Shown piece after piece: positions 1 through 64,000 of a stretch of 64,000 nucleotides of DNA. The notes below the pieces were generated by a model. It was not told where the DNA came from. It did no database searches and saw nothing but the letters and a program-made list of their open reading frames with translations. Every line of letters begins with the position of its first letter. Position 1 is the stretch's first letter. This stretch comes from Candidatus Poribacteria bacterium. Its GTDB lineage: Bacteria; Poribacteria; WGA-4E; WGA-3G. The stretch is from NCBI GenBank assembly GCA_028818705.1, contig JAPPNJ010000064.1, positions 1-64,000 on the forward strand. Reading direction: 5' to 3'. The position numbers and the translations under genes were made by a program.

Positions 1-1
1 A

Positions 2-325
2 GGATGGGCTGATAAACGAACAATCTACATCATCAATCGCGACGGTACCGGTCTCCAACAACTTGTCGATGAGGCGGGTCCGATGGCAGCGAGTCCTGAG
101 TTATCGCCGAATGGCAAGGAAGTTCTGTATACACAAAAAATTAAGGGTTCTCTACAGATTTTCAAACTTGATATAAGCAGCGGGGTTCGGACACAGTTGA
201 CGCATATTGGAGGTGTTTTGCAAGCGAATGCTGGTGGGGCTTGGTTTGACCCGGTATATGCGTTGCCAGTTTCACCGCAACCCCAGCTACTAACTACGAC
301 ATGGGGAGAAGTGAAAAAGAGATAG
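2..325 (+). CDS. TolB/WD40-like beta-propeller protein, C-terminal part (partial)
   Basis: The reading frame is open from base 2, so the gene starts before the window and the ATG of the 80-residue ORF is internal. The visible 107 residues contain TolB/PD40-type propeller repeats (I-Y-I-I-N-R-D-G-T-G, then ASPELSPNGKEVLYT), a fold used by secreted or periplasmic proteins for protein or ligand binding. The last residues, LLTTTWGEVKKR, match the tails of four other proteins downstream. The next gene is also a propeller, so the two may be paralogues. Enzymatic activity cannot be judged from this fragment. Confidence 0.75.
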   Translation, partial: GWADKRTIYIINRDGTGLQQLVDEAGPMAASPELSPNGKEVLYTQKIKGSLQIFKLDISSGVRTQLTHIGGVLQANAGGAWFDPVYALPVSPQPQLLTTTWGEVKKR

Positions 326-482
326 TATTTTAGACATAACCGCTTTAAGACTGCCTTGGCAGGGAGGCTAAAGTACCCCTAAAATTAGCTGTAAAGTTTC
401 CTGAGAACCGGAGAAATTTCATCTAAGACGTAGTGATCCTTCACCGTTACGCCCATCTATAAAACTGCTAGGAGATGTAAGA

Positions 483-1457
483 ATGAAGCATAAGTTTAAA
501 TACACTTTATTAGGCACCACCTGGCTTCTCAATATGATTTTGCTGATCCTAATGACACAGGGGGCTGACGTTGGACATATCGCCTTTTCATCCGATAGAG
601 GAGAGAGCCATGATATCTACATCATAGATACCAACGGACAGAATCTCCAAAACATAACAAATACCCCTAATATAGGTGAATCCAGTCCTACGTGGTCCCC
701 TGATGGTCGTTCCTTGGCTTATCACGCCTACCAGAAAAGAAATGCAGACATCTATGTGCTGGATTTGGAAACACAGACACGTAGGAGGTTGACCGACCAC
801 CCCAGCGAAGACAGAGCTCCTGCTTGGTCGCCTGATGGAAAATGGATCACCTTCATTTCTAACCGACGCGCGAGTTATGAGATTTACAGAATCAGTCCAA
901 AGGGAGGTAAGCCTCGGCTTCTGACGCGTCTGCGTAGTAGGAACAATTACGATCCGGCCTGGTCGCCTGACAGTCAATGGATTGCGTTCTTTTCTGTGAG
1001 TAAACAAGAGGAGGTTTGGGATCCTCGTGTTTATGTGGTATCTGCCTCTGGGAAACGAATGCGCCCACTCGCTCGTTCGCTTAGGTCGGGTCCAGCATGG
1101 TCTCCTATTGGAGACGAGATCGCTTTTCCTGCTTCAAGCGGTGCGCGGACTTCCCATATTCACATTATGAACGCGATGGGGAAAGATGTTCGTCAATTAA
1201 CACATGGTCCGCAATGGCATGGGGATCCTGCGTGGTCTCCGAATGGACGATGGATAGTCTACGCTTCGGGTGCCCCTGTGAGGGGGGCTAGTAAAAGAGA
1301 TATCTATCTAATAAATGCGATAGGCGGAGAATCTCGTCAATTGACGAGGCATCCATCGGGAGGTAGAAATCCAACGTGGGTGCCGGAGTCGTTCTACGCA
1401 GTTTCACTGAGTGTGGAGAAGCTGACGACGTTGTGGGGTAAACTCAAGCAACCCTAA
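483..1457 (+). CDS. Secreted TolB/PD40 beta-propeller protein with WG-type tail
   Basis: A 324-residue protein. The N-terminus is a signal peptide (MKHKFKYTLLGTTWLLNMILLILMTQGADV). Then come about six PD40 repeats, each with a core like SPTWSPDGRSLAYH, APAWSPDGKWITF or DPAWSPNGRWIVY, alternating with DIYVLD/EIYRI strands, as in TolB. An AGGAG-type site sits just before the ATG. The protein ends KLTTLWGKLKQP, a variant of the tail seen on its neighbours. It is probably periplasmic or surface located and used for binding; no catalytic residues are evident. Confidence 0.85.
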   Translation: MKHKFKYTLLGTTWLLNMILLILMTQGADVGHIAFSSDRGESHDIYIIDTNGQNLQNITNTPNIGESSPTWSPDGRSLAYHAYQKRNADIYVLDLETQTRRRLTDHPSEDRAPAWSPDGKWITFISNRRASYEIYRISPKGGKPRLLTRLRSRNNYDPAWSPDSQWIAFFSVSKQEEVWDPRVYVVSASGKRMRPLARSLRSGPAWSPIGDEIAFPASSGARTSHIHIMNAMGKDVRQLTHGPQWHGDPAWSPNGRWIVYASGAPVRGASKRDIYLINAIGGESRQLTRHPSGGRNPTWVPESFYAVSLSVEKLTTLWGKLKQP

Positions 1458-1493
1458 CAATTCAATCGTCCTGCAATAATGGAGGAAATCATT

Positions 1494-1891
1494 ATGCACT
1501 TCCCTAAATTTGAAATCGCTTTTGAGGCTCGACTTCAAACACATACAGACTTATATCCACACGCCGTAGAGTACCATCGCGCCCGTTTTGATCAAACAAT
1601 TCAGTATCTGTTGTCCTCTATCTTGGAACAGACAGAAGACTTGCTTCAACGGCCCGAGACGAGTTGGGTACACACTGAAGAAATCGTCAGTGATATTCTC
1701 TATTGTGGTGAGATAACTGTTAAAGAACTTTTGCTCTTGAAATTCCCAATCAACTCACAGCAGACAGGGATTTTGAGGCGGTAAAAACGAAACTTTATGA
1801 AACGAAATATTACCCAATCAGCGAACACCTGAACTATATCGCTTTTCCGCCTGCTCTGGAACGAAAAACGTTTAATGGTATCTGCCTTTGA
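1494..1891 (+). pseudogene. Unrecognised gene, broken by a frameshift
   Basis: The 101-residue ORF in the track probably starts at 1494, because GGAGG lies a few bases upstream of that ATG. It stops at 1784, but the +2 frame is open across the same place and carries plausible protein (ALEIPNQLTADRDFEAVKTK, then YYPISEHLNYIAFPPALERK) to the TGA at 1889-1891. I read this as one gene split by a frameshift near 1720-1770. I do not recognise the family. It abuts another gene fragment, so the whole 1.5-2.3 kb stretch looks decayed. Confidence 0.4.
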
Positions 1892-2204
1892 AAAAAACAT
1901 GACAGGATTGCTGTTGGCTGTTTGGGTCAATGATGCCCGTCCCTACGGAAAGATCATCTCGTCAGACACAGGTCAAATCACGGCATTTCTGGAAAAACCT
2001 ACCACGCTTCAAAGTGGATATATTAATGCCGGGGTCTATCTCTTCAATAATACGATTGCTCATGAATTTCCCAAGAGCAATGTATTTTCTCTCTCCTATG
2101 ATGTCCTTCCGAAATTGGAAAATCTCCATGTTCTTAAAACGAACGCTGATTGGATAGATATCGGTTCCCCGGAACGCCTTCAGGCAGCACAACAACTTTT
2201 TTAA
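1875..2204 (+). pseudogene. Sugar-phosphate nucleotidyltransferase, C-terminal remnant
   Basis: 109 residues resemble the second half of NTP_transferase enzymes (HddC / mannose-1-phosphate guanylyltransferase type): a V-N-D-A-R-P-Y-G-K-I strand, I-T-A-F-L-E-K-P, G-Y-I-N-A-G-V-Y-L-F and the closing W-I-D-I-G-S-P-E-R-L-Q-A-A-Q. The N-terminal half with the nucleotide-binding G-x-G-x-R-L signature is absent, so this cannot be a working enzyme. It overlaps the end of the broken gene before it. Just downstream, about 2230-2330, a short open stretch (LDGEALFLQVGFPINTIKRE) may be another fragment. Confidence 0.6.
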
Positions 2205-2330
2205 CGTCAGTATCAGCGGATAGGTTAGGCTGGACGGTGAAGCCCTGTTTTTACAGGTGGGCTTTCCTATAAACACAATTAAACGGGAACTGGCTGCAAA
2301 CCACGTAGAAGAGATGACGCGCATGTTCAC

Positions 2331-2811
2331 ATAGAAAACTTAAACCCCCAAATCCAAGTCAAACACAACACATTTTCTCGCTGGTCGTTCGGTTTTTGAA
2401 AAAAGTTAACATTTTGAAGATTTTAACACATATATATACTAAGGATCGGACAATTTTTCTAAAATTACCCAAGTTGCTACTAACAAATTTTGGATATTTG
2501 AACATAGTCTTTTCAAGGAGAAAGCAGACTTTGGCACTCCAGCGGAGTGCTATATCTATAGAAAAAGATGTATCCTAACCACCGCACTCCCGGAGAATGC
2601 CACACGGCATTCATACCCGGTTCATGCCCTAAGGCATGAATACCGTTGGTTCTGATTTCGGAGTGCTATGTTTACAAACAAGTGGCAACTTGCGTTAAAA
2701 TTCTGAAAAAATTGCGAAAATTACCCTAAACTTTTTCGGTTCATTACCTATATATAAGTATATAAGGCAAGGGTGGTTCATAAATCAGCTTATTCTGTAT
2801 GGAGGTGCATC
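2331..2811. repeat. Gene-free stretch with palindromic repeat (family A, long form)
   Basis: No convincing gene here; the 60-residue ORF is AT-rich and runs into the repeat. At 2536-2548 lies ACTCC-AGC-GGAGT, followed by GAATGCC-acac-GGCATTC and TTCATGCC-ctaa-GGCATGAA hairpins and a closing TTTCGGAGTGCTATGTTTAC near 2656-2675. The same order recurs at 5.7-5.87 kb with the first stem changed to GCCCC-AGC-GGGGC. The tail, 2690-2770, is AT-rich and may hold the kelch gene promoter. Confidence 0.65.
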
Positions 2812-3927
2812 ATGAAAGTTCGTTTGACATTAAGCATCCTGCTGCTGTGTACACTCTCAGTTATCAATATTTCTAAACTTGAGGCTGAAGGAAATTGGAC
2901 CCAGAAAGCAGATATGCTCACACCCCGGACCAGATTTTCGACCTCAGTTGTGGATGGAAAGATATACGCAATCGGTGGCGAAAATGAGGCAGCTGGCGAA
3001 TTTGGGGAGATATCCATGGCGGTGGTAGAAATGTACGACCCGAAAACCGATACATGGCAGCCCAAAGCGGATATGCCAACACCCCGGGCGGGTCTCGCTA
3101 CCTCGGTTGTGGATGGCAAAATCTATGCCATTGGCGGCCAAAAAAAAGAGAAACTTCAGCGGCCTATCGGTTTTACATACAGACTTACGGAACTTCCAAC
3201 CGTAGAAATGTATGATCCGGTTACAGACACCTGGACGCAGAAAGCGGATATGCCAACACCCCGGAGTACGCGTGCCTGTGTTGTGGATGGCAAAATCTAT
3301 GCGATTGGTGGAGAAGCAATCGGTCTTTTGAGGGGAAGGAAGCCGTGGCGGCTGAAAACCGTGGAGGTCTATAATCCCGCGACAGACACATGGGGAAAAA
3401 GGCAAAGCCTGATTCATGCGCGTGATGGACTTAGAACCGCTGTTGTAGATGGGGTCATCTATGTGATCGGTGGGGTAGGATGGCCCCAAATTGCAAATAA
3501 TCCAGGGCCCTTTCTCGCTAACGTTGAAGCCTTGAAGCCCAACACCCATCCATGGCGTAAAAAAGCTGATATGTCTGCCCCAAAAGCAATGCACACGGCG
3601 AGCGTGATAAATGGAAAAATCTACGTCATCGGTGGGGCGTCCCGGGGCAACGGACCGTTTAGGCATCTTTCAACGATTGAAATATACGATCCTCAAACGG
3701 ATAGGTGGACACAAGCACCTGATATGCCGGTTGGCAAATCGGGACATGCAGCTGAGGTCATAAATGGAAAGATATACATTTTGGGAGGCTTTCGTGCGGG
3801 TTATAAAGGTTCCCTTCTAACTGTCGAGGTTTATGATCCAGGAGAAGTTTCTCAGAGCGTCAGCCCAAGAGGAAAACTTCTCAAGACGTGGGGGGCGGTT
3901 AAAAAAGTTGACATACTCCCTCGCTAA
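2812..3927 (+). CDS. Secreted kelch-repeat beta-propeller protein
   Basis: The start is taken at 2812 because GGAGG sits 7 bases upstream and a signal peptide follows at once (MKVRLTLSILLLCTLSVINI); the ORF-track start adds 13 non-signal residues. The mature protein has about six kelch repeats, with recurring VVDGKIYAIGG, VEMYDPKTDTWQPKADMPTP and V-x-G-x-I-Y-V-I-G-G units, forming a binding propeller. The tail GKLLKTWGAVKK matches the neighbouring proteins but is followed by six extra residues (VDILPR) encoded by an IS200/IS605-like end that supplies the stop codon. 371 residues. Confidence 0.88.
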   Translation: MKVRLTLSILLLCTLSVINISKLEAEGNWTQKADMLTPRTRFSTSVVDGKIYAIGGENEAAGEFGEISMAVVEMYDPKTDTWQPKADMPTPRAGLATSVVDGKIYAIGGQKKEKLQRPIGFTYRLTELPTVEMYDPVTDTWTQKADMPTPRSTRACVVDGKIYAIGGEAIGLLRGRKPWRLKTVEVYNPATDTWGKRQSLIHARDGLRTAVVDGVIYVIGGVGWPQIANNPGPFLANVEALKPNTHPWRKKADMSAPKAMHTASVINGKIYVIGGASRGNGPFRHLSTIEIYDPQTDRWTQAPDMPVGKSGHAAEVINGKIYILGGFRAGYKGSLLTVEVYDPGEVSQSVSPRGKLLKTWGAVKKVDILPR

Positions 3928-3948
3928 AGCGAGGGCATTCTTTTAGAA
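3907..3948. mobile_element. IS200/IS605-type end hairpin over the kelch stop codon
   Basis: TTGACATACTCCCTCGC-TAAA-GCGAGGG-CATTC has the layout of IS200/IS605 ends (TTGACAT.CTCCC, arms around TAAA, then G-rich arm and ATTC). No transposase is present. The TAAA loop provides the kelch stop. The hairpin followed by CATTCTTTT could also act as a terminator. Confidence 0.5.
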
Positions 3949-4053
3949 TCTTTGTGCGGTTAGCGGAGATTGAGGAATTCACAACGGTGGCTGAAAAGAA
4001 GGTAATGAATCTTGTGATAACACAAACGTTTCTGATTTTAGGAGGTGTTTCCA

Positions 4054-5274
4054 ATGACCAAGATGAGAAATATAGAAGAAAGAAATGGTTACAAGAACAC
4101 TATAGTAAAGAACCTGCCTGCGAAAAACGCAAGAGTTGGATTTGAAAGTCCTATGCGGTCTTCCCAAAATGGGAAGCATTACCTAATTTCAGAACAATCA
4201 GAACAAATGGATACAGGGCCTCGAATCGCAAAAACCAGAATGCCGCAATTTGCACCTTCTCATTTACTTCCAGAAAGTACATTACGCGGAAATTACGAGA
4301 GCATCATAGGAACGAGTCCACAAATTCTCGAGATTCTCAAACAGGTTGATAGAATCGCAAATACAATAATGAAGGTGCTGATTTGTGGTGAAACAGGGAC
4401 CGGCAAAGAGTTGATAGCACGTGCTGTACACCAAAACAGTGATCGATCCTCGAATGAGATGGTTTCTGTTAATTGTGTTGCAATTCCTGATATGCTCCTT
4501 GAGAGTGAACTGTTTGGACATGAAAGAGGGGCATTTACCGATGCAAAAGTGCGACATATCGGCAAATTTGAAAGGGCGCACAACAGTACACTCTTCCTTG
4601 ATGAAATCGGTGATATGCCCCTTGCTCTACAAGCCAAATTGTTACGGGCAGTTGAGACAGGCGAGATTGAACGTCTCGGCGGAACAAAGCCTATTTCGGT
4701 GAATGTCCGCGTTGTTGCAGCAACGCACTGTAACCTCGCGAAAAGCGTTGAAAATGGCACTTTCCGCAAAGACCTTTACTATCGCTTAAATGCTGTGTCT
4801 ATCACTTTACCCCCCTTACGCGAGCGGCAAGAAGACATTCGCGTGTTAGCAGAATACTTTATTGAGCAACATTGCAATACTTACACCCAACCGGTACGTA
4901 AAATGGTACCTGAGACACTCGCGCGCCTTCAAACCTATCCCTGGCCAGGAAATGTCAGAGAATTAAAAAACGCATTAATCAGTGCAGTGCTTCTGAACGA
5001 CGAAGAGGTTATCCTACCGGTACATCTGCCTGAAGAAATTTTGGCATTTGGACAGCCACGCGCTAACGTTCCACAAGAAACGCTCACATCTGAAAACCAA
5101 CAAAACACCCATATTCCTCTTGGTGCAAGCCTCAAGGTCGTTGAAGAAGCATATATCCGGGCCACCTTGGCATGGCAGAACGGAAATCGGACGAAAACAG
5201 CGAAAGTATTGGGGATTAGCGTCCGGACATTGCAAAATAGGTTAAAAGATTATGAGAGACCAGGCAGTGTTTAA
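4054..5274 (+). CDS. Sigma-54-dependent transcriptional activator (AAA+ and Fis-type HTH, no receiver)
   Basis: Start at 4054: AGGAGG lies 8 bases upstream; the ORF-track GTG overlaps that site. 406 residues. An unrecognised N-terminal segment of about 80 residues carries no response-regulator domain. The AAA+ core has Walker A GETGTGKE (112-119), a sigma-54 contact loop GAFTDA (159-164; the usual form is GAFTGA), Walker B TLFLDEIGD, sensor VRVVAATH and FRKDLYYRLN with the arginine finger. Near the C-terminus are WPGNVRELKN and a Fis-like helix-turn-helix (TKTAKVLGISVRTLQNRLK). A sigma-54 promoter lies 1.1 kb downstream. The signal it senses is unknown. Confidence 0.93.
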   Translation: MTKMRNIEERNGYKNTIVKNLPAKNARVGFESPMRSSQNGKHYLISEQSEQMDTGPRIAKTRMPQFAPSHLLPESTLRGNYESIIGTSPQILEILKQVDRIANTIMKVLICGETGTGKELIARAVHQNSDRSSNEMVSVNCVAIPDMLLESELFGHERGAFTDAKVRHIGKFERAHNSTLFLDEIGDMPLALQAKLLRAVETGEIERLGGTKPISVNVRVVAATHCNLAKSVENGTFRKDLYYRLNAVSITLPPLRERQEDIRVLAEYFIEQHCNTYTQPVRKMVPETLARLQTYPWPGNVRELKNALISAVLLNDEEVILPVHLPEEILAFGQPRANVPQETLTSENQQNTHIPLGASLKVVEEAYIRATLAWQNGNRTKTAKVLGISVRTLQNRLKDYERPGSV

Positions 5275-6404
5275 TTTTCCGTAACAATAAGGGTACTCTT
5301 TCTACTTGCCCCGTTTATAACAATCATCTATTCTCTCTTTCCTGCTACCTGCGGGGAACCATTTTTCCTTGAATAGCAGTCCATTTTTTCCAACTTTCGG
5401 TAACCGAAAGCCGAAAATTGATAACCGACAACCCTTTTGTATCTTTTTTATTGACAGAAATTTGCATTTTTGCTAAATTTACATGAGTTTCATGCGATCA
5501 ACCTTTCAGTAAATCAACGGCCGATCGCGGTTGAAGGGGATAGAATCGTCTCTGAATAAGAATGTTATTTTTTTCTTGACCAAAAAAGCAAATTATTGTA
5601 TTAAGTACTAAAGTTTGGACAATTCGTATTAGATTCGGTTTCAGTTTCCGAAAATTCGCAGATTTTTCCGCACGTTTTCTCCAAGAACCCAACTCGGAAA
5701 AAAAGACATTTGCGATGCCCGGGGTACCAGCCCCAGCGGGGCGGCATGTCTACAGAAAATCATTCACCGACAGCAAGCAAGTCCCCGGGGAATGCCACAC
5801 GGCATGAATACCCGGAGAAGCCCACACGGGCTTCATACCGTTGGTTTGATTCTGATTTCGGGGCGGCATGTAGAGAAGTAATTTCTGTGAATGGTCTGAA
5901 GTGTTTTGTTTAACTATCACACGAAAACTTTTGAAAATTGTCCAAAGTTTAGTATTAATTAGTGTGATAGTTAAACCTACGGGCACTCTTTTACAGTATA
6001 CCACACACCAAAAAGAGTAGCCCATAGATTTAACACGCAAAATATTCAAGCATCTATATCTGCTTAACTGGCAACTTGCATCCGGAAATTGCAACTGTGT
6101 AAATTTCCAGGGAGGCGTTTTTATTTTGCGTCTGTTTGTTTAGACAGATTTGTTCCGAAAAAGTTTATTTTTTTTGATGCGGTTAAATTGCTATATATTC
6201 CGCGCAGACCACGCACTAAAATTTGGAAACGCGCGGATTGGATTAGAGTTATTTAACATGAGTTCCGTATTTGTAGCGCAAACTTTTAGTTTGCGACTTC
6301 TGGGACACAATCTGACAGATTCTGCAACAAGAACTCCGCAGATTCTCAAGAATACATCCAACACGTTTCTTAGGACTTCATTTATTGAAGTCACGTTAAA
6401 TTTC
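5275..6404. repeat. 1.1-kb gene-free stretch rich in inverted repeats
   Basis: No convincing gene; the 60-114-residue ORFs are repeat-derived. It holds: a sigma-70-like site TTGACA-N17-TAAATT near 5453; TACTAAAGTTTGGACAATT (5606-5624) and its inverted copy at 5936-5954 (one mismatch); a long-form family A repeat at 5716-5874 (GCCCC-AGC-GGGGC stem plus GAATGCC and GAAGCCC hairpins); a perfect 15-bp inverted repeat GTTTAACTATCACAC / GTGTGATAGTTAAAC (5908-5922, 5962-5976); and a TGTAG-type hairpin (CGCAAAC-TTTTA-GTTTGCG) at 6271-6295. Confidence 0.6.
5908..5976. repeat. Perfect 15-bp inverted repeat
   Basis: GTTTAACTATCACAC and GTGTGATAGTTAAAC are exact reverse complements separated by 39 AT-rich bases. 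The spacer contains the second arm of a wider inverted repeat whose first arm is at 5606-5624. It could be a mobile-element end, a cruciform or a paired operator. Confidence 0.75.
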
Positions 6405-6420
6405 TGGCATGGATTTTGCA
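6405..6420 (+). promoter_or_regulatory. Sigma-54 (-24/-12) promoter
   Basis: TGGCATGGATTTTGCA matches the sigma-54 consensus TGGCAC-N5-TTGCA, with GG and GC exactly 10 bases apart. It lies about 100 bases upstream of the secreted protein gene at 6521, on the same strand, and 1.1 kb after a sigma-54 activator gene. Confidence 0.7.
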
Positions 6421-6520
6421 AGAAGTCGTCCTGTTTGTAAAAGTTTGCCTTAGGACGTGAAAATTTCTTTGAAGCGGATTACTTAACCTGCGTAATATCA
6501 ACCAATAAAGGAGTAAAAAA

Positions 6521-7345
6521 ATGAAAAGAACTTACCTCACGATGTTCATCGCGCTATTTTCAGTCATGTTAATTAGCCACGCGAGCGCACAAATAATTTT
6601 CTATGCTGATTTTGAAGTGAGTGGCTCGAGAGCATACCCGGATGTCAGCGTTAATGACCCAGCAAACTGGGTGCCGGAAAACGCTGGAACCGTTTGGGTA
6701 GAGTCAGATGAATTCCCTGATGGCACCGGTGCCTTGCATCAATCTGCCGAAGGGTGCGGAATCTCCGGGGACACACCTCTCCCCGGTGTTGCCGACTTCT
6801 CCGACGGTATTATCCAAGCCGTTTTTTCATGGCAGGACGATGACAGCGTTGGATTCATGTTACGTCGCGTCGGTGATGACCAGGGCTATCTCGTCTCATT
6901 CGGCTATAACGAAACATCCCAAGTTATCATTGGAAGTCTCGCAGATGGATGCTGCCCTTCCGGGCAATGTCTCGACCAGTGCTCATGCGAAAACGGTGGC
7001 AATGAACTCGTCGGTGTCGATCACGGCTTAGGTGCAGATCTCTCCCAGGATAACAGCGTCGCCTATTTTGCGCGCGTTGAAGTCTCTGGAAGCTCTATCC
7101 GCGCATGGTATATGGAACTTGGCGATGTCCCGGATATCTTTGTAAGCTCTGAAGAACTCGGCGATCCCGTTGCTGAATACGATGGTGCGGATACTACGGA
7201 TCCCGGTACAGTCGGTATCTGGCACGAAAGTTGGGGCAACGGAAGAGTTGGCAGCGTCCTTGTCACCGGTCCAGGTCTCCTGACGTCAGTCGATCCGCAT
7301 TCCAAGCTTTCCACAACGTGGGGCGATGTTAAAAGCAGCTATTAG
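6521..7345 (+). CDS. Secreted Cys-rich protein with WG-type tail (paralogue 1)
   Basis: 274 residues with a clear signal peptide (MKRTYLTMFIALFSVMLISHASAQ). The mature part looks like an all-beta, lectin or LamG-like fold (IIFYADFE..., VGFMLRR...GYLVSFGYN, ...FARVEVSG...IRAWYME), but I cannot name the family. A Cys-rich loop GCCPSGQCLDQCSCENGG near the middle could be disulphide bonded or bind metal. The C-terminus KLSTTWGDVKSSY is the shared tail. AAGGAG precedes the ATG and a sigma-54 promoter lies upstream. It is followed by a paralogue of nearly equal length, so a tandem duplication is likely. Probably an abundant exported or surface protein. Confidence 0.8.
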   Translation: MKRTYLTMFIALFSVMLISHASAQIIFYADFEVSGSRAYPDVSVNDPANWVPENAGTVWVESDEFPDGTGALHQSAEGCGISGDTPLPGVADFSDGIIQAVFSWQDDDSVGFMLRRVGDDQGYLVSFGYNETSQVIIGSLADGCCPSGQCLDQCSCENGGNELVGVDHGLGADLSQDNSVAYFARVEVSGSSIRAWYMELGDVPDIFVSSEELGDPVAEYDGADTTDPGTVGIWHESWGNGRVGSVLVTGPGLLTSVDPHSKLSTTWGDVKSSY

Positions 7346-7427
7346 TCTCCTTCCCTGATATAGACTAATGGCATTGCGGGGTGAGGTCTCCGTACCTCAG
7401 TCTTCCCGCATCCCACTACTTGTTTTT

Positions 7428-7457
7428 GTTGGGTGAGGCTCTTACGCCTCCCCCAAC
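7428..7457 (+). terminator. Hairpin between the two paralogous secreted-protein genes
   Basis: GTTGGGTGAGGC-tcttac-GCCTCCCCCAAC forms a long stem. A second hairpin just before it (GCGGGGTGAGGT...ACCTCA...CCCGC, 7376-7409) shows the same design. Both resemble the dispersed GAGG/CCTC hairpins elsewhere, so they may be repeats as well as terminators. Confidence 0.55.
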
Positions 7458-7587
7458 GTCATTTTATTAGTTTTATGGCGAGGCGATTTTTGATGGGTAT
7501 CTAAGAAATGCCTAAAGCCTTGTCATCGTGCTGTTGCTCGCGAATAAACGGCAACACAACCCTTTACAAAAATGAAGGAGATATTTC

Positions 7588-8415
7588 ATGAAAACGCGTG
7601 TTTTTCTTTTAATCCTCATTTTGAGTCTGTTTGTTTCGCTTCACGCCACCGGGCAAGTTGTGTTTTACGCCGATTTTGAGCCTGGTTCTAAAGAGGCAAT
7701 ACCTGACGCTGGTGTGAACGACATCAAAAAATATAAACCCGAGAACGCTGGGACGATATGGGCTCTGGATGATTTTGCAGGCGGCAAACTCGGCGGAAAA
7801 AAATCCATGAAGCAAACCGCTGAAGGCTGCGGCATCTCCGGTAACACAGAACTGCCCGGTGTTAAAAACTTCACTGACGGTATCATCCAAATGGTTTTCT
7901 CGTTTGGTGATGATGATAGTGTCGGCCTTCAGTTCCGCCGGAAAGGTGATGATAAAGGCTACCTTGCTGTCTTTGGATATAATGAAACCGCATCCGTCCT
8001 TTTCATGGATCTGGCAGATGGATGCTGTGCGCAGGCGCAATGCCTCGACCAGTGCGGTTGTGAGAATGGTGGAAAAGAATTAGAATCTGTGCCCCATGGC
8101 TTAGGCGGTGGACTCGACCAAACCAATGCTGTCCCTTATTTCGGACGCGTTGAAGTCGATGGAAAAAACGTCAAAATCTGGTACATGAAACTCGAGGAAA
8201 TCAAAGACTTGTTCGCGCCCTCCGAAGATCTCGGAAAGCCTATCCTTGAATACAAAAATGCCGATTACACGAGTGCTGGCAGCGTCGGTATCTGGCATGA
8301 AAGTTGGGGAATGGGCAGAGTTGATAGTGTTCTGGTTACGAACAAAAGCGGCTTTGATGTTGATGCCAAGGGCAAACTCACTACCAGCTGGGGTGCGGTT
8401 AAAGGCTCTTATTAA
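7588..8415 (+). CDS. Secreted Cys-rich protein with WG-type tail (paralogue 2)
   Basis: 275 residues, clearly homologous to the preceding gene along its whole length: signal peptide (MKTRVFLLILILSLFVSLHATGQ), V-V-F-Y-A-D-F-E, AEGCGISGNTELPGVKNFTD, SVGIWHESWGMGRVDSVLVT. The Cys motif is kept almost exactly (GCCAQAQCLDQCGCENGG), which implies the cysteines matter. Its tail is KLTTSWGAVKGSY. AAGGAG precedes the ATG. The sequence between the two genes is not duplicated: I see no sigma-54 site before this copy, so the two may be regulated differently. Function unknown. Confidence 0.8.
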   Translation: MKTRVFLLILILSLFVSLHATGQVVFYADFEPGSKEAIPDAGVNDIKKYKPENAGTIWALDDFAGGKLGGKKSMKQTAEGCGISGNTELPGVKNFTDGIIQMVFSFGDDDSVGLQFRRKGDDKGYLAVFGYNETASVLFMDLADGCCAQAQCLDQCGCENGGKELESVPHGLGGGLDQTNAVPYFGRVEVDGKNVKIWYMKLEEIKDLFAPSEDLGKPILEYKNADYTSAGSVGIWHESWGMGRVDSVLVTNKSGFDVDAKGKLTTSWGAVKGSY

Positions 8416-8423
8416 TATCGTAT

Positions 8424-8465
8424 AGGGCGAGGGGATGATTTCAATCAAATTCCCTCGCCTTTCTA
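8424..8465 (+). terminator. Rho-independent terminator after the second secreted-protein gene
   Basis: GGCGAGGGGA and TCCCTCGCC form a stem, followed by TTTCTACTTTTTT, directly after the stop codon. Confidence 0.75.
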
Positions 8466-8481
8466 CTTTTTTACAGGTCTT

Positions 8482-8610
8482 CTGTAGGAGCGATTTCCAA
8501 ATCGCGACTTAGTTAGAGTCACCCAATTCTTCTGTAGGAGCGATTTCCAAATTGTGCTACGAAAGCACAATTTGTCTTAGCTTTACATTTCGCGACTGGG
8601 TTAGCATCTC
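8482..8610. repeat. Two TGTAGGAG hairpin repeats, the second with a nested insertion
   Basis: Copy 1 (8482-8509) is TGTAGGAG then GCGATTTCCAAATCGC. Copy 2 begins at 8532 identically but after TTTCCAAAT is interrupted by a hairpin (TTGTGCT-acgaa-AGCACAA) plus TTTGTCTTAGCTTTACAT, after which CGCGACTGGGTTAG resumes. The insert matches a unit found alone elsewhere (37.7, 49.1, 56.0 kb). Confidence 0.7.
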
Positions 8611-8645
8611 CCAAAACCTCCCCACTGAACCTTAGGAGCCCTTCC

Positions 8646-9917
8646 ATGAAAGTCACGAACGTTGAACGTGTACTTGTAGATGTTCCCTTTACCCCGCGCC
8701 AACAACAGATTACCACGCAAAGCGTCTCAACCGTTTACAATTGGTCGATCCTTGAGTTATGCAAAATTACCACAGACACAGGTCATGTCGGTTGGGGTGA
8801 GACCGTCGTTCACTACACCTATTCCCGCTTCAACGATGCCAGCGTCGAACGTGTGCTTGGACAAAGTCCCGCTGCACTCATGAACGACGATTCACTCGGT
8901 GCCGGTCTACAGATGGCACTCTTTGATGTCGTCGGCAAAATTCTGGAGGTCCCCGTCTACCAGCTCCTCGATAACCAGTGTCGTGAGGCAGTCCCAATTT
9001 CATGGTGGTGTATCGATGCTTCCCCTGAAAACTGGGCAGCAGAAGCCGCCGCTGCTGTGGAAAACGGTTATACCAGTTTCAAAAATAAACCCCGCCCGTG
9101 GTGGGATATCGGCGCGCAAGTAGAGGCGGTCGCAAAAGTTGTACCGTCCGATTTCAAATTAGATCTCGATCCGAATGGTTCCTTACGCGATGCTGAGACT
9201 GCCATCCCTGTCCTGGAAAAACTCGCCGGACACCCAAACGTAGCGATGTTTGAGACACCCATTCCACAGAATGATGTCGAGGGGAACACACAGATTCGCC
9301 AAACCGTCGGTTGCCAGATTGCGATGCACTTCGGTTCACCGCCCTATACCACTTGTGTCCGTGAGGATGTGTGCAGTGGATTCGTCATTGGCGGTGGTAA
9401 ATCTCAGGTCATGCGTGAAGGGCAACTCAGTGCCGCAGCAGATATGCCGTTTTGGCTCCAGATCGTCGGAAATGGCTTGACAACGACTTGGGCAGGGCAT
9501 CTCGGAAGTGTGCTTACACATGCGACATGGCCCGCAATTACTTGCATTAATCTCTATAGCGACCATCTACTCACCCAACCGATACAGGTTTCGGATGGAT
9601 GTCACAAAATCCCAGACGCTCCTGGATTAGGCGTTGAAGTTAACGAAGACGCAGTTGAACGCTTCCGTGTATCTGCTGAGAAGTTAGACGCTGACGGCTA
9701 CACCATTCACCCTGTACCGCGGATCATCAAAACCGCTGTCTATCCTGATGGCAGCTGCATCCACATGGCAGGTGACGGTCTGAGTTATTTCAATGCTGGT
9801 AACGGTGAAGCACAAGTAGAAGGTGCCCGCTTGGAACTAACCTTCGACGACGGCAGTGACGAATGGGCAGACCTCTTTGAGAAAGCACAGGAAACGCCTG
9901 TCCATGGACGGTGGTAA
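8646..9917 (+). CDS. Enolase-superfamily (mandelate racemase/MLE-like) protein, degenerate active site
   Basis: 423 residues, with the capping domain first and the barrel after it. Recognisable landmarks: T-D-T-G-H-V-G-W-G-E-T near the N-terminus, a KxK motif (K146-N-K148), D175 in LDLDPNGS and E203 in MFETPIPQ. The third metal ligand, normally in an A-T-G-E motif, is replaced by IAMHFGSP, the Q-P-D strand reads CSGFVIGG, and the usual catalytic His is not visible in WLQIVGNG. The C-terminus is about 40 residues longer than in its relatives here. It may be a divergent enzyme or a non-catalytic member. GGAGCC precedes the ATG. Confidence 0.75.
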   Translation: MKVTNVERVLVDVPFTPRQQQITTQSVSTVYNWSILELCKITTDTGHVGWGETVVHYTYSRFNDASVERVLGQSPAALMNDDSLGAGLQMALFDVVGKILEVPVYQLLDNQCREAVPISWWCIDASPENWAAEAAAAVENGYTSFKNKPRPWWDIGAQVEAVAKVVPSDFKLDLDPNGSLRDAETAIPVLEKLAGHPNVAMFETPIPQNDVEGNTQIRQTVGCQIAMHFGSPPYTTCVREDVCSGFVIGGGKSQVMREGQLSAAADMPFWLQIVGNGLTTTWAGHLGSVLTHATWPAITCINLYSDHLLTQPIQVSDGCHKIPDAPGLGVEVNEDAVERFRVSAEKLDADGYTIHPVPRIIKTAVYPDGSCIHMAGDGLSYFNAGNGEAQVEGARLELTFDDGSDEWADLFEKAQETPVHGRW

Positions 9918-10343
9918 ATCCTCACTGCGCAAAGCAACGGTAGGTGCGGTTTCCAAATTATGCTCTATAGCATAATTTTGCTTCGCAGTGAGAATGCTTT
10001 ACATTCCGCATGGGTCTCCCTTTAAAATGGTAGGCGAACTTTTAGCAAATGGTAGGCGAGGTTTCTAACCTCGCCAATGAACACCTCTTTTGTAGCGCAA
10101 ACTGTTAGTTTGCGTGCCCACTTTGCACAAACTGACAGGAATCAACGCCAAATGCGCGTGTGGCATTTAGCGTGTGCTACAAGTGTCCACATATTTTCGG
10201 GCTTTACTATAAAATCCTGCAAATCCTGATTCAGACAATTAACTGACAACTGATAACTGAGTACCGAAAACTAATTGCATCTGCTCTGAATATCTGCTAC
10301 AATCAACGAGATATTCTACAGATTCAGCAGAGGCAAGACGACA
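9918..10343. repeat. Gene-free stretch with several short hairpin repeats
   Basis: Only repeats are seen: GGTAGGTGCGGTTTCCAAAT interrupted by a TATGCT-ctat-AGCATA hairpin and CTTTACAT (9940-10010); GGTAG then GCGAGGTTTCTAACCTCGC (10051-10075); TGTAG then CGCAAACTGTTAGTTTGCG (10091-10114); AATCAACGCCAAATGCGCGT (about 10132-10160); and the CTGACAACTGATAACTGA low-complexity repeat at 10246-10264, just before the membrane-protein gene. Confidence 0.65.
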
Positions 10344-12302
10344 TTGACTTCTCCCCCACAACAGCGTGCCTTAACGTGGCGCGTCCTATGCATTTTTGCC
10401 GTTAGCGCACCCATCAACTGCTATTTCCTTATCCAGATGGAAGTAGTGCGCTATACCTTTCCAACGTGGGTAGTCCCCCTATCCAATGTCATTTTCATCC
10501 TCACCGCCGTGATGCTGATTAACGGAATCATCCGTCTTCTAAGCAGTAATTTTGCCCTCAAGCAGGGCGAACTCTTACTTCTCTATGTGACACTCAGTTT
10601 CGCCACTTCGCTCGCTGGATGCGATATTTTACAAGCGATCTTGTCTGTCTTGGGACATAGTTTCTGGTTCGCAACAGAAGAGAACGAATGGCGGACACTA
10701 TTTTGGCACCACCTCCCACAATGGCTCACTGTTGCGGACAGAGACGCACTCCGCGGCTACTATCTCGGCGAATCGAGTCTGTATCGTCCACACCACTTGC
10801 GGGTTTGGATACCCGTGGTGGGGGCATGGTTGTTGCTGTTTACGGTGATAGCATTCATCTTTATGTGTCTCAACACGATTCTCCGTCGGCAGTGGTCCCA
10901 GCGTGAACGCCTCACTTTCCCCATTATTCAACTCCCCCTTGCAATGACGAATCCAGTATCAGGTTTCTTCCGAAATAAGCGGATGTGGATCGGTTTCGCA
11001 ATTGCCGCCAGTATTAGCTTATTCAATGGGCTGAGCCATCTCTACCCCGTGATTCCGCACATTCCGGTGACGCGCCGTTTTTTCACGTTTCAGGAAGCAC
11101 CTTTCAGCCTCTACGGCACAATCATCACCGCCTTCTACCCATTTGCCATCGGACTTATGTTCCTGATGCCGTTGGATATCCTCTTTTCGACAACACTTTT
11201 CTATTTTCTCTACCGGAACGAAGTCGCTTTAGCCAAGGCCGTTGGGTGGAGTAGCATCCCTCGCTTTCCCTATCTTAATGAACAGACGATCGGCGCTTTC
11301 GTAGGACTCTGTTTTTTCTTTGGTTGGACCGGAAAACGGCATTTTTGGAGAGTCTTGAAAAGTGCGTTACCGTCGGGTGAACGACTTTTGAATAGCAAGT
11401 TTTCGTTTGCAAGCGGCACGAAAAGTCCGAGCGAACAGAGCGATGAACCGATGCCGTATCGGGTGGCAGTGTGGGGTTTTGTTCTCGGTATTCTGCTGTT
11501 TGCGTTTTTGCTCTATAAAGCAGGTATGGCACCTTGGCTTGCGTTCACTTTCGCCATCCTATTTCTCATAACGCCCTTGGTAACAACGCGTATCCGAGCA
11601 GAGTCCGGTATATTTGTTCACGCTTACCATTGGCAAGCACCGCGATACATCTTAAACACTATTCTGGGGACACACCGTCTCGGTGCCCAAAACTTGACAG
11701 CACTTTCCGTCTGCTTTTTCAATCGGGATTACCGTCCGCAGCAGATGCCGCATCAACTGGAAGCGTTTAAAATCGCCGAGGTCGCTAATATTAACCAACG
11801 CCGCATGCTCTTGACGCTTATCATCGCAACTATTTTCGGCGGACTTGTCGCCTTCTGGGTGCAGCTGCATCTCTACTACCAATTCGGTGCTGATTCTGGT
11901 TACTTTGGACCCTGGGCACTCGGCTATGGTAGAGAATACTTCGGACGGCTAACCAATTGGATTACTTATCCATTTGATACGGATTGGCTCGGTGTAATAT
12001 TCATCGGCATCGGTTTTTCTGTAATGATGGTACTCACCTACCTCAGAATAAAATTCTTCTGGCTACCCTTGCATCCACTCGGCTATGTCATGGCGAGCAA
12101 CCAAGAGATGTCCGATCTCTGGATTCCATTATTGATTGCCCTGACGTTAAAGTGGATCATCCTCCGACACGGTGGTATCCAGAGTTATCGCCGTGTGATC
12201 CCATTCTTTTTAGGGTTAGTCCTCGGTGATTACCTAATGGGTAGTACGTGGAGTCTTCTAAATATCCTTTTAAACACCACGATGTATCAGTTCTATCCAT
12301 AG
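10344..12302 (+). CDS. Large polytopic membrane protein (DUF6784/DUF6785-like)
   Basis: 652 residues with a dozen or more hydrophobic segments spread over the whole length (for example VVPLSNVIFILTAVMLING, IPVVGAWLLLFTVIAFIFM, VIFIGIGFSVMMVLTYL). A cytoplasmic-type motif, SQRERLTFPIIQLPLAM, fits my memory of the DUF6784/DUF6785 family, which resembles oligopeptide-transporter-like proteins; no substrate is known. The start is uncertain: the track uses TTG at 10344 with a weak AGAGG upstream. There is no partner ATPase, so if it transports, it is probably a secondary carrier. It lies between repeat blocks and appears to be a single-gene unit. Confidence 0.7.
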   Translation: MTSPPQQRALTWRVLCIFAVSAPINCYFLIQMEVVRYTFPTWVVPLSNVIFILTAVMLINGIIRLLSSNFALKQGELLLLYVTLSFATSLAGCDILQAILSVLGHSFWFATEENEWRTLFWHHLPQWLTVADRDALRGYYLGESSLYRPHHLRVWIPVVGAWLLLFTVIAFIFMCLNTILRRQWSQRERLTFPIIQLPLAMTNPVSGFFRNKRMWIGFAIAASISLFNGLSHLYPVIPHIPVTRRFFTFQEAPFSLYGTIITAFYPFAIGLMFLMPLDILFSTTLFYFLYRNEVALAKAVGWSSIPRFPYLNEQTIGAFVGLCFFFGWTGKRHFWRVLKSALPSGERLLNSKFSFASGTKSPSEQSDEPMPYRVAVWGFVLGILLFAFLLYKAGMAPWLAFTFAILFLITPLVTTRIRAESGIFVHAYHWQAPRYILNTILGTHRLGAQNLTALSVCFFNRDYRPQQMPHQLEAFKIAEVANINQRRMLLTLIIATIFGGLVAFWVQLHLYYQFGADSGYFGPWALGYGREYFGRLTNWITYPFDTDWLGVIFIGIGFSVMMVLTYLRIKFFWLPLHPLGYVMASNQEMSDLWIPLLIALTLKWIILRHGGIQSYRRVIPFFLGLVLGDYLMGSTWSLLNILLNTTMYQFYP

Positions 12303-12434
12303 GATCTCTGTAGCATAGGCTGTTAGCCTGTGTTCATCTCGTTTTGTGGGGTACCTCCCTAAGATTCGGTAGCACAGTTTGAAACTGCGGTCCCCCGATT
12401 ACTGACTACTGACTACTGATAACTGATTGCTATA
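12303..12434. repeat. Short hairpin repeats between convergent genes
   Basis: TGTAG then CATAGGCTGTTAGCCTGTG at 12309-12332, GGTAGCACAGTTTGAAACTG near 12369-12390, then the CTGACTACTGACTACTGATA low-complexity repeat to about 12428. Confidence 0.6.
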
Positions 12435-12854
12435 TCAGAGATCAAAAATCACTTGGGCATACCAACTCCCATCGGTCTTTTGCAGAACTTCCAATTGATG
12501 ATATGTGACGCTCTTAATTTCGGTATAAACCTCGTGTTTATTGAAATTTACCGGTTCGCCATAAACCGTTGCGAACATCTCCGTTTCATTGCACCGGTGA
12601 ATGTCTGCCCGCTTAAAGAAAATCTCCTCTGTCTCGTGCCGAAAGATTAATTCATCAAGCCATCCCACAAACAGTTCTTCCACAGATTCAGCGGTGAGAT
12701 AGATCTCGATGGATGCTGTCTCATCAATAGTGTCAACGACCGCCATCGTCTCAAGGAGTCCTTGCGCCGCGTTCTGCAGAAGTTCGGACAGATTCTTACC
12801 TCTAACCAGCAGTCCCATATCAGCCGTATGTTCAAGGTATTCGTAAGGTTTCAT
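12435..12854 (-). CDS. Archease
   Basis: 139 residues covering a complete archease domain: YLEHTADMGLLVRG at the N-terminus with the conserved H-T-A-D, then ELFVGWLDELIF, EIKSVTYHQLEV and the closing WYAQVIFDL. Archease activates the RNA ligase RtcB in RNA repair or tRNA splicing and has a metal-binding site built from the N-terminal Asp and C-terminal Asp. No rtcB is in the window, so any partner must be encoded elsewhere. GGAG sits a few bases before the ATG. Cytoplasmic. Confidence 0.93.
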   Translation of the reverse strand: MKPYEYLEHTADMGLLVRGKNLSELLQNAAQGLLETMAVVDTIDETASIEIYLTAESVEELFVGWLDELIFRHETEEIFFKRADIHRCNETEMFATVYGEPVNFNKHEVYTEIKSVTYHQLEVLQKTDGSWYAQVIFDL

Positions 12855-12948
12855 ATTATCTCCAGCCTACTTTTTTGCTCCGCAACATCATACTCCAAAA
12901 TACCTCTACTGTCAATTCTCAAGTTACGTACTTCTTTTTTCGCTTTAC

Positions 12949-13008
12949 TGACGAGATTTCCTGACCTCGCCATGGATCAAATCAAGGTAGGCAAGGTTTC
13001 CAACTGAA
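12949..13008. repeat. GAGG/CCTC-type hairpin repeats
   Basis: GACGAGATTTCCTGACCTCG and GGTAGGCAAGGTTTCCAACT are degenerate copies of the TTTCCAA-centred hairpin family seen at 8.5, 10.05 and 53.15 kb. Confidence 0.5.
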
Positions 13009-13033
13009 TCCCACCGTCCAAACCACAAATCCG

Positions 13034-13062
13034 TTGACAGATAACACCTTTTGAGGTATAAT
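13034..13062 (+). promoter_or_regulatory. Sigma-70-type promoter of the HpcH/HpaI aldolase operon
   Basis: A perfect TTGACA, 17 bases, then TATAAT. It lies 134 bases before the aldolase start on the same strand, implying a 5' leader of about 125 bases. Confidence 0.75.
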
Positions 13063-13195
13063 TATAAAGATTCAAAAATAGCATCCCTTTATGCTATTGA
13101 GGTTGTAGAAAAACGAAATTGTACGAGGGCACCGCAGGTAGTATTTAAGACTAAATTTTGGCTTGCAAGCTGCACCAAAGAAGCGAGGAATGACA

Positions 13196-13903
13196 ATGTC
13201 AGCAGCAAATTTGAAACAGCGGATACATAACGGAGAACTCGTCTATGGCGCTAACGTCTCTATGGCAATATCTGCCGACGCACTCGTCGCCAAAGTCGAA
13301 GAGGGTGGTTATGATTTTGTTGCCATAGATAGCCAACACTCTCCATACAACGAAGATCGGCTTGTTGACTTCTGTAATATGGCGAATGAACTGGGTATTT
13401 TCGTCAACTTCCGGATTAAGCATACCCGAAACACCTATCTTATCGGCAACTATCTTGATTTAGGTCCGTCGGGCATTGAAGTGCCACAGACTGAATTAGA
13501 CGAAACGGTAGACGAGGCGGTTGCTGCTTTCTACTACCCCCAACAGGGTATCCGGAGTTGGGGCGGTGCACCCCGCGTGAATTCCGAAGGCAAAGAACGA
13601 CTTGAGTACGCCGATTGGTGGAACTCATACGGTGTCCTCTGGATGCAAATCGAATCCATAGAAGCCGTCACGCATGCTCGACACCTCGCAAAGCCTGGTG
13701 TTGATTGTCTCTCTTTCGGTCCCGCTGATCTGACGTTCAGTATTGAAAACCACCCAAATCATGCCCTCCAAACCGTAGACGCTTGTGTTGAATACGTCGC
13801 GAGAGCCTTGGAGGGAACGACGACCGCTGTCTGCTTTAGAAATGGCAACCCCAGCACCCGTCAAAAATATGCAGACCTGGGTGTTACCGTCTTTTTAGAA
13901 TAG
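13196..13903 (+). CDS. HpcH/HpaI-type class II aldolase
   Basis: Start at 13196, since GAGG is 7 bases upstream; the track start adds 11 residues. 235 residues. Family marks: F-V-A-I-D-S-Q-H-S-P-Y near residue 40, G-I-E-V-P-Q-T-E-L-D, Y-Y-P-P-type Y-Y-P-Q-Q-G-I-R-S-W-G, M-Q-I-E-S-I-E-A and C-L-S-F-G-P-A-D-L. These are pyruvate-type metal-dependent aldolases that cleave or form 2-keto-3-deoxy sugar acids. That fits the sugar-acid dehydratases elsewhere in the window. It has a strong promoter and is followed after two bases by an uncharacterised gene. Confidence 0.88.
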   Translation: MSAANLKQRIHNGELVYGANVSMAISADALVAKVEEGGYDFVAIDSQHSPYNEDRLVDFCNMANELGIFVNFRIKHTRNTYLIGNYLDLGPSGIEVPQTELDETVDEAVAAFYYPQQGIRSWGGAPRVNSEGKERLEYADWWNSYGVLWMQIESIEAVTHARHLAKPGVDCLSFGPADLTFSIENHPNHALQTVDACVEYVARALEGTTTAVCFRNGNPSTRQKYADLGVTVFLE

Positions 13904-13905
13904 TA

Positions 13906-15234
13906 ATGCTAAATTACGGATTGGTAAGCACAGCAATAGACGAAGACCGAGAAAGACTGCTTGAAGGGGTCCGATGCCTCGCTAAGGTCGCGCACAAGCA
14001 CCATATACCAATAACATGGGCAACAGACACCAAGTCCGTCCAATTCATTGCTAAGTTGCTCACGACGTGGCACACAGAGAATGGCGATACTCCTTTGCTG
14101 ATACTCGACCCCAAACCAATCTGGGATGCCAATTGGGAGGTCGAACAGAACGCCAATCCCGGTAATAGTACGGAAGCTATGGCATCGCATCTCGTTACAA
14201 TGCGAGAGAAACTGCCGGGATATATAACCAGAGAGTGGGAAAGACTCAAACGCGCTGTCCCTTGGGCGAAACCGAGTGTTGCAGGTGCAGCGTTCAAGCA
14301 TGATGTCTTCCTTGGTGCGCTTGAACAGTCAGGGTTCCGGGGACTCTGGGGTTATCATTGGAAACAAGAAGATAGTGATTCTGAAGATACTGGGGCATCC
14401 AAAGCGGAACTCGACCGGGGTGGCTTTGGATGCTTTTATCCGTTTGAGGCATCAACGTATATTGATACCATCTTAACACGAGCGGACACTGGTGAAGACG
14501 GTGCAGTGCCATTTAATAAAATTGTTGGCGTTCCGTATTATACCGCTGGACACCTCGCCGAAGATGTCCATAATCTTCGCGCAGTGCTCCTAAACGGGAC
14601 AGCGCAGCAGCATTACGAGACCTATGTAGAAAGCATTGCGTGGAATCATTGGCTCGGTTATGTGGAGCACATAGACCCTTTCGCTGTCGCACAGCTCGGA
14701 CAAGAGGGACTGGAACGGTTGGACGCATATTTCGCTTATGTCGTTGGTAATCAAAATACAAAGCCGCTATTGCTCTCTGAGGTCGTTGACGATTATATAA
14801 CGCAGTGCAAACGAACCGAACCGACGACTGTTGTAGAAACAGTTCCGACGACACAGGGTGAAACTGCCGTTTCAAAGTCGGCGTTAAAAATGTGTTATTA
14901 CGATGCCGCATGTGAGTTAACCTTCGTTGAAGGGACTATGGAACCCATTGAAATCAAAAATTATACTGGCGAACAGGTGTCCCCGCTTGTGACGCAAAAA
15001 CCGACGCTCACCGGCTTTTCACCGACTCGACATCGCACAAAATTACATATCGCCATCACAGTAGAATCGACAAGGGCAATGCCCTACGGGATAACAGTGT
15101 GGGGCGACCACGATGGCTTACAACTAACGGAGTCTAACGCAGATGATGTCAGATGGGTAGGAGAACACCTACTTTTTATACGTCTCACATTGCAACCCGG
15201 GAAAAACGAATTTAACATTCAATTGACAATTTGA
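13906..15234 (+). CDS. Uncharacterised protein co-transcribed with the aldolase
   Basis: 442 residues, starting two bases after the aldolase stop, so translationally linked. No signal peptide. The first 280 residues have an alpha/beta pattern (MLNYGLVSTAIDEDRERLLE, IPITWATDTKSVQF, LLILDPKPIWDANWEVEQN, FRGLWGYHW) that could be a barrel like those of polysaccharide deacetylases or GH57 enzymes, but no catalytic motif is firmly recognisable. The last 110 residues look like a beta-rich domain. The operon position suggests a role in the same sugar or sugar-acid pathway; this is inference. Confidence 0.6.
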   Translation: MLNYGLVSTAIDEDRERLLEGVRCLAKVAHKHHIPITWATDTKSVQFIAKLLTTWHTENGDTPLLILDPKPIWDANWEVEQNANPGNSTEAMASHLVTMREKLPGYITREWERLKRAVPWAKPSVAGAAFKHDVFLGALEQSGFRGLWGYHWKQEDSDSEDTGASKAELDRGGFGCFYPFEASTYIDTILTRADTGEDGAVPFNKIVGVPYYTAGHLAEDVHNLRAVLLNGTAQQHYETYVESIAWNHWLGYVEHIDPFAVAQLGQEGLERLDAYFAYVVGNQNTKPLLLSEVVDDYITQCKRTEPTTVVETVPTTQGETAVSKSALKMCYYDAACELTFVEGTMEPIEIKNYTGEQVSPLVTQKPTLTGFSPTRHRTKLHIAITVESTRAMPYGITVWGDHDGLQLTESNADDVRWVGEHLLFIRLTLQPGKNEFNIQLTI

Positions 15235-15516
15235 TTTTTTATATAGTTGTCGGTTATTGGCTCGCTCCACTTCGTTCCGCTTTTAGCGGTTAGGTCGCTT
15301 CGCTGTTAGCAGTTAGTACCTGATTGCTGACCGAAATCAAAATCAACGGTATTCAGGTTTCCTTATAGGCATGTAATCAGAATCAACGGTATGAAGCCTG
15401 TGCAGGCTTCACCGGGTATAAAGCCTATAAAGGCTTTACCGGGGTATGAAGCCCGTGTGGCTTTCCCGGACTGCTGACTGCTAAAACTCTGATAACTATT
15501 CAAAAGGAAGAAAACA
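15235..15516. repeat. Palindromic repeat block (family A, tandem hairpins)
   Basis: From 15335 to 15470 the flanks AATCAACGGTAT and ACCGGG are repeated around changing stems: GAAGCCTG-tg-CAGGCTTC, AAAGCCT-ataa-AGGCTTT and GAAGCCC-gtgt-GGCTTTC. CTGCTGACTGCTAAAACTCT then leads into the threonine synthase gene. 15250-15330 is a degenerate CGCTTCGCTGTTAGCAGTTA repeat. Confidence 0.7.
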
Positions 15517-16749
15517 ATGGAAAAAGTATTGGGCCTCAGATGCCGCGAATGTGGCAACAAGTATCCCAAAGAACCGCTTCACGTTTGCGAATTCTGTTTC
15601 GGGCCTCTGGAAGTGGACTATAACTATGAAGAGATACAAAAATCTATCTCAAGACGTTCGATAGAAAATGGACCAGAAAACTTGTGGCGTTATGCTGATC
15701 TTCTGCCTTTAGATGGAGAACCGACAGATGGGGACAACACCGGATTTACACCTCTCATCCGGGCTAAAAATCTCGGAGATGCGCTCGGAGTCAAAGAACT
15801 CTATATCAAAGATGACTCCGTCTGCCACCCAACCCTCTCCTTCAAGGATCGCGTTGTGGCTGTTGCCTTGAGCAAGGCAAAAGAATTCGATTTCGACACC
15901 GTTTCCTGCGCATCCACCGGTAATCTCGCAAACGCCGTTGCCGCGCACGCCGCTATCGCGAAACTCAATTGCTTCCTCTTTATTCCGGCAGACCTTGAAG
16001 TCGGAAAAGTCGTCGCATCTCTCGTTTATGCCCCCACTGTTGTGGGTATCACTGGGACTTATGACGAAGTCAATCGCCTGTGCAGTGAAATCGGCGGCGT
16101 TTATCCGTGGGCGTTTGCCAATATCAATATCCGCCCCTTCTACGCCGAAGGCTCGAAGACCCTCTGTTTTGAACTAATTGAACAACTCGGTTGGAAAGCA
16201 CCAGCACATATTATCGCACCTGCCGCCGGTGGTTCTCTCATTACAAAAATTGGCAAAGCACTCAAAGAATTCCATCTTTTAGGCTTAATAGACAAACCAA
16301 ATACCAAAATCCACGTCGCTCAAGCGGAAGGCTGTGGTCCCATAGTCAATACATATAAAGAGAATGGCGATTTTGTAAAACCTGTAAAACCGAATACGAT
16401 CGCTAAGTCACTCGCTATCGGTAATCCCGCAGACGGAATTTATGCTGTTGATACAGTTCGGAACTCAGGGGGTGTAGGTGAACACGCCACCGATCCTGAA
16501 ATTGTAGAGGCAATCAAACTCCTTGCTTCCACAGAAGGAATCTTCACTGAAACTGCTGGTGGTGTTACGCTCGCCGCAACGAAAAAGTTAATAGACAGCG
16601 GGCACATTGGACGGGATGAGTCGATCGTTATCGCTATCACTGGTAACGGACTCAAAACCATTGAGGCGCTTGAGAACAAAACCGATACAACACATATCAT
16701 TCCCCCACAACTCAACGCTTTTCGGAAATTGATGGCAAAAATTGAATAG
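15517..16749 (+). CDS. thrC: Threonine synthase
   Basis: 410 residues. The N-terminus has a zinc-ribbon-like set of cysteines (C9-R-E-C12 and C24-E-F-C27), as in many threonine synthases. The PLP enzyme core includes the lysine motif HPTLSFKDR (K110), the SCASTGNLANAVAAHAA phosphate/PLP loop and AAGGSLITKIG. It converts O-phosphohomoserine to threonine in the cytoplasm. AAGGAAG precedes the ATG. It stands alone among repeats, with no other threonine gene beside it. Confidence 0.92.
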   Translation: MEKVLGLRCRECGNKYPKEPLHVCEFCFGPLEVDYNYEEIQKSISRRSIENGPENLWRYADLLPLDGEPTDGDNTGFTPLIRAKNLGDALGVKELYIKDDSVCHPTLSFKDRVVAVALSKAKEFDFDTVSCASTGNLANAVAAHAAIAKLNCFLFIPADLEVGKVVASLVYAPTVVGITGTYDEVNRLCSEIGGVYPWAFANINIRPFYAEGSKTLCFELIEQLGWKAPAHIIAPAAGGSLITKIGKALKEFHLLGLIDKPNTKIHVAQAEGCGPIVNTYKENGDFVKPVKPNTIAKSLAIGNPADGIYAVDTVRNSGGVGEHATDPEIVEAIKLLASTEGIFTETAGGVTLAATKKLIDSGHIGRDESIVIAITGNGLKTIEALENKTDTTHIIPPQLNAFRKLMAKIE

Positions 16750-16861
16750 TTACATCTGAAGATTGTCGGATAAAAAGGACTGTGAATTGCATCCTCTTTT
16801 CTGTTCAAACGCGCTTGGGCTTTAGCACATCAGAGACTTTCTATACGGAAGGGTTAAAACC

Positions 16862-17431
16862 ATGAAGCAATGGGAAATCCACGAAGTTGAACAAGGAATA
16901 CGTCCGCCAGAAAGTATCAAGATGACCTTGGAAGAATTTCTTGAGTATGATGTAGAGGGATATGAATACGTTAACGGAGAATTAGTACCAATGGCACCAC
17001 CATCGAGAGAACATGGTGCAATTAGTGTCAATGTCATTCGATACTTGGACGCGCATGTGTATCAGCATAAACTTGGACGCCTGTACACCGCGGAAACCAC
17101 ATTTCAGGTTGGAGAGCGTACAGCAAAACCGGATGTCGCGTTTGTTTCGACCGCCCGATTGACTGGTGACAAAACAAAGGGTTTTTCCATACCGCCTGAT
17201 CTGGCAATTGAGGTAGTTTCTCCTTCAGATGTGCAGTCTCGTATTGCCGAAAAGGCACTCGCGTATTTAAATGCAGGAACGCGGCTCGTCTGGGTCCTTG
17301 AACCTGTTACCAAAACGGTGACAGTGTACCGCTCTGAAACAGACATTAAGATGCTTACGCACAAGGACACACTCACCGGTGAGGATATCGTACCGGGGTT
17401 TTCCTGCGCTGTGGCACAACTGTTTGAGTAG
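16862..17431 (+). CDS. Uma2-family (DUF820) putative endonuclease
   Basis: 189 residues of the Uma2 family, a restriction-endonuclease-like fold that is abundant in cyanobacteria and Poribacteria-type genomes. Marks: M-T-L-E-E-F-L-E-Y near residue 22, Y-E-Y-V-N-G-E-L-V-P-M, a KPDVAFV strand with the catalytic-type Asp, L-A-I-E-V-V-S-P-S-D and W-V-L-E-P. These residues fit the PD-(D/E)xK core. GGAAGGG precedes the ATG. The biological role of the family is unknown; some members may be linked to mobile DNA. Confidence 0.88.
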   Translation: MKQWEIHEVEQGIRPPESIKMTLEEFLEYDVEGYEYVNGELVPMAPPSREHGAISVNVIRYLDAHVYQHKLGRLYTAETTFQVGERTAKPDVAFVSTARLTGDKTKGFSIPPDLAIEVVSPSDVQSRIAEKALAYLNAGTRLVWVLEPVTKTVTVYRSETDIKMLTHKDTLTGEDIVPGFSCAVAQLFE

Positions 17432-17479
17432 TTCGCTCTATTTATCGTCTAAAAAACTTAGCCAGAGACGGCAGCCTAT

Positions 17480-17556
17480 AGCCCAGGGAATGCCCGGGGA
17501 AGCCCATACGGGCTTCATACCGTTGATTTACGGCATTCATACCGTTGATTAGGTGA
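17480..17556. repeat. Palindromic repeat (family A)
   Basis: GGGAATGCCCGGGGAAGCCC-atac-GGGCTTC-ATACCGTTGATT, then CGGCATTCATACCGTTGATT: reverse-orientation copies of the AATCAACGGTAT flank. Confidence 0.65.
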
Positions 17557-17630
17557 AAAACGGATTTTTTGAAAATTGCCGTCCAATGTCAATGTGTCCT
17601 GACGGTTCCCGTTAGGGATAGATTATAAAA

Positions 17631-20021
17631 ATGGAAACGCTACAGGGTATACTTGAACGTATCGTCTATGAGAACCCTGACACCGGCTATACTGTCGGGC
17701 GTCTTTCCGCGCGAGACCATTCTGAACTTATCACTGTCGTCGGCAATTTAGCATCCGTCAATCCAGGCGAAAGCCTCCTTCTCCGAGGCGAGTGGATGGA
17801 CAACGCCAGATACGGCAGGCAGTTCCAAATTGAGAAATATGAGACCATCTTACCCGCAAATGTAGTCGGCTTACGAAAATACCTCGGATCCGGGTTGATT
17901 AAGGGTATCGGTCCGAAAATGGCGGCACGTATCGTTCAAAAGTTCGGCATGGATACCATGGATATCATTGATCACGAGCCTGAAAAGTTAGCACGTATCT
18001 CCGGCATCGGACGGCATCGCGTAAAGATCATCAAGGAGGCATGGGAAGCACAGCGCGAGATTAAAAACGTTATGCTCTTCCTCCAATCCCACGATGTTAG
18101 CACAACACACGCTGCAAAGATTTATAAGACTTATGAAAACGATGCAATCGCCATCGTCACAGAGAATCCCTACCGTCTCGCCGATGATATTTACGGCATC
18201 GGATTTGTAACAGCCGACACAATCGCACAGAAAATCGGCATAGATAAGGATGCACCCCCCAGAGTCCAAGCGGGTATCAAGTACGTTCTCAGCCAAAAGG
18301 CAGATGAGGGACACGTCTTTCAACACCGTGGCGAACTTATTGAGGCGTGTCAAACTATGCTTGAACAAGAACCCGAAGCGATTGAGGAAGGGGTTCGTGC
18401 ACTCATCGAAACAGAGGAAATTATTAATCCCAGTTTTGTAGACTTCTTGGGCTCCGACAAACAGGGCGGTGTGAGCGAACCACAAGATACGTATGAAATT
18501 AGCAATCAGAAAGAGGTTTTTGAAGCAGATCAGGAACCTCTTTCAACTGACAACCGACAACTGACAACTGATAACCATTCCGCCATCTATCTTGCTCCTT
18601 TTTACTATGCTGAATTGGGAGTCGCAAACCAATTTTTAAGACTTCTATCTTATAGCGATCAAAACTTCAGCCACGGAAAACCAGAAGTGTCATCACCTAT
18701 CAATACCGCAGTCCTGACCCAGTTGGAGCAGGAAATGGGTATTCATTTCGCACAACAGCAGCGCCAGGCAATCCAGACTGCGATGACGGCACGTGCGATG
18801 ATTCTTACCGGCGGACCCGGCACCGGTAAAACGACAACGACTGTCGGTATGATTCGCCTGTTTGAAGCGCAAGGTAAACATATCACCTTAACAGCACCCA
18901 CCGGACGCGCCGCGAAACGCCTCAGTGAAACAACCGGCGGTGAAGCCAAAACCATCCATCGGCTTCTCGAATTTTCTCCACAGATTAACGCCTTTAAACG
19001 CAATCGCCAGAACCCGTTGGACACAGATGTGGTCATCGTTGACGAAACGTCTATGGTAGACCTCGTCCTAATGAACCGCTTGATGCAAGCAATCCCACCC
19101 AGTACGACCCTCATTCTCATCGGTGATATTGATCAGCTTCCGTCTGTCGGTGCGGGCAATGTCCTAAGAGAACTCATTGATTCCCAAAGGATACCCGTCG
19201 TTGAACTGACTGAAATATTCCGACAAGCGCAGGAGAGTATGATTGTAACAAATGCCCATCGTATCAACAAAGGCGATTTTCCAGAACTCACTGGTGACGC
19301 AGATCGGAACTTCTTTTTTATTGAGGAGGAGGACCCAGACGAAATTGTTGAATTAGTATGTTCCCTCATTGCTGATCGATTACCCCAACACTACGATTAC
19401 CATCCCATGGACGATATCCAACTCCTGTGTCCGATGCGGCGTGGAACACTCGGTACTGAAAGTCTTAACAAACGCCTTCAAGAAGTATTGAACCTTGAAT
19501 ATACAGTCCCAGCAGCAGCCCATCCCTTGGAAAAAGCACGCTTCGGAACTCGTCCGTACAAGCAAGGGGCACAGTCCTTTGGTCAATCTCGCACCGCAGG
19601 CGGTTTCCGTATCGGCGATAAGGTGATGCAGATCCGCAACAACTACGACTACGATGTGTTTAACGGTGATATCGGAAGGGTTGTCGCAATTGAACATATT
19701 GACAAGAAAGTCCACATCCAGTTTCCTGATAGACAGGTTGCTTACGATACAGCAGACCTCGGAGAACTCGTCTTAGCGTATGCCACGACTATCCACAAAG
19801 CACAAGGCAGCGAATATCCCGCCGTTGTTATTCCGTTGCACACGCAACACTATCTCATGCTGCAGCGAAATCTCCTCTACACCGGTATTACCCGTGCGAA
19901 GGAGCGCGTCGTAATAGTAGGTACTAAGCAGGCACTCGGTATCTGCATTCGTAACAATCAGGTAATGCAACGCAACAGCTATCTCGCCGAACGCCTTCAA
20001 GAGAACGAAAATAGAAATTAA
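17631..20021 (+). CDS. recD2: RecD2-type ATP-dependent DNA helicase with repeat-derived insert
   Basis: 796 residues. The RecD2 N-terminal region has tandem helix-hairpin-helix modules (KYLGSGLIKGIGPKMAARIV, ISGIGRHRVKIIKEAW, YGIGFVTADTIAQKIG). The SF1B helicase core has Walker A GGPGTGKTTT (from residue 394), VDETSMVD, GDIDQLPSVGAG and the late TIHKAQGSEYPAVVIPL. No recB or recC is nearby, fitting RecD2 acting alone in DNA repair. About residues 275-318, between N-terminal and helicase parts, is an unusual hydrophilic stretch whose end (PLSTDNRQLTTDNH) is encoded by the CTGACAACTGATAAC repeat. The reading frame is intact. Confidence 0.93.
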   Translation: METLQGILERIVYENPDTGYTVGRLSARDHSELITVVGNLASVNPGESLLLRGEWMDNARYGRQFQIEKYETILPANVVGLRKYLGSGLIKGIGPKMAARIVQKFGMDTMDIIDHEPEKLARISGIGRHRVKIIKEAWEAQREIKNVMLFLQSHDVSTTHAAKIYKTYENDAIAIVTENPYRLADDIYGIGFVTADTIAQKIGIDKDAPPRVQAGIKYVLSQKADEGHVFQHRGELIEACQTMLEQEPEAIEEGVRALIETEEIINPSFVDFLGSDKQGGVSEPQDTYEISNQKEVFEADQEPLSTDNRQLTTDNHSAIYLAPFYYAELGVANQFLRLLSYSDQNFSHGKPEVSSPINTAVLTQLEQEMGIHFAQQQRQAIQTAMTARAMILTGGPGTGKTTTTVGMIRLFEAQGKHITLTAPTGRAAKRLSETTGGEAKTIHRLLEFSPQINAFKRNRQNPLDTDVVIVDETSMVDLVLMNRLMQAIPPSTTLILIGDIDQLPSVGAGNVLRELIDSQRIPVVELTEIFRQAQESMIVTNAHRINKGDFPELTGDADRNFFFIEEEDPDEIVELVCSLIADRLPQHYDYHPMDDIQLLCPMRRGTLGTESLNKRLQEVLNLEYTVPAAAHPLEKARFGTRPYKQGAQSFGQSRTAGGFRIGDKVMQIRNNYDYDVFNGDIGRVVAIEHIDKKVHIQFPDRQVAYDTADLGELVLAYATTIHKAQGSEYPAVVIPLHTQHYLMLQRNLLYTGITRAKERVVIVGTKQALGICIRNNQVMQRNSYLAERLQENENRN
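18545..18577. repeat. Low-complexity CTGACAACTGATAAC repeat inside recD2
   Basis: AACTGACAACCGACAACTGA then CAACTGATAACC, in frame, encoding LSTDNRQLTTDN. The same repeat is intergenic at 10.25, 12.4 and 50.2 kb. Confidence 0.75.
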
Positions 20022-20465
20022 TATGACCCAAGTTGCTATGGACCAGGTTTTAGGTCTACAGGTGCCGCTTTTCAATCATTATTCGGAGGTTTTCGTAGCG
20101 TGAACTTTTATGGTGAATCCTAAAAACAAGTAGCCATATTTGTAGCATAAACTGTCAGTTTGTGCCACCCGGAAGAAGACTAACGGATTTCTTCTTGCTG
20201 TAGGAGCGAGTGTTTTTGCGAATCAACACGGAATGCGCGTAAATCAGAATCAAAATCAACGGTATGAATGCCTTATAGGCATTCACCGGGTATGAAGCCC
20301 ATATGGGCTTCCGAATCAACGGTATCTATGCCTGTGGGCATAGACCGGGGTATGAATGCCTTAATGGCATTCCCCGGCCTCGCAGTGAGAGTCCGTGGGG
20401 TGTTTCCCCATGCTCGTGATACTTTAGTGATGCCATTCTTGGATCAATAAAGGAAATTATTCTAT
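20022..20465. repeat. Dense repeat block after recD2
   Basis: No gene. TGTAG then CATAAACTGTCAGTTTGTG at 20141-20165; a truncated TGTAGGAGCGAG near 20200; AATCAACACGGAATGCGCGT at 20220; then a tandem of family A hairpins to about 20380: GAATGCC-ttata-GGCATTC, GAAGCCC-atat-GGGCTTC, CTATGCC-tgtg-GGCATAG, GAATGCC-ttaat-GGCATTC, each with ACGGTAT / CCGGG flanks. The arms differ but stay self-complementary. Confidence 0.7.
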
Positions 20466-21404
20466 ATGCAATACAAACGCTTATTTCTTGCGATAGCCTT
20501 CTCATCAAAACCCCGGACTGGAGCCCCCTACCTTTAGGTAGTGGGAGGAAAGTCCGCCCTCTTGGAAAAGACCAAAACATGAAAAATATATTTGATGTTC
20601 AGTCCAAAATGTTGTATACTCTTTATACCAGTTGGCAGACATATCGAGCGTAGTCGCAAGGCTACGTGTCTGCCTACCCACTCGGTAGGGGTTAAAGACT
20701 GGTAGCTGGTAATACCTTCTGAGGATCAAACAGGACGCGCACTGATTGGTGCAACACCTCGCGAAATACCGAAAAAGCCATCCCTGACGGTTGATGTCAA
20801 TGCTGATGGAAAGGTAAACAAAACCGATTTATTGCGCGTCGTGAATGCGCTTGGTAAGAAAGCAACCCCTAAAATGTGCACAGATGTTAACACAGATGGG
20901 GTTGTAGATGTCGCTGATCTACTGCTTGTTATTGAGCACTTGGACAACCCGAAAAATGCTGCGGCACCCACGAGTCAAGATATCTTAGTTTTGTTGAATC
21001 CTGCGATACTTTCAGGGCACCTATCCATTTTGCATACCCAAAACGACGGAACACTGAAGTATCAGGAGGCAATCGGTTTCCTGGAAAGTCTACTCGACGC
21101 AGCCTATCCCGAAAGAACGCTTCTGCATCCAAATTATCCAAACCCGTTCAATCCAGAGACATGGATACCCTATCAGTTGTCTCGACCTGCTGAAGTGACG
21201 CTGACTATCTATGCAGTAAACGGGAACGTAGTACGAACATGGGCGTTGGGGCATCAGCCTGCGGGGATGTATCACGGCAAAAGTCGCGCCGCGTATTGGG
21301 ATGGCAGAAACGCATTCGGTGAGGCTGTTGTGAGCGGCATCTATTTTTATACACTGTCTGCTGGAGATTTCAGGGCAACACGGAAGATGTTCATTCGGAA
21401 GTAA
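20466..21404 (+). pseudogene. Decayed secreted protein: signal-peptide start and dockerin plus sorting-domain end
   Basis: The 5' end keeps a ribosome site and a signal-peptide start (MQYKRLFLAIAFSS) but stops at 20533-20535 after running into a hairpin element. In another frame, open from 20706, is the C-terminal remnant: two dockerin-like repeats (VDVNADGKVNKTDLLRVVNA, TDVNTDGVVDVADLLLVIEH) and a FlgD-Ig/T9SS-like sorting domain (PNYPNPFNPETWIPYQLS ... GIYFYTLSAGDFRATRKM). The middle of the protein is lost. The sorting domain is of a type I associate with large Poribacteria exoproteins. The remnant cannot be exported as it stands. Confidence 0.65.
20510..20705. mobile_element. Probable IS200/IS605-derived non-autonomous element
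   Basis: About 200 bp flanked by hairpins: CCTACC-TTTA-GGTAG at about 20530 (reverse complement reads CTACC-TAAA-GGTAGG, the IS200/IS605 end layout) and CCTACC-cactc-GGTAGG at about 20672. No transposase. It separates the signal peptide from the C-terminal part of the pseudogene. Confidence 0.45.
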
Positions 21405-21561
21405 AAACAGGCTGTAGCGCAAACTGTCCGAAATTGAGAAAAATATTTCGTCAATTTTTTAGAGAATTCCGGTGGGGTTAGGAAACCACACTTACTGTGT
21501 CTGGTCAAATCGCTATTACCGAAATAACAAAAACTTTACACCCCCAGTCTCCGGTTTTTTG

Positions 21562-21590
21562 TTGTATAGGCGACAGAGATGTGGCATAAT
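21562..21590 (+). promoter_or_regulatory. Possible sigma-70 promoter of the MNT-HEPN gene
   Basis: TTGTAT, 17 bases, CATAAT, 58 bases before the ATG at 21648. Confidence 0.45.
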
Positions 21591-21647
21591 TAATAAAGGA
21601 TTCTAACGGATTGTATCGCAGCGCATCAGATGAAAAAGGGGACAAGC

Positions 21648-22394
21648 ATGGTTACGCGAAAAGACATTCAAGCGACATGTGATGACATCGTGCGCGAATT
21701 CGCACCGCTACAGGTAGTTCTCTTTGGCTCTTACGCTTATGGTACACCAAGGGAATACTCAGATGTCGATCTGCTGGTGGTGATGGCGATACCGGAATCA
21801 GAAACGCGCCACAAGGAACTAGAGATCCGCGAACGGATTCCATATCGCTTTCGTATGGATTTGATGGTGCGCTCGCCCGAAGATATTGCGTATCGACTCT
21901 CGTATAACGACTGGTTTCTTCGCGAGATTACTGAAAAAGGTGAAGTGCTTTATGAATCTGCCAATTTCTTCCTGAAACCGCCAAAAAAGGGGCGATGTGC
22001 TATGAATCCGTTGGTGTTAGAGTGGGTGCAGAAAGCTGAAGGTGATTATGCTGTGGCGCAGCAAGTTCAACAAGGACAGAATCTAGTACATGATGTTATC
22101 TGCTTCCTGACTCAGCAGTGTGTTGAGAAGTATCTAAAGGCATGGCTCCAAGAGGCGAACATCCCTTTTCCAAGAACGCATGACTTACAGGAATTGTTGG
22201 GACTGATAACTCCTACTGTTCCGAGTTGGCACGTTTGGCACACTGACTTTTCAATTCTCTCTGAACATGCAGTTGATCCTCGCTATCCCGGAAAATTCGC
22301 AACTGCGGATGACACAGCGCACGCAATGCGCATCTGCGATGAAGTTCGGCGTGCTGTTCGCGAGTCGTTGAAACTCCGGATCGACTCCTCCTAA
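21648..22394 (+). CDS. MNT nucleotidyltransferase fused to a HEPN domain
   Basis: Start at 21648: AAGGGG lies 7 bases upstream, whereas the track ATG at 21630 has none. 248 residues. The N-terminal half is a minimal nucleotidyltransferase (G27-S28-Y-A-Y-G, then D39-V-D41). The C-terminal half, from M119, is a PF05168-type HEPN domain (FLTQQCVEKYLKAWL, RTHDLQELL). These modules usually sit in adjacent genes as toxin-antitoxin-like pairs; here they form one frame, but the HEPN part keeps its own AAGGGG plus ATG at 22002. The Rx4-6H RNase motif of HepT toxins is not evident. Possible nucleotidyl transfer to RNA or protein. Confidence 0.88.
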   Translation: MVTRKDIQATCDDIVREFAPLQVVLFGSYAYGTPREYSDVDLLVVMAIPESETRHKELEIRERIPYRFRMDLMVRSPEDIAYRLSYNDWFLREITEKGEVLYESANFFLKPPKKGRCAMNPLVLEWVQKAEGDYAVAQQVQQGQNLVHDVICFLTQQCVEKYLKAWLQEANIPFPRTHDLQELLGLITPTVPSWHVWHTDFSILSEHAVDPRYPGKFATADDTAHAMRICDEVRRAVRESLKLRIDSS

Positions 22395-22441
22395 CCCCAG
22401 ACGACTATTCTGACCTAAGTTGCTTTTGAAGGAACAACAAC

Positions 22442-23986
22442 ATGAAACATATTACCCTATTTCTGATTGGTTTTCTTTTATCTTTCACACACTCGTTTGT
22501 GCATGCCGAGGTTACTTTGCCAAGCGTCATCGGCGATAGCATGGTGTTGCAACGCGACAGGCAAGTTCCCATCTGGGGGTGGGCGTCTGCAGGCGAAGAA
22601 ATCACGATAACCCTCGGCACCGAGGACGCGGGGACCACACCACTTTTCTCAACTACCGCGGTTGCCGACACAGAAGGCAACTGGCGAATTAAACTCCCTG
22701 CGATGCAAGCCGGTGGTCCTTATACACTCAAGATCACTGGCAGTAACGCCCTTGAACTGACGAATGTCCTTATCGGAGAGGTTTGGGTCTGTTCCGGACA
22801 ATCAAATATGGAATGGTCGGTACGTGCCTCAAAAGACAGCGAGACAGAAATCGCCGCAGCAAACCATCCGAGTATTCGACTGTTTGATGTGCCGCGTAAA
22901 CCATCAGGGCTGCTTCAGGATGATGTAGAGGCTGACTGGTCCGAAACCACTCCTGAGACAATTGAAAATTTCTCTGCCGTTGCTTACTATTTCGGACGGA
23001 AACTTTATAAAAACCTTGATGTACCCATCGGATTAATCAATACCTCGTGGGGTGGCACCCGCATTGAGCCGTGGACGCCGCCTACCGGTTTTGACAGTGT
23101 TCCCACCCTTGAATCCATATCCAAAGAGATCCAGGAGGCACACGCCAATTATCGCCAGCAACTTCCCGAAAAAATGAAAGAGATTGAAGCGTGGATAGCG
23201 GAAACACGCGAGGCATTAAAAACCGATGCACGCCTTACGCAGATACCGGAAAATAGACATGCGTTAAGGCATCAAGCGAGACCGACAGGACTTTACAACG
23301 GTATGGTGTATCCGATTGTCCCTTACGCTGTCCGTGGTGCTATCTGGTATCAAGGCGAGTCAAACCTTCGGGATGGTATGCTCTATCATGAAAAAATGAA
23401 AGCACTCATCAATGGATGGCGTAAGGTCTGGGGACAGGGCGATTTCCCTTTCTATTTCGTGCAACTGGCACCCTTCAATTACGGCGGATGGATCGGAGAT
23501 CCATTCTTTCTACCACAGATTTGGGAGGCACAAACTGCTACGTTATCTGTCCCCAATACCGGCATGGCTGTGACAACGGACATTGGCAACCTCAAGGACA
23601 TCCACCCTCGAAACAAACAGGAGGTCGGTAGACGACTTGCGTTGTGGGCACTTGCCAAAACATACGGCAGAGAAGATGTAACCTACTCCGGCCCGCTTTA
23701 CAAGTCGATGACGGTAGAGGGGAATATTATTCGACTCAGTTTTGATTTTGTGGGAGGCGGCTTGATGGCGCGGGACGAGGATCCACTCACATGGTTTGAA
23801 ATCGCAGGCGAGGACAAGCAATTCGCCGAAGCGAAAGCAACGGTGGATGGCGACACAATCCTTGTTTCCAGCGACACCGTCACGAATCCGATCGCTGTCC
23901 GATTCGGTTGGCATCAAAATGCTGAACCCAATTTGGTGAACAAGGAAGGACTACCCGCATCCCCATTTCGTACACATCAATGGTAA
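22442..23986 (+). CDS. Sialate O-acetylesterase family protein, exported
   Basis: 514 residues beginning with a signal peptide (MKHITLFLIGFLLSFTHSFVHA). The family (SASA/DUF303, SGNH hydrolase-like) removes O-acetyl groups from sialic acids or other polysaccharides. Marks: VWVCSGQSNMEWSV with the nucleophile serine in G-Q-S-N (S121), GAIWYQGESNLRDG, and F-P-F-Y-F-V-Q-L-A-P-F. A late catalytic His is plausible in NLKDIHPRNK. Likely periplasmic or secreted, in degradation of acetylated glycans. AAGGAACAAC precedes the ATG, 47 bases after the HEPN gene. Confidence 0.9.
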   Translation: MKHITLFLIGFLLSFTHSFVHAEVTLPSVIGDSMVLQRDRQVPIWGWASAGEEITITLGTEDAGTTPLFSTTAVADTEGNWRIKLPAMQAGGPYTLKITGSNALELTNVLIGEVWVCSGQSNMEWSVRASKDSETEIAAANHPSIRLFDVPRKPSGLLQDDVEADWSETTPETIENFSAVAYYFGRKLYKNLDVPIGLINTSWGGTRIEPWTPPTGFDSVPTLESISKEIQEAHANYRQQLPEKMKEIEAWIAETREALKTDARLTQIPENRHALRHQARPTGLYNGMVYPIVPYAVRGAIWYQGESNLRDGMLYHEKMKALINGWRKVWGQGDFPFYFVQLAPFNYGGWIGDPFFLPQIWEAQTATLSVPNTGMAVTTDIGNLKDIHPRNKQEVGRRLALWALAKTYGREDVTYSGPLYKSMTVEGNIIRLSFDFVGGGLMARDEDPLTWFEIAGEDKQFAEAKATVDGDTILVSSDTVTNPIAVRFGWHQNAEPNLVNKEGLPASPFRTHQW

Positions 23987-24122
23987 TTAGTTGTCAGTTA
24001 TCAGTACGCTCACTCTGTTCGCTTTCAGTGGTCAGTTAAGTCCTGTAGTAGAGGTGTGTATCTTGAATGCCCCAGATCGTCGCTACTGATTGGTTGGTCC
24101 CTATTTAAATGGAGGTAAAAAA

Positions 24123-25265
24123 ATGAAAATTACTGCTATCAAAACCTTTATGGCGCGTTTTGGTAACCGACCCCGTGGTCTCATCAAAGTAGAAACGGAC
24201 GAAGGACTTTACGGCTGGGGTGAAGCCTACTCCACGGGTCCAGACCTCTCTGTTGAACCGATTGCTGACTACATCTTCGAGATGATTCAAGGGGAGGATC
24301 CGAGGCGAATTGAATATATAATGATGAAACTGCATCAGCAGTTCCGTTTCCCACCCGGCGGTGCCGGTCTTGCTGTCATTTCTGCTGTCGATCATGCGCT
24401 TTGGGACATCAGTGGAAAAGCTGCAGGCTTGCCCGTCTATATGCTCCTCGGTGGACATGCACGAGACCGCATCCGGGTCTACCGCGGCATCGGTGGTAGA
24501 GACGGCATTGAAGCCGCTGATCAGGCACGCAAACTTCATGAGGAGTGGGGATTCACGGCGTTCAAGACCAGTCCGTATCAGCTTGATCCCGACGCAGATC
24601 GGTGGGGACGCGTCTGCGATGCCGCTGCGATCTATTTTGAGCAGATTCGGGAAAATACCCCATCAGAGTGGGAGTTCGCCTTCGATCCACACGCCAAAAT
24701 CTTCGAGCCGATTCGCGCACTACAACTTGCCAATGCTCTTGCACCCTACGACCCGTATTTCTACGAAGAACCGCTCCGACCCGAGCACATCCCCGCGTGG
24801 ACGCGCTTACGTTCTCAGATGCAGGTACCACTCGCCACCGGAGAGTCTCTCTACACGCGCTTTGAGTTTCTGGACATCATCGCTGGGCAAGGTGCCGACA
24901 TCATTCAGCCAGACATCTGCATTTGTGGTGGGTTGTTGGAGATGCGTAAAATCGCTGCGATCGCCGAAGCGCACTACGTGAGTATTGCACCTCATAATCC
25001 GATGGGACCACTGGCAACGGCTGTCAATGTACACTTCGCCGCTGCAACCGCGAATTTCAAAATCTTGGAGTATCTCTTGCCTACCGAGACGGAATGGAAC
25101 GCTTGGGTAGACGAACCTTATCTGCCGAAAGATGGCTATCTGGAGTTACGAGACCGGCCCGGTTTGGGTGTAGAGGTGAACGAAGCAGCAATCACGGATA
25201 ACGAATACATCCATTGGCAGCGCACCTGTCCGATCCGCCCCGACGGCTCAACAGGCTATATTTAG
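24123..25265 (+). CDS. Enolase-superfamily sugar-acid dehydratase (galactonate dehydratase-like)
   Basis: Start at 24123, after GGAGG; the track start adds 11 residues. 380 residues. Active-site landmarks of the D-galactonate/mannonate dehydratase group: D188-P-H190 on one strand, Y-E-E-P at 214-217, A-T-G-E with E241, Q-P-D-I-C-I-C-G-G, and H291 in IAPHNPMGP. The HNPMGP segment and D-x-H pattern point to dehydration of an aldonic acid to a 2-keto-3-deoxy acid. Substrate not certain. Stands alone between repeat-bearing gaps. Confidence 0.87.
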   Translation: MKITAIKTFMARFGNRPRGLIKVETDEGLYGWGEAYSTGPDLSVEPIADYIFEMIQGEDPRRIEYIMMKLHQQFRFPPGGAGLAVISAVDHALWDISGKAAGLPVYMLLGGHARDRIRVYRGIGGRDGIEAADQARKLHEEWGFTAFKTSPYQLDPDADRWGRVCDAAAIYFEQIRENTPSEWEFAFDPHAKIFEPIRALQLANALAPYDPYFYEEPLRPEHIPAWTRLRSQMQVPLATGESLYTRFEFLDIIAGQGADIIQPDICICGGLLEMRKIAAIAEAHYVSIAPHNPMGPLATAVNVHFAAATANFKILEYLLPTETEWNAWVDEPYLPKDGYLELRDRPGLGVEVNEAAITDNEYIHWQRTCPIRPDGSTGYI

Positions 25266-25270
25266 GAATG

Positions 25271-25333
25271 GTTGTCAGTTATCAGTTGAATCAACGGTAT
25301 GAATGCCGTGTGGCATTCACCGGGTTGTCAGTT
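25271..25333. repeat. Family A hairpin nested in a GTTGTCAGTTATCAGTT repeat
   Basis: GTTGTCAGTTATCAGTT, then GAATCAACGGTAT-GAATGCC-gtgt-GGCATTC-ACCGGG, then TTGTCAGTTAAG. The outer repeat resumes after the hairpin, as if the hairpin had inserted into it. Confidence 0.65.
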
Positions 25334-25390
25334 AAGAGGATTCTGAAATACGTCAAAATCTCTCTTTAACTGAAAGCCGATCGCCGAGAA

Positions 25391-26869
25391 CTAATAACAA
25401 CGATGACTTGCGGCGACGTATGCTCGCAGATGTTTCAACGCGCTTCCGTCATCCATCACAGACTGTGCCCGTCTAAGTGCCTCTTCAGGCTCTGGGCAGA
25501 TTCCCAACAGATAGTCAACCATTGCTGTGTTCAACAGAATCCTATCGTAGATGTGTCCTTTTTCACCCGATAGGGCTGCTATACCCGCTTCCGCGAATGC
25601 TTCCGCGCTTACAACCTCTGGACGTGGACTCCGGGCATAGTTGAATCCATAAATTTTCGGATCTATATCCATCGCGAAGTCTTCACGTACCCCGTTCACG
25701 CGGTGGAAGCCTTGCGAATAGTTGATTGCCATTCGATCATGTATGGACGGTTTTCCGAGGCGCAGGGCATAATGACTTGTCCCTTCCTCACCCTTCACAG
25801 CGACGGCGGCATCGAGCCTGCGTTCCCACGCCAATTGAAGGAGCGGTTTCTCGTAGCCGATATGGTAGTAGCCGAGTACCATGTAATTCGCTTCCCGCGC
25901 TGAAAAGAATTGTTGTGCCTTCTCGGTTGCTGCCCAAGGTGGACGTTTCTTAATATGTACACGCAATTCACGCAAATCGTAAGCCGCTGGGCAATATTCG
26001 CGTTGACTGATATATCCGAACCCAATCGATTCGTCCGTAATCAGCGATGCGGTCTGTGCCAGCGATAAGCGCGTATTTGCACCGAGTACCTTCAAGATGG
26101 TCTCTTCCGTTACGCCATTCTTTGGTGGCATCGCATCCACGCTATGAAGAAGTGATGCTTCACCAAGAGCTGCACGCACCGCTGCTACAAAGAGCATCGG
26201 ACGAAAATAACGCGTTGCGCCATCATAAGGCTGTCCGAAGTGCGTCAACGTCTCAACATCAATGGGTTTGACCGCTTCATGTCCAAAAAATGCATCAAGA
26301 TAGCCTCGGACTTCCTCGTAGGTTTCGCGGTTCATCCGTTGTCCTATAAGCGCAGCGCCTTTAAGCGCAGGTTTTACATCATCGCTAAGGATGGCTTCAC
26401 ACATCTCGCGAGTTTCAACGTAACTTAAATGTTTTGCCCGTAAAATCTTTTCCAACGCGTTCACGACAACTGCTTCTGTTGGATTCCGTGACACATAGCC
26501 GCAATCGGGATTCATCAGATATTGAATTTCTGGCGGTAGTTGTTCTATGAGTGCCGAACGGTATTTGTGGAACGCTGCCTCCTCTGCCTGACTCCACTGT
26601 GTTGATTCTGGAAAATAGGCGCGGAGTGTCATCGCCGCGAAAAACGCCCCTATCTGCGCACCTGAAGCGGTTTCCCTTTCTGGGAGCCCACCGGCAATCG
26701 ACTTCAGAATCGTTTCAAGGATCGGCTCTGGTTGCGGTGAATCTGAGGGATTTATGCCTAACGGACGTGTCTGATGCGGTCCCGTACAAACTCTTGCCTG
26801 TGCCTCAAGCACGTCTATATTCGGTCCAGGATATACCGGCATGTATGCGTGAGAGTCAAAATCTTCCAT
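25391..26869 (-). CDS. TrpD-like (anthranilate phosphoribosyltransferase family) protein
   Basis: 492 residues, longer than TrpD (about 340). The central and C-terminal parts resemble glycosyltransferase family 3: ILSDDVKPALKGAALIGQRM in the helical domain, and LGANTRLSLAQTASLI, GFGYISQREYCPAAYDLREL, KPLLQLAWERRLDAAVAVKG and DRILLNTAMVDYLLG in the catalytic one. The canonical TrpD GTGGD and HGNR loops are not seen, so activity on anthranilate is doubtful. An N-terminal extension of about 90 residues is unrecognised. GGAGG precedes the ATG. Not next to other tryptophan genes. Confidence 0.65.
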   Translation of the reverse strand: MEDFDSHAYMPVYPGPNIDVLEAQARVCTGPHQTRPLGINPSDSPQPEPILETILKSIAGGLPERETASGAQIGAFFAAMTLRAYFPESTQWSQAEEAAFHKYRSALIEQLPPEIQYLMNPDCGYVSRNPTEAVVVNALEKILRAKHLSYVETREMCEAILSDDVKPALKGAALIGQRMNRETYEEVRGYLDAFFGHEAVKPIDVETLTHFGQPYDGATRYFRPMLFVAAVRAALGEASLLHSVDAMPPKNGVTEETILKVLGANTRLSLAQTASLITDESIGFGYISQREYCPAAYDLRELRVHIKKRPPWAATEKAQQFFSAREANYMVLGYYHIGYEKPLLQLAWERRLDAAVAVKGEEGTSHYALRLGKPSIHDRMAINYSQGFHRVNGVREDFAMDIDPKIYGFNYARSPRPEVVSAEAFAEAGIAALSGEKGHIYDRILLNTAMVDYLLGICPEPEEALRRAQSVMDDGSALKHLRAYVAASHRCY

Positions 26870-27097
26870 TTCACAAGATCCTCCGAGGGACTTCAGTCGT
26901 GTTTTTATGCTAGAACGTGTGAAGAATTCTATTATACTGCATATTGACGTTTAAAACAAATTTTGCAGGTTTCCTCAAACGCATTCGATTTTTTTCTATC
27001 TACTGCTGACCGATGATAGCTGACAGCCAACAACCGATACATTTGAATTAAATGCCTGCTTATGATATTATGCTGCAAAACTTGAATGGAGCGGAAA

Positions 27098-28267
27098 ATG
27101 AAAATAAAAGACATTCAGACAGTCCGAATTAACGTGCCACCGCGCGATGGCAAACGCACACAACAACGTCGCGACGTATGGAGCGCCCACGCCGAAGTCG
27201 CGAACCCCATGTCGCGTTATCCGCAATACAAACGCCACCGTTCCAGTTGGATGCCCAAATGGGACACCGTCTACGTCAAGGTCACCGCCGAAGACGGCAC
27301 TTGGGGTATAGGCGAGACCTCCTTCGGAACACCAGTCGCGGCAATTATTGATGAACACTTCGCACCGATGCTGATTGGCGAGAACTGTTTTGCTGTTGAA
27401 AAAATTTGGGATATGATGTTTCGTATGTCCAAGCCTTACGGTTCACAAGGCTTAACCAGTTGTGCAATCAGTGGTGTTGACATCGCCTTGTGGGATCTGA
27501 TCGGCAAAATTAAAAACCAACCCGTCTATGAACTCCTTGGCGGTCCTGTACGGGACAAACTCTTCGCCTACGCGACCGGGAACGATACCGATTGGCAATT
27601 GGAACTCGGATTCAAGGCGGTGAAATTGGCGTGTCCTTACGGACCCGTTGACGGTGAAAAGGGTTTGAAGGAAAACGAAGAACTCGTCGCGAGAACCAGA
27701 GAAATGGTCGGTGATGAGGTTGAAATTATGCTTGATTGTTACATGGCTTTCGATGTCGATTACACCATCCGCTTAGCGCAACGTCTCCGTCCGTATCGTC
27801 TCAAGTGGATCGAGGAGTTTCTCATTCCCGAAGACATTGACGGTTTAGCTAAAGTTCGAGACACTGTCGATTGGGTGAGTTTGGCAAGCGGTGAGCATCA
27901 CTACACCCGTTTCCCGTTCCAACAAATTATCGAAAGAAGATGCTTGGATATCCTGCAGCCAGACACTTTCTGGGTGGGTGGTATAACCGAGTGTGTTAAG
28001 ATCTGTCATCTCGCTGACGCTGCTGGTTTAACCGTTATCTTTCATGGAGGTGGACTCCGGCAATCTGGACTTCATCTTTCTGCTGCTATGCCCAATACAC
28101 CTTGGGTAGAATACTATCTCGGGGTCCCGCCGGGTGTGCCTTTAGAGGAGACAAAATTGTTTGAGGGTGAATCTCTCCCTACAGAGAGTTATATCTCGCC
28201 AAATGACGGTCCTGGACTCGGTCTGCACATTGAAGAGGAGTGGTTAACACCGAGGAATTCGCGATAA
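27098..28267 (+). CDS. Enolase-superfamily protein (mandelate racemase/MLE-like)
   Basis: Start at 27098, with GGAG upstream; the track ATG lies before that site. 389 residues. Metal and catalytic landmarks are present: D213 in IMLDCYMAFD, WIEEF (239-240), A-S-G-E with E266, L-Q-P-D-T-F-W-V-G-G-I-T-E and H316 in VIFHGGG. The D-x-H pattern of galactonate dehydratases is absent (D-C-Y), so it belongs to another branch, perhaps a rhamnonate-like or other acid-sugar dehydratase. It ends one base before the SurA-like gene, so the two are probably co-transcribed despite unrelated functions. Confidence 0.83.
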   Translation: MKIKDIQTVRINVPPRDGKRTQQRRDVWSAHAEVANPMSRYPQYKRHRSSWMPKWDTVYVKVTAEDGTWGIGETSFGTPVAAIIDEHFAPMLIGENCFAVEKIWDMMFRMSKPYGSQGLTSCAISGVDIALWDLIGKIKNQPVYELLGGPVRDKLFAYATGNDTDWQLELGFKAVKLACPYGPVDGEKGLKENEELVARTREMVGDEVEIMLDCYMAFDVDYTIRLAQRLRPYRLKWIEEFLIPEDIDGLAKVRDTVDWVSLASGEHHYTRFPFQQIIERRCLDILQPDTFWVGGITECVKICHLADAAGLTVIFHGGGLRQSGLHLSAAMPNTPWVEYYLGVPPGVPLEETKLFEGESLPTESYISPNDGPGLGLHIEEEWLTPRNSR

Positions 28268-28268
28268 T

Positions 28269-29237
28269 ATGATACGTTACGTCGCCTTTCTGCTTCTGTT
28301 GTGTATCGTAGGCAGTGCAAACGCTCAGACCTTGATTGATTATGTCGTCGCAGTTGTTAATGAAGATGCCATCACTCGCAGCGAACTTGATAGTGAATTG
28401 GGTATCGCTGCTATCATGGGGACGCGTATTACCAAGGCACGAACTACCGCCGAAAGACGCGCTATGCTTGATGCGATTATCAACCGTAAATTGGTTTTAC
28501 AGGAATCTAAGCGACTCGGCATTGTGGTTACCGAGCGCAACACACGGGTAGCGAAAAAGATAGACGGGATTCAGAAAAAATATGCTTCGGATACAGCATT
28601 CCAACGCGCCCTACAACAGCATGACTTGGAAGACGAAGCTCTTAAGGCGTGGGTTTATGAGCAGTTGGTTTATGAGGAATTCTTCCGTCGTATATTTTTT
28701 AATGCCCTCAATAGCGCGGAGATTGCAACGTTAGCCAAATCATACTATGATCTGAACAGTGCCGAATTTATTGTGCCACCTACAGTCACCTTTAATGCGC
28801 TGTTTATCGCTATACCGAAGGATACATCGGAAGCGGAGAAACAAAAAGCCGAGGATCTGACCCAACAACTCTATAGACGTTTACAGCAAGGTGAAACATT
28901 TGAGGCTGTGCGTGAGATGTATGAAACGCAGTTAGCCATGAGGCTTGAAATTTTAACCCTTGCGGTGGATACGCTGTTAGGTACTATTGTTACCGAATTG
29001 CAAAATTCCGAGCGAAGTGGACTCCTCCCTGTTTTAGAAGGATACCAGATTCTGGAACGCGTCCGGAATAACCCGGCGCGCCAAAAAACCTATGCAGAGG
29101 TAAGCGAAGAGATTATTGACCGAATCCAGCAGAAAAAAGCAGAAACCGAATTCGCAACGTGGTTAGCCAAACGGAGAGAAGAGGAAAGTTGGCATATTTT
29201 GGATGATGCCTTAGGCCAGGAAAGTAAGACAAAATAA
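28269..29237 (+). CDS. SurA-like periplasmic chaperone/peptidyl-prolyl isomerase-related protein
   Basis: 322 residues with a signal peptide (MIRYVAFLLLLCIVGSANA). The next 150 residues fit the SurA N-terminal chaperone domain: I-D-Y-V-V-A-V-V-N-E-D-A-I-T-R-S-E-L, then L-D-A-I-I-N-R-K-L-V-L-Q-E-S. The C-terminal part resembles a degenerate parvulin domain (FEAVREMYETQ ... LPVLEGYQILERV) without a clear full active site. Likely role: helping outer-membrane proteins such as the TonB receptor fold. Starts immediately after the enolase-family gene and precedes the TPR gene by four bases: a three-gene unit. Confidence 0.85.
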   Translation: MIRYVAFLLLLCIVGSANAQTLIDYVVAVVNEDAITRSELDSELGIAAIMGTRITKARTTAERRAMLDAIINRKLVLQESKRLGIVVTERNTRVAKKIDGIQKKYASDTAFQRALQQHDLEDEALKAWVYEQLVYEEFFRRIFFNALNSAEIATLAKSYYDLNSAEFIVPPTVTFNALFIAIPKDTSEAEKQKAEDLTQQLYRRLQQGETFEAVREMYETQLAMRLEILTLAVDTLLGTIVTELQNSERSGLLPVLEGYQILERVRNNPARQKTYAEVSEEIIDRIQQKKAETEFATWLAKRREEESWHILDDALGQESKTK

Positions 29238-29241
29238 ACAA

Positions 29242-30978
29242 ATGTGGAATTATTACAACCTACGCCTCACAAGAGATGAAGAGAGACAGTGTAATGTTCT
29301 GATGAGGAAATGGAGACTGTTTTTCATTGGAATCCTTCTGTTTCTGGGTGTCATATTGGTATTTGGGGATCTTTTACCCAATGATATAGCACATTATCCT
29401 GAAGTGTTCCAGAAACATCTAAAAGAAGCACAGCGTGCGTTCCAATTAGAACAATGGAGTGAGGCACTCCATTTATACCGTGCCCTCGCCAAAGATGCCC
29501 CTGAATTTCCGATCGTCTATATTGGAGAGGGAGATGCCGCTGCAAAACTGAAGGACTATCCCACTGCTGTTGATGCCTTCCAACGTGCTTTGCAACTTCT
29601 CTCAACGCCGCAGAATGCTCGCAGAATGCCACACGCGCATTCTAACATTGATTTACGCGCATTCGGCGTTGATTCCCTACAAGGCGATGTCGCAAGATCG
29701 CGCCTACGGGTTATAGTGCAAGCCAAACTCGCTGCTGCATATCACCGTAATAAGCAGCTTGACGAAGCCGATACATTGTTCCAAGAAGCCATTAAAGGTG
29801 CCGGTGAAGACGCACCAGTGGCGTGGTATGTCGCTCTGGGACAGATTGAGACCGAGCGTGGGAACTTAGAGCAGGCACGCAGATACTATATTGTTGCTGT
29901 CCAATTGGATCCAGATACAACCGCTGCCTACAATAATCTGGGGCATGTGCTTCTCAAACTCAACAGAATTGACGAGGCTGATGCCGCATTTCGGGAGGCA
30001 CTCACCCAAGACGGAACACTTGCCAGTGCTGCGTTCGGACGTGGCGAAGTTGGAGCAAGGCGTGGGCAACTTGCTGTTGCCCAACGTTTCTATGAACATG
30101 CTATCCGTCATGCGCCGAACGAACCAGTATTTCACAAGTCACTCGCCGATGTCCTTCGCAATATGGGAAACATCAAGGAGGCGGAAGTTGTCGAGACACA
30201 TTACCGCCGAAAGTTGGCAGAACGCTACCTTCGTCAGGCACATTGGTTCATCGAAAATAAACAGCCTGGACGTGCCTTAACGCCGCTGCAGAAGGCGCTT
30301 GAAATGGATGACACCTTTACACCCGCGTTGAAAGATTTAGCTTACGTTCAAATACAACTTGGCGAATTGACAGCCGCCAAGGAGTTATATCAACGTGTGC
30401 TTACGATAGAATCTGCTTCGCGTCAAGCACTTTTTCATCTGGGTATGATAGAATCAAAACTCGGAAATCAAACAGCAGCTGCATCCCACTATCTCACGCT
30501 CATCCAACATGAACCAGATTTTATGGGTGCCTATGTGAAACTCGCGAATTTGCATGAACAGGCAGGGAATTTAGCAGATGCCGAGGAGGCACTGACGATG
30601 GGAATACAACACGAGCCTACATGGGCACCCGGATATTTGTGGCGTGGAAAAATATATCGGAAGCAGGGCGCATCCAACATGGCAGAGACTGATTTTCGAC
30701 GTGCAATCCAACTCGCATCGGATGTGCCATATCCAAAAGAGGCGTTGGCGTCCTTGCTTGCATGGGAGGACAGGAAGCTTGCTGAGGCACTCACCCTTGC
30801 TGAAGCTGCTATTAAAAGCGATGGGCAGCCAACACACCGGGCTACGCTTGCCCTTGTCTATTACCGTCTCGATCGGATCCATGATGCGCTACGTGAAATT
30901 GAGGATGCTTTTAACCAGGCGCCTAAACATCCCTATATTCTAAAAGTTCGTTCGGAAATTCTAAAAACTGATCCGTAG
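29242..30978 (+). CDS. Membrane-anchored TPR protein with repeat-derived insert
   Basis: 578 residues. One transmembrane anchor lies near the N-terminus (RLFFIGILLFLGVILVFGDLL), followed by about a dozen tetratricopeptide repeats (AQRAFQLEQWSEALHLYRAL, YNNLGHVLLKLNRIDEADAA, LADVLRNMGNIKEAEVV), a protein-binding scaffold facing the periplasm. Around residues 124-145 the repeats are broken by ARRMPHAHSNIDLRAFGVDS, encoded by an antisense copy of the AATCAACxCGGAATGCGCGT repeat. Frame intact. Start uncertain: no good ribosome site at 29242; ATG 29302 also possible. Follows the SurA-like gene closely. Confidence 0.85.
   Translation: MWNYYNLRLTRDEERQCNVLMRKWRLFFIGILLFLGVILVFGDLLPNDIAHYPEVFQKHLKEAQRAFQLEQWSEALHLYRALAKDAPEFPIVYIGEGDAAAKLKDYPTAVDAFQRALQLLSTPQNARRMPHAHSNIDLRAFGVDSLQGDVARSRLRVIVQAKLAAAYHRNKQLDEADTLFQEAIKGAGEDAPVAWYVALGQIETERGNLEQARRYYIVAVQLDPDTTAAYNNLGHVLLKLNRIDEADAAFREALTQDGTLASAAFGRGEVGARRGQLAVAQRFYEHAIRHAPNEPVFHKSLADVLRNMGNIKEAEVVETHYRRKLAERYLRQAHWFIENKQPGRALTPLQKALEMDDTFTPALKDLAYVQIQLGELTAAKELYQRVLTIESASRQALFHLGMIESKLGNQTAAASHYLTLIQHEPDFMGAYVKLANLHEQAGNLADAEEALTMGIQHEPTWAPGYLWRGKIYRKQGASNMAETDFRRAIQLASDVPYPKEALASLLAWEDRKLAEALTLAEAAIKSDGQPTHRATLALVYYRLDRIHDALREIEDAFNQAPKHPYILKVRSEILKTDP
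29612..29675. repeat. Family A-related repeat inside the TPR gene
   Basis: The reverse complement begins GAATCAACGCCGAATGCGCG TAAATCA, 2 mismatches from 20219-20245, and contains GAATGCGCGTGTGGCATTCT, identical to 49.3 kb. Confidence 0.8.
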
Positions 30979-31014
30979 AAACAATTCCTTAATCGCGCGC
31001 TATTATGTTTTTTC

Positions 31015-31043
31015 TTTCAAATTAAAGTAAAATTTGATATAAT
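31015..31043 (+). promoter_or_regulatory. Sigma-70-like promoter of the first Met/Asp-rich lipoprotein gene
   Basis: TTTCAA, 17 bases, TATAAT, about 140 bases before the ATG. The paralogous gene has a site at the corresponding place. Confidence 0.6.
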
Positions 31044-31097
31044 CTACCAAAGTTATGTAATACACGGGTTTTTGGAGAGTCGCGTTCTGACGTGAAC

Positions 31098-31119
31098 AGG
31101 CTTTGTCGCTTTAAAGCCT
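31098..31119 (+). promoter_or_regulatory. Conserved leader hairpin, copy 1
   Basis: AGGCTTT-gtcgctt-TAAAGCCT. The next gene's leader has GGGCTTT-gtcgctt-TAAAGCCC: same loop, compensated outer pair. Confidence 0.55.
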
Positions 31120-31183
31120 CACCAAGAGATTCGCAACTTTCCTTAACTTCCTACTCTAAAATATGAAATAAGGAGCATTAACA

Positions 31184-31546
31184 ATGTTAAAGTTTCAGAT
31201 GATTTTAATCGCTATGCTGGTCTGTTGTTTTGCTTTCGTATCCTGTGAGAGAGCGCAGCAAGTCATGACCCCTGTCACTGATGATATGATGGACGACAGC
31301 ATGTCGCACGACATGATGGGTGACGACATGATGGACGACGGCATGATGGACGACGGCATGATGGATGACGGCATGATGGATGATGGCATGATGGACGACG
31401 GCATGATGGACGACGGCATGATGGACGACGGCATGATGGACGGCGAGATGCATGATGACATGGACGACGGCATGATGGACGGCGACATGATGGATGGCGA
31501 GATGCATGATGACATGGACGACGGCATGAACGGCGATGCCCAGTAA
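31184..31546 (+). CDS. Lipoprotein made of Met/Asp-rich pentapeptide repeats
   Basis: 120 residues. Signal sequence with lipobox FAFVSC (cleavage before Cys 20), then almost only G-M-M-D-D repeats, encoded by a 15-bp tandem repeat (GACGACGGCATGATG), turning into MHDDMDD units near the end. The N-terminus (MLKFQMILIAMLVCCFAFVS) matches the next gene, so the pair arose by duplication. AGGAG precedes the ATG. Met and Asp clusters could bind copper or other cations; that is inference only. The long antisense ORFs here are artefacts of the repeat. Confidence 0.75.
   Translation: MLKFQMILIAMLVCCFAFVSCERAQQVMTPVTDDMMDDSMSHDMMGDDMMDDGMMDDGMMDDGMMDDGMMDDGMMDDGMMDDGMMDGEMHDDMDDGMMDGDMMDGEMHDDMDDGMNGDAQ
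31330..31450. repeat. 15-bp tandem repeat encoding GMMDD
   Basis: About seven or more in-frame copies of GACGACGGCATGATG with C/T variation. Length is a multiple of three, so copy-number changes keep the frame. Confidence 0.9.
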
Positions 31547-31565
31547 TTCCATTTCATAACATCTC

Positions 31566-31613
31566 AAAAAAGGGATCAGTAACTGTATTCTGTAGTTGCT
31601 GGTTCCTTTTTTC
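31566..31613 (+). terminator. Rho-independent terminator
   Basis: GGGATCAGTAACT, loop, AGTTGCTGGTTCC and a T-run. It is homologous to the terminator of the next gene. Confidence 0.8.
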
Positions 31614-31629
31614 TTGCCTAATATTTTTC

Positions 31630-31658
31630 TTGAAAACTAAGTTACAATGTGATACTAT
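31630..31658 (+). promoter_or_regulatory. Sigma-70-like promoter of the P460-like lipoprotein gene
   Basis: TTGAAA, 17 bases, TACTAT, with a leader of about 130 bases containing the conserved hairpin GGGCTTT-gtcgctt-TAAAGCCC (31713-31733). Confidence 0.55.
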
Positions 31659-31794
31659 TTAGAATGAAGTTGTGTAATATGTGGATTTGAAGAGGGACAC
31701 AATGAAGTGAATGGGCTTTGTCGCTTTAAAGCCCGCAACTCTTCGTTATCCTTTCACTCGAAAAATATAATAGAATTAGGAGCATTGATTAACA

Positions 31795-32559
31795 ATGTTA
31801 AAGTTTCAAATTGCTTTAATTACAATTTTAATTACCTGTGTTGCCTTTATATCCTGTGACAGAGCGCAGAAGGTCTTGGAACCTGCTGCCGATGACATGA
31901 TGGCTGCCGATGATATGATGACTGGCAATGATATGATGACTGGCGATGACATGATGGATATGGTGAAAATGATGGACTCGACAATGTACATGTCCTGGGC
32001 GCATGTTATGCTTCCGGCACCAGGCCCGATGGAGGCAGCTACGAGTCCAGCCGAGACTGGGGCAGCCCACAATCCACCCCCGATAGATGGTGGTGTTCTT
32101 ACCCCACGCACCGTCTATATCAACGATATCGGTGCTATGGCGAATAAGGCAGGAGCAGCAGCATATCCGGCTGGTACCGTGATCGTCAAGGAAATTATGG
32201 ATAAGACCGAAACGTTTGTCGATAAAGTCGCCGTAATGATGAAAAGCGACGACCCGATGTATGCTGGTCACGATGGGTGGGCCTACAAAAAATATCTTCG
32301 TCCCAGTGCAGATGCTGCGTATATGCAGATCAGAGGATCCAACCTTGAAGATGCAGGCAATGGCTGCCACGGTTGTCACGCTAACGCCACTAATGACAGC
32401 GTTTTCGTTTCTCTTTCCATGGACGATATGATGGGAGGCATGGATGACATGAAAGGCATGGAAGATGGCGACATGGAAGGCATGGAAAGTGCTGAAGATG
32501 CTGGCGATGCCGGTATGAATGGTATGGGTGATGATGCCGATGCTGGTACCGCCCAATAG
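31795..32559 (+). CDS. Met/Asp-rich lipoprotein with cytochrome P460-like domain
   Basis: 254 residues. Lipobox VAFISC near residue 21, then DDMM repeats like the previous gene, then a folded domain: AAYPAGTVIVKEIMDK, VAVMMKSDDPMY, GWAYKKYLRP and a haem-binding C191-H-G-C194-H195. That order fits the cytochrome P460 family, haem c proteins that detoxify or oxidise hydroxylamine or NO in some bacteria. A second D-M-rich tail follows (MMGGMDDMKGMEDGDMEG). Likely a haem lipoprotein in the periplasm or outer membrane. GGAG is 12 bases before the ATG. Confidence 0.75.
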   Translation: MLKFQIALITILITCVAFISCDRAQKVLEPAADDMMAADDMMTGNDMMTGDDMMDMVKMMDSTMYMSWAHVMLPAPGPMEAATSPAETGAAHNPPPIDGGVLTPRTVYINDIGAMANKAGAAAYPAGTVIVKEIMDKTETFVDKVAVMMKSDDPMYAGHDGWAYKKYLRPSADAAYMQIRGSNLEDAGNGCHGCHANATNDSVFVSLSMDDMMGGMDDMKGMEDGDMEGMESAEDAGDAGMNGMGDDADAGTAQ

Positions 32560-32583
32560 TTACGCCTCATAATACCTATAACA

Positions 32584-32627
32584 AGGGGATCGGTAACCGA
32601 ATTTAGTAGTTGCCGATCCCTTTTTCT
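32584..32627 (+). terminator. Rho-independent terminator
   Basis: GGGGATCGGTAAC ... GTTGCCGATCCC followed by TTTTTCTTTT. Stem pairs differ from the first copy in a compensatory way. Confidence 0.85.
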
Positions 32628-32646
32628 TTTATGTTTTGGGCACTTC

Positions 32647-34413
32647 TTAGGCGACAAATGCCCCACTTTGTGCTGGAAGTGAAATGCTTACGGAATCCTC
32701 TGATACTGTCACCCGATTTCCGTTAAGTAGGTCTTCCAAGGTAGGAGCGATCTCCGAATCGCGACCCAGCAATGACGACATCAGGATGTCGATCGTTTGA
32801 GACCTTTTACTTATATTCAGAGCGATCAGGACGGTTCTACTTTCTGAAGTCTGAACATAAGCATAAGTTCCCTTTTGAACGTCCAAGTGGACAACCTCTC
32901 GCTTTCCTGAACTAATTACCGAAAATTGCCTCCGTAATTTTCCCAAGCGTTGGAAATAAGCGAGCAGCTCTCTATCTGCCTCACCTCCCCACGGCATCGG
33001 AAGCCGTGCCTCCTCAAAACGTCCAAGCGGGTTCCGTTGTGAAACTCCCACTTCAGTGCCGTTGTAGATTATTGGTGGTGCAGAAAGTGTGAAAAGCATC
33101 AATGCTGCCAATCGAACCTTCGCTTTATCCTCTCTCGCCAAATAGAGAATACGCGTCATGTCGTGATTGTCCAAAAAAGCGGGGAGAGAGAAGTCCAGCG
33201 AGAAATAACTCTCGTGTGCCCCCAAAAACGCCTCGAATTCGAGAAGCGTCGAGGTCTCAAGAACAAAAGTCCTCCGAAGTGCATCCGCAAGTAGGAAATC
33301 GAGACACCCATCAAAATGCGGCATGTAAGATGCTATCACTTCTGAATGACTGACCACCTCTCCAAACAAAAAAGCGTCAGGATTCACCGCTTTACATGCT
33401 TGGCGGAAATCTGCCCAGAACGTATGCGGTGGGCCCGGAGCATAATCAAGCCGGTAGCCATCAACGCCCTTGCGAAGCCAATGTTGCGCGCAGTCCAATA
33501 GATAGTCGCTCATTGGTTTGTGTTTTAAGTTCAGTTGTGGCATCCCCTTCACACCGAAAAAACTCGTATACTCGTCGGGCCATCGCTGCCACGTATACCA
33601 CGCACGATACTCACTATCTCGTTCGCGTTGTGCCGCCTGAAATGTCGGATGATGGTTCGACCAGTGGTTGGCGACAAAATCGAGGATAACCCGTATGTCA
33701 CGCTGATGTGCTTTGTCAATTAATTCTATCAGTTCAGCGTTCGTGCCGAACCGCGGTTCAACGGTATAGTAATCTGTGGCATCGTAGCCGTGATGGGTTG
33801 GACTTGCAAAGAGTGGTGATAGCCATATAGCGTTGCAGCCTAACGATTGAATGTAGTCAAGTTTCTGAATCGCGCCGCGTAATGTACCACCGAAAAATCC
33901 AGAAAGATTTATCGGTTTTTTCCACAGTACACCGTCTCCGGGATAGAATCGATCCAGAAAGATGTGGTAGATAACAGCATCGCGTACCCACGTCGGCATC
34001 TCATAATTGTCTACCGAGATGGCGAATTCTGTTGCTTTTGATAACACTCGCGCTTGGTTATCTGCAAAGATCCATCTATCTGAAGCCACGACTCTACCAC
34101 CGATCTTATAGCGCACCGTTGTCCGATTTGGTTGCGGTGGGATATATCCCTGCCACTGTTGCACGTATTGCCATTCGAGTGTATTCCATCTGGGTTCGCT
34201 TGGGACGAGTTCAAAGGTCATTTCTTTACCATCTGCAGTCATCCAACAGTGTACCGAGTCGTAAGCGATACCTCCGGATGTACTTACATGCACGGTGGTC
34301 GGTTGATTTGGCCTCGGATGCCTTGGCGACAACTGATGCAGATGCTTGATGCCTACTAAACTGCTCTGATATGCGGCAATACGGTTCTTAAAATCTCTTT
34401 GTGTACCAAACAT
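32647..34413 (-). CDS. GH13 alpha-amylase family glycoside hydrolase with repeat-derived insert
   Basis: 588 residues, no signal peptide. An N-terminal beta domain (about 1-120) precedes the catalytic barrel, as in neopullulanases or maltodextrin-acting enzymes. Catalytic residues: nucleophile D323 in DGYRLDYA, acid/base E352 in FLFGEVV, and D418 in FLDNHD; also DFVANH. The small C-terminal beta domain contains G-R-D-S-E-I-A-P-T, encoded by an antisense copy of the TGTAGGAG hairpin repeat, in frame. It probably degrades maltodextrins or similar alpha-glucans in the cytoplasm. CAGAGGAAATT precedes the ATG. Convergent with the P460 gene. Confidence 0.92.
   Translation of the reverse strand: MFGTQRDFKNRIAAYQSSLVGIKHLHQLSPRHPRPNQPTTVHVSTSGGIAYDSVHCWMTADGKEMTFELVPSEPRWNTLEWQYVQQWQGYIPPQPNRTTVRYKIGGRVVASDRWIFADNQARVLSKATEFAISVDNYEMPTWVRDAVIYHIFLDRFYPGDGVLWKKPINLSGFFGGTLRGAIQKLDYIQSLGCNAIWLSPLFASPTHHGYDATDYYTVEPRFGTNAELIELIDKAHQRDIRVILDFVANHWSNHHPTFQAAQRERDSEYRAWYTWQRWPDEYTSFFGVKGMPQLNLKHKPMSDYLLDCAQHWLRKGVDGYRLDYAPGPPHTFWADFRQACKAVNPDAFLFGEVVSHSEVIASYMPHFDGCLDFLLADALRRTFVLETSTLLEFEAFLGAHESYFSLDFSLPAFLDNHDMTRILYLAREDKAKVRLAALMLFTLSAPPIIYNGTEVGVSQRNPLGRFEEARLPMPWGGEADRELLAYFQRLGKLRRQFSVISSGKREVVHLDVQKGTYAYVQTSESRTVLIALNISKRSQTIDILMSSLLGRDSEIAPTLEDLLNGNRVTVSEDSVSISLPAQSGAFVA
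32741..32765. repeat. TGTAGGAG-type hairpin repeat inside the amylase gene
   Basis: GTAGGAGCGATCTCCGAATC GCGAC differs from the intergenic copy at 8483-8507 at only two of 25 positions, both transitions. Confidence 0.82.
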
Positions 34414-34449
34414 AATTTCCTCTGCCGGTTTATAGTATTCAGGAAAACA

Positions 34450-34480
34450 AAAAAGCCGTGTAGCAGGTACACGGCTTTTC
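34450..34480 (-). terminator. Rho-independent terminator of the TIG/LysM-like lipoprotein gene
   Basis: AAAAGCCGTGT-agcaggt-ACACGGCTTTT, a strong stem with A- and T-runs on both sides, 20 bases past the minus-strand stop. Confidence 0.85.
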
Positions 34481-34500
34481 GATATTCGTTAAGAACTTGT

Positions 34501-35427
34501 CTACTTATCGCCCCAGGCGCGCCCGCGTGGGATCAATAGCAGTTGTCCTACACTCAATTTTGTCCGATCAAAGATGTAGTAGTCCTGATTCGCGGCAACT
34601 AACCGTTCCCACATCTCTTCATTATCAAAAATCTCAGGACGTGCAGCGATGCGCTTCAGGGCAGCTTCTCCATTGTCTTCCTGAATATCTTCTTTCCGTA
34701 CTTGGTATCTGTCAAGCATTTCTGGGCTGGTTATGCTGAAACTAAAGCTATGCGAACTCTCGAGGGCATTGCCAGCCATATCAGTAGCACCAGAGACGGT
34801 AACAGTGTACATACGTCCTGCGCGCATCGGCATATCGGGTGTAAACGCTACAGCGTCACCGCTGCCGGTAACTGTGCCTGACAGTGTCGCGCCCATCGGT
34901 TCGCTCATCGAATCTTCCGTTTTGGTAACCGCTACATCCACAGAAACGCTGCTGCTGTCAATCGGTTCACTAAACGCGACTGTTACAGGAACCATCACGT
35001 TCAGTGAATCTTCGTATTCAGAGATGACTGTTCCATCGGTGGGTTCGTTCATTGTCACTGTCGGCGGAGTCGCGTCGGTATATGTAAATTGTTGTGAAAG
35101 CGTAACGGGTACTTCGGGTTTCCCCTTGTTGGTAACAACAATGGATACGGATTGTCCCGCCATGCCGCCCGGGGTCACTGCTGTGATTTGTGTTTCGCTG
35201 GGGACCGTTACACTTTGGGCATTTTTCCCGTCGAACGTCACAGTTACACCGTTTTTCATATCAAATTTTTCGCCGGTAATCTGGACAGTTGTTCCACCGG
35301 TTTCGGGTCCTTGTGTAGGACTCATCCCAGTCGGGACGGGTTCTGGATTACAGCCAGCGCAGCCTGCCATCCATGCGCAGACAATCGTGAGGACAGCCAG
35401 CACGGCTATGTTTCTGGGGTTTTTCAT
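34501..35427 (-). CDS. Lipoprotein with IPT/TIG, Ig-like and LysM-like domains
   Basis: 308 residues. Lipobox WMAGC at about 19-23, followed by an IPT/TIG domain (PTGMSPTQGPETGGTTVQIT, to about residue 115), a bacterial Ig-like domain (PPTVTMNEPTDGTVI ... VTVSGATDMAGNAL, Big_5 type) and a C-terminal segment resembling LysM (EMWERLVAANQDYYI ... LSVGQLLLIPRG), a peptidoglycan-binding module. It probably bridges an envelope membrane and the cell wall. AAGGAG precedes the ATG. The 314-residue plus-strand ORF opposite is a shadow. Confidence 0.83.
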   Translation of the reverse strand: MKNPRNIAVLAVLTIVCAWMAGCAGCNPEPVPTGMSPTQGPETGGTTVQITGEKFDMKNGVTVTFDGKNAQSVTVPSETQITAVTPGGMAGQSVSIVVTNKGKPEVPVTLSQQFTYTDATPPTVTMNEPTDGTVISEYEDSLNVMVPVTVAFSEPIDSSSVSVDVAVTKTEDSMSEPMGATLSGTVTGSGDAVAFTPDMPMRAGRMYTVTVSGATDMAGNALESSHSFSFSITSPEMLDRYQVRKEDIQEDNGEAALKRIAARPEIFDNEEMWERLVAANQDYYIFDRTKLSVGQLLLIPRGRAWGDK

Positions 35428-35650
35428 TAATTCAGTCTCCTTATCGTCAGAAGGGTTCTCATTCCGTACCGCGCCAAATCTTGCTGTTAAAAGTGGCGTA
35501 GTCCGCTATCCAAAACTTACTATTAAAAGTAGAATTTCGTGGATTAGAGGGAAACCTCTAAGTTACACCTTCAATTATTATACACATAAGTTGGTACAGT
35601 TGTCAACACTTTTTTGTCCGGTTCACAAACAAAAAGTGCTGGAAAATGTC

Positions 35651-36499
35651 CTAACCGCGCCAGTTTATCCGTTTTAGCGGGTCACGTACGTCAACTGCCA
35701 ATGCTGGACCGAAACCTTCTACTAACAATCGGACAGTATCTCCATCGCCAACTGCGGTAAGCGCCTCATGATGTGTGCCTGTCGATACAACATCACCCGG
35801 TTCCAATGCTACCACATTGGTTACCTCTGCCAGCAGTTCTGGAATGAAGCGTGCCATGGAGTTGGTTGAGAAATCGTGTTGCAAACCGTCATTAATCCAG
35901 AGTTGTACGCCGAGTGCATTCGCATCACCGACTTCGTCGGCAGTCACAATCGCTGGTCCCATCGGCGCGAACGTGTGCCAGCTCTTCCCTAAAAAGAAGC
36001 CACCGGGTAAGCCTCGTGCGGACACATCAATGAACTGCGTGTAACCGAATACACAATCTAACGCATTCTCTTCGGAGAGATGTGTTGCTGGTTTGCCGAT
36101 AACAATCGCTAATTCCGGTTCAAAGTGAAACACCGTTACATCTGCTTCCGGGAGTTCGACTGTATCCTTCGTGTTAATAATACCAGTTGGCGACTTCAGA
36201 AAAGCGTTGAAGTCACCACGAGATGGGCTATCTGGCTCAATGTAATTGCCAGCAAGGCAGACGAGTTGACCTGGACGCGGCACCGGTGCTTTGAGACTAA
36301 CGCTGTCCAATGCAGTAGCAGTACCGTTCGCAACTGTATCTTCTATTTTCGGGCGTAGATTATCAAAATCCTCAATCACCATACGTATTAATTCTTGTGG
36401 TGTATGATAGGAGATGCCGCCGAGAGCATCGTTAATATCAACGATCCCATCTTCTGTTATTACGCCGAGTTGGTGATCATTAAAAAATGCAAGTTTCAT
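35651..36499 (-). CDS. Fumarylacetoacetate hydrolase (FAH) family protein
   Basis: 282 residues. Family signature residues: FHFEPELAIVIGK with the metal-ligand Glu pair, GYTQFIDVSARG with the metal Asp, LGKSWHTFAPMGPAIV, and ELLAEVTNVVALEPGDVVSTGTH. FAH-family enzymes hydrolyse or decarboxylate beta-diketo or 2-keto-3-deoxy acids; here a role after a sugar-acid dehydratase is likely (inference). It is on the same strand as the Gfo/Idh/MocA and YiaK-like genes, about 90 bases downstream of the former. AGGAG lies upstream of the ATG. Confidence 0.9.
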   Translation of the reverse strand: MKLAFFNDHQLGVITEDGIVDINDALGGISYHTPQELIRMVIEDFDNLRPKIEDTVANGTATALDSVSLKAPVPRPGQLVCLAGNYIEPDSPSRGDFNAFLKSPTGIINTKDTVELPEADVTVFHFEPELAIVIGKPATHLSEENALDCVFGYTQFIDVSARGLPGGFFLGKSWHTFAPMGPAIVTADEVGDANALGVQLWINDGLQHDFSTNSMARFIPELLAEVTNVVALEPGDVVSTGTHHEALTAVGDGDTVRLLVEGFGPALAVDVRDPLKRINWRG

Positions 36500-36593
36500 C
36501 TAATGATTTGCTCCTGTGTTAAGACTTTTGGCGTAGCTTGCAACGCCGAAAGCCGAAGCCATCCCGTCCGTTACTGGAAAGGGGCTAAAATGA

Positions 36594-37697
36594 CTATGAA
36601 AGTGCAAGCGGATGACTCCGCTCTTCTAACGGCAGTTGCACCTTTGTCCCACTGAAATGGGAGACATAGGTTGCACTTACACATTCAAGCGACGTAAGCG
36701 CATTACGTCCGCCGAGTTCCGGTTGATTTTCGTTAAGAATTGCATCTCGCATATTTTTCGCGCTCCAGATCGTGTGTCGAGACTGCCACGCTTTCCCAGA
36801 GATTAAAAACGCTGATGCGTCAAGTTCTATTCGTTCCCATGTAGGCGTATGTGCGGCAAACGAGACATCGAAGGGACAGTGCCACATTTCGTCTATGCCT
36901 GTGTCTGGATTTGGTTTAACCATCAGCTGTCCCTCTGAACCCAGCAGATGCGGGCCCATCATCCAACCGTGTCTGGGTTGACGGCAGTAAAGTTCCATAA
37001 TACCGTAGGCACTATTTCCACCACCGATATGCACGAGCATCGTATCTCCTGCGACAATGCCGTTGTCGCGCCGATCGGTTTTGCACAACTCGCTGCTGTG
37101 CATGATGTCCGCTTCTGTCACATCGTGCCCTTGATATGTGATATGTGCTTGAATCCAAGAGATGCCGTCCAAAAAGAAATCCATCTCGTCAAAATAGTGT
37201 ACACCCATCTCCATCAATTCAAATCCTGCTTCACGTCCTTTGCCGACTTCGCGCATTGAGCGGAGTTCACCGATTTTGCCCGCATTAATCAGAGATTTCG
37301 CGTGCCGAAAGAGCGGTGTAAATCGGAATTGATGACTGACTGCGAGATGGACCCCTGCCTCACGACATGCCGCAAACATCTTGTCCGCTGTTTCTAAATC
37401 AACAGACAACGGTTTTTCACATAAAACATGGATACCTGCTTGTGCGGCAGCAATCGCTATCGGCGCGTGTAGCGGGGCGTGTGTACACACACTCACAATG
37501 TTAAGTGCTTCGCGTGCAAACATCTCCTCATAGTCAGTGTATCGATTTGAAACGTTATATTCATCGGCACGATTGTTGAGCGCATCTCGGTTTATGTCAC
37601 ACATTGCGACGAGATCAACTCCATCCAAGTTCGCGTGCGCGCCCGCGTGGCTTCGACTAATCCCACCACAACCGACAATTCCTGCTCGTAGAGTCAT
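36594..37697 (-). CDS. Gfo/Idh/MocA family NAD(P)-dependent oxidoreductase
   Basis: 367 residues. The Rossmann fold starts at once (LRAGIVGCGGISRSHAGAH), with V-A-M-C-D-I-N-R and the family motif H-V-L-C-E-K-P-L-S-V-D in which Lys is catalytic. The C-terminal half is the alpha/beta substrate domain (MREVGKGREAGFELMEMGVH). These enzymes oxidise or reduce sugars and inositols. Cytoplasmic. GGGAGAT precedes the ATG. Between YiaK-like and FAH genes on the same strand, so likely one sugar-acid pathway. Confidence 0.92.
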   Translation of the reverse strand: MTLRAGIVGCGGISRSHAGAHANLDGVDLVAMCDINRDALNNRADEYNVSNRYTDYEEMFAREALNIVSVCTHAPLHAPIAIAAAQAGIHVLCEKPLSVDLETADKMFAACREAGVHLAVSHQFRFTPLFRHAKSLINAGKIGELRSMREVGKGREAGFELMEMGVHYFDEMDFFLDGISWIQAHITYQGHDVTEADIMHSSELCKTDRRDNGIVAGDTMLVHIGGGNSAYGIMELYCRQPRHGWMMGPHLLGSEGQLMVKPNPDTGIDEMWHCPFDVSFAAHTPTWERIELDASAFLISGKAWQSRHTIWSAKNMRDAILNENQPELGGRNALTSLECVSATYVSHFSGTKVQLPLEERSHPLALS

Positions 37698-37720
37698 GAG
37701 TTATCTCCCAAATTCTGCCC

Positions 37721-37790
37721 ACACGGGCAGAATTTGTCTTTGCTTTACAATTAATTTATCTTTGCCTTACATTAATTTATCTTTGTTTTA
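37721..37790. repeat. Triple TTTGTCTTTGCTTTACA repeat with hairpin
   Basis: ATTCTGCCC-acac-GGGCAGAAT followed by TTGTCTTTGCTTTACA, then two more degenerate copies (TTATCTTTGCCTTACA, TTATCTTTGTTTTATC). Confidence 0.65.
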
Positions 37791-38807
37791 TCCCGCTATA
37801 TTTCTATTCATCTCTAGTAACGCCTGCCACTGTGATTCGTCTACAAGGACCCCTTTTTCAAGACTTTCCTGTCGTGTACGCAACATACCTTCGCCTGGAT
37901 ACCGGACACTTTCATTTTCGTCTAAGGGTGTTGCTGTGTGGAAATCGTCAATAATCGCTACTACTGTCTCATTCAGTGCCGCTTGTCCCATCATTCCTGT
38001 GGCATTCATCGCTATGTACACTTGGGAAACCGCGTATTCAGATTCTTGATTCGCGATTTCGTGTGTGGATTGTCCGCCTGAAATAACGGATGCCATGGTG
38101 TCAAGTACCAGAGCCAGCCCGGAACCTTTCCAATAGCCGATAGGAAGTGGTCTTTCGGAGTCAAGTATTTCGCCCGGTTCAACTGTTAGTTCTCCGTTAG
38201 TGTCGTATCCGCCGGGTAGTGGTAATTCTTTCTCCTGCAGCTTTAGGACTTCTAATTTCCCATTTGAATACTGGCTCATCGCCATATCGAGCAGAATATG
38301 TCCTTCTTTTCGTGGCACGGCAATTGCCATCGGATTATTTCCAATCTTTTTCTCCGCGGAACCCCACGGGGGCATGAGTCGAGTTGTATTCGTCCAGCAT
38401 ATTCCGATATATCCCGCTTCCGCTGCTTGTAGTGCGTAAGCACCGCCGCGCATCCAGTGGTTCGTATTTGAAAGTCCGACGCATCCAATGCCGTGTATGT
38501 CCGCAAGTTCTGTTGCCCGTTGCATACAGAAATGGGCGTTGACGAGTCCTATCCCCATCTTGCCGTCCCATCGTTCTAACGCTCCGAAGTTCTCAATTTT
38601 CTCTGGCTTTGCCCGGAAATCAATCTGTTTGTTTTCCAATCCAGCAACGAAGCCAGGGAAACGATTCAATCCGTGCGAGTACACGCCATCGCGCTGATTT
38701 TCGGCGAATAGCCTCGCACATAACACTGCTTGCTCGCCGGTAAATCCAACAGCAGCGAGCACACGATAAAGTTCATCTCGTAAAGTTTGGAAAGGCACGC
38801 GTTTCAT
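37788..38807 (-). CDS. yiaK: YiaK/DlgD-like 2,3-diketo-L-gulonate reductase (Ldh2 family)
   Basis: 339 residues, the usual length for the malate/L-lactate dehydrogenase (Ldh2) family. It is strikingly like E. coli YiaK: GVYSHGLNRFPGFV with the catalytic His, NTNHWMRGGAYALQAAEAGY, GICWTNTTRLMPPWGS, P-M-G-Y-W-K-G-S-G-L-A-L-V-L-D. YiaK reduces 2,3-diketo-L-gulonate to 3-keto-L-gulonate with NADH. The symbol is by similarity as remembered. It heads a minus-strand group with the oxidoreductase and FAH genes. Weak AGGAC before the ATG. Confidence 0.85.
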   Translation of the reverse strand: MKRVPFQTLRDELYRVLAAVGFTGEQAVLCARLFAENQRDGVYSHGLNRFPGFVAGLENKQIDFRAKPEKIENFGALERWDGKMGIGLVNAHFCMQRATELADIHGIGCVGLSNTNHWMRGGAYALQAAEAGYIGICWTNTTRLMPPWGSAEKKIGNNPMAIAVPRKEGHILLDMAMSQYSNGKLEVLKLQEKELPLPGGYDTNGELTVEPGEILDSERPLPIGYWKGSGLALVLDTMASVISGGQSTHEIANQESEYAVSQVYIAMNATGMMGQAALNETVVAIIDDFHTATPLDENESVRYPGEGMLRTRQESLEKGVLVDESQWQALLEMNRNIAG

Positions 38808-39064
38808 ATAATTCTTTCTGTCCTCATCAATCTGTTAAGTATCATTATGCCCAATGTCTAAGAAAAATGCAAGATATTTCGCGTCTGTTTCTACAATCAT
38901 TTATGGTGAATTATAAAAATAGGCAGACGTATCTACGGCGTATTATGTTTGTAGAGCATCCAATTTTCCTTTAGTTAAACCCATTCATGATGTATCATGA
39001 TATATACATAGTGAAGTCCACTGGTCCAATTAACATGTTCACCACCAACTGAAAGGAGTGAGAA

Positions 39065-41458
39065 ATGGTCCTATCAAATGACTTATTTAAGACTTTAGCT
39101 TGTATATGCATTGGGGCGTTTCTACTCATATTTGGACGAACACTGGCACATTCCGAGGAGGAACCGATAGAGTTGGAGCCGATTGAGGTAATTGGGGTGA
39201 CGCCGGCCCACGGCGTTGGACTCCCGAAAGATAAAATTCCTGCCAATATCCAAACGGCAACCAGTGCCGAAGTTGATGCCTCCCAAAGTTTGGACCTTGC
39301 CGAATTCATCAATCTTAACTTAGGGAGTGTGCATATTAACGAGGCACAAAATAATCCTTTTCAACCCGATGTCCGCTTTCGCGGTTTTACTGCTTCACCT
39401 TTGCTCGGATTGCCTCAGGGCTTAGCCACCTATCAGGACGGAACCCGTGTTAACGAATTATTTGGCGATACAGTGAATTGGGATGTCATTCCGCAATCCG
39501 CGATCGCCAGCATCAACTTGATGTCTGGCTCGAATCCGCTTTTCGGTTTAAACACGCTTGGTGGCGCACTTTCGTTAAAAACCAAAACCGGTTTTACACA
39601 TCCCGGTCATGAGGTAAAGGCATACGGCGGTTCATTCACACGCAGAGCCGTTGAGTTTTCGAGCGGCGGTCATAATCAAAAATTGAGTTATTTTCTCAGT
39701 GGTAATCTCTTTAAGGAAGATGGCTGGCGTGATTTCTCTCCTTCTGATGTTAGGCAGTTGTTTGGCAACGTCGGATGGCAAGAAGATGTTACCACACTGA
39801 ACTTAAGCCTGACTCTGGCGGATAACAAACTTTTAGGCAACGGCGCACTACCTATCCAACTCCTTAACACCGAGCGGAGTGCTGTGTTTACACATCCAGA
39901 CCAAACAGAAAACGATATGCTCATGGCGAACCTACGTGGTAGTCATGCTTGGTCGGACAACGTGATGTTAGCAAGCACGGTCTACTACCGACGCAACAAC
40001 GTTGAGACCTTCAATGGGGACGACACAGATTTTGAGTCATGCGAAGATCCTGAAAATGAAGGTTTTCTGTGCGTTGGTGAAGATGCCGATGAGGAACGTG
40101 TGAAGGACCAGTTTGGAAACTATGTCCGTCTCGCTGAGGATGATCATAATCACGATGACGAAGAGACCGAAATTAATGGAGACGATGACGCAGAGACTGA
40201 GATAGGTGATGACGATGATGAAGATGGATTTGACGCTACAAATAATACAAGTCGGACGCGTCAGGGTGGCTACGGAGCAACCTTACAGGCAATCTTCTCG
40301 AATCCTGTTGCCAGCCGCGAAAATCAATTCATTGTCGGCGCAAGTCTCGATCGTGGCGGGGCTCTGTTCAATTCCCAGACGGAGTTGGCGAATCTGACCC
40401 CGGAGAGAGGTACACTTGGTACTGGTATTTTTGAAAGTGAATCTTTTGTGGATGTCGAAACTACGGTTCAGAATGTAGGCATCTATGCGACAAATACTTT
40501 ATCCATCACACCGCTGCTACATCTCACTTTGTCCGGGCGCTACAACATGACGGAAATTGTACTACGCGACCAGATTGGTGTCGAACTCAATGGAGACCAT
40601 ACCTTTGGTCGTTTCAATCCAGCGGCGGGTCTAACCTATCAAGTCCATAACCTGCTTTCATTCTATGGGAGTTATAGTGAAGCCTCGCGTGTGCCCACAC
40701 CTGTTGAACTGACGTGTGCCGATCCTGAGGCGCCATGCAAATTGCCCAACGCATTTGTCGCCGATCCGCCGTTAGATCAGGTGGTAACTAAAACTTGGGA
40801 GACAGGGTTACGCGGTGAATTAGGTAGCATGGCGTGGAATGCAGACTTTTTTAGCGCAACGAGTTTTGACGACCTCATCTTTATTAGCAGTGGTGCCCTT
40901 ACCAACGAGGGCTATTTTCAAAATGTTGCGCGAACCCTCCGACAAGGTATTGAACTTAGTATCAGTGGTAGTTTTTTCAACCGCTTGCAGGGAATGCTCA
41001 ATTATACCTACATCTCAGCAACCTTTGAAACCGATTTGACGGTTAGCAGTCCCAACCATCCGGAGGCACGTGCTGGAGAAATCGATGTAGAGATAGGCGA
41101 CCACATCCCTGGTGTTCCCCAACATAACCTCAAAGCAGATATCGCGTTTGCTGTAACCGATGCACTTTCTTTGGGAGCGAATGTCCTTATCAATTCCAGC
41201 CAGGTCTTCCGTGGGGACGAAGGCAATTTAATCGATCGGATTCCGGGCTATAGCATCGTTAATCTACGTGGTAGGTGTATGTTGTGGAACAATCTCTCCA
41301 TCTTTGCTAAAGTACACAATCTTTTTGATGAAGCGTATGAAACCTTTGGTCTGTTTGGAGAGGCGGACGAAGTACTGGGAGACGAATTCGAGGACTCGCG
41401 TTTTCTTTCTCCGGGTGCGCCTCGTGCCGCTTGGGTCGGGTTTGAACTAATTTTTTAA
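39065..41458 (+). CDS. TonB-dependent outer-membrane receptor
   Basis: 797 residues with a signal peptide (FKTLACICIGAFLLIFGRTLAHS). A plug domain (IELEPIEVIGVTP, then ANIQTATSAEVDASQSLDLAEF, GLPQGLATYQDGTRVNELFG, IPQSAIASINLMSGSNPLFG) is followed by a beta-barrel ending in the outer-membrane signature W-V-G-F-E-L-I-F. In the barrel, around residues 357-395, is a very acidic, His-containing loop (EDDHNHDDEETEING, DDDAETEIGDDDDEDGFD), possibly binding cations outside the cell. Substrate unknown; siderophore, metal or glycan are all possible. AAGGAG precedes the ATG. Confidence 0.93.
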   Translation: MVLSNDLFKTLACICIGAFLLIFGRTLAHSEEEPIELEPIEVIGVTPAHGVGLPKDKIPANIQTATSAEVDASQSLDLAEFINLNLGSVHINEAQNNPFQPDVRFRGFTASPLLGLPQGLATYQDGTRVNELFGDTVNWDVIPQSAIASINLMSGSNPLFGLNTLGGALSLKTKTGFTHPGHEVKAYGGSFTRRAVEFSSGGHNQKLSYFLSGNLFKEDGWRDFSPSDVRQLFGNVGWQEDVTTLNLSLTLADNKLLGNGALPIQLLNTERSAVFTHPDQTENDMLMANLRGSHAWSDNVMLASTVYYRRNNVETFNGDDTDFESCEDPENEGFLCVGEDADEERVKDQFGNYVRLAEDDHNHDDEETEINGDDDAETEIGDDDDEDGFDATNNTSRTRQGGYGATLQAIFSNPVASRENQFIVGASLDRGGALFNSQTELANLTPERGTLGTGIFESESFVDVETTVQNVGIYATNTLSITPLLHLTLSGRYNMTEIVLRDQIGVELNGDHTFGRFNPAAGLTYQVHNLLSFYGSYSEASRVPTPVELTCADPEAPCKLPNAFVADPPLDQVVTKTWETGLRGELGSMAWNADFFSATSFDDLIFISSGALTNEGYFQNVARTLRQGIELSISGSFFNRLQGMLNYTYISATFETDLTVSSPNHPEARAGEIDVEIGDHIPGVPQHNLKADIAFAVTDALSLGANVLINSSQVFRGDEGNLIDRIPGYSIVNLRGRCMLWNNLSIFAKVHNLFDEAYETFGLFGEADEVLGDEFEDSRFLSPGAPRAAWVGFELIF

Positions 41459-41484
41459 GCCTTGAACGGATTTGTGTTTGAGTG

Positions 41485-42342
41485 CTACCACATTTCGAGC
41501 CACTGTTCCAACGTCGTCAAAGGTTGCGTTTGGCTGCGGATAACCCACTTAAAATCAGGGTCCTTCCAATAAATTGTACCCGGATGGTCTCCATCACGAA
41601 GGTAACGAATGTCAATTGCCCAACGAATAAGCTCACTTGTGGTGTGTGGTAGTGATCGGTGGAGTGTCAGGTTGTGGAACACTAAAGCATCCCCTAATTC
41701 CATAGGACAGGTGACAATACGAGAGGCATCCACAAGTTCGTCTACTACCTCAAGAAACTTCCCTTCCCGTTCTTCTGTATGATGGTTGACGACCCCCAAT
41801 CGATGTGAACCAGCAACCACCTGCAAACAGCCATTGCTCTCATCTACCGGGACCAGGGGTATCCATGCAGTCGGGATGAGCGAAGTTTCACTCACTGTGC
41901 CGAAATAACCACTGTCTTGGTGCCACGGGACCACTGTCAATTGCTGCCCGGGAAGTTTCGGTCGAGCATTGAAAACGGGATGTCCAATGACATCTGTACC
42001 CGTGAGTTGTCCGATTGCGTCCACGAGCCGCGCAGCATAGTGCAGATCGAAAATTTCAGATGTCGCAACTTGGTTACGCCAAGAACGACCGAAGCCGTTG
42101 GCATGTTCACCAGCAACTCGGGCAAGTCGGGTTTCAAAAGGAAGTTCTAACGCTTCATCTTTGATGATACCATCTTTTTTCAACTCGCTAATTATGCTAT
42201 CTACGACGCGGGCAAAACTATCGCGCACACCGTTAATAGCAGATTCTGGGACAACCCCTTTTAGTAGCAAGTATCCGTCGTTTTCCCACTGATCCATCTG
42301 TTCTGATGATAGTGGAAGTGTCTGTTTCTGATTTGTATTCAT
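41485..42342 (-). CDS. Phytanoyl-CoA dioxygenase (PhyH) family protein
   Basis: Start placed at the ATG at 42342, which follows AGGA; the track start adds seven residues. 285 residues. Fe(II)/2-oxoglutarate oxygenase marks: W-H-Q-D in VVPWHQDSGYFG (metal His and Asp), C-L-Q-V-V-A-G-S-H, and a distal H-R-S-L-P-H with the third ligand and R-W-A-I-D-I-R-Y. Such enzymes hydroxylate lipid, amino-acid or natural-product substrates. It is the first of three unlike PhyH genes in the window; substrate unknown. Convergent with the TonB receptor. Confidence 0.9.
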   Translation of the reverse strand: MNTNQKQTLPLSSEQMDQWENDGYLLLKGVVPESAINGVRDSFARVVDSIISELKKDGIIKDEALELPFETRLARVAGEHANGFGRSWRNQVATSEIFDLHYAARLVDAIGQLTGTDVIGHPVFNARPKLPGQQLTVVPWHQDSGYFGTVSETSLIPTAWIPLVPVDESNGCLQVVAGSHRLGVVNHHTEEREGKFLEVVDELVDASRIVTCPMELGDALVFHNLTLHRSLPHTTSELIRWAIDIRYLRDGDHPGTIYWKDPDFKWVIRSQTQPLTTLEQWLEMW

Positions 42343-42517
42343 TTTTTTTCCTAATTTATTCATTCCAGAGTTTGGACAATATTGAGAATTAAGATGACAA
42401 AAAGCGGAAAGATTGTAAGAATAATAACATATTTAACAAAAAGGGTCAAAAAATAGCCTTGATACCCTTGGTGTTTCAACCGGAGAATGATGCCCACCCA
42501 TCAAAGGAGCACACATA

Positions 42518-43891
42518 ATGGCGACTTTAACGCAGACCGAAAACCAAATCAGTCCGCTCTATATTGACGGATATACCCACCAACTCAGTTATGCCCCTGG
42601 TGACGAAATTGCGTTCCATATCTCGACGAGTGCAGAGAACTATTCGCTTGAGATTGCTCGCATCGGTGCGACGCGTGAGGTCGTCTGGAGTCAAGCAGAA
42701 CTTCCCGGCGAAGCGCAACCGATCCCCGAAGATGTATCATCACAGGGATGTGGATGGTTTCCCGTCCTTACGCTTGAAGTGCCTGAAACATGGCAGAGCG
42801 GTTATTACGAAGGAACGCTTCGTGCTGTAGATGGCGGTGGCGACCACATCTATAGGAATCATCGTACGGCTGAAAGCACACTCTTCTTTATCGTTCGTCC
42901 TGCGAAACCGGGCGCAGACACTTCAATGCTGCTTCAACTTTCAACCAATACCTATAACGCATACAACAACTGGGGTGGTTTCAGTCTTTATGGGTATCAC
43001 GGGAAGAGCAAAATACAGGGAAACCGCGTCTCGTTTGACCGACCGACTCGCGGTATCTTCAGAAACTGGGAATTGCCATTTATTGTCTGGGCAGAACGGA
43101 GCGGGTATACGCTTGATTACGCCGCGAATAGTGATCTGGAGTTCCGTCCTGAGATGCTGGAGCATTACAAACTCGTGTTAAGCGTTGGGCATGATGAATA
43201 CTGGTCGGCTCCGATGCGCGATAATCTTGAAGCATTTATTGCGAAGGGTGGAAACGCTGCCTTCTTTAGTGGGAATTCTGTCTGCTGGCAAGTCCGCTCC
43301 GAAAATGATGGTAGAGCCCTTGTCTGCTGGAAACAGACTTACAATCAGGATCCTGTTTACAAAACCGATGATTACAGCACCCTCAGTACGCTATGGAGCC
43401 ATTATCTGGTAGATCGTCCTGAAAATCAATTGACCGGTGTGGGCTTTCTTCAGGGCGGTTATCATTTGAGCCATGGGCAGTTTATGGATGGTCCGGGGGA
43501 ATACACAGTCCACCGTCCAGAGCATTGGGTGTTTGAGGGGACGAATCTCGCGCAAGATGACACTTTTGGTGGAGAAAATACCATCGTTGGCTATGAGTGC
43601 GACGGATGCGAGTGGACCCTTGAAGATGGTTTGCCGGTTCCAACCTATCGCGACGGTACGCCTGAGAGTTTCACGATTCTTGCCACTGCCCCTGTCCGCT
43701 GGCATCCTGATGATTGCGAGTGGTATGAACGTTGGGAAAGAGGGAGAACCGGTGCTGCAACGATGGGTATCTATACAGAAGGCGGTACAGTTTTTACGGC
43801 TGCCACAACCGACTGGTCGCATGGATTGGCAGGTGATGATGCCGCTGTTGAACAGATTACGCACAATGTCCTGCGACGACTTGCGGAATAG
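42518..43891 (+). CDS. N,N-dimethylformamidase large-subunit-like protein
   Basis: 457 residues, no signal peptide. An N-terminal beta domain (about 1-135: PLYIDGYTHQLSYAPGDEIA, W-Q-S-G-Y-Y-E-G) is followed by a domain matching the beta/large subunit of DMFase: LLQLSTNTYNAYNNWGG, LVLSVGHDEYWSAPMRDNLE, GGNAAFFSGNSVCWQVR. DMFase uses a mononuclear iron site; the Y, H-D-E and nearby residues fit metal binding, but related proteins have unknown substrates. AAAGGAG precedes the ATG. No small subunit nearby. Confidence 0.82.
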   Translation: MATLTQTENQISPLYIDGYTHQLSYAPGDEIAFHISTSAENYSLEIARIGATREVVWSQAELPGEAQPIPEDVSSQGCGWFPVLTLEVPETWQSGYYEGTLRAVDGGGDHIYRNHRTAESTLFFIVRPAKPGADTSMLLQLSTNTYNAYNNWGGFSLYGYHGKSKIQGNRVSFDRPTRGIFRNWELPFIVWAERSGYTLDYAANSDLEFRPEMLEHYKLVLSVGHDEYWSAPMRDNLEAFIAKGGNAAFFSGNSVCWQVRSENDGRALVCWKQTYNQDPVYKTDDYSTLSTLWSHYLVDRPENQLTGVGFLQGGYHLSHGQFMDGPGEYTVHRPEHWVFEGTNLAQDDTFGGENTIVGYECDGCEWTLEDGLPVPTYRDGTPESFTILATAPVRWHPDDCEWYERWERGRTGAATMGIYTEGGTVFTAATTDWSHGLAGDDAAVEQITHNVLRRLAE

Positions 43892-43977
43892 AGGTGTTTG
43901 GAAATCTGTTAGGAGGTTTGCTTTCTTCACCGATTATTCTATTGCTAATTCTCTGACAGCGTGTTATTCTATCTCAC

Positions 43978-45372
43978 ATGGGAATAGAAACGCAGATTTC
44001 CTCAGCGATGCACGCCCCCGGCGCAATACTCTTGATCTCCTGCTATGAACTCGGACATCGACCGATCGGGCTTACCCGTCCGCTCCGCGCACTTGAAACT
44101 GCAGGATTCGCTCCTGATGTGATTGACATTGCTATCGAATCGCTGGACGTTGAGAAAGTCGAGCGTGCTCGTTTCATCGGGATTTCCGTTCCGATGCATA
44201 CAGCACTCAGACTCGGTGTCCACCTCTTGCACCGCATCCGGCATATCAATCCGGATGTCTCTATCTGTATGTATGGGCTTTACGCAACACTCAATGCCGA
44301 CTACCTGCTTTCACACGGTGTTGACTTTTGCATCAGCGGTGAGGTGTCAACGCAACTTGTAGCATTGGCGCGATCTCTCGTAGTGGGAGAACAATCTGAA
44401 ACTCAGGAAGCCGATTTCCCGGTAGCGGAACCACCGCCGTTGGAGATGTATGCCCAATTTGAAGACGAAGGCGAGGTGCGGACCGTCGGGTATACAGAAA
44501 CGACACACGGCTGCAAGCATCTCTGCACACACTGCCCCATTCCACCGGTTTATGAAGGTAGGTTTTTTGCTGTGCAACGCGATATTGTCCTCGCCGAGAT
44601 ACATGAGCAGGTAGTGGAAGGCGCGACCCATATTACCTTCGGTGATCCAGATTTTCTTAACGGGCCGACACATGGACTCCGCATCCTCCGCGCGATGCAC
44701 GAAACTTTCCCGAGTCTAACCTTTGATTTTACAACCAAGGTTGAGCACATTCTAAAAAATAGAGAATACTTCCCGGAATTAGCACAACTTGGATGTCGGT
44801 TCGTTATCTCTGCCGTTGAAGCATTGGACGAGCGAGTGTTAACAATCTTAGAGAAGCATCACACGCGTGCTGATGTAGAGGAAGCAATTGACATCGTTCA
44901 TGGAACCGGAATTGCGCTACGTCCCACATGGGTGCCATTTACACCGTGGACAACCTTGAATGACTATCTTGAGATCCTCCAGTTTATTGACGCACATCGT
45001 CTTGTCTATCACGTGGATCCGGTGCAATATGCGGTTCGCTTACTAATTCCGCCCGGTTCATATCTACTCAACCGTCCTGAAGTGAAAACGCTATCCCTTG
45101 CGCTTGATGAAGCTTCCTTCAGTTACACGTGGGCACATCCGGATTTCCAAATGGATGAACTTCACAAAACGGTTAATGACCTCGTTGAAAACGACGCTCG
45201 CACCGGTGTGGATGCTCTGGAAACCTTTTATAGGATATGGGAACTCGCCGCCGATATGCATGGTAGTAGGTACACTCCGTCGTGCCGTAGTCAACATCTA
45301 CCCGCACCACGACTCACCGAAGCTTGGTTCTGCTGAGCGGAACCTACCGAAGGGCAGTTTGCTCCTATTTAG
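43978..45372 (+). CDS. B12-binding radical SAM selenoprotein with CUAEP tail
   Basis: The track ends the protein at the TGA at 45334, after W-F-C. Reading that TGA as selenocysteine gives F-C-U-A-E-P-T-E-G-Q-F-A-P-I and a TAG at 45370, so 464 residues with Sec at 453. This matches what I recall of the CUAEP/CCAEP-tail radical SAM family. The N-terminal part is a B12-binding-type fold (LLISCYELGHRPIGL ... IGISVPMH). The cluster motif is C179-K-H-L-C183-T-H-C186. A stem can form after the TGA (CCT-ACCGA-AGG inside GAGC...GCTC). Start uncertain. Function unknown; a DUF169 gene follows. Confidence 0.85.
45334..45366 (+). promoter_or_regulatory. Putative Sec codon and SECIS-like hairpin
   Basis: TGA followed by a foldable stretch: GAGC pairs with GCTC, and CCT-ACCGA-AGG forms the tip. 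Stem is partly weak; judged mainly on the conserved C-U-A-E-P reading. Confidence 0.55.
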
Positions 45373-45533
45373 ATTTAACAGTTAATTCTTACTTCGGTTT
45401 GCTCCGTTGTCGTAAACCGGTGTTCCGTAAGGACGTGCGCAGATAGCGTTAATCAACTCCAACTCCTTTGGATTTACCAGAAACCCGTTTTGAACAACGG
45501 ACAAAACGGCGCGAAAGGCTAATTGTTAAAAAT

Positions 45534-46220
45534 ATGTCTGAACAAATTCAACGACTACTTAATTTGGAAACTGCTCCTGTTGCCGTAACATTTCACGATG
45601 CACATCCTGATAATGTTCCTCGTACGGAAGAAGTTGAAGCCTCCGGTTGTAGCTATTGGCGACGCGCAGCGGAAGGCAAAACCTTCTATACCGAAGCATC
45701 TGACCATTATAACTGTCCAATCGGATGTTATACACACAACGTTGAGTTACCGCCTACGCAAGCCGAGGAACTCCAAAATACCCTCGGACTGATGGTGGAA
45801 CTTGGTTACATCGCTATGGAGGAAGTCCCAGGTATACCGCGTCGAGAAAACCTGTTCCAAAGTGCGGTCTATTCTCCATTAGCAGATGCGACCGGTACAC
45901 CTGACGTTGTCATTATCTCTGGCACACCGAGACAAATGATGCTCTTGACGGAAGCCGCAACCGCTGCGGGTATTGGAACTCAAGACGGTGTCATGGGTAG
46001 ACCAACGTGTGCTGTCATCCCTGCTGTCGTACAGGGAGGTCGAAGTGCGAGCAGTTTGGGGTGCATCGGTAACCGCGTCTATACAGCACTTTCCGACGAT
46101 GATTTCTACTTCGCTTTCCCCGGTGAACACATTGATGCGATCGTCGAAAAGTTAGAGACAATTGTGAATGCGAATCGAGCATTAGAGGCATATCATCAGC
46201 AACGCCAAGCGGATTTTTAA
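45534..46220 (+). CDS. DUF169 family protein
   Basis: Start placed at 45534 (MSEQIQRLLNLETAPVAVTF), where the family begins; the track start adds 22 residues. 228 residues. Family marks are C-S-Y-W-R-R-A near residue 40, D-H-Y-N-C-P-I-G-C-Y-T-H with conserved cysteines, G-T-P-R-Q-M-M-L-L, and S-L-G-C-I-G-N-R. DUF169 proteins have no established function; the conserved Cys residues suggest a metal or cofactor. It follows the radical SAM selenoprotein by about 160 bases on the same strand, a possible functional link. Confidence 0.85.
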   Translation: MSEQIQRLLNLETAPVAVTFHDAHPDNVPRTEEVEASGCSYWRRAAEGKTFYTEASDHYNCPIGCYTHNVELPPTQAEELQNTLGLMVELGYIAMEEVPGIPRRENLFQSAVYSPLADATGTPDVVIISGTPRQMMLLTEAATAAGIGTQDGVMGRPTCAVIPAVVQGGRSASSLGCIGNRVYTALSDDDFYFAFPGEHIDAIVEKLETIVNANRALEAYHQQRQADF

Positions 46221-46354
46221 ACTTACCTTGTGGAGAAATTGCGTACGTTAAGACTATCGGAGGCGTTGCTTATATCTTGAAGAAACACCCAAGCAAAAAC
46301 CCTGCGCTGTTGTTGCAGGCTACTTTTTAATTTACTCTGTGGGGGACAAAGGTC

Positions 46355-47164
46355 ATGCAAAAGGTTGCTGTTATTACGGGTGCAGCAAGCGGCATCGGGA
46401 GAGGGCTGGCAGAACGGTTCGCCGCAGGGGGCATGAAAGTTGTCCTTGCCGATGTTGAAAAAGAACGATTGGTCAAACTTGAGGCGGACTTAAGTACCAA
46501 AGGGGCAACAGTTCTCGCTGTCAGAACGGATGTCTCAAAAGCCTCGGAAGTCGAAGACCTCGCTGCGCAAACGCTGGATACTTTTGGGGCAGTCCATATC
46601 CTCTGCAATAATGCTGGCGTTGTCTGTAGTCGTCCTATCTGGGAGCATACCCTCGCCGATTGGGAGTGGGTGTTAGGTGTTAATCTATGGGGTGTGATCC
46701 ACGGCATCCGCACATTTGTTCCACACATGCTCGCGCAAGGGGACGAGTGTCATATTGTTAATACTGCGTCTATCTTGGGGTTAGTGGGGGGCAGTGGTGA
46801 AGGCATCTACAAGGTGAGCAAACATGGGGTCGTCGTACTTTCTGAAACCCTCGCCGGTGAATTAGCACAGAAAGGGGCGAACATTCAGGTGCATGTACTT
46901 TGCCCCGGATGGGTTCGGACCGGAATATTGGAATCTGATCGAAATCGACCTAACGCATTGCAAAATTCAACGACAGAAACACCTTCGCACCAACAAACTA
47001 TTGGTGGTTCTCAGAATGCTCGTGCCGAGATGGAAGCTGGATTGTCACCCGCAGAAGTGGCAGCGCAGGTCTATAACGCGATTCAGAATGGCACCTTTTA
47101 TATTCACACACATCCTGAACACAAAGCGTGGATTCGTGAGCGTATGAAGCGTATTCTTGAATAG
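46355..47164 (+). CDS. Short-chain dehydrogenase/reductase (SDR)
   Basis: 269 residues, classical SDR. Cofactor motif ITGAASGIGRG (T-G-x3-G-x-G), N85-N-A-G88, catalytic S139 and Y152-x3-K156 (IYKVSKHG), then C-P-G-W-V-R-T. An acidic residue at the end of the second strand (VVLADVEKERL) favours NAD over NADP. The alcohol or sugar substrate is unknown. TGTGGGGGAC precedes the ATG by nine bases. Cytoplasmic; between DUF169 and a small lipoprotein gene, likely its own unit. Confidence 0.93.
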   Translation: MQKVAVITGAASGIGRGLAERFAAGGMKVVLADVEKERLVKLEADLSTKGATVLAVRTDVSKASEVEDLAAQTLDTFGAVHILCNNAGVVCSRPIWEHTLADWEWVLGVNLWGVIHGIRTFVPHMLAQGDECHIVNTASILGLVGGSGEGIYKVSKHGVVVLSETLAGELAQKGANIQVHVLCPGWVRTGILESDRNRPNALQNSTTETPSHQQTIGGSQNARAEMEAGLSPAEVAAQVYNAIQNGTFYIHTHPEHKAWIRERMKRILE

Positions 47165-47178
47165 TTTTAATTAATCTA

Positions 47179-47206
47179 TTGATTAATTTTTTTGATGTGC
47201 TATAAT
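47179..47206 (+). promoter_or_regulatory. Sigma-70-like promoter of the small lipoprotein gene
   Basis: TTGATT, 16 bases, TATAAT, 55 bases before the ATG at 47261. Confidence 0.5.
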
Positions 47207-47260
47207 GATGAAAATCACGTTTCAATTTTTCGGGTTTTCCCATTTTTTGGAGGCGGGAAA

Positions 47261-47713
47261 ATGAGATTTACAGCATATACTCTGTCTATTTTCTTGTTGG
47301 CTCTGGCTGTAGGATTTACATTGACATTGGTCGGATGTGACAGAATCGATGTAAAACAGGCTGCTATTGTCTATGGTTTGGATGAAGAATCTGCAGATAC
47401 AGTTCTTGATACTGTTCAGTCAGCGCTTGACTCTATTGCACTTGAAAACACAGTCAAGCTTTTCTACATGTGGGATAATGAGTTCTGCAATAAAGATGAA
47501 AACGAAATGCAACGATTAAGTGCTTTTCTACATCGATATCCAGAACTCGACACAGGCGGATTGAATAGGTTTGAGTTTGATACTGTAGAGGCAGCGGAAA
47601 TATTCTGTGATGTTGTAGAAGGATATTATAAACTCAGAAAAGCCGACCTTCCTTTCGTTGACGGAAAGTATGTGGCGTATTTTCATCCATCTCATTATCC
47701 GACGCACTGGTAG
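47261..47713 (+). CDS. Small lipoprotein of unknown function
   Basis: Start at 47261, preceded by TTGGAGGCGG; the track start is upstream of the promoter. 150 residues. Signal peptide with lipobox TLVGC (Cys about residue 26), then a mostly helical region (AAIVYGLDEESADTVLDTVQ, SALDSIALENTVKLFYM) and an ending rich in aromatic and His residues (YVAYFHPSHYPTHW). No family recognised. Expected to be anchored to an envelope membrane. Confidence 0.7.
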   Translation: MRFTAYTLSIFLLALAVGFTLTLVGCDRIDVKQAAIVYGLDEESADTVLDTVQSALDSIALENTVKLFYMWDNEFCNKDENEMQRLSAFLHRYPELDTGGLNRFEFDTVEAAEIFCDVVEGYYKLRKADLPFVDGKYVAYFHPSHYPTHW

Positions 47714-47728
47714 CAGAGTGTGCGTAAA

Positions 47729-47764
47729 GAATCAACGCCGAAAGCGCGTATGGCTTTCGGCGGG
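47729..47764. repeat. Family A repeat copy
   Basis: GAATCAACGCC-GAAAGC-gcgtat-GGCTTTC-GGCGGG: same flank, another self-complementary arm pair. Confidence 0.7.
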
Positions 47765-47909
47765 ATTGAATGGGAAGTTATTAAAGATCGCAGAGAAAAA
47801 ATGACTTTCAAAGTCCATCAAGAAACCTAAAATCATCAAAGGGCGAGTAAAACTCAACACGTTCTTACGTCCACAGTGCTTGTATTGTTGGGTTTCGTTA
47901 TATCCATTG

Positions 47910-48992
47910 TCAGGTTAAATCAAGTACGCTCCGTGCGACTTCACCCCTTGCCAAAGCCTCAAACGCATCATTTATCCCTGCCAGCGGATATGTCCGCGTG
48001 ACGAGTTCATCCAGTTTTAATTGTCCTGATTTATAAAGTGAAACCAGGCGTGGGAAGTCCACATGCGGGCGCGCGGTCCCGTACAGAGAACCAATAACCG
48101 TTTTCTCTGCTATCAGCATTCGAGCATCGAATTCGATGCCGGTATTTTCCGGGGCGTGTCCAACGAAGACGGTTACACCCCTGCTTCGCGTACAAAGGAT
48201 CGCTTGCCGAAACGTTTCACCTATTAATCCGATTGCCTCAAAGGCATAATGGACACCTTGTCCGTCAGTGATCTCCTTAATCTGTTCTACAGGGTCCCCT
48301 TTAGAGGCGTTTACCGTGTGCGTGGCCCCGAACTGTCTACCGAGTTCGAGTTTGTTGTCTAATACATCCACGGCAATAATAGGTTCACCTCCAGAGAGCG
48401 CAGCACCTTGTATGCAGTTGAGCCCAACCCCGCCGCATCCAAAAACTGCAACTGAGCTGCCGGGTGAAACTTCTGCTGTATTGATAGCAGCACCAACCCC
48501 TGTCATCACACCACAGCCGATGAGTGCGGCTTGTGCGAACGGCATGTCTTTATCAATAGGAACGACTGCGTCTTGTGGAACCAATGTCTCGGTTCCGAAA
48601 GTTCCCAATCCTGACATCTGATCGATTTCACGTCCGCTCGTTTTTATAGCAGGTTTGCCTGAAGCGTCAGCGGGAAGCGCGCACAAATTCGGGTACCCTT
48701 TCTGGCACATTTCGCAGTAGCCACAGTTCCGTTTCCATGAGAGGATTACATGGTCGCCGACCTGTACTTGGGTTACATCGCTTCCGATCTCTTCTACGAT
48801 TCCAGCGCCTTCATGTCCGAGGATAACAGGTAACTTAACCTGGGGCCAGTCTCCCTTAACGACGTGCCAATCGGAGTGGCAGACTCCACTGGCTACCAAT
48901 CGCACCCGTACCTGATTTGAATTTGGACGCGGTAAGTCGAACTCTTCAATTTTTAAATGCGTGTCGGTTTCATATAATACTGCAGCTTTCAT
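47910..48992 (-). CDS. Zinc-dependent alcohol dehydrogenase family protein
   Basis: 360 residues of the class III-like MDR family. Catalytic zinc: C in GVCHSDWHV and the GHEGAGIVEEIG motif with His; structural zinc: CGYCEMCQKGYPNLC. NAD-binding: VAVFGCGGVGLNCIQGA, followed by D in VDVLDNK. It is close in layout to S-(hydroxymethyl)glutathione dehydrogenases (FrmA) but the substrate is not certain. GGAGG precedes the ATG. Cytoplasmic. Confidence 0.92.
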   Translation of the reverse strand: MKAAVLYETDTHLKIEEFDLPRPNSNQVRVRLVASGVCHSDWHVVKGDWPQVKLPVILGHEGAGIVEEIGSDVTQVQVGDHVILSWKRNCGYCEMCQKGYPNLCALPADASGKPAIKTSGREIDQMSGLGTFGTETLVPQDAVVPIDKDMPFAQAALIGCGVMTGVGAAINTAEVSPGSSVAVFGCGGVGLNCIQGAALSGGEPIIAVDVLDNKLELGRQFGATHTVNASKGDPVEQIKEITDGQGVHYAFEAIGLIGETFRQAILCTRSRGVTVFVGHAPENTGIEFDARMLIAEKTVIGSLYGTARPHVDFPRLVSLYKSGQLKLDELVTRTYPLAGINDAFEALARGEVARSVLDLT

Positions 48993-49420
48993 GAGATTCC
49001 TCCGAAATTCGCTTTAAGACTTTAGCAGGTGTCATAGTCTTATTATATCACTTCTACAGAAAGATACAAGATAGAATAATGTAAAGCAAAGACAAATTTT
49101 GCCGCGTGAATCAGAATCAAAATCAACGGTATGAATGCCTGATGGCATTCAAAATCAGAATCAAAATCAACGGTATGAAGCCCGTATGGGCTTCACCGGG
49201 TATGAATGCCTTAGGGGCATTCACCGGGTATAAAGCCTATAAAGGCTTACCGGGGTATGAAGGACTTCAAATCATTCTCACTGCGAAGCAAGAATGCGCG
49301 TGTGGCATTCTGCGGGGTATGAATGCCTTAATGGCATTCCGAATCAACACGGAGTGCGCGTGTGGCATTCCGAATCAACACGGAATGCGCGTGTGGCATT
49401 CCGTGGGGGCAAAATTTGGA
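48993..49420. repeat. Longest family A repeat array plus reverse TTTGTCTTTGCTTTACA unit
   Basis: No gene; the 110-residue ORF is repeat. 49078-49098 is a reverse copy of AAATTTGTCTTTGCTTTACA. From 49107 come tandem hairpins: GAATGCC-tgat-GGCATTC, GAAGCCC-gtat-GGGCTTC, GAATGCC-ttagg-GGCATTC, AAAGCCT-ataa-AGGCTTA, then three CGGAATGCGCGTGTGGCATT-type copies to 49405. About 300 bp of near-continuous palindromes. Confidence 0.75.
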
Positions 49421-49450
49421 TTGACATCTGTCCTTTAGAACAGGTATAAT
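49421..49450 (+). promoter_or_regulatory. Sigma-70-type promoter of the lipoprotein gene
   Basis: Perfect TTGACA and TATAAT with an 18-base spacer, directly after the repeat array. Confidence 0.75.
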
Positions 49451-49511
49451 AGATGAAATTAACTGCTATAGGAAGTCTGAAAATTGCCCTTAAAAAGCAT
49501 GAAAGGAGAGA

Positions 49512-50057
49512 ATGGGTGTGAATGTAAAGCAGAGACAGATTGATCTATTCCCAGATCGATTTCGCTTTAACTTGAAATTACGGAGCGTTTTCCTCGTCGG
49601 CATCTGTGTTCTTTTTCTGTTTTCATGTGGGAGTGGTGTGATTCAGAATTTTGAAGGTATTGAAATTCAATCGGATCCGCGAGTTGACAGGATCGACTTA
49701 AGAATTTATCTGCTGGACAGGAATGGAACGCCACTGATATGGAACCAGAGCATTCTTAGCCCCAGTGTTGGGGTGAGTACTATCTCTGAAGCCGATTTTA
49801 CCACCAATGTTAAAGTCTACTCCATCCGTAATGGCGAAAAGCATCGAAAGGTCTACGACGGTAGGTTGATTGACCTCCGATGGTCCCAGCAACTCAATAG
49901 GCTGGATCGGCTCTTGACGGCGGAGATCCCACGCATCTTAATTGAGGAAGATCCAGAACGCGATACTCACTTGGGGGTCATTGTTGTTGAGATCCAGACC
50001 GAAAAACAGGGGCCCTTCTCGGATGCTTTAGAAAGGACCGCCATCTATAAGTATTAG
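49512..50057 (+). CDS. Lipoprotein of unknown function, repeat-derived N-terminus
   Basis: 181 residues. AAGGAGAG precedes the ATG and a perfect promoter lies upstream. A cytoplasmic-side stretch of about 25 residues precedes the hydrophobic core (VFLVGICVLFLFSCGSG), whose F-S-C is the lipobox. Bases 49520-49541 encoding N-V-K-Q-R-Q-I match, in reverse, the mobile TCTTTGCTTTACAT unit, so that unit may have supplied the start. The rest is beta-rich with I-Q-S-D-P-R-V-D-R-I-D-L-R. No family recognised. Confidence 0.65.
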   Translation: MGVNVKQRQIDLFPDRFRFNLKLRSVFLVGICVLFLFSCGSGVIQNFEGIEIQSDPRVDRIDLRIYLLDRNGTPLIWNQSILSPSVGVSTISEADFTTNVKVYSIRNGEKHRKVYDGRLIDLRWSQQLNRLDRLLTAEIPRILIEEDPERDTHLGVIVVEIQTEKQGPFSDALERTAIYKY

Positions 50058-50081
50058 GAAGTGGTTGTCGGTTAAAGAGCC

Positions 50082-50215
50082 TAAATCAACAGTATGAATG
50101 CCTTAGGGCATTCACTGGATAACAATCTTCGCAAACTTGGGATATTCCAGGGAGGGGTAAATTGTTACAGAGCACCTCTTAACTAAAAACCGATAACTGA
50201 AAACTGAAAACTACT
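50082..50215. repeat. Family A hairpin and CTGATAACTGA-like repeat
   Basis: AATCAACAGTAT-GAATGCC-ttag-GGCATTC-ACTGG (50083-50117), then AACCGATAACTGAAAACTGA-type sequence just before the ABC permease. Confidence 0.65.
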
Positions 50216-50222
50216 AAAAAAT

Positions 50223-51092
50223 ATGCCTATTCATACACAGAGCTACCGACATTGGGAAGGCGCGCTGAAAACCCATAGTCATACACGGTGGTGGGTTATT
50301 GCGAAGGCGGAGTTAAAACTGCTCGCACAACGCAAATTCGTCCGATTGATTGTCGCTATTCCTCCCTTAATCTACATCTTTGTTTACGCAATACTTATCT
50401 ATATCGTTAATCAGGTGCCGGGTGTAGAATTCTCATTTCAGATTGATAGGGAATTTTTCCAGCAATTTCTATTTCAGAACTTCATGGACGCTCCGGTCCC
50501 ATCTGCACTCCTTATCGCCCTGATAGCCATTTTTGGCGGTTCTGGGTTAATTGCCAACGATCTGAAGAACAACACTCTTTCGCTCTATCTATCTAAACCG
50601 ATTTCGTGGATTGATTATTTAATTGGTAAATTTGCTGTTATCGGTATCTTGATTGGTTGCTTCACGTTCGTCTCTGGGCTATTGCTATTTCTTGAACATT
50701 CGCTGTTAGCCGGCACTTCTTTTCTGAAAGAGAACTACTGGATCCCGTTTGCGATTATCGCCTATTCGGTGATTATCACGCTGTCTGCGAGTCTGTTGAT
50801 GCTGCTGTTCTCATCGCTTACCTCAAATCCCCGCTACGCCACGATCGGCTTTTGCGCAGTTTGGTTCGGCACGTCTGTCATTTACGGAGTCCTAAAAGGG
50901 ATTACCCGCACCAGCAGCTTCGCTTTGGTTTCGCTTTGGGCAAACTACGACCGGCTTGGCACTGTCCTGTTTGCCAATCCACCCAACTATGCCGTGCATT
51001 GGGTTTGGGCACTTCTCATATTGGTGGCACTCGTAGTTCTCTGTCTTTTTGTGCTCCATCGTCGGATTCGTGCGGTTGAGATTGTCAAATAA
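50223..51092 (+). CDS. ABC-2-type transporter permease
   Basis: 289 residues with about six transmembrane segments (LIVAIPPLIYIFVYAILIYI, ALLIALIAIFGGSGLIAND, FAVIGILIGCFTFVSGLLLF, IPFAIIAYSVIITLSASLLM, WVWALLILVALVVLCLFVLH). The GGSGLIANDLKNNTLSLYLS loop is typical of ABC-2 permeases that export polysaccharides, drugs or lipids. No ATPase gene is adjacent, so a partner must be elsewhere. No clear ribosome site before the ATG. Inner membrane. Confidence 0.8.
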   Translation: MPIHTQSYRHWEGALKTHSHTRWWVIAKAELKLLAQRKFVRLIVAIPPLIYIFVYAILIYIVNQVPGVEFSFQIDREFFQQFLFQNFMDAPVPSALLIALIAIFGGSGLIANDLKNNTLSLYLSKPISWIDYLIGKFAVIGILIGCFTFVSGLLLFLEHSLLAGTSFLKENYWIPFAIIAYSVIITLSASLLMLLFSSLTSNPRYATIGFCAVWFGTSVIYGVLKGITRTSSFALVSLWANYDRLGTVLFANPPNYAVHWVWALLILVALVVLCLFVLHRRIRAVEIVK

Positions 51093-51126
51093 CGCTTCGC
51101 TGCGATTTAAGTCCTGTCTCTAACGG

Positions 51127-51987
51127 TTAGCGGAGTCTCGCTCCATTTGCATCCCATATTTCAGCATCAGAATAAATCTGTGGTGGCATTATAGCGGTTA
51201 GCATTGGTGTCCAATCTCCGCGAAATTGCTGAACCAACCGCACAGCATTCTGATAGGCAATCCGTTCCTTCGTTTCATCATCAATTTGTGCGGACTCAAT
51301 CTGCGCTTGTACCAAACGAAAATCGTAATACGGTAGATCGCTGCCGAACATAATTCTATCATTGCCAAGGTTGTCGATGAGATGCACCAAATCCCAACTT
51401 GGGTCTGCGCCTTCCGGTTTCTGTGCCACGTCAAACCAGATATTTTCACACTTTCCGCACTGTGCAATCGCGTCGAGATGTCCGGCTTTGTTCATTGAAA
51501 CGTGTCCGATAATAAACGTTACCGACGGAAATCGCTTTGCGTAAGCAGCAATGTTTCGAGTGGAACCTGCCTGATGCAGTAGGCATAACCCGTTGTGCAT
51601 CGCCACGACTTCAAGGAATCCATGCAGCTCACCACCGAGTGAATGTCCAGACAACCCTGGATGGCACATAAATCCGACTAAACCGTCTTCCTGCATTGCC
51701 CTTTCTAATTCGTCAACTCCTGCTTGTTCGTGTCGGGCTTCCGCGATCCCAAGTCCAATCGGAAAACGTTCTGAGTATAATTTACATGCATTGGCGATTG
51801 TCTCATGTTGTGCACGCGTGTCCAATACACCGCGGGCTTGTGGGCTACCACCTGTGGGACACGGAATTGCACCGATAACGCCTGCTGATGCCATCCGCGC
51901 CAGACATCTTCCGACGCTCTGTCCAACTGCTGGGGCGCGCGATACCGTCATGCCGATGTGGCAATGTACATCAAAATATGGACGCAT
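51127..51987 (-). CDS. Amidohydrolase-family (amidohydrolase 2) protein
   Basis: 286 residues. TIM-barrel metallohydrolase marks: F-D-V-H-C-H-I-G (H-x-H metal ligands) at the N-terminus, a mid His in VTFIIGHVSMNKAG and the late metal Asp in RIMFGSDLPYYD. This subgroup includes decarboxylases and lactonases acting on cyclic or aromatic acids; a sugar-lactone role is plausible here but not shown. AGGAG precedes the ATG. Faces the ABC permease gene. Confidence 0.87.
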   Translation of the reverse strand: MRPYFDVHCHIGMTVSRAPAVGQSVGRCLARMASAGVIGAIPCPTGGSPQARGVLDTRAQHETIANACKLYSERFPIGLGIAEARHEQAGVDELERAMQEDGLVGFMCHPGLSGHSLGGELHGFLEVVAMHNGLCLLHQAGSTRNIAAYAKRFPSVTFIIGHVSMNKAGHLDAIAQCGKCENIWFDVAQKPEGADPSWDLVHLIDNLGNDRIMFGSDLPYYDFRLVQAQIESAQIDDETKERIAYQNAVRLVQQFRGDWTPMLTAIMPPQIYSDAEIWDANGARLR

Positions 51988-52180
51988 AGATGCTCCTGTT
52001 TATAGTTTTCAGTACGGGTTGCTACGCAACCCTTTTAGTTATCGGTCATCGGTTAAAGGGATGCTTATGGAATTCACGCAAAACGCAACCGCCACAAGAG
52101 GTAACTTTAATAATCAACTCGTGCCTTAACAATTTTATCAATGTGTGAGTTGATGATTAAAACGGAAATCTATAAAACTG

Positions 52181-52948
52181 TTAGAATTCCGGGACAGGTG
52201 TGTAGGTATTAAAACCGTCTGTTCTATCTTCGCCTTGCAGCAGATAGATATAGTGCTTACGACGCCACTCCGCACCCGGGTAACGAACATCCGCGGGCAT
52301 GTAGCGCATTGTGTAGCCACACCGCCGTTTCTGTGAGGCGTTCGGGCTGGAATTGTGGATTGTCCATGCGTCGTGAAAATGGCACTCACCGACTTCTAAT
52401 TCAAGGTTGACCACTTTTGATGGGTCTAAGTCTTCCTCTACAACTTCGCTGCCGAAAAGGTTATTTGTGCGATCGACCTCTTCATAGCGGCGATCACGCA
52501 ATTTGTGGCTACCGGCGATGACACGCATGCATCCGTTTTCAACTTTCGATTCATCAACGGCTAACCACATCGTGATAACGTGCATCGGCTCCAGAGATTT
52601 GCCCCAATAGACACCATCCTGATGCCATGGAACAGCCATACCGTCGTGTTCCCGCTTGCTAATAAAATGACTCGACCAGAGGACAATGTCTGGTCCAATA
52701 AACCGTTCGATGACCTTTAGTACACGTGGGTGTGTCAGGTATTTGAACAAAAATGGGTGTGCAAAATGTGGCACGTCCATCTGTTCTGGACGTCTTCCTT
52801 CCGGCAGATTCTCGATCATCTCGTCCACATAATCTCGGAGTGTATCCAGTTCTGCTTTTGTGAAGATGCGTCCATAAGTGAGATAACCGTTCTCTTTGTA
52901 AAATTCGACCTGTTTGTCAGAGACAGTCGTTTCCAGTTGCCAGTCCAT
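52181..52948 (-). CDS. Phytanoyl-CoA dioxygenase (PhyH) family protein
   Basis: 255 residues. Begins with the typical V-E-F-Y-K-E-N-G-Y-L-T-Y-G segment. Metal triad: H and D in PWHQDGVYWG and the distal His in H-D-A-W-T-I-H-N-S-S-P-N-A-S; R-C-G-Y-T-M-R-Y for 2-oxoglutarate. C-M-R-V-I-A-G-S-H is also conserved. Substrate unknown. AGGAG lies upstream of the ATG. It differs clearly from the PhyH proteins at 41.5 and 57.3 kb, so the three are not recent duplicates. Confidence 0.91.
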   Translation of the reverse strand: MDWQLETTVSDKQVEFYKENGYLTYGRIFTKAELDTLRDYVDEMIENLPEGRRPEQMDVPHFAHPFLFKYLTHPRVLKVIERFIGPDIVLWSSHFISKREHDGMAVPWHQDGVYWGKSLEPMHVITMWLAVDESKVENGCMRVIAGSHKLRDRRYEEVDRTNNLFGSEVVEEDLDPSKVVNLELEVGECHFHDAWTIHNSSPNASQKRRCGYTMRYMPADVRYPGAEWRRKHYIYLLQGEDRTDGFNTYTPVPEF

Positions 52949-53152
52949 GTGATGTGTCTCCTATTTTTCACGGTTTGATATAATGTTGCGAGATCCATTC
53001 GTTCTTTTGGGCAGAACGTCGGCACAACTTTTGCAGAGTATAGCACATTGATGTTTTTTTGGATAGATACATTGTAACCTGAACCAGAGGCATTCAGTTT
53101 TCGGTTTTTTGAGTGCGTTATGGGCAATAGGGGGGCACTGCTTTCCGCAAGC

Positions 53153-53179
53153 ATCGGGGTTACAAACCCCTCCTACAAG
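53153..53179 (-). repeat. TGTAGGAG hairpin repeat, GGGG-stem variant
   Basis: Reverse strand: TGTAGGAG then GGGTTTGTAACCCC-GAT, the same design as 8.5 kb but with a different, self-complementary stem. The rest of 52949-53253 shows nothing else clear. Confidence 0.65.
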
Positions 53180-53253
53180 AGTGATTCGTGACAATTGAAT
53201 GGCTCTGTAACCTGAACTTGACAAGTTGTGATGTCTGTGATAAATTATCAACT

Positions 53254-54402
53254 ATGAAAATTGTAGTTGCACCCGATTCATTTAAAGGGAGTGTCAGTGC
53301 GCTTGAAGCTGCGAATGCGATCGAGCAGGGGATCCGTCGCGTGTTTCCAGATGCTATTATTGATAAAGTTCCGATGGCGGACGGTGGCGAAGGCACCGTT
53401 CAATCCCTCGTTGATGCAACCGGTGGTCACATTCGAACACATCGTGTACTTGCACCACTCGAAAACGAAGTTGACGCAAAGTTCGGCATTCTTGCGGACG
53501 GAGAGACTGCTGTCATTGAGATGGCATCTGCCTCTGGTCTCACGCTTGTTGCGCCGCACGAACGAAACCCGCTTCGCACCACTACTTACGGCACTGGTCA
53601 GCTGATCCATGCGGCTTTGGAAGCAGGCTGCAGACGCTTGATTATCGGTATTGGCGGCAGCGCGACAAACGATGGCGGAGTTGGAATGGCGGAGGCACTC
53701 GGTGTCCGATTGTTGGATGAAAACGGAAAACAGATGCCGCGCGGTGGTGGAAATCTCAAAAAGTTGCGATCAATCGATATAACAGGTTTACATCCAGCTA
53801 TTCGTGAAACCGAAACGGTTGTTGCCTGCGATGTTAACAATCCGTTAACCGGCCCAGACGGTGCTTCACACGTCTATGGACCACAGAAAGGTGCTACTCC
53901 TGAGATGATTGAAACCTTAGATGAATGTCTCGCACATTTTGATGGGGTTTTAATCCAGACGCTCGGAAAATCTTTTAATGACATTCCTGGTGCAGGTGCC
54001 GCTGGCGGATTAGGTGCGGGACTCATGGCATTTCTCAATGCGGAGTTGATGCTCGGTGTTGATATTATGATTGATGCCGTTAATCTCGAGAAACAGGTGG
54101 AGGGTGCCTCCCTCGTTTTTACGGGTGAGGGACAATTGGATTTCCAGACGGCATTTGGTAAAACGCCAGTAGGGGTTGCGAAGGTGGCAAAAGCACACAA
54201 TATCCCTGTCATTGCGATTGCTGGTGGCATCGGTGAGGGTGCTGAAGCTGTCTACGAAGCAGGCATAGATGCGATGTTGGGCATTGTCCAAGAACCGATG
54301 TCTCTTGAAGGTGCTGTTGAAGATGCCGTGCGGTTAATAGCTGACACGGCAGAGCAGGCGGCACGATTAGTTGTTATCGGAAATGGGGTACGCATCCAAT
54401 AG
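53254..54402 (+). CDS. Glycerate kinase (GlxK/GarK type)
   Basis: Start placed at 53254 (MKIVVAPDSFKGSVSALEAA), the invariant beginning of the family; the track start adds 22 residues. 382 residues. Further marks: P-M-A-D-G-G-E-G-T-V, GIGGSATNDGGVGMAEALG, G-A-A-G-G-L-G-A-G and V-F-T-G-E-G-Q-L-D. It phosphorylates glycerate with ATP, giving 2-phosphoglycerate, feeding sugar-acid (galactarate/glucarate) or glyoxylate carbon into glycolysis. That agrees with the HpcH aldolase and dehydratases. Weak ribosome site. Cytoplasmic. Confidence 0.94.
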   Translation: MKIVVAPDSFKGSVSALEAANAIEQGIRRVFPDAIIDKVPMADGGEGTVQSLVDATGGHIRTHRVLAPLENEVDAKFGILADGETAVIEMASASGLTLVAPHERNPLRTTTYGTGQLIHAALEAGCRRLIIGIGGSATNDGGVGMAEALGVRLLDENGKQMPRGGGNLKKLRSIDITGLHPAIRETETVVACDVNNPLTGPDGASHVYGPQKGATPEMIETLDECLAHFDGVLIQTLGKSFNDIPGAGAAGGLGAGLMAFLNAELMLGVDIMIDAVNLEKQVEGASLVFTGEGQLDFQTAFGKTPVGVAKVAKAHNIPVIAIAGGIGEGAEAVYEAGIDAMLGIVQEPMSLEGAVEDAVRLIADTAEQAARLVVIGNGVRIQ

Positions 54403-54410
54403 AAAAGAGT

Positions 54411-54432
54411 GGACGGGCACAGAGACCCGTCC
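54411..54432. terminator. Hairpin between convergent glycerate kinase and sulfatase genes
   Basis: GGACGGG-cacagaga-CCCGTCC, nine bases after the kinase stop, without a strong T-run. Confidence 0.5.
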
Positions 54433-54443
54433 CTGCGTTTCTA

Positions 54444-55778
54444 CTACAGCAGCACTGGCATCCCTTCCATGAAATCGTGCGTCTCTTTTTGCCACATTTC
54501 CATATCTGCAGCAAGTGAACGGATACGATCAGCATGTTCAGGCAAATCGGCAAGGTTTGTCGTCTCCCACGGATCTTGCTCCAGATCGAAAAGTTGGATG
54601 TAATTTGTACCGGCGCCCGTCTCTTCGGAGACATAGTAACGAATCAATTTCCATCGTCCATCGCTGATGGTACGTTGAATATCCCTATACGCTGCGAAGA
54701 CTGTTGCTCGTACCCGCTCTACATCGCCTCTCATCAGTGGTACTAAACTGCACCCCTCAGTTGTATTTGGACATGCGACATCCGTGAGGTCACAAACGGT
54801 GGGGAATACATCGTACAGATAGGTTAAGGCATCCACTGTTACGCCTTCGGGGACTCCAGGTCCGGCGAATATTGAAGGAACGCGGATGCTGTGGTTATAG
54901 AGATTCTGTTTGCCCAACAATCCGTGTTGTCCGACTGCAAGTCCGTGATCGGCGGTATAGATAATAATCGTGTTTTCGAGATGTCCAGTGGCTTCTAAAG
55001 TTTGTAGAACACGACCCATCTCGGCATCCATGTGTGTAATCATCCCATAATAATCGGCGATATGTTGTTGCACAATTTCAGGTGTGCGTGGGAATGGTGC
55101 TAATACTTCGTCTCGAATGTGCATCTCGCCGTTATCGAACGGGTGTTCTGGGAAGAAATTCTCTGGAACAGGTATCTCCGCTGGCGGATACATTGTCGCG
55201 TATTCTCCTGGGGCGGTTCTTGGATCGTGTGGTGAAGTAAAGGAGAGATAAAGGAAGAAAGGATCTGTTTCGTTGTAGTTTTCTATAAATTGCACGGCAG
55301 AGTCTGTAAACAGTTCCGTAGAAAACTTTTCTCCAATGTACTTGGCATCATTCGGATATTTTCCCGTTGAATCGAAATCGAAAACTGGCACTTTATATTG
55401 ATCACTCATGCCGCCAAAGAAAATCTTAGCACCGTCATCAAAACTGTTGGTAAACGTTTGTTGGTCGTTGTGCCATTTGCCACTAAAAAATGTGTGATAC
55501 CCCATCTCGCGCATCACTTGTGGCCAAACTGCCAAATCTCGGTTAATTTGGTTTCCACCGCTGCGGAACAGATTTGCGCTGGTGAGGACAGCAGCGCGAC
55601 TCGGTACACAGACAGCACCGACAAGGGATCCCATGATGTGTGTTTGACGGAAAGTCGTTCCGCACGCCATAAGTGAATCCAGTGTTGGTGTTTTCACGGT
55701 TGGATCGCCCATGCCACTGATAGCATCCCACCGGTGGTCGTCGGCAATCATAAAAAGAATATTGGGTTGTGAAGACAT
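54444..55778 (-). CDS. Sulfatase (formylglycine-dependent)
   Basis: 444 residues. The activation site is C57-V-P-S-R (CxPSR type), where Cys becomes formylglycine. D13-D14-H-R binds calcium with the later D and Q/N of YTADHGLAVGQHGL. No signal peptide is seen (M-S-S-Q-P-N-I-L-F-M-I-A-D-D starts the core), so a cytoplasmic place is likely. Probably removes sulfate from a carbohydrate. No maturase gene adjacent; AAGGAAT precedes the ATG. Confidence 0.93.
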   Translation of the reverse strand: MSSQPNILFMIADDHRWDAISGMGDPTVKTPTLDSLMACGTTFRQTHIMGSLVGAVCVPSRAAVLTSANLFRSGGNQINRDLAVWPQVMREMGYHTFFSGKWHNDQQTFTNSFDDGAKIFFGGMSDQYKVPVFDFDSTGKYPNDAKYIGEKFSTELFTDSAVQFIENYNETDPFFLYLSFTSPHDPRTAPGEYATMYPPAEIPVPENFFPEHPFDNGEMHIRDEVLAPFPRTPEIVQQHIADYYGMITHMDAEMGRVLQTLEATGHLENTIIIYTADHGLAVGQHGLLGKQNLYNHSIRVPSIFAGPGVPEGVTVDALTYLYDVFPTVCDLTDVACPNTTEGCSLVPLMRGDVERVRATVFAAYRDIQRTISDGRWKLIRYYVSEETGAGTNYIQLFDLEQDPWETTNLADLPEHADRIRSLAADMEMWQKETHDFMEGMPVLL

Positions 55779-56092
55779 ATTTAATTATTCCTTGCGGCGT
55801 AACGCCGTGCATTTAAACTATGACGTGCGTTCCGTAAATCCGCTCTCCATTACATTACGAGTTACGGGTTTTTGAAGCCACTTTAAGAGGCAGCCTGTGT
55901 TAGACGAAAACTGCTTAACCGCCTGCTGACTGCTGGCGATTTTCGGTTGCTATGATAAAAGAAAGATCGAAATTACCAAACAGAGTTGAGACCTAATCAG
56001 AAACCACCGCGTGATAAAATTCCGAGGGATTAGCGAGGAATTTGTCTTTGCTTTACATTTGGAGCGGTGACCAGGAGGCCATAGTTAAAAAG
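55779..56092. other. Intergenic region, repeat fragments only
   Basis: A small hairpin (CGGCG-TAA-CGCCG) after the sulfatase start, degenerate CTGCTGACTGCTGGCGATTT, and at 56038-56060 a copy of AATTTGTCTTTGCTTTACAT ahead of the DgoD-like gene. No gene or clear promoter. Confidence 0.5.
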
Positions 56093-57238
56093 ATGAAAAT
56101 TGCTACTATTGAACAATTTTACCCGCGCCGTCGGATGCGGCTTGTGAAGATCACAACAGATACTGGCATCGTCGGTTGGGGTGAAACGACACTTGAAGGT
56201 AAACCGAAAAGTACATGTGCTGCTGTTGAGGAGCTTGCCGATTATTTCATTGGTAAAGATCCGTTGCGTATTGAACATCACTGGCAACATGTCTATCGCT
56301 CTGCATTTTTCCGAGGCGGTAACATCCTGATGTCTGCCTTATCCGGGATCGATCAAGCGTTGTGGGACATTGCTGGCAAACATCACGGTATGCCTGCCTA
56401 TCAGTTGTTAGGCGGTGCTGTGCGCGACCGCATCCGTGTTTATGCCCATTGGGGCATCGGCAGCTTAACAGACGAAGGGAAAGCCGCTGCAAAAGAGCGC
56501 CTTGAATTTTTACAACAGAAAGGTGGTTACACGGCGTTTAAGAGCGGTCCCGGTGGCAAGTGGCGTGGGCACGAACCTCCTGCAGTTATTGATGAATTCG
56601 TAGAACGTGCCTATCTCATGCGCGAGTGGGTCGGACCCGATGTCGAACTTGCGTTTGATTTTCACGGAAAGATGACACCTGCGCTCGCCATTGAAATCTG
56701 TCATGAACTTAAAGGCATGCGTCCGATGTTCGTTGAAGAACCGATTCCGCAAGAAAATGTAGATGCACTCAAATTGGTCTCTGACCATGTACCCTTTCCG
56801 ATTGCAACAGGCGAACGTCTGCTGACCCGTTGGGGATTTCGCGAGGTTTTTGAGAAACAGGCAGTCGCCTATCTGCAGCCTGATACCTCTCACGCCGGTG
56901 GCATTACTGAACTAAAGAAGATTGCCAACATGGCGGAGGTTTACTATATGCACATCGCACCGCATTGCGCTATCGGACCGGTTGCGTTTTCTGCCTCCCT
57001 TCATGTTGATGCTGTTGTGCCGAATTTCCTGATTCAAGAGCAGATTGATGCTGGATTGGGTGACGGTCTATTCGCTGAAGATTGGCAGGTTACAGATGGG
57101 CACATTGAATTACCAACGAAGCCAGGACTTGGGTTTGAGATTAACGCGCAGGAGGCTGAGCGGACGCTTGATACCTATCCAGAGGAGCTTGGCGGCGAGT
57201 TCTATTATGATACAGATGGCAGCGTAGCGGACTGGTAA
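56093..57238 (+). CDS. dgoD: D-galactonate dehydratase-like enolase-superfamily enzyme
   Basis: Start set at 56093, the usual family start; AGGAGG is 14 bases upstream, rather far. The track start adds 17 residues partly from a repeat. 381 residues. Active site: D189-F-H191, V-E-E-P, A-T-G-E-R, Q-P-D-T-S-H-A-G-G and H291 in MHIAPHCAIGP. The Asp-x-His plus late His matches DgoD, which dehydrates D-galactonate to 2-keto-3-deoxygalactonate; related acids possible. Symbol by resemblance only. Confidence 0.85.
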   Translation: MKIATIEQFYPRRRMRLVKITTDTGIVGWGETTLEGKPKSTCAAVEELADYFIGKDPLRIEHHWQHVYRSAFFRGGNILMSALSGIDQALWDIAGKHHGMPAYQLLGGAVRDRIRVYAHWGIGSLTDEGKAAAKERLEFLQQKGGYTAFKSGPGGKWRGHEPPAVIDEFVERAYLMREWVGPDVELAFDFHGKMTPALAIEICHELKGMRPMFVEEPIPQENVDALKLVSDHVPFPIATGERLLTRWGFREVFEKQAVAYLQPDTSHAGGITELKKIANMAEVYYMHIAPHCAIGPVAFSASLHVDAVVPNFLIQEQIDAGLGDGLFAEDWQVTDGHIELPTKPGLGFEINAQEAERTLDTYPEELGGEFYYDTDGSVADW

Positions 57239-57275
57239 GTAAAACGTTCAGGATTACTTCTACGAGACAACACTC

Positions 57276-58022
57276 CTAAACCACTGGTTTCCGGTTTGCT
57301 ACATAAGGTGGCTCAAGCATCAATTTCTGATCTTCGTCTGACATCAGATTACGGAGTGCATCGTCGTGTCTGCCTTGTCCCCATGAGGCGTGCCCTGGTG
57401 AGTATTTGAACAGAATTGAGCGTCTTTCGTGCGAGGCGGTCCAGGGGAGGGTGCCGTGTGTCAGTGCCTCCGTGAAGATGACGACATCTCCCGCCTTCTG
57501 GTGCACGGGTGCCATACAGATTTTGTTCTCCTCGACCGGTCGGAAACGGTCAGGACACCGATAGTTACTCTTATGGCTACCCGGAATGCAACAGAAACCT
57601 CCATGTCCTGGAAGCATGTCGGTCAGTGCCCATGATGCGACGGTTAAGCCGTTATACATCTGATCGTTTCGGAAGACGTAGTACTGCGCTGGGTCGTAAG
57701 GGGTTCCACCGCCGTGGAGCATTCCACCTGGATTTCCGTTTATCATCAAAATGCCGTAGACATGATCGAGTCGGAATTTTGGACCAACGATCTCTGCTAA
57801 AAACGGCATAATCCGCGGATGATTCAGAAGTTTCCGAAATGCGTCATTCTCCCAGTTCAAAAATCCGCCGAATCTTTGTGAATAAACATCATCGTCAACT
57901 GGATCGGCATACTCTTGGGCATCAATGAGGGCGTTCAGTTCAGCGAGTTCGTCTGTTTCCAAGACGCTTTCGATGTTAATATACCCCCATAGGTCGAACA
58001 GATATTTTTCTTCGGGGCCCAT
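57276..58022 (-). CDS. Phytanoyl-CoA dioxygenase (PhyH) family protein
   Basis: 248 residues. A variant PhyH: F-D-L-W-G-Y-I-N-I-E-S-V-L start, H-G-G-G-T-P-Y-D-P where the usual H-x-D would sit, G-G-F-C-C-I-P-G-S-H-K-S-N, and the distal H in EALTHGTLPW with E-R-R-S-I-L-F-K-Y for 2-oxoglutarate. The first metal motif is less standard than in the other two copies, so activity is less certain. GGAGG precedes the ATG. Convergent with the dgoD-like gene. Confidence 0.85.
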   Translation of the reverse strand: MGPEEKYLFDLWGYINIESVLETDELAELNALIDAQEYADPVDDDVYSQRFGGFLNWENDAFRKLLNHPRIMPFLAEIVGPKFRLDHVYGILMINGNPGGMLHGGGTPYDPAQYYVFRNDQMYNGLTVASWALTDMLPGHGGFCCIPGSHKSNYRCPDRFRPVEENKICMAPVHQKAGDVVIFTEALTHGTLPWTASHERRSILFKYSPGHASWGQGRHDDALRNLMSDEDQKLMLEPPYVANRKPVV

Positions 58023-58076
58023 TGAGGCACCTCCGTTGTGAACTTTAAAGGATGTACAAACTAACAGTTTATGCTA

Positions 58077-58400
58077 CTATTGGTGTGCCGAGCGCGAAGT
58101 GGGTTCAAGCCGCGTGACAACGATTTTTTCCCTGTCGATGAGTTCACCGACGCGTGCTGAGATTTCATTGAGCCACCGGTCATCTTCATAAACTGCAGCG
58201 TAGAGTTGTTCACGCTGTGCTTCGCTCTCAAAACGGCGAATCCAGACATAAAGATCGTCCTCTTCTTCGCCAATGAAACTACCGATTACAACCATTCCTT
58301 TAGAAATCTGGAAAGGAATAACGGTTTCTTCCATGTATTTCACCCAGTTCTCGCGTTGACCGGGTTGCGTTCTGTATTGTCGTAATTCAAAAAAAGCCAT
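58077..58400 (-). CDS. NIPSNAP family protein
   Basis: Start at the ATG of MAFFELRQYRTQPGQ: GGAG lies six bases before it. 107 residues, a single ferredoxin-like domain of the NIPSNAP/DABB type (M-A-F-F-E-L-R-Q-Y-R-T ... F-I-G-E-E-E-D-D-L-Y-V-W-I-R-R-F-E-S). Such small proteins are common beside catabolic genes; function unclear. On the same strand as the PhyH gene, 54 bases upstream of it, so probably co-transcribed. Confidence 0.88.
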   Translation of the reverse strand: MAFFELRQYRTQPGQRENWVKYMEETVIPFQISKGMVVIGSFIGEEEDDLYVWIRRFESEAQREQLYAAVYEDDRWLNEISARVGELIDREKIVVTRLEPTSRSAHQ

Positions 58401-58734
58401 AAAATTCTCCATGTTGAAAGAGATTTGATACTAAATTTGTTGCGAGGTGTGGGGCTCGCGTGCCAGGACACATTATAGTAGATTTTGCGATCGCTGAACC
58501 ATTGTGGATATAGACCTGGCGAGGTTAGAATGCACGTCGCATGAAGAAGAAAAGCGCGTAAATCAGAATCAACGGTATGAATGCCCTAATGGCATTCCCC
58601 GGGTATAAAGCCTATAAAGGCTTTACCGGGGTATGAAGCCCTTATGGGCTTCACCGTATGGCATTCCCCGGGCTTTTCTTTGGACTTTACGCCGCAAAAC
58701 CTCGCCTACCGATTAAAAAATAGGAGATAGGCGG
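58401..58734. repeat. Gene-free stretch with family A tandem hairpins
   Basis: 58550-58680: GCGTAAATCAGAATCAACGG TAT, then GAATGCC-ctaat-GGCATTC, AAAGCCT-ataa-AGGCTTT, GAAGCCC-ttat-GGGCTTC with CCGGG spacers. Bases 58401-58540 show nothing else beyond a short GGCGAGGTTAG repeat fragment. Confidence 0.7.
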
Positions 58735-61700
58735 TTATATGAAATTGTAGCCGTAACTTTTACCTGTAATTTCAAAGAGGGCGATTGCCGCTTGGAAATG
58801 AATCTCTGCATCTTGGTCTTGAAGGACCAATTCTAACAATGTGACAGCCTTCGCGTTTTTAGCGTCTGCAAGAGCCTTGATAGCATCAAGTCGGAAGCCT
58901 CTTGTAATTTGAGCTTTGTGCAGTGCCGTTAGTTTTGCCACCAAAGCCTCTACGGCTTTGTCGGTTCCGATGTTGCCCAATGCCCTTGATGCATCACGCC
59001 GTATTTCGACGTGATTATCATCATTATTCATTACTTCGATAAGTGCGTCGGTTGTTGTTTCATCTGCGAGTTCGCCAAGTCCTTGCGTAGCAGCACGCCG
59101 AACATCCTTCTCGATTTCGTTTTCACCTTTCATTATCTGAACGAGTTCTGGTATGAGTTCCCGGATTCCGGCTTGTCCAATGGTAAGTGCTGTGGCTTTT
59201 CGGATGTCGATCTCTGGGTCGGTTAAGCGTTGTTTGAGTTGTGAGATGTTCATGCCGGCTCCGTTTGCACTACATCTCCCTAAAGCGACCATTGCGGCAT
59301 TTCTAACTTGATGATTTTCCCATTCATCTGCTGTGCGAGCAGCCATCTTGGGGGCAACGAACGCTGGTAAGTCTAATTCTTTGGAGGCGTTGACAAAGAC
59401 TTCCCAACTCCAGTTTCGTTTTAGGTCGTCAGCACCGATAGTTTTTCTGTTTGCCGCGTCTTCAAGAGCCACAATATATTCGGTATCGTCAACGAGTCGT
59501 CTACCAATCGCTTCAGCGGCGCGCGATCCGCCAATCTCACCAAGGGCGGTTGCTGCTTTGGTTCGAGCAGAAGCCTTAGCTAATGGATCTGTGCTGGCAT
59601 CCAAGGTTACCCGTTTATCTTCAAGGATGGCGATGAGATTGGGAATAGCGGTTTCACTTTCGAGTTTTCCCAAGGCGACAATGGCGTTCTTCGCTATATT
59701 TCCTACGCGGATGTCTAAAGCACGAATCAGGACAGGTTCAGCCGATTTATCCCCAATGTTACCAAGGGCGGCAGCGGCGGCGGCGCGGACATCGTCTGGC
59801 TCTAAGGGATTTTCAAGCATTTCGCTTAGTTTCGAGACAGCTTTTGCATCCTTGAGGTTTCCTATCGCTGCTGCGGCTTTCAATCGAATCTCGGCGTTTT
59901 CATCGGTGAGTGTAGCCAGGAGTGTTGCGGCGGCGCGTTCATCTTTGAGTGCACCAAGCGAATTGGCGGCACCGGCGCGTATGGATTTCATTTCGTTGCT
60001 ATTCTCAAGGACCGCGATTAATGGGTCGACCGCACGTCGTTCTTTAAAACCTCCGAGAGATTCCGCTGCCCGTCTGCGGACGACATAACTTGGGTGGTTC
60101 AATTCCGCCAGCATTGCATCAACGGCAGGTTTTTTGTGAATTGCACCGAGAACATCCACGAGGGTCCATCTCACCCATTCATCATCAGCAGATTTGAGTG
60201 CCTCAACAGCGAATCTGGATGTCGCTTCATTTCCGTCTTTTTTTAATGAGGCGATAACTTGGTCTTGCACTGCTTGGACTTCGTATCCGTCATCAAAATT
60301 CCCTAAGCCTTTCTTTACTATATCAACGAGTCCTTTGTCTCCCGCTTGAATCTCAAAAAGTGCCTTCGCCGCTTCAAAGCGCGTTGTTTCATACTTGTCA
60401 TTTTTCATGGCATCTACAAGCGGTGCCACGACTTTTTGTCCTTTAATTTTACCCAAAGCAATAGCGGCTTCTTGTCGAACGACGCCCTGTTTGTCTTTTT
60501 TCAGTGCTGCAACAAGGGGCGCGATTGTGGGATCACCCTTGACTTCACCGAGTGCCCATGCTGCGCTTTGTCGAACTGTCGCACGTCCATCGTCCTCGAG
60601 TGCGCGTGCTAACGGTTCTATGACAGTATCCCCTTTAATGATTCCGAGTGCGCGTGCCACCTCACTGCGAACGAGACTGGGGATCGGTTTGAGTTCACCC
60701 CATGTGCGATAGTTTGTCTGCGGATAATCGGCTGTCCACTGAATCTGGAAAGCGTCTACCTGTGTTCGAAGCGTGTCAAGGGTTTTATACTCGCGTTTCA
60801 TGTGTCTCTGGAAGTCTGAGATTTCGTCAAATCGTGTGGAGAGAACCCATATCAAGATCGGAACGGTTTCCTGTGCTTGTATGCGGCTCAGGACTTTAAC
60901 AGCGTTGGCACGGAGTACGGGACTGGTTTCATCGCTAAACGTGAGAAGGAGCATCGATTGGACTGCTTCATCTGGTTTGAGTCGCCAGAGCGCTGCAAGT
61001 GCTGCCGAGCGTAAGGTTTCACGCATCTGCTTATCCATTGCGATGATAATCAGTCTTTGAACAGTTTCTTCTGTAGACACACTGATGTTTCCGAGAGCTT
61101 CTGCTGCATTGGTGGCTGTGGTGTCGTCATAAGAGAGGGCATCGGTAAGGGCAGTGACTGCGCTGTTATTTTTTCCGCGCGCCCGCATATTGCCGAGTCC
61201 TGTTGCTGCGAATGCCTTCACCTCTTTATGCGGATCTGTGTTTAGTGCCTCAATGAGCGGAATGATTGCGCGCCGGTCCCCGATTTGTCCAAGTCCATCT
61301 GCAACCTTCACCCGAATTTTGTCCGGAGCATTTTTGAGGGCGTCAATCATAAATGGAACAGCAACACCACGCATTTCGACAAGTGCTGCGAGGACTTCTT
61401 CTTGTAATTCTTCATTCGCCAACTTTGCTATGAGAGGTTTTACGCCTTCTTCTGCTTTAAGCAGTCCGAGTGCCTTGATTGCGGCTGATTGCGTGCCAAT
61501 TCGATACTTTTTCATCCACAAATTGTCAATGTAAGCACTGGCGATATATTGGTATTCTGTGGTGAAGCCAGTATCTTCGTCAGGAATAAGATTTCGTGCT
61601 TCAGTGTGCAACACCTCAAGTAGTGGGGCGATTGTGGGGTTTCCTATGCGGTTGAGGGTGTCTATAGCTGTATCCTTGACGTAGGTATTCGGATCCGCGA

Positions 61701-62592
61701 GAAGTCTGATAAGGTCTGGGACAGCCATTTGGGCTTGGATAGTTCCGATAAGTTTTGCGGCATACATCCGGACTTGAGCACTGTTATTTTTAAGTGCGAG
61801 TCGCAATCCAGTCACGATGGCTGCACTGTCAGGGAGTACCCTTCTCATTTGTTCAAGGGCGACAATTGCCATATATGCCACCTCTGGTGCACTATCGGCT
61901 TTAGCGAGTACATCTTCAAAGATTGGTATGAGTTCAGGCTTACGCATCGCACCGAGGTGACGAATAGCTTCTTTTCGTATGGCTGTATCCGAGTGGTATA
62001 TTGCTTGTTGCAGTAATTCAACAACAGGTTCTCCTTGCCCGAGTTTTGTCGTCAGTTGTCTGACGGCTGCACGTGCGTCAGGCTGGTAGCACTTCTCTGC
62101 GGCTAAAAGTCCTGTAACGACAGCACTGTCTGCGTGTGATACGAGTTCAGACAGGAGTTCTGGGCGTTTTTCAACCGCCTCAGCGAGTGATAGGGCAAAG
62201 AGACCAGAGATAGAGTTCTGTGAGCGTTTGAGACGTTCCTGCCGGTCGAGTTCGTCAGAATCCGGATCTTCCATCAATTTAATAACCAGGATGTCGGCGG
62301 CCAATGTTTCCAGATACGCGTTTGATTGTGAAATGGCTTGATGCCAACTGTTTGTGTCAGTGCGTGTCCGATTTTGCAAGAAAGCGCTCAGATGTTTTGC
62401 TTCTTGATTTCCAGCCTCGGTCTTTTGAACGGCTGCTTGTGCGGCGGTATAATCCCCGCGAACAATAGCGGCGCGTGCTTCAATAATGTCCCTGTTTTCT
62501 TTTTCGCCACACCCGGTTAGGAGGACAATAACAGCAGTAAACATAAGGATGACGCTTATCTGCCACGGCAGGTGTTCAAGGGGTCGTTTCAT
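58735..62592 (-). CDS. Giant HEAT-repeat lipoprotein
   Basis: 1285 residues. Signal peptide with lipobox VLLTGC (Cys about 28) directs it to an envelope membrane. From about residue 150 to the end it is almost entirely HEAT/PBS-lyase-type repeats, each close to 31 residues (D-x-R-A-x-A-A-x-A-L-G-x-I-G/L-K), for example VRQSAAWALGEVKGDPTIAP, IRAGAANSLGALKDERAAAT. These form a long solenoid for protein binding. No enzyme domain seen. Perhaps a scaffold for envelope assembly. AAAGGAAA precedes the ATG. Follows glyS on the same strand. Confidence 0.9.
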   Translation of the reverse strand: MKRPLEHLPWQISVILMFTAVIVLLTGCGEKENRDIIEARAAIVRGDYTAAQAAVQKTEAGNQEAKHLSAFLQNRTRTDTNSWHQAISQSNAYLETLAADILVIKLMEDPDSDELDRQERLKRSQNSISGLFALSLAEAVEKRPELLSELVSHADSAVVTGLLAAEKCYQPDARAAVRQLTTKLGQGEPVVELLQQAIYHSDTAIRKEAIRHLGAMRKPELIPIFEDVLAKADSAPEVAYMAIVALEQMRRVLPDSAAIVTGLRLALKNNSAQVRMYAAKLIGTIQAQMAVPDLIRLLADPNTYVKDTAIDTLNRIGNPTIAPLLEVLHTEARNLIPDEDTGFTTEYQYIASAYIDNLWMKKYRIGTQSAAIKALGLLKAEEGVKPLIAKLANEELQEEVLAALVEMRGVAVPFMIDALKNAPDKIRVKVADGLGQIGDRRAIIPLIEALNTDPHKEVKAFAATGLGNMRARGKNNSAVTALTDALSYDDTTATNAAEALGNISVSTEETVQRLIIIAMDKQMRETLRSAALAALWRLKPDEAVQSMLLLTFSDETSPVLRANAVKVLSRIQAQETVPILIWVLSTRFDEISDFQRHMKREYKTLDTLRTQVDAFQIQWTADYPQTNYRTWGELKPIPSLVRSEVARALGIIKGDTVIEPLARALEDDGRATVRQSAAWALGEVKGDPTIAPLVAALKKDKQGVVRQEAAIALGKIKGQKVVAPLVDAMKNDKYETTRFEAAKALFEIQAGDKGLVDIVKKGLGNFDDGYEVQAVQDQVIASLKKDGNEATSRFAVEALKSADDEWVRWTLVDVLGAIHKKPAVDAMLAELNHPSYVVRRRAAESLGGFKERRAVDPLIAVLENSNEMKSIRAGAANSLGALKDERAAATLLATLTDENAEIRLKAAAAIGNLKDAKAVSKLSEMLENPLEPDDVRAAAAAALGNIGDKSAEPVLIRALDIRVGNIAKNAIVALGKLESETAIPNLIAILEDKRVTLDASTDPLAKASARTKAATALGEIGGSRAAEAIGRRLVDDTEYIVALEDAANRKTIGADDLKRNWSWEVFVNASKELDLPAFVAPKMAARTADEWENHQVRNAAMVALGRCSANGAGMNISQLKQRLTDPEIDIRKATALTIGQAGIRELIPELVQIMKGENEIEKDVRRAATQGLGELADETTTDALIEVMNNDDNHVEIRRDASRALGNIGTDKAVEALVAKLTALHKAQITRGFRLDAIKALADAKNAKAVTLLELVLQDQDAEIHFQAAIALFEITGKSYGYNFI

Positions 62593-62685
62593 GTTTTTTC
62601 CTTTCTTCTTTTGTCTATTCCTAACTTATAAACTACATCTTGTAATCTTAAAGACGGTGCCCTACGCAAGCTGGGCACGCCTCTG

Positions 62686-64000
62686 TCACTTTCCGGCAAT
62701 TACAAGTTTTGTGAGGTCTGCGACGGCATAAACATTTCGCCCAATTCGGTTCAAGAGTGCCAGTCGGTTTGTGCGCAATGCTGGTTCTTTCGCCATGACC
62801 AGCACATCATCAAAGAATGTGTCGATTGCTGGTTGTAAAGCGGCGAGTTGCGTCAGAAGTTTCGCGTAGTCGCGTTCCTGAATGCTTTGTTTAAAGTTCG
62901 GTTCTACCTCAGTAATACGTGCATACAGCTGCTTTTCAGCGTTGTCCTCCAGAAGTGCAGTATCTACAGTTTCTGGGGGACTTTCTGGTAAAATTCTCAA
63001 TACCCGGTTGAGGGCATTATATACTTCCTCGAAATTTGATGTCAAGCGAAATTCAGCAAGCGCGCTGGCGCGTTTGAGAATATCGATAATATCAACATCG
63101 CCGCCTGCTAAAACAGCATCGGCAAGATCCGGGGTATATTGGTAGGTCTCTAGCAAGATGACGCGTAGACGTTCTTTGATGAAGTTGAGGACACTCGTCT
63201 GTGTATCATCGGCTAATGCAACTTTGTACAGGGAAAGTACTTTTGCTACGACGGTATCTAAAGAGATTGGTAGCTGCCGATCTTGGAGGATACGGATTGT
63301 ACCGAGGGCGTGTCGCCGTAACGAGTACGGATCTTGCGAGCCTGTCGGACGTTCGTCTATCCCAAAATATCCAACAATAGTGTCAATTTTATCCGCAATG
63401 GCGACGATCACACCGACTTCGGTTTCAGGCAACGGTGTATCTGCACCAAGCGGTTGGTAGTGTTCAGCAATAGCCGTGGCAACAGGTTCTGCTTCGCCGG
63501 AGTTTTGCGCGTAATATTGTCCTGTAATGCCCTGCAATGATGGGAATTCGATGACCATTTGGGTCGTCAAGTCCGCCTTACAGAGCCAGGCTGCGCGTTC
63601 TGCATGACGAACAGTCATTTCTGGAAGTTGTAGTTCTGTGCCAATGAACGCGATGAGTGCCTTAAGCCGTTCTGCTTTATCCAAGAGTGAGCCAAGTTTG
63701 GCGTGAAAAACAACTGTCCCTAAGCGTTCAACTTTATCGTTGAGGCTGGTCTTTTGATCCTCGCTATAGAAGAATTCGGCATCGTTAAGTCTTGCATGGA
63801 GGACGCGTTCGTTTCCGTGCCGAACACCGTCTATATTTCCGTCTGTTCCGTTGGAAATCGTAATGAATTTCGCCGCGAGCGCAGTGTCGTTTTCCCACAT
63901 TGGAAAGTAGCGTTGATGCTTTTTCATCGCCGTAATTAGTACTTCAGGCGGTATTTCCAAATGTGACTCGCTGAAATTGCCAATAATGGGTTGCGGATTC
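62686..64000 (-). CDS. glyS: Glycyl-tRNA synthetase beta subunit, C-terminal part (partial)
   Basis: The frame is open to the window edge; the TTG at 63960 is internal, preceded by NPQPIIGNFSESHLEIP in frame. Marks of bacterial GlyS: EIPPEVLITAMKKHQRYFPM, V-A-D-K-I-D-T-I-V-G, D-P-Y-S-L-R-R-H-A-L-G, and F-F-D-D-V-L-V-M-A near the end. The alpha-2/beta-2 enzyme charges tRNA-Gly; the beta subunit binds tRNA. glyQ would lie beyond the window edge if the usual order holds. Confidence 0.95.
   Translation of the reverse strand, partial: NPQPIIGNFSESHLEIPPEVLITAMKKHQRYFPMWENDTALAAKFITISNGTDGNIDGVRHGNERVLHARLNDAEFFYSEDQKTSLNDKVERLGTVVFHAKLGSLLDKAERLKALIAFIGTELQLPEMTVRHAERAAWLCKADLTTQMVIEFPSLQGITGQYYAQNSGEAEPVATAIAEHYQPLGADTPLPETEVGVIVAIADKIDTIVGYFGIDERPTGSQDPYSLRRHALGTIRILQDRQLPISLDTVVAKVLSLYKVALADDTQTSVLNFIKERLRVILLETYQYTPDLADAVLAGGDVDIIDILKRASALAEFRLTSNFEEVYNALNRVLRILPESPPETVDTALLEDNAEKQLYARITEVEPNFKQSIQERDYAKLLTQLAALQPAIDTFFDDVLVMAKEPALRTNRLALLNRIGRNVYAVADLTKLVIAGK

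What the first reader, a model, noticed from the sequence alone, without database searches (positions are those of the whole stretch)
43978..45372. Hidden selenocysteine in a radical SAM protein: the annotated stop is read through to give CUAEP
The ORF ends W-F-C then TGA, but the next codons are GCG GAA CCT ACC, so reading TGA as Sec gives F-C-U-A-E-P-T, followed by 8 more residues and a TAG. This matches the C-terminus of the CUAEP/CCAEP-tail radical SAM family as I remember it. A CxxxCxxC cluster motif and a B12-binding-type N-terminal region fit. A stem-loop can be drawn directly after the TGA.
Basis: partly seen in the sequence, partly recalled or inferred. Interest (0 to 1): 0.82.

Follow-up and report, generated by a model that had tools for sequence, protein, structure and literature searches.

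The report
Radical-SAM selenoprotein hidden by UGA
An uncultured Poribacteria genome carries an enzyme gene whose internal "stop" codon is almost certainly read as the rare amino acid selenocysteine, giving a conserved Cys-Sec tail; the enzyme family is already catalogued, but what it makes is unknown.

Summary
The frame 43978-45336(TGA)-45372(TAG) encodes a 464-residue radical SAM protein ending WFC-U-AEPTEGQFAPI. It scores 626 bits against NCBIfam NF040546 (CUAEP/CCAEP-tail radical SAM (seleno)protein; cut-off 500). Of 79 homologues with the site covered, 57 have TGA there and 22 a Cys codon: the decisive Cys/Sec pairing. Sec forms share a hairpin whose loop starts 19 nt after the UGA. It shows compensatory changes and is missing from all 22 Cys forms; it fits the published bacterial SECIS model, except that the window's own copy misses the energy threshold. 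The genome has selA, selB, a selD that is itself TGA-containing, and selC, split across two contig ends next to selB. So this is a new (poribacterial) member of a named family. Added here: the covariation-supported SECIS; a linked DUF169 gene (in 31 of 31 genomes with the enzyme, 1 of 12 without); kinship to the arsinothricin enzyme ArsL; and a RefSeq Thermomicrobium roseum member truncated at the same UGA. The reaction is unproven; ArsL-like group transfer and a conventional B12-type reaction are the main guesses.

The parts
43978..45372 (+). Complete coding sequence of the CUAEP radical SAM selenoprotein, 464 residues, ATG to TAG, TGA read as Sec
   Evidence: NF040546 626 bits over residues 17-462
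44032..44367 (+). B12-binding-type N-terminal domain, residues 19-130
   Evidence: Pfam PF02310, 32.4 bits against a cut-off of 32.1; fold match to corrinoid-binding domains and B12-type radical SAM enzymes
44497..44916 (+). Radical SAM core, residues 174-313
   Evidence: Pfam PF04055, 46.8 bits
44512..44535 (+). CxxxCxxC [4Fe-4S] cluster motif (C179, C183, C186)
   Evidence: sequence CKHLCTHC; cysteines invariant in 49 family members
45331..45333 (+). Cys452 codon, the Cys of the Cys-Sec pair
   Evidence: invariant in 49 members; also aligned with a Cys of the ArsL tail
45334..45336 (+). UGA codon read as selenocysteine (Sec453)
   Evidence: TGA in 57 loci, TGY in 22 loci at this position
45337..45369 (+). 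C-terminal tail AEPTEGQFAPI translated after Sec
   Evidence: only synonymous variation in the AEP codons of 55 distinct tails, T in 54 of 55
45352..45364 (+). Bacterial SECIS hairpin: stem 45352-45355 with 45361-45364 (plus a possible A-U closing pair 45356-45360), apical G-U at 45357-45358, loop starting 19 nt after the UGA
   Evidence: core pairs formed in 98-100% of 54 distinct Sec sequences and lost in Cys homologues; covariation; consensus model in PMC13188914
45370..45372 (+). True stop codon TAG
45534..46220 (+). DUF169 (COG2043) protein, conserved downstream neighbour and co-occurring partner (ATG start; an upstream TTG at 45468 is also open)
   Evidence: PF02596; neighbourhoods; co-occurrence

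Best explanation
The gene encodes a selenocysteine-containing radical SAM enzyme of the NCBIfam CUAEP/CCAEP-tail family. During translation, SelB with Sec-tRNA(Sec) is recruited by the hairpin at 45352-45364 and inserts Sec at the UGA 45334-45336. Translation then continues 11 residues to the TAG at 45370. Strongly supported by comparison: the extension is translated, Sec replaces a Cys, and the SECIS and the full Sec machinery are present. Inferred: the enzyme uses one [4Fe-4S] cluster and SAM in a B12-type radical SAM fold, and its C-terminal Cys-Sec pair works as a soft-ligand or redox pair. Inferred and weak (about 0.3): like its closest named relative ArsL, it transfers a group from SAM (in ArsL the 3-amino-3-carboxypropyl group) to a soft acceptor held by this pair, in a pathway that uses the adjacent DUF169 protein and, in some lineages, an ATP-grasp amino-acid ligase. 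The confidence given is for the Sec reading, not for the reaction.
For: Family: NF040546 626.2 bits, cut-off 500. Cys/Sec pairing: 57 TGA and 22 TGY loci at the same column, flanked by C and AEP. In relatives, each of the 48 full-length family hits over the cut-off has exactly one in-frame TGA; in the 30 fetched it is the CUAEP codon. Tail under protein-level selection. SECIS: in 29 distinct sequences, 26 cells with changes on both sides against 7.7 in shuffles (0 of 500 as high) and a covariation score of 0.380 against 0.169; sliding the register lowers both. 53 of 57 Sec loci form the core hairpin as the local MFE, 0 of 22 Cys loci. Loop and spacing rules match the published model (PMC13188914). 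Machinery: selA 596 bits, selB 338 bits, selD 361 bits with its own TGA in VKCAGUASK, selC in two halves at the ends of contigs C202 and C27, 52 and 53 nt identical to a relative's tRNA-Sec, overlapping by 11 nt, directly next to selB. UGA is a normal stop elsewhere in the window (4 of 38 long ORFs), so the code is not reassigned. Kinship to ArsL: NF040542 hit at 1e-96, 35-38% identity to plasmid ArsL-family proteins. Fold: best matches are B12-type radical SAM enzymes AprD4, OxsB, MgmA and TsrM.
Against: No direct evidence of Sec incorporation (no mass spectrometry). In the window's own copy the hairpin is weak (-3.2 kcal/mol for the 13-nt hairpin, -5.0 for the best 21-nt fold, against the model's -7.5 threshold), and in isolation the region prefers another fold (-9.6 against -6.9 kcal/mol). 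The genome is a fragmented assembly with 5.6% estimated contamination and selC broken across contigs. For the reaction: no ars genes were recognised near the gene, the RCCLKC tail of ArsL is absent, and cobalamin binding is not shown.
Confidence: 0.95

Rival explanations
1. UGA is a genuine stop and the downstream AEP tail is a decaying relic of an ancestral longer protein.
For: Nothing specific. The region before the tail, about residues 430-443, is variable between lineages, so a shorter protein might still fold.
Against: The tail after the UGA is under strong protein-level selection in 55 distinct sequences from several phyla. The Sec machinery and a SECIS restricted to UGA forms are present.
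Confidence: 0.02
2. UGA is read through, or the genetic code is reassigned, giving Trp, Gly or another residue rather than Sec.
For: Some uncultured bacteria do reassign UGA (general knowledge).
Against: UGA ends other genes in the window. Homologues carry Cys, not Trp or Gly, at the site. selA, selB, selC and selD are present. Each full-length family hit in relatives has a single in-frame TGA.
Confidence: 0.01
3. On function: a conventional cobalamin-dependent radical SAM enzyme such as a methyltransferase, whose Cys-Sec tail protects or tunes the cluster, with no link to ArsL-type chemistry.
For: The closest solved folds are mostly B12-type enzymes: OxsB, TsrM, MgmA, CysS. The Pfam B12-binding domain is just above its cut-off.
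Against: The best sequence relative outside the family is ArsL, at 1e-96, whose reported reaction is transfer of the 3-amino-3-carboxypropyl group (PMC8552651). The nearest fold, AprD4, is a 1,2-diol dehydratase, not a methyltransferase. I see no classical DxHxxG cobalamin motif in the B12-type domain (by eye).
Confidence: 0.4
4. On function: an ArsL-like enzyme transferring the 3-amino-3-carboxypropyl group of SAM to a metalloid or chalcogen bound by the Cys-Sec pair, giving an unusual amino acid used with an ATP-grasp ligase.
For: ArsL kinship and a Cys pair in the tail of both families. ATP-grasp amino-acid-ligase-like genes near many Cys-type members (18 loci, 15 of them Cys) and ATP-grasp genes near two plasmid ArsL-family genes; the one pair compared is 25% identical over 355 residues, E 1e-26.
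Against: No arsenic genes recognised beside the CUAEP genes examined; the ArsL tail is RCCLKC, not CUAEP; the ATP-grasp gene was not found beside the window gene.
Confidence: 0.3

Closest known systems
NCBIfam NF040546, CUAEP/CCAEP-tail radical SAM (seleno)protein
   Same: Full-length match over the equivalog cut-off, identical C-terminal motif, Sec or Cys at the same column.
   Different: Nothing that would exclude membership; this is a poribacterial Sec form. No paper describing the family was found in the library held, and the 2026 selenoproteome review held does not contain CUAEP, CCAEP or an NF0405 accession.
NCBIfam NF040542, ArsL (RCCLKC-tail), arsinothricin biosynthesis
   Same: Homologous over most of its length (E 1e-96), same CxxxCxxC motif, Cys pair in the C-terminal tail.
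   Different: Below the ArsL cut-off (324.7 against 450 bits), tail CUAEP rather than RCCLKC, longer C-terminal region, no ars neighbours seen.
TIGR04167 radical SAM selenoprotein (rSAM_SeCys)
   Same: Listed in reviews as a radical SAM protein with Sec.
   Different: Different family; TIGR04167 was not among the NCBIfam hits at E 0.001.
B12-type radical SAM enzymes with solved structures (AprD4 6fd2, OxsB 5ul4, MgmA 9ccb, TsrM 6wtf)
   Same: Whole-protein fold (Z 22-24 over 336-409 residues).
   Different: 15-18% identity; fold alone says nothing about the reaction.

Membership tests
NF040546 CUAEP/CCAEP-tail radical SAM (seleno)protein | Score over the curated equivalog cut-off of 500 bits | tested here: met
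   626.2 bits with the tail; 618.8 bits by genome search
NF040546 CUAEP/CCAEP-tail radical SAM (seleno)protein | C-terminal C-[U/C]-A-E-P motif | tested here: met
   WFCUAEP at 45325-45345; invariant in 49 aligned members
NF040546 CUAEP/CCAEP-tail radical SAM (seleno)protein | CxxxCxxC radical SAM motif | tested here: met
Bacterial selenoprotein | Homologues with Cys aligned to the UGA | tested here: met
   22 loci with TGY
Bacterial selenoprotein | selA, selB, selC, selD in the same genome | tested here: met
   selC is split across two contig ends, both halves identical to a relative's tRNA-Sec
[quoted passage not shown]
   4-5 bp, loop AGUUU (or GUU), 19-20 nt spacing
Bacterial selenoprotein | bSECIS energy of -7.5 kcal/mol or lower | tested here: inconclusive
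   window copy -5.0 for the best 21-nt fold, above the threshold; 32 of 57 Sec loci pass on a 24-nt stretch; median -8.3 against -2.1 in Cys loci. The exact stretch used by the published model was not reproduced.
Bacterial selenoprotein | Sec detected in the protein | not testable with these tools
   needs mass spectrometry or 75Se labelling
NF040542 ArsL | Score over the cut-off of 450 bits and RCCLKC tail | tested here: not met
   324.7 bits; the tail is CUAEP
Cobalamin-dependent radical SAM enzymes | Bound cobalamin | not testable with these tools
   B12-type fold and a marginal Pfam hit only

The most novel reading that the evidence does not exclude
The CUAEP family is a selenocysteine-using branch of the ArsL clade in which the Cys-Sec pair binds a metalloid or other soft acceptor for transfer of a group from SAM, with DUF169 as a regular partner: an uncharacterised organometalloid or unusual amino-acid pathway spread over Poribacteria, Planctomycetota, Nitrospirota and others.
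Probability: 0.15. Interest if true: 0.75.

Novelty: new member of a known kind. Interest (0 to 1): 0.4.

Why it matters
Ordinary gene callers cut this protein at the UGA and lose its most conserved tail, including the likely working residue. This happens even in a RefSeq record (Thermomicrobium roseum WP_012643191.1). The family is widespread, I found no described reaction for it, and it is a relative of the enzyme that makes an arsenic antibiotic. The DUF169 link and the ATP-grasp ligase neighbours give concrete hypotheses for a pathway, and the Cys forms give a Sec-free protein for biochemistry.

Tried and rejected
Rfam at gathering thresholds found nothing in the window, so the SECIS had to be tested by comparison. 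Folding the single sequence gave no significant hairpin directly after the TGA. A longer piece (45325-45370) folds well (z -2.5) by pairing GGTTC with GAACC across the UGA, but this inverted repeat lies in the WFC..AEP codons, which the protein fixes in Sec and Cys forms alike, so I do not count it as the SECIS. The first look for selC in the genome failed: the best hits were other tRNA genes. It was resolved by searching with a relative's selC neighbourhood. An early script mishandled minus-strand loci and was redone. A search for selB on the T. roseum megaplasmid found none; its chromosome was not searched. TIGR04167 was considered; it is not among the hits. Genetic-code reassignment was rejected because UGA ends other genes. 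The tree is the quick version; the careful search did not finish. Two papers by Haft and colleagues on new selenoprotein families were not in the library, so I cannot say whether they describe CUAEP. The AlphaFold model was meant to show whether the Cys-Sec pair sits at the active site, but the tail is of low confidence.

Full report
Observation. The frame starting at ATG 43978 runs to TGA at 45334-45336 and, in the same frame, to TAG at 45370-45372. With TGA as Sec the protein is 464 residues and ends WFCUAEPTEGQFAPI. It contains CKHLCTHC (C179, C183, C186), a Radical_SAM domain and a B12-binding-type domain.

Family. NCBIfam NF040546, named CUAEP/CCAEP-tail radical SAM (seleno)protein, matches residues 17-462 with 626.2 bits (cut-off 500). 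The next family is ArsL, NF040542, at 324.7 bits (cut-off 450). A full-text search for 'CUAEP' found no paper, and a 2026 review of the prokaryotic selenoproteome contains neither CUAEP, CCAEP nor an NF0405 accession (PMC13188914). Two Haft papers cited there were not held.

Cys/Sec pairing. A scan of one genome per species returned 80 loci; in 79 the tail is covered. Of these, 57 have TGA and 22 have TGC or TGT at the site, all with C before it and AEP after it. Sec forms are in Poribacteria, Planctomycetota, Rokubacteria, Methylomirabilota, Tectomicrobia, Acidobacteriota and Gemmatimonadota; Cys forms are in Nitrospirota, Ignavibacteriota, Bacteroidota and Acidobacteriota. On a quick tree the trait needs 4 changes against 19.5 in shuffles (several long branches). 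In 97 genomes searched, each of the 48 full-length hits over the cut-off has exactly one in-frame TGA; in the 30 fetched it is at CUAEP.

Selection on the tail. Across 55 distinct Sec-type tails, codons 2-4 encode A-E-P without exception and codon 5 encodes T in 54. Third positions vary freely (minor-base fraction 0.40 against about 0.02 at positions 1 and 2). The tail is translated.

SECIS. Numbering from U of UGA, positions 19-22 pair with 28-31 around a loop AGUUN at 23-27 (window 45352-45364). In 54 distinct Sec sequences these four pairs are formed at 98, 100, 100 and 100%; in 22 Cys sequences at 45, 64, 32 and 18%. Pair 21-29 occurs as G-C, U-A, C-G, G-U and U-G. On 29 distinct sequences the number of cells with changes on both sides is 26 against 7.7 in shuffles (0 of 500 as high), and sliding the register lowers every measure. 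Synonymous recoding of the same peptides gives a mean energy of -4.2 against the observed -8.6 kcal/mol. The core hairpin is the local minimum in 53 of 57 Sec loci and 0 of 22 Cys loci. [quoted passage not shown] The window's copy meets the first three; its local energy (-5.0) is above the threshold, so it is a weak example of a well-supported family element.

Machinery. G000 (6.04 Mb, 232 contigs) has selA (596 bits), selB (338 bits) and selD (361 bits) that reads VKCAGUASK with its own TGA. No tRNA-Sec reached the threshold at first, although 64 of 73 genomes searched, mostly relatives, have a match over the cut-off. The reason is an assembly break: a relative's selC neighbourhood aligns to the ends of contigs C202 (next to selB) and C27. 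The two ends hold the first 52 and last 53 nt of a tRNA-Sec identical to the relative's, overlapping by 11 nt. UGA ends 4 of 38 long ORFs in the window, including the alcohol dehydrogenase at 47910-48992, so it is not reassigned.

Surroundings. The downstream DUF169 gene (45534-46220) is the usual next gene in many poribacterial and in several planctomycetal and Nitrospira members. Among 43 genomes of the same family, all 31 with the enzyme (two of them as fragments) have its ortholog. Of 12 without the enzyme only one has it, and there it starts at base 64 of a contig, so the enzyme gene may simply be cut off (Fisher p 2e-9, which ignores relatedness). One genome with two copies of the enzyme has two copies of DUF169. 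In many Cys-type loci the next or next-but-one gene is an ATP-grasp protein with an L-amino-acid-ligase C-terminal domain. Other loci carry NifU- or IscA-like Fe-S assembly genes. Two plasmid ArsL-family genes also have an ATP-grasp neighbour; the one compared is distantly related (25% identity).

Structure. An AlphaFold2 model from 49 sequences has mean pLDDT 88.9, but the last residues including the tail are low (block means 59 and 45), so the position of the Cys-Sec pair relative to the active site is not determined. The fold matches B12-type radical SAM enzymes: AprD4 Z 24.4, OxsB 22.7, MgmA 22.6, TsrM 22.2.

A mis-called relative. The RefSeq protein of Thermomicrobium roseum DSM 5159 (WP_012643191.1, plasmid NC_011961.1), already named CUAEP/CCAEP-tail radical SAM protein, ends at SWFC. 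The next codons are TGA GCG GAG CCG, that is U-A-E-P, followed by GGACCC-GTC-GGGTCC, a hairpin with G-U at the same positions 24-25. SelB is not on that plasmid; its chromosome was not searched.

Mechanism. Sec insertion by the SelB/SECIS route is supported by all comparative tests and lacks only direct chemical proof. The reaction is inferred. ArsL is reported to transfer the 3-amino-3-carboxypropyl group of SAM to As(III) (PMC8552651). CUAEP proteins share its framework and a tail with a Cys pair, but fail its membership test. I put ArsL-like transfer at about 0.3 and a conventional B12-type reaction at about 0.4.

Verdict. Real and correctly interpreted; a new member of a family already named in NCBIfam. 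Interest is moderate: the biology of the family is open, but selenocysteine here is expected from the family name.

Noticed in passing
L163:4944-6413 (Thermomicrobium roseum DSM 5159 plasmid NC_011961.1): RefSeq CDS WP_012643191.1, named CUAEP/CCAEP-tail, stops at WFC; TGA and AEP follow in frame, with a hairpin carrying G-U in the loop. It looks like a truncated annotation in a complete, named-strain genome.
   Followed up: partly
window 45534-46220: The DUF169 gene co-occurs almost perfectly with the CUAEP gene in 43 poribacterial genomes and is its next gene in several phyla; function unknown.
   Followed up: yes
G000 contigs C202 and C27 (L159, L160): The tRNA-Sec gene is split by an assembly break inside the gene, next to selB, so automated searches report selC as missing in this genome.
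   Followed up: yes
L049 / L162 (G000:C113:46443-47366): selD of this genome is itself a TGA-containing gene (VKCAGUASK), a second selenoprotein candidate.
   Followed up: partly
L002 and L003 (G000:C78 end, C154 start): A second selA appears in two pieces at contig ends besides the full copy on C163; paralogue or strain mixture (estimated contamination 5.6%).
   Followed up: no
L125, about 130-1400 bases downstream of the Cys codon, and similar Nitrospirota loci: Cys-type genes are often followed by an ATP-grasp / L-amino-acid-ligase-like gene, which could point to a dipeptide-like product.
   Followed up: partly
window 45326-45344: A GGTTC...GAACC inverted repeat brackets the UGA itself; probably a by-product of the WFC-U-AEP codons.
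   Followed up: partly

Follow-up and report, generated by a model that had tools for sequence, protein, structure and literature searches.

The 64,000-nucleotide window analysed here belongs to a metagenome-assembled genome (MAG) of a sponge-associated Candidatus Poribacteria bacterium (G000; 6.04 Mb in 232 contigs), which carries hundreds of copies of a DNA hairpin of about 35 nt, hereafter family A. The tandem hairpins described in the initial annotation around 49.1-49.4 kb are confirmed. All ten family A sites of the window are intergenic according to the ORF coordinates and, as had been noted, no transposase is present among the 45 ORFs scanned with Pfam. The closest relative used for comparison, G052, is about 95% identical to G000 across the window.

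Table 1. Family A hairpins, related hairpins and their host palindromes in the window.
Positions	Strand	Feature	Basis
2584-2590 and 2660-2666		Arms of the GCACTCC/GGAGTGC REP around the 2591-2659 pair	sequence
2591-2659	-	Family A pair, stems GAATGCC and TTCATGCC, replacing the triloop of a GCACTCC/GGAGTGC REP	sequence
5786-5859	-	Family A pair, stems GAATGCC and GAAGCCC, ahead of GGGGCGGCATG of another REP	sequence
15334-15469	+	Family A array, stems TCAGG-variant, GAAGCCT, AAAGCCT, GAAGCCC	
17481-17550	-	Family A hairpin whose loop holds a second family A element; array missing in G052	
20241-20379	+	Family A array, stems GAATGCC, GAAGCCC, CTATGCC, GAATGCC, inside a AATCAACACGGAATGC hairpin remnant	
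25289-25323	+	One family A element, GAATGCC-GTGT-GGCATTC; G052 has a near-clean empty site	
47730-47764	+	Related class: AATCAAC, 10-bp stem CGCCGAAAGC, GCGTATG loop; common to G052	
49093-49103	+	Host hairpin left arm CAAATTTTGCC, with the 49107-49411 array in its loop	sequence
49107-49411	+	Array combining family A hairpins (stems GAATGCC, GAAGCCC, AAAGCCT) with hairpins of the related 10-bp-stem class and AATCAR tail repeats	
49408-49418	+	Host hairpin right arm GGCAAAATTTG	sequence
50084-50118	+	Degenerate single element AATCAACAGTAT	
58518-58526	+	Host GTAG-type REP left arm GGCGAGGTT	sequence
58560-58668	+	Family A array nested in a AAGAAAAGC hairpin, itself within a GTAG-type REP	
58698-58706	+	Host GTAG-type REP right arm AACCTCGCC, then CTAC (complement of GTAG)	sequence

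The family A unit reads AATCAA-CGG-TAT, 7-bp stem, loop of 4-5 nt, returning stem, A-CCG(G). Its AATCAA head is unpaired; CGG pairs with CCG in a basal stem of 3 bp, which an asymmetric internal loop (TAT/A) separates from the 7-bp apical stem. The main apical stems fall into about eight discrete types: GAATGCC, GAAGCCC, AAAGCCT, TCATGCC, GAAGTCC, CTATGCC, GAATGCT and GAAGTGC. Within arrays, linked modules start with CCGGG(G)TAT in place of AATCAACGGTAT. Folded as single-stranded DNA, both strands reach about -10 kcal/mol, with z-scores of about -4 to -6. In a related class, found at 47.7 and 49.37 kb, AATCAAC precedes a stem of 10 bp that closes a GCGTRT loop. The initial annotation had listed at least nine sites; the 47.7 kb and last 49.3 kb hairpins belong to this related class and not to the GGTAT type. 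Those at 2.6 and 5.8 kb are family A with the head reading corrected to AACCAACGGTAT, and the degenerate site at 50084 is added.

Covariation was analysed on 63 units, 40 of them distinct. Paired bases occupy 98.2% of the apical-stem cells, and 62 both-sided changes were counted against 17.4 ± 2.9 in shuffled alignments, with a single one-sided change. The both-sided changes are distributed over 6 of the 7 apical-stem pairs, and the covariation score is 0.454 compared to 0.113 for shuffled alignments and at most 0.078 with partners slid. The dispersed palindromic family with paired arm changes that the initial annotation had proposed is thus borne out, as is the complementarity of the arms beyond chance. 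Its constant flanks hold for the 5' head, while the 3' flank varies (ACCGG, CCCGG, ACCGC and others). As the aligned units were selected by their exact head, the constancy of the head in the alignment is by selection, and the evidence for it is the genome-wide count: AATCAACGGTAT has 383 exact matches in G000, against 1 for the reversed-pattern control.

The conclusion that compensatory changes preserve structure is plausible but is not the sole reading. The near-absence of one-sided intermediates is also compatible with a concerted (quasi-palindrome or template-switch) change of both arms. Extended to the whole family, template switching between hairpins (quasi-palindrome correction) would grow palindromes and renew their arms with no dedicated enzyme. 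Such a process agrees with the scarcity of one-sided stem changes, with the small base losses at junctions described below and with chimeric left arms that recur, for instance GAAGGTTTCC facing GGCATTC. A defined unit is indicated, however, by the constant ends AATCAACGG...CCG at unrelated sites and by copies numbering in the hundreds. We regard template switching as an improbable account of the family as a whole; a replication mechanism may nonetheless be the source of the stem diversity. At L257-L290 (G017, G016 and G006) and at position 15350 of the window, GAAGGTTTCC and the further chimeric left arms GAAGGTTCTCC, GAGGTCTCCC and TCAGGTTTCC recur opposite unchanged right arms. The GGTTTCC of these arms is like the loop side of GTAG-type REPs and may derive from template switching between palindromes.

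Within the window, the head AATCAACGGTAT occurs 10 times exactly and 19 times with up to two mismatches, compared to 5.95 expected; none of the shuffles reached 19. The further statistics draw on sampled loci together with 388 kb from G000 and 423 kb from G052. In the 388 kb of G000, which were picked for containing family A copies or Y1 genes, a perfect stem of at least 7 bp follows GGTAT at 92 of 1056 sites, and seven control pentamers gave 1 to 7. Among 38 genomes of the same genus, family A ranges from 0 to more than 150 copies per genome, the upper model-based counts standing for at least 150 since 150 candidates were scored per genome. Exact heads are few in other genera of the same order. 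Stem types are fewer in the sampled loci of other species, which form a small sample with some genomes biased to high scores. In an Rfam search with family A, no family reached its gathering threshold.

Insertion polymorphism, a check proposed in the initial annotation, was found between species by comparing many G000 sites with G052; a subset was interpretable. Five pairs are filled in G000 and empty in G052 (L061, L062, L063, L064 and 25.29 kb), and in four of these the element lies at the loop or the foot of a hairpin. At L063, G052 has the intact hairpin GACAAATTTTGCCGCGT^GGGGGCAAAATT, a host hairpin of the kind whose left arm lies at 49093-49103; in G000 the loop of this hairpin holds about 101 additional nt, inserted at GCGT^GG with no base lost or duplicated. 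A 33-nt single element stands at the 3' foot of the AATGCGCGTGTGGCATT hairpin at L062, the L061 element is likewise at a hairpin 3' foot, and that of L064 abuts the perfect palindrome GGTTTGC/GCAAACC. At 25.29 kb, a 33-nt single element replaces about 2 nt of G052. In the reverse direction, with G052 filled and G000 empty, L159 is interpretable and L154 is accompanied by a local duplication. The interpretable pairs lose 0-3 bases. They show no TIR and no clear target-site duplication produced by the element itself, and a classical TIR MITE was rejected on these grounds.

The remaining comparisons are of other kinds. The 49.1 kb array is absent from G052, where its flanks have diverged, and does not provide a clean empty site. 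L059, L067, L069, L070, L166 and L170 are absent with a larger rearrangement or too diverged to interpret, L067, L069 and L070 being among the diverged ones. The 50.08 kb site is occupied by different hairpins in G000 and G052 (a three-hairpin array in the latter) and absent in G022. One gene-upstream site is occupied in both G000 (L064) and G017 (L275) and empty in G052, the closest relative of G000; this pattern would correspond to repeated insertion at one site or to precise loss.

Family A is therefore polymorphic between close relatives and, at the interpretable sites, lies in or beside pre-existing hairpins. This landing in hairpins, which the initial annotation had missed, is the unusual habit of the family. 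Copies are nested in the loops of GCACTCC-type (triloop) REPs (2.6 kb in the window; G040), in GTAG-type REPs and CCCCCTTATCAGGGGG palindromes, in other family A hairpins (17.5 kb in the window; L055 and L070) and in hairpins resembling IS200/IS605 left ends (G012; L299 and L301). Host palindromes of this sort recur in other species, in line with the reading favoured below. IS200/IS605 element ends were rejected as a source of family A, as the hairpins differ.

We evaluated the tendency to enter hairpins from the flanks of the copies. When the flanks are rejoined, the reconstituted empty sites fold at -6.79 kcal/mol compared to -4.83 kcal/mol for nearby DNA (p=1.8e-6), and also fold better than sites with swapped flanks (p=0.0036); this is the third version of the flank-complementarity question, and these p-values are uncorrected for the two earlier attempts. 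Flanks pairing over at least 6 bp were found in 7 of 82 chains, against 1.4% in permutations. Loop insertions had been a minority in the earlier flank-complementarity tests, since many copies lie at hairpin feet and the outer ends of some arrays were missed. We tentatively consider that family A could be a hairpin-seeking minimal element of about 35 nt, whose landing site would be a DNA secondary structure and not a sequence. It would nest in many palindromes, its own and IS ends included, then be carried by its hosts, and its stem would diversify by concerted change of both arms.

Part of the copy number reflects such carriage. A count by eye over sampled loci of G017, G016 and G006 placed about 33 of the 38 true copies in a few recurrent host contexts. 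In G052, a 220-bp element (L169, 14001-14220) has a 12-bp TIR AACCCAAGTTGC, an ATTAA target repeat and two family A copies in REP loops, and its exact empty site is found in G000 (L248). As family A copies ride in larger repeated elements, copy number is not the number of independent insertions. These two observations would fit a family that is rarely or never self-mobile now, copied inside larger REPs and TIR elements, with numbers mirroring those of its hosts. We consider this unlikely, since the empty sites at L061, L062, L063, L064 and 25.29 kb lack the family A stretch alone, and differing stem types occur within one host context.

Two or more linked hairpins are commoner in chains that contain an AATCAR tail unit than in chains that lack one (33/14 versus 13/22, Fisher p=0.0036). 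This association, modest and no proof, is expected if insertion is serial at the foot: arrays would grow in this way, the old heads being left as AATCAR tail repeats. Short (AATCAR)n repeats at one constant end, the other end being variable, also recall 3'-tailed retroelements and hence spread through RNA by a retron, a group II intron or another reverse transcriptase. The reverse transcriptase domain RVT_1 (PF00078) was not found in G052, G012, G016, G023, G047, G040 and G022, several of which are copy-rich. A repeat derived from a retron or group II intron was set aside on this basis, and RNA-mediated spread in general, already disfavoured, appears very improbable.

We searched for an enzyme that could move family A. 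Y1 transposase genes are present in nearly all members of the genus, and family A lies near only 2 of 65 Y1 loci, these being part of all Y1 matches. The RAYTs that were examined closely are surrounded by palindromes of other kinds, GTAG-type and GCACTCC-type REPs, and the RAYT link suggested in the initial annotation is not upheld. The Y1 clade that accompanies GCACTCC REPs, with membership taken from bit scores, occurs more often in genomes with many copies (p=0.017, relatedness ignored); it was not found in G000, the genome richest in exact heads. No cognate family A transposase was found among these Y1 loci. RAYT-like genes at L054 (7600-8800) and L055 (4600-5300) are embedded in GTAG-type palindromes (GGTAGGCGAGGTTTCCCAACCTCGCC; GTAGGAGGGAACTCCGATTCCCGAC) and are apparently ordinary Poribacteria REPtrons.

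Members of the IS110 and IS3 families are known to target REPs, and REP palindromes serve IS1397, IS621 and ISPpu9 as insertion targets (PMC1525189). The family A insertions might in principle be driven by such a sequence, of the IS110 type or another that targets REPs. The IS110 transposase (PF01548) is absent from all 38 genomes of the genus, with control genomes positive, which refutes the IS110 version and leads us to reject an IS110-derived repeat; we give any insertion sequence of this kind very little credence. Whereas IS1397, IS621 and ISPpu9 are full insertion sequences with transposase genes, family A is a 35-nt hairpin.

The reading we favour for family A, with a probability of roughly one half, is that of a REP-like palindrome, mobile but non-autonomous, whose tag is GTAT/AATCAA and which an HUH/Y1 transposase moves while it is folded as single-stranded DNA. 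Its architecture (folded hairpin, fixed foot, no duplication and hairpin targets) suggests that mobilisation is probably of the HUH/Y1 type. Family A would travel as a folded single-stranded hairpin, and a transposase of the IS200-RAYT type would read the invariant GTAT/AATCAA foot together with the hairpin shape. The foot would thus be fixed and the stem free to change as long as its arms match. Against this model, precise insertion is expected, yet some junctions lose a few bases.

TnpA_REP acts on single-stranded hairpins with a 5' tetranucleotide and, in one REPtron, a changed foot motif led to a changed cleavage dinucleotide (PMC8266576). By analogy, the GTAT foot of family A may be a lead. 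Like the GTAG REPs of REPtrons with TnpA_REP (RAYT), family A is an imperfect palindrome of small size that lies between genes, keeps its unpaired foot constant, occurs in clusters and in hundreds of copies and, as the covariation test indicates, conserves its hairpin while the stems vary. In contrast, its foot is AATCAA/GTAT (AATCAACG-GTAT in the aligned units) and not 5' GTAG/GTRG (or CGTC), no cognate RAYT flanked by its copies was found (2/65 Y1 loci), and it sits inside other palindromes. As tag and flanking genes both differ, family A is not a proven member of the RAYT/REP family. CGTC-tagged REPs are likewise tagged palindromes without an identified transposase (PMC3733652), but their tag, their stem length and the phyla that carry them are not those of family A.

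Cyanobacterial small dispersed repeats are reportedly very small and mobile and also occur inside other repeats (Elhai et al. 2008); family A is likewise a very small mobile repeat, a likeness of general description and not of sequence. We know of no stem covariation in those repeats. Family A would be a mobile unit of very small size that targets a DNA fold. Related MAGs offer orthologous sites with and without the element on which its mechanism can be tested, and its paired changes preserve a natural record of the way in which palindromes keep their two arms matched.

Two other features were noted in the window. TAACTGA/TCAGTTA-type repeats are present at 25260-25400 and at similar sites; similar repeats are described from Beggiatoaceae and cyanobacteria (PMC4679880). 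Positions 20524-20667, which contain GAGGAAAGTCC, match the class A RNA of bacterial RNase P weakly, at 15.2 bits for a gathering score of 100, and are possibly a divergent or broken copy.
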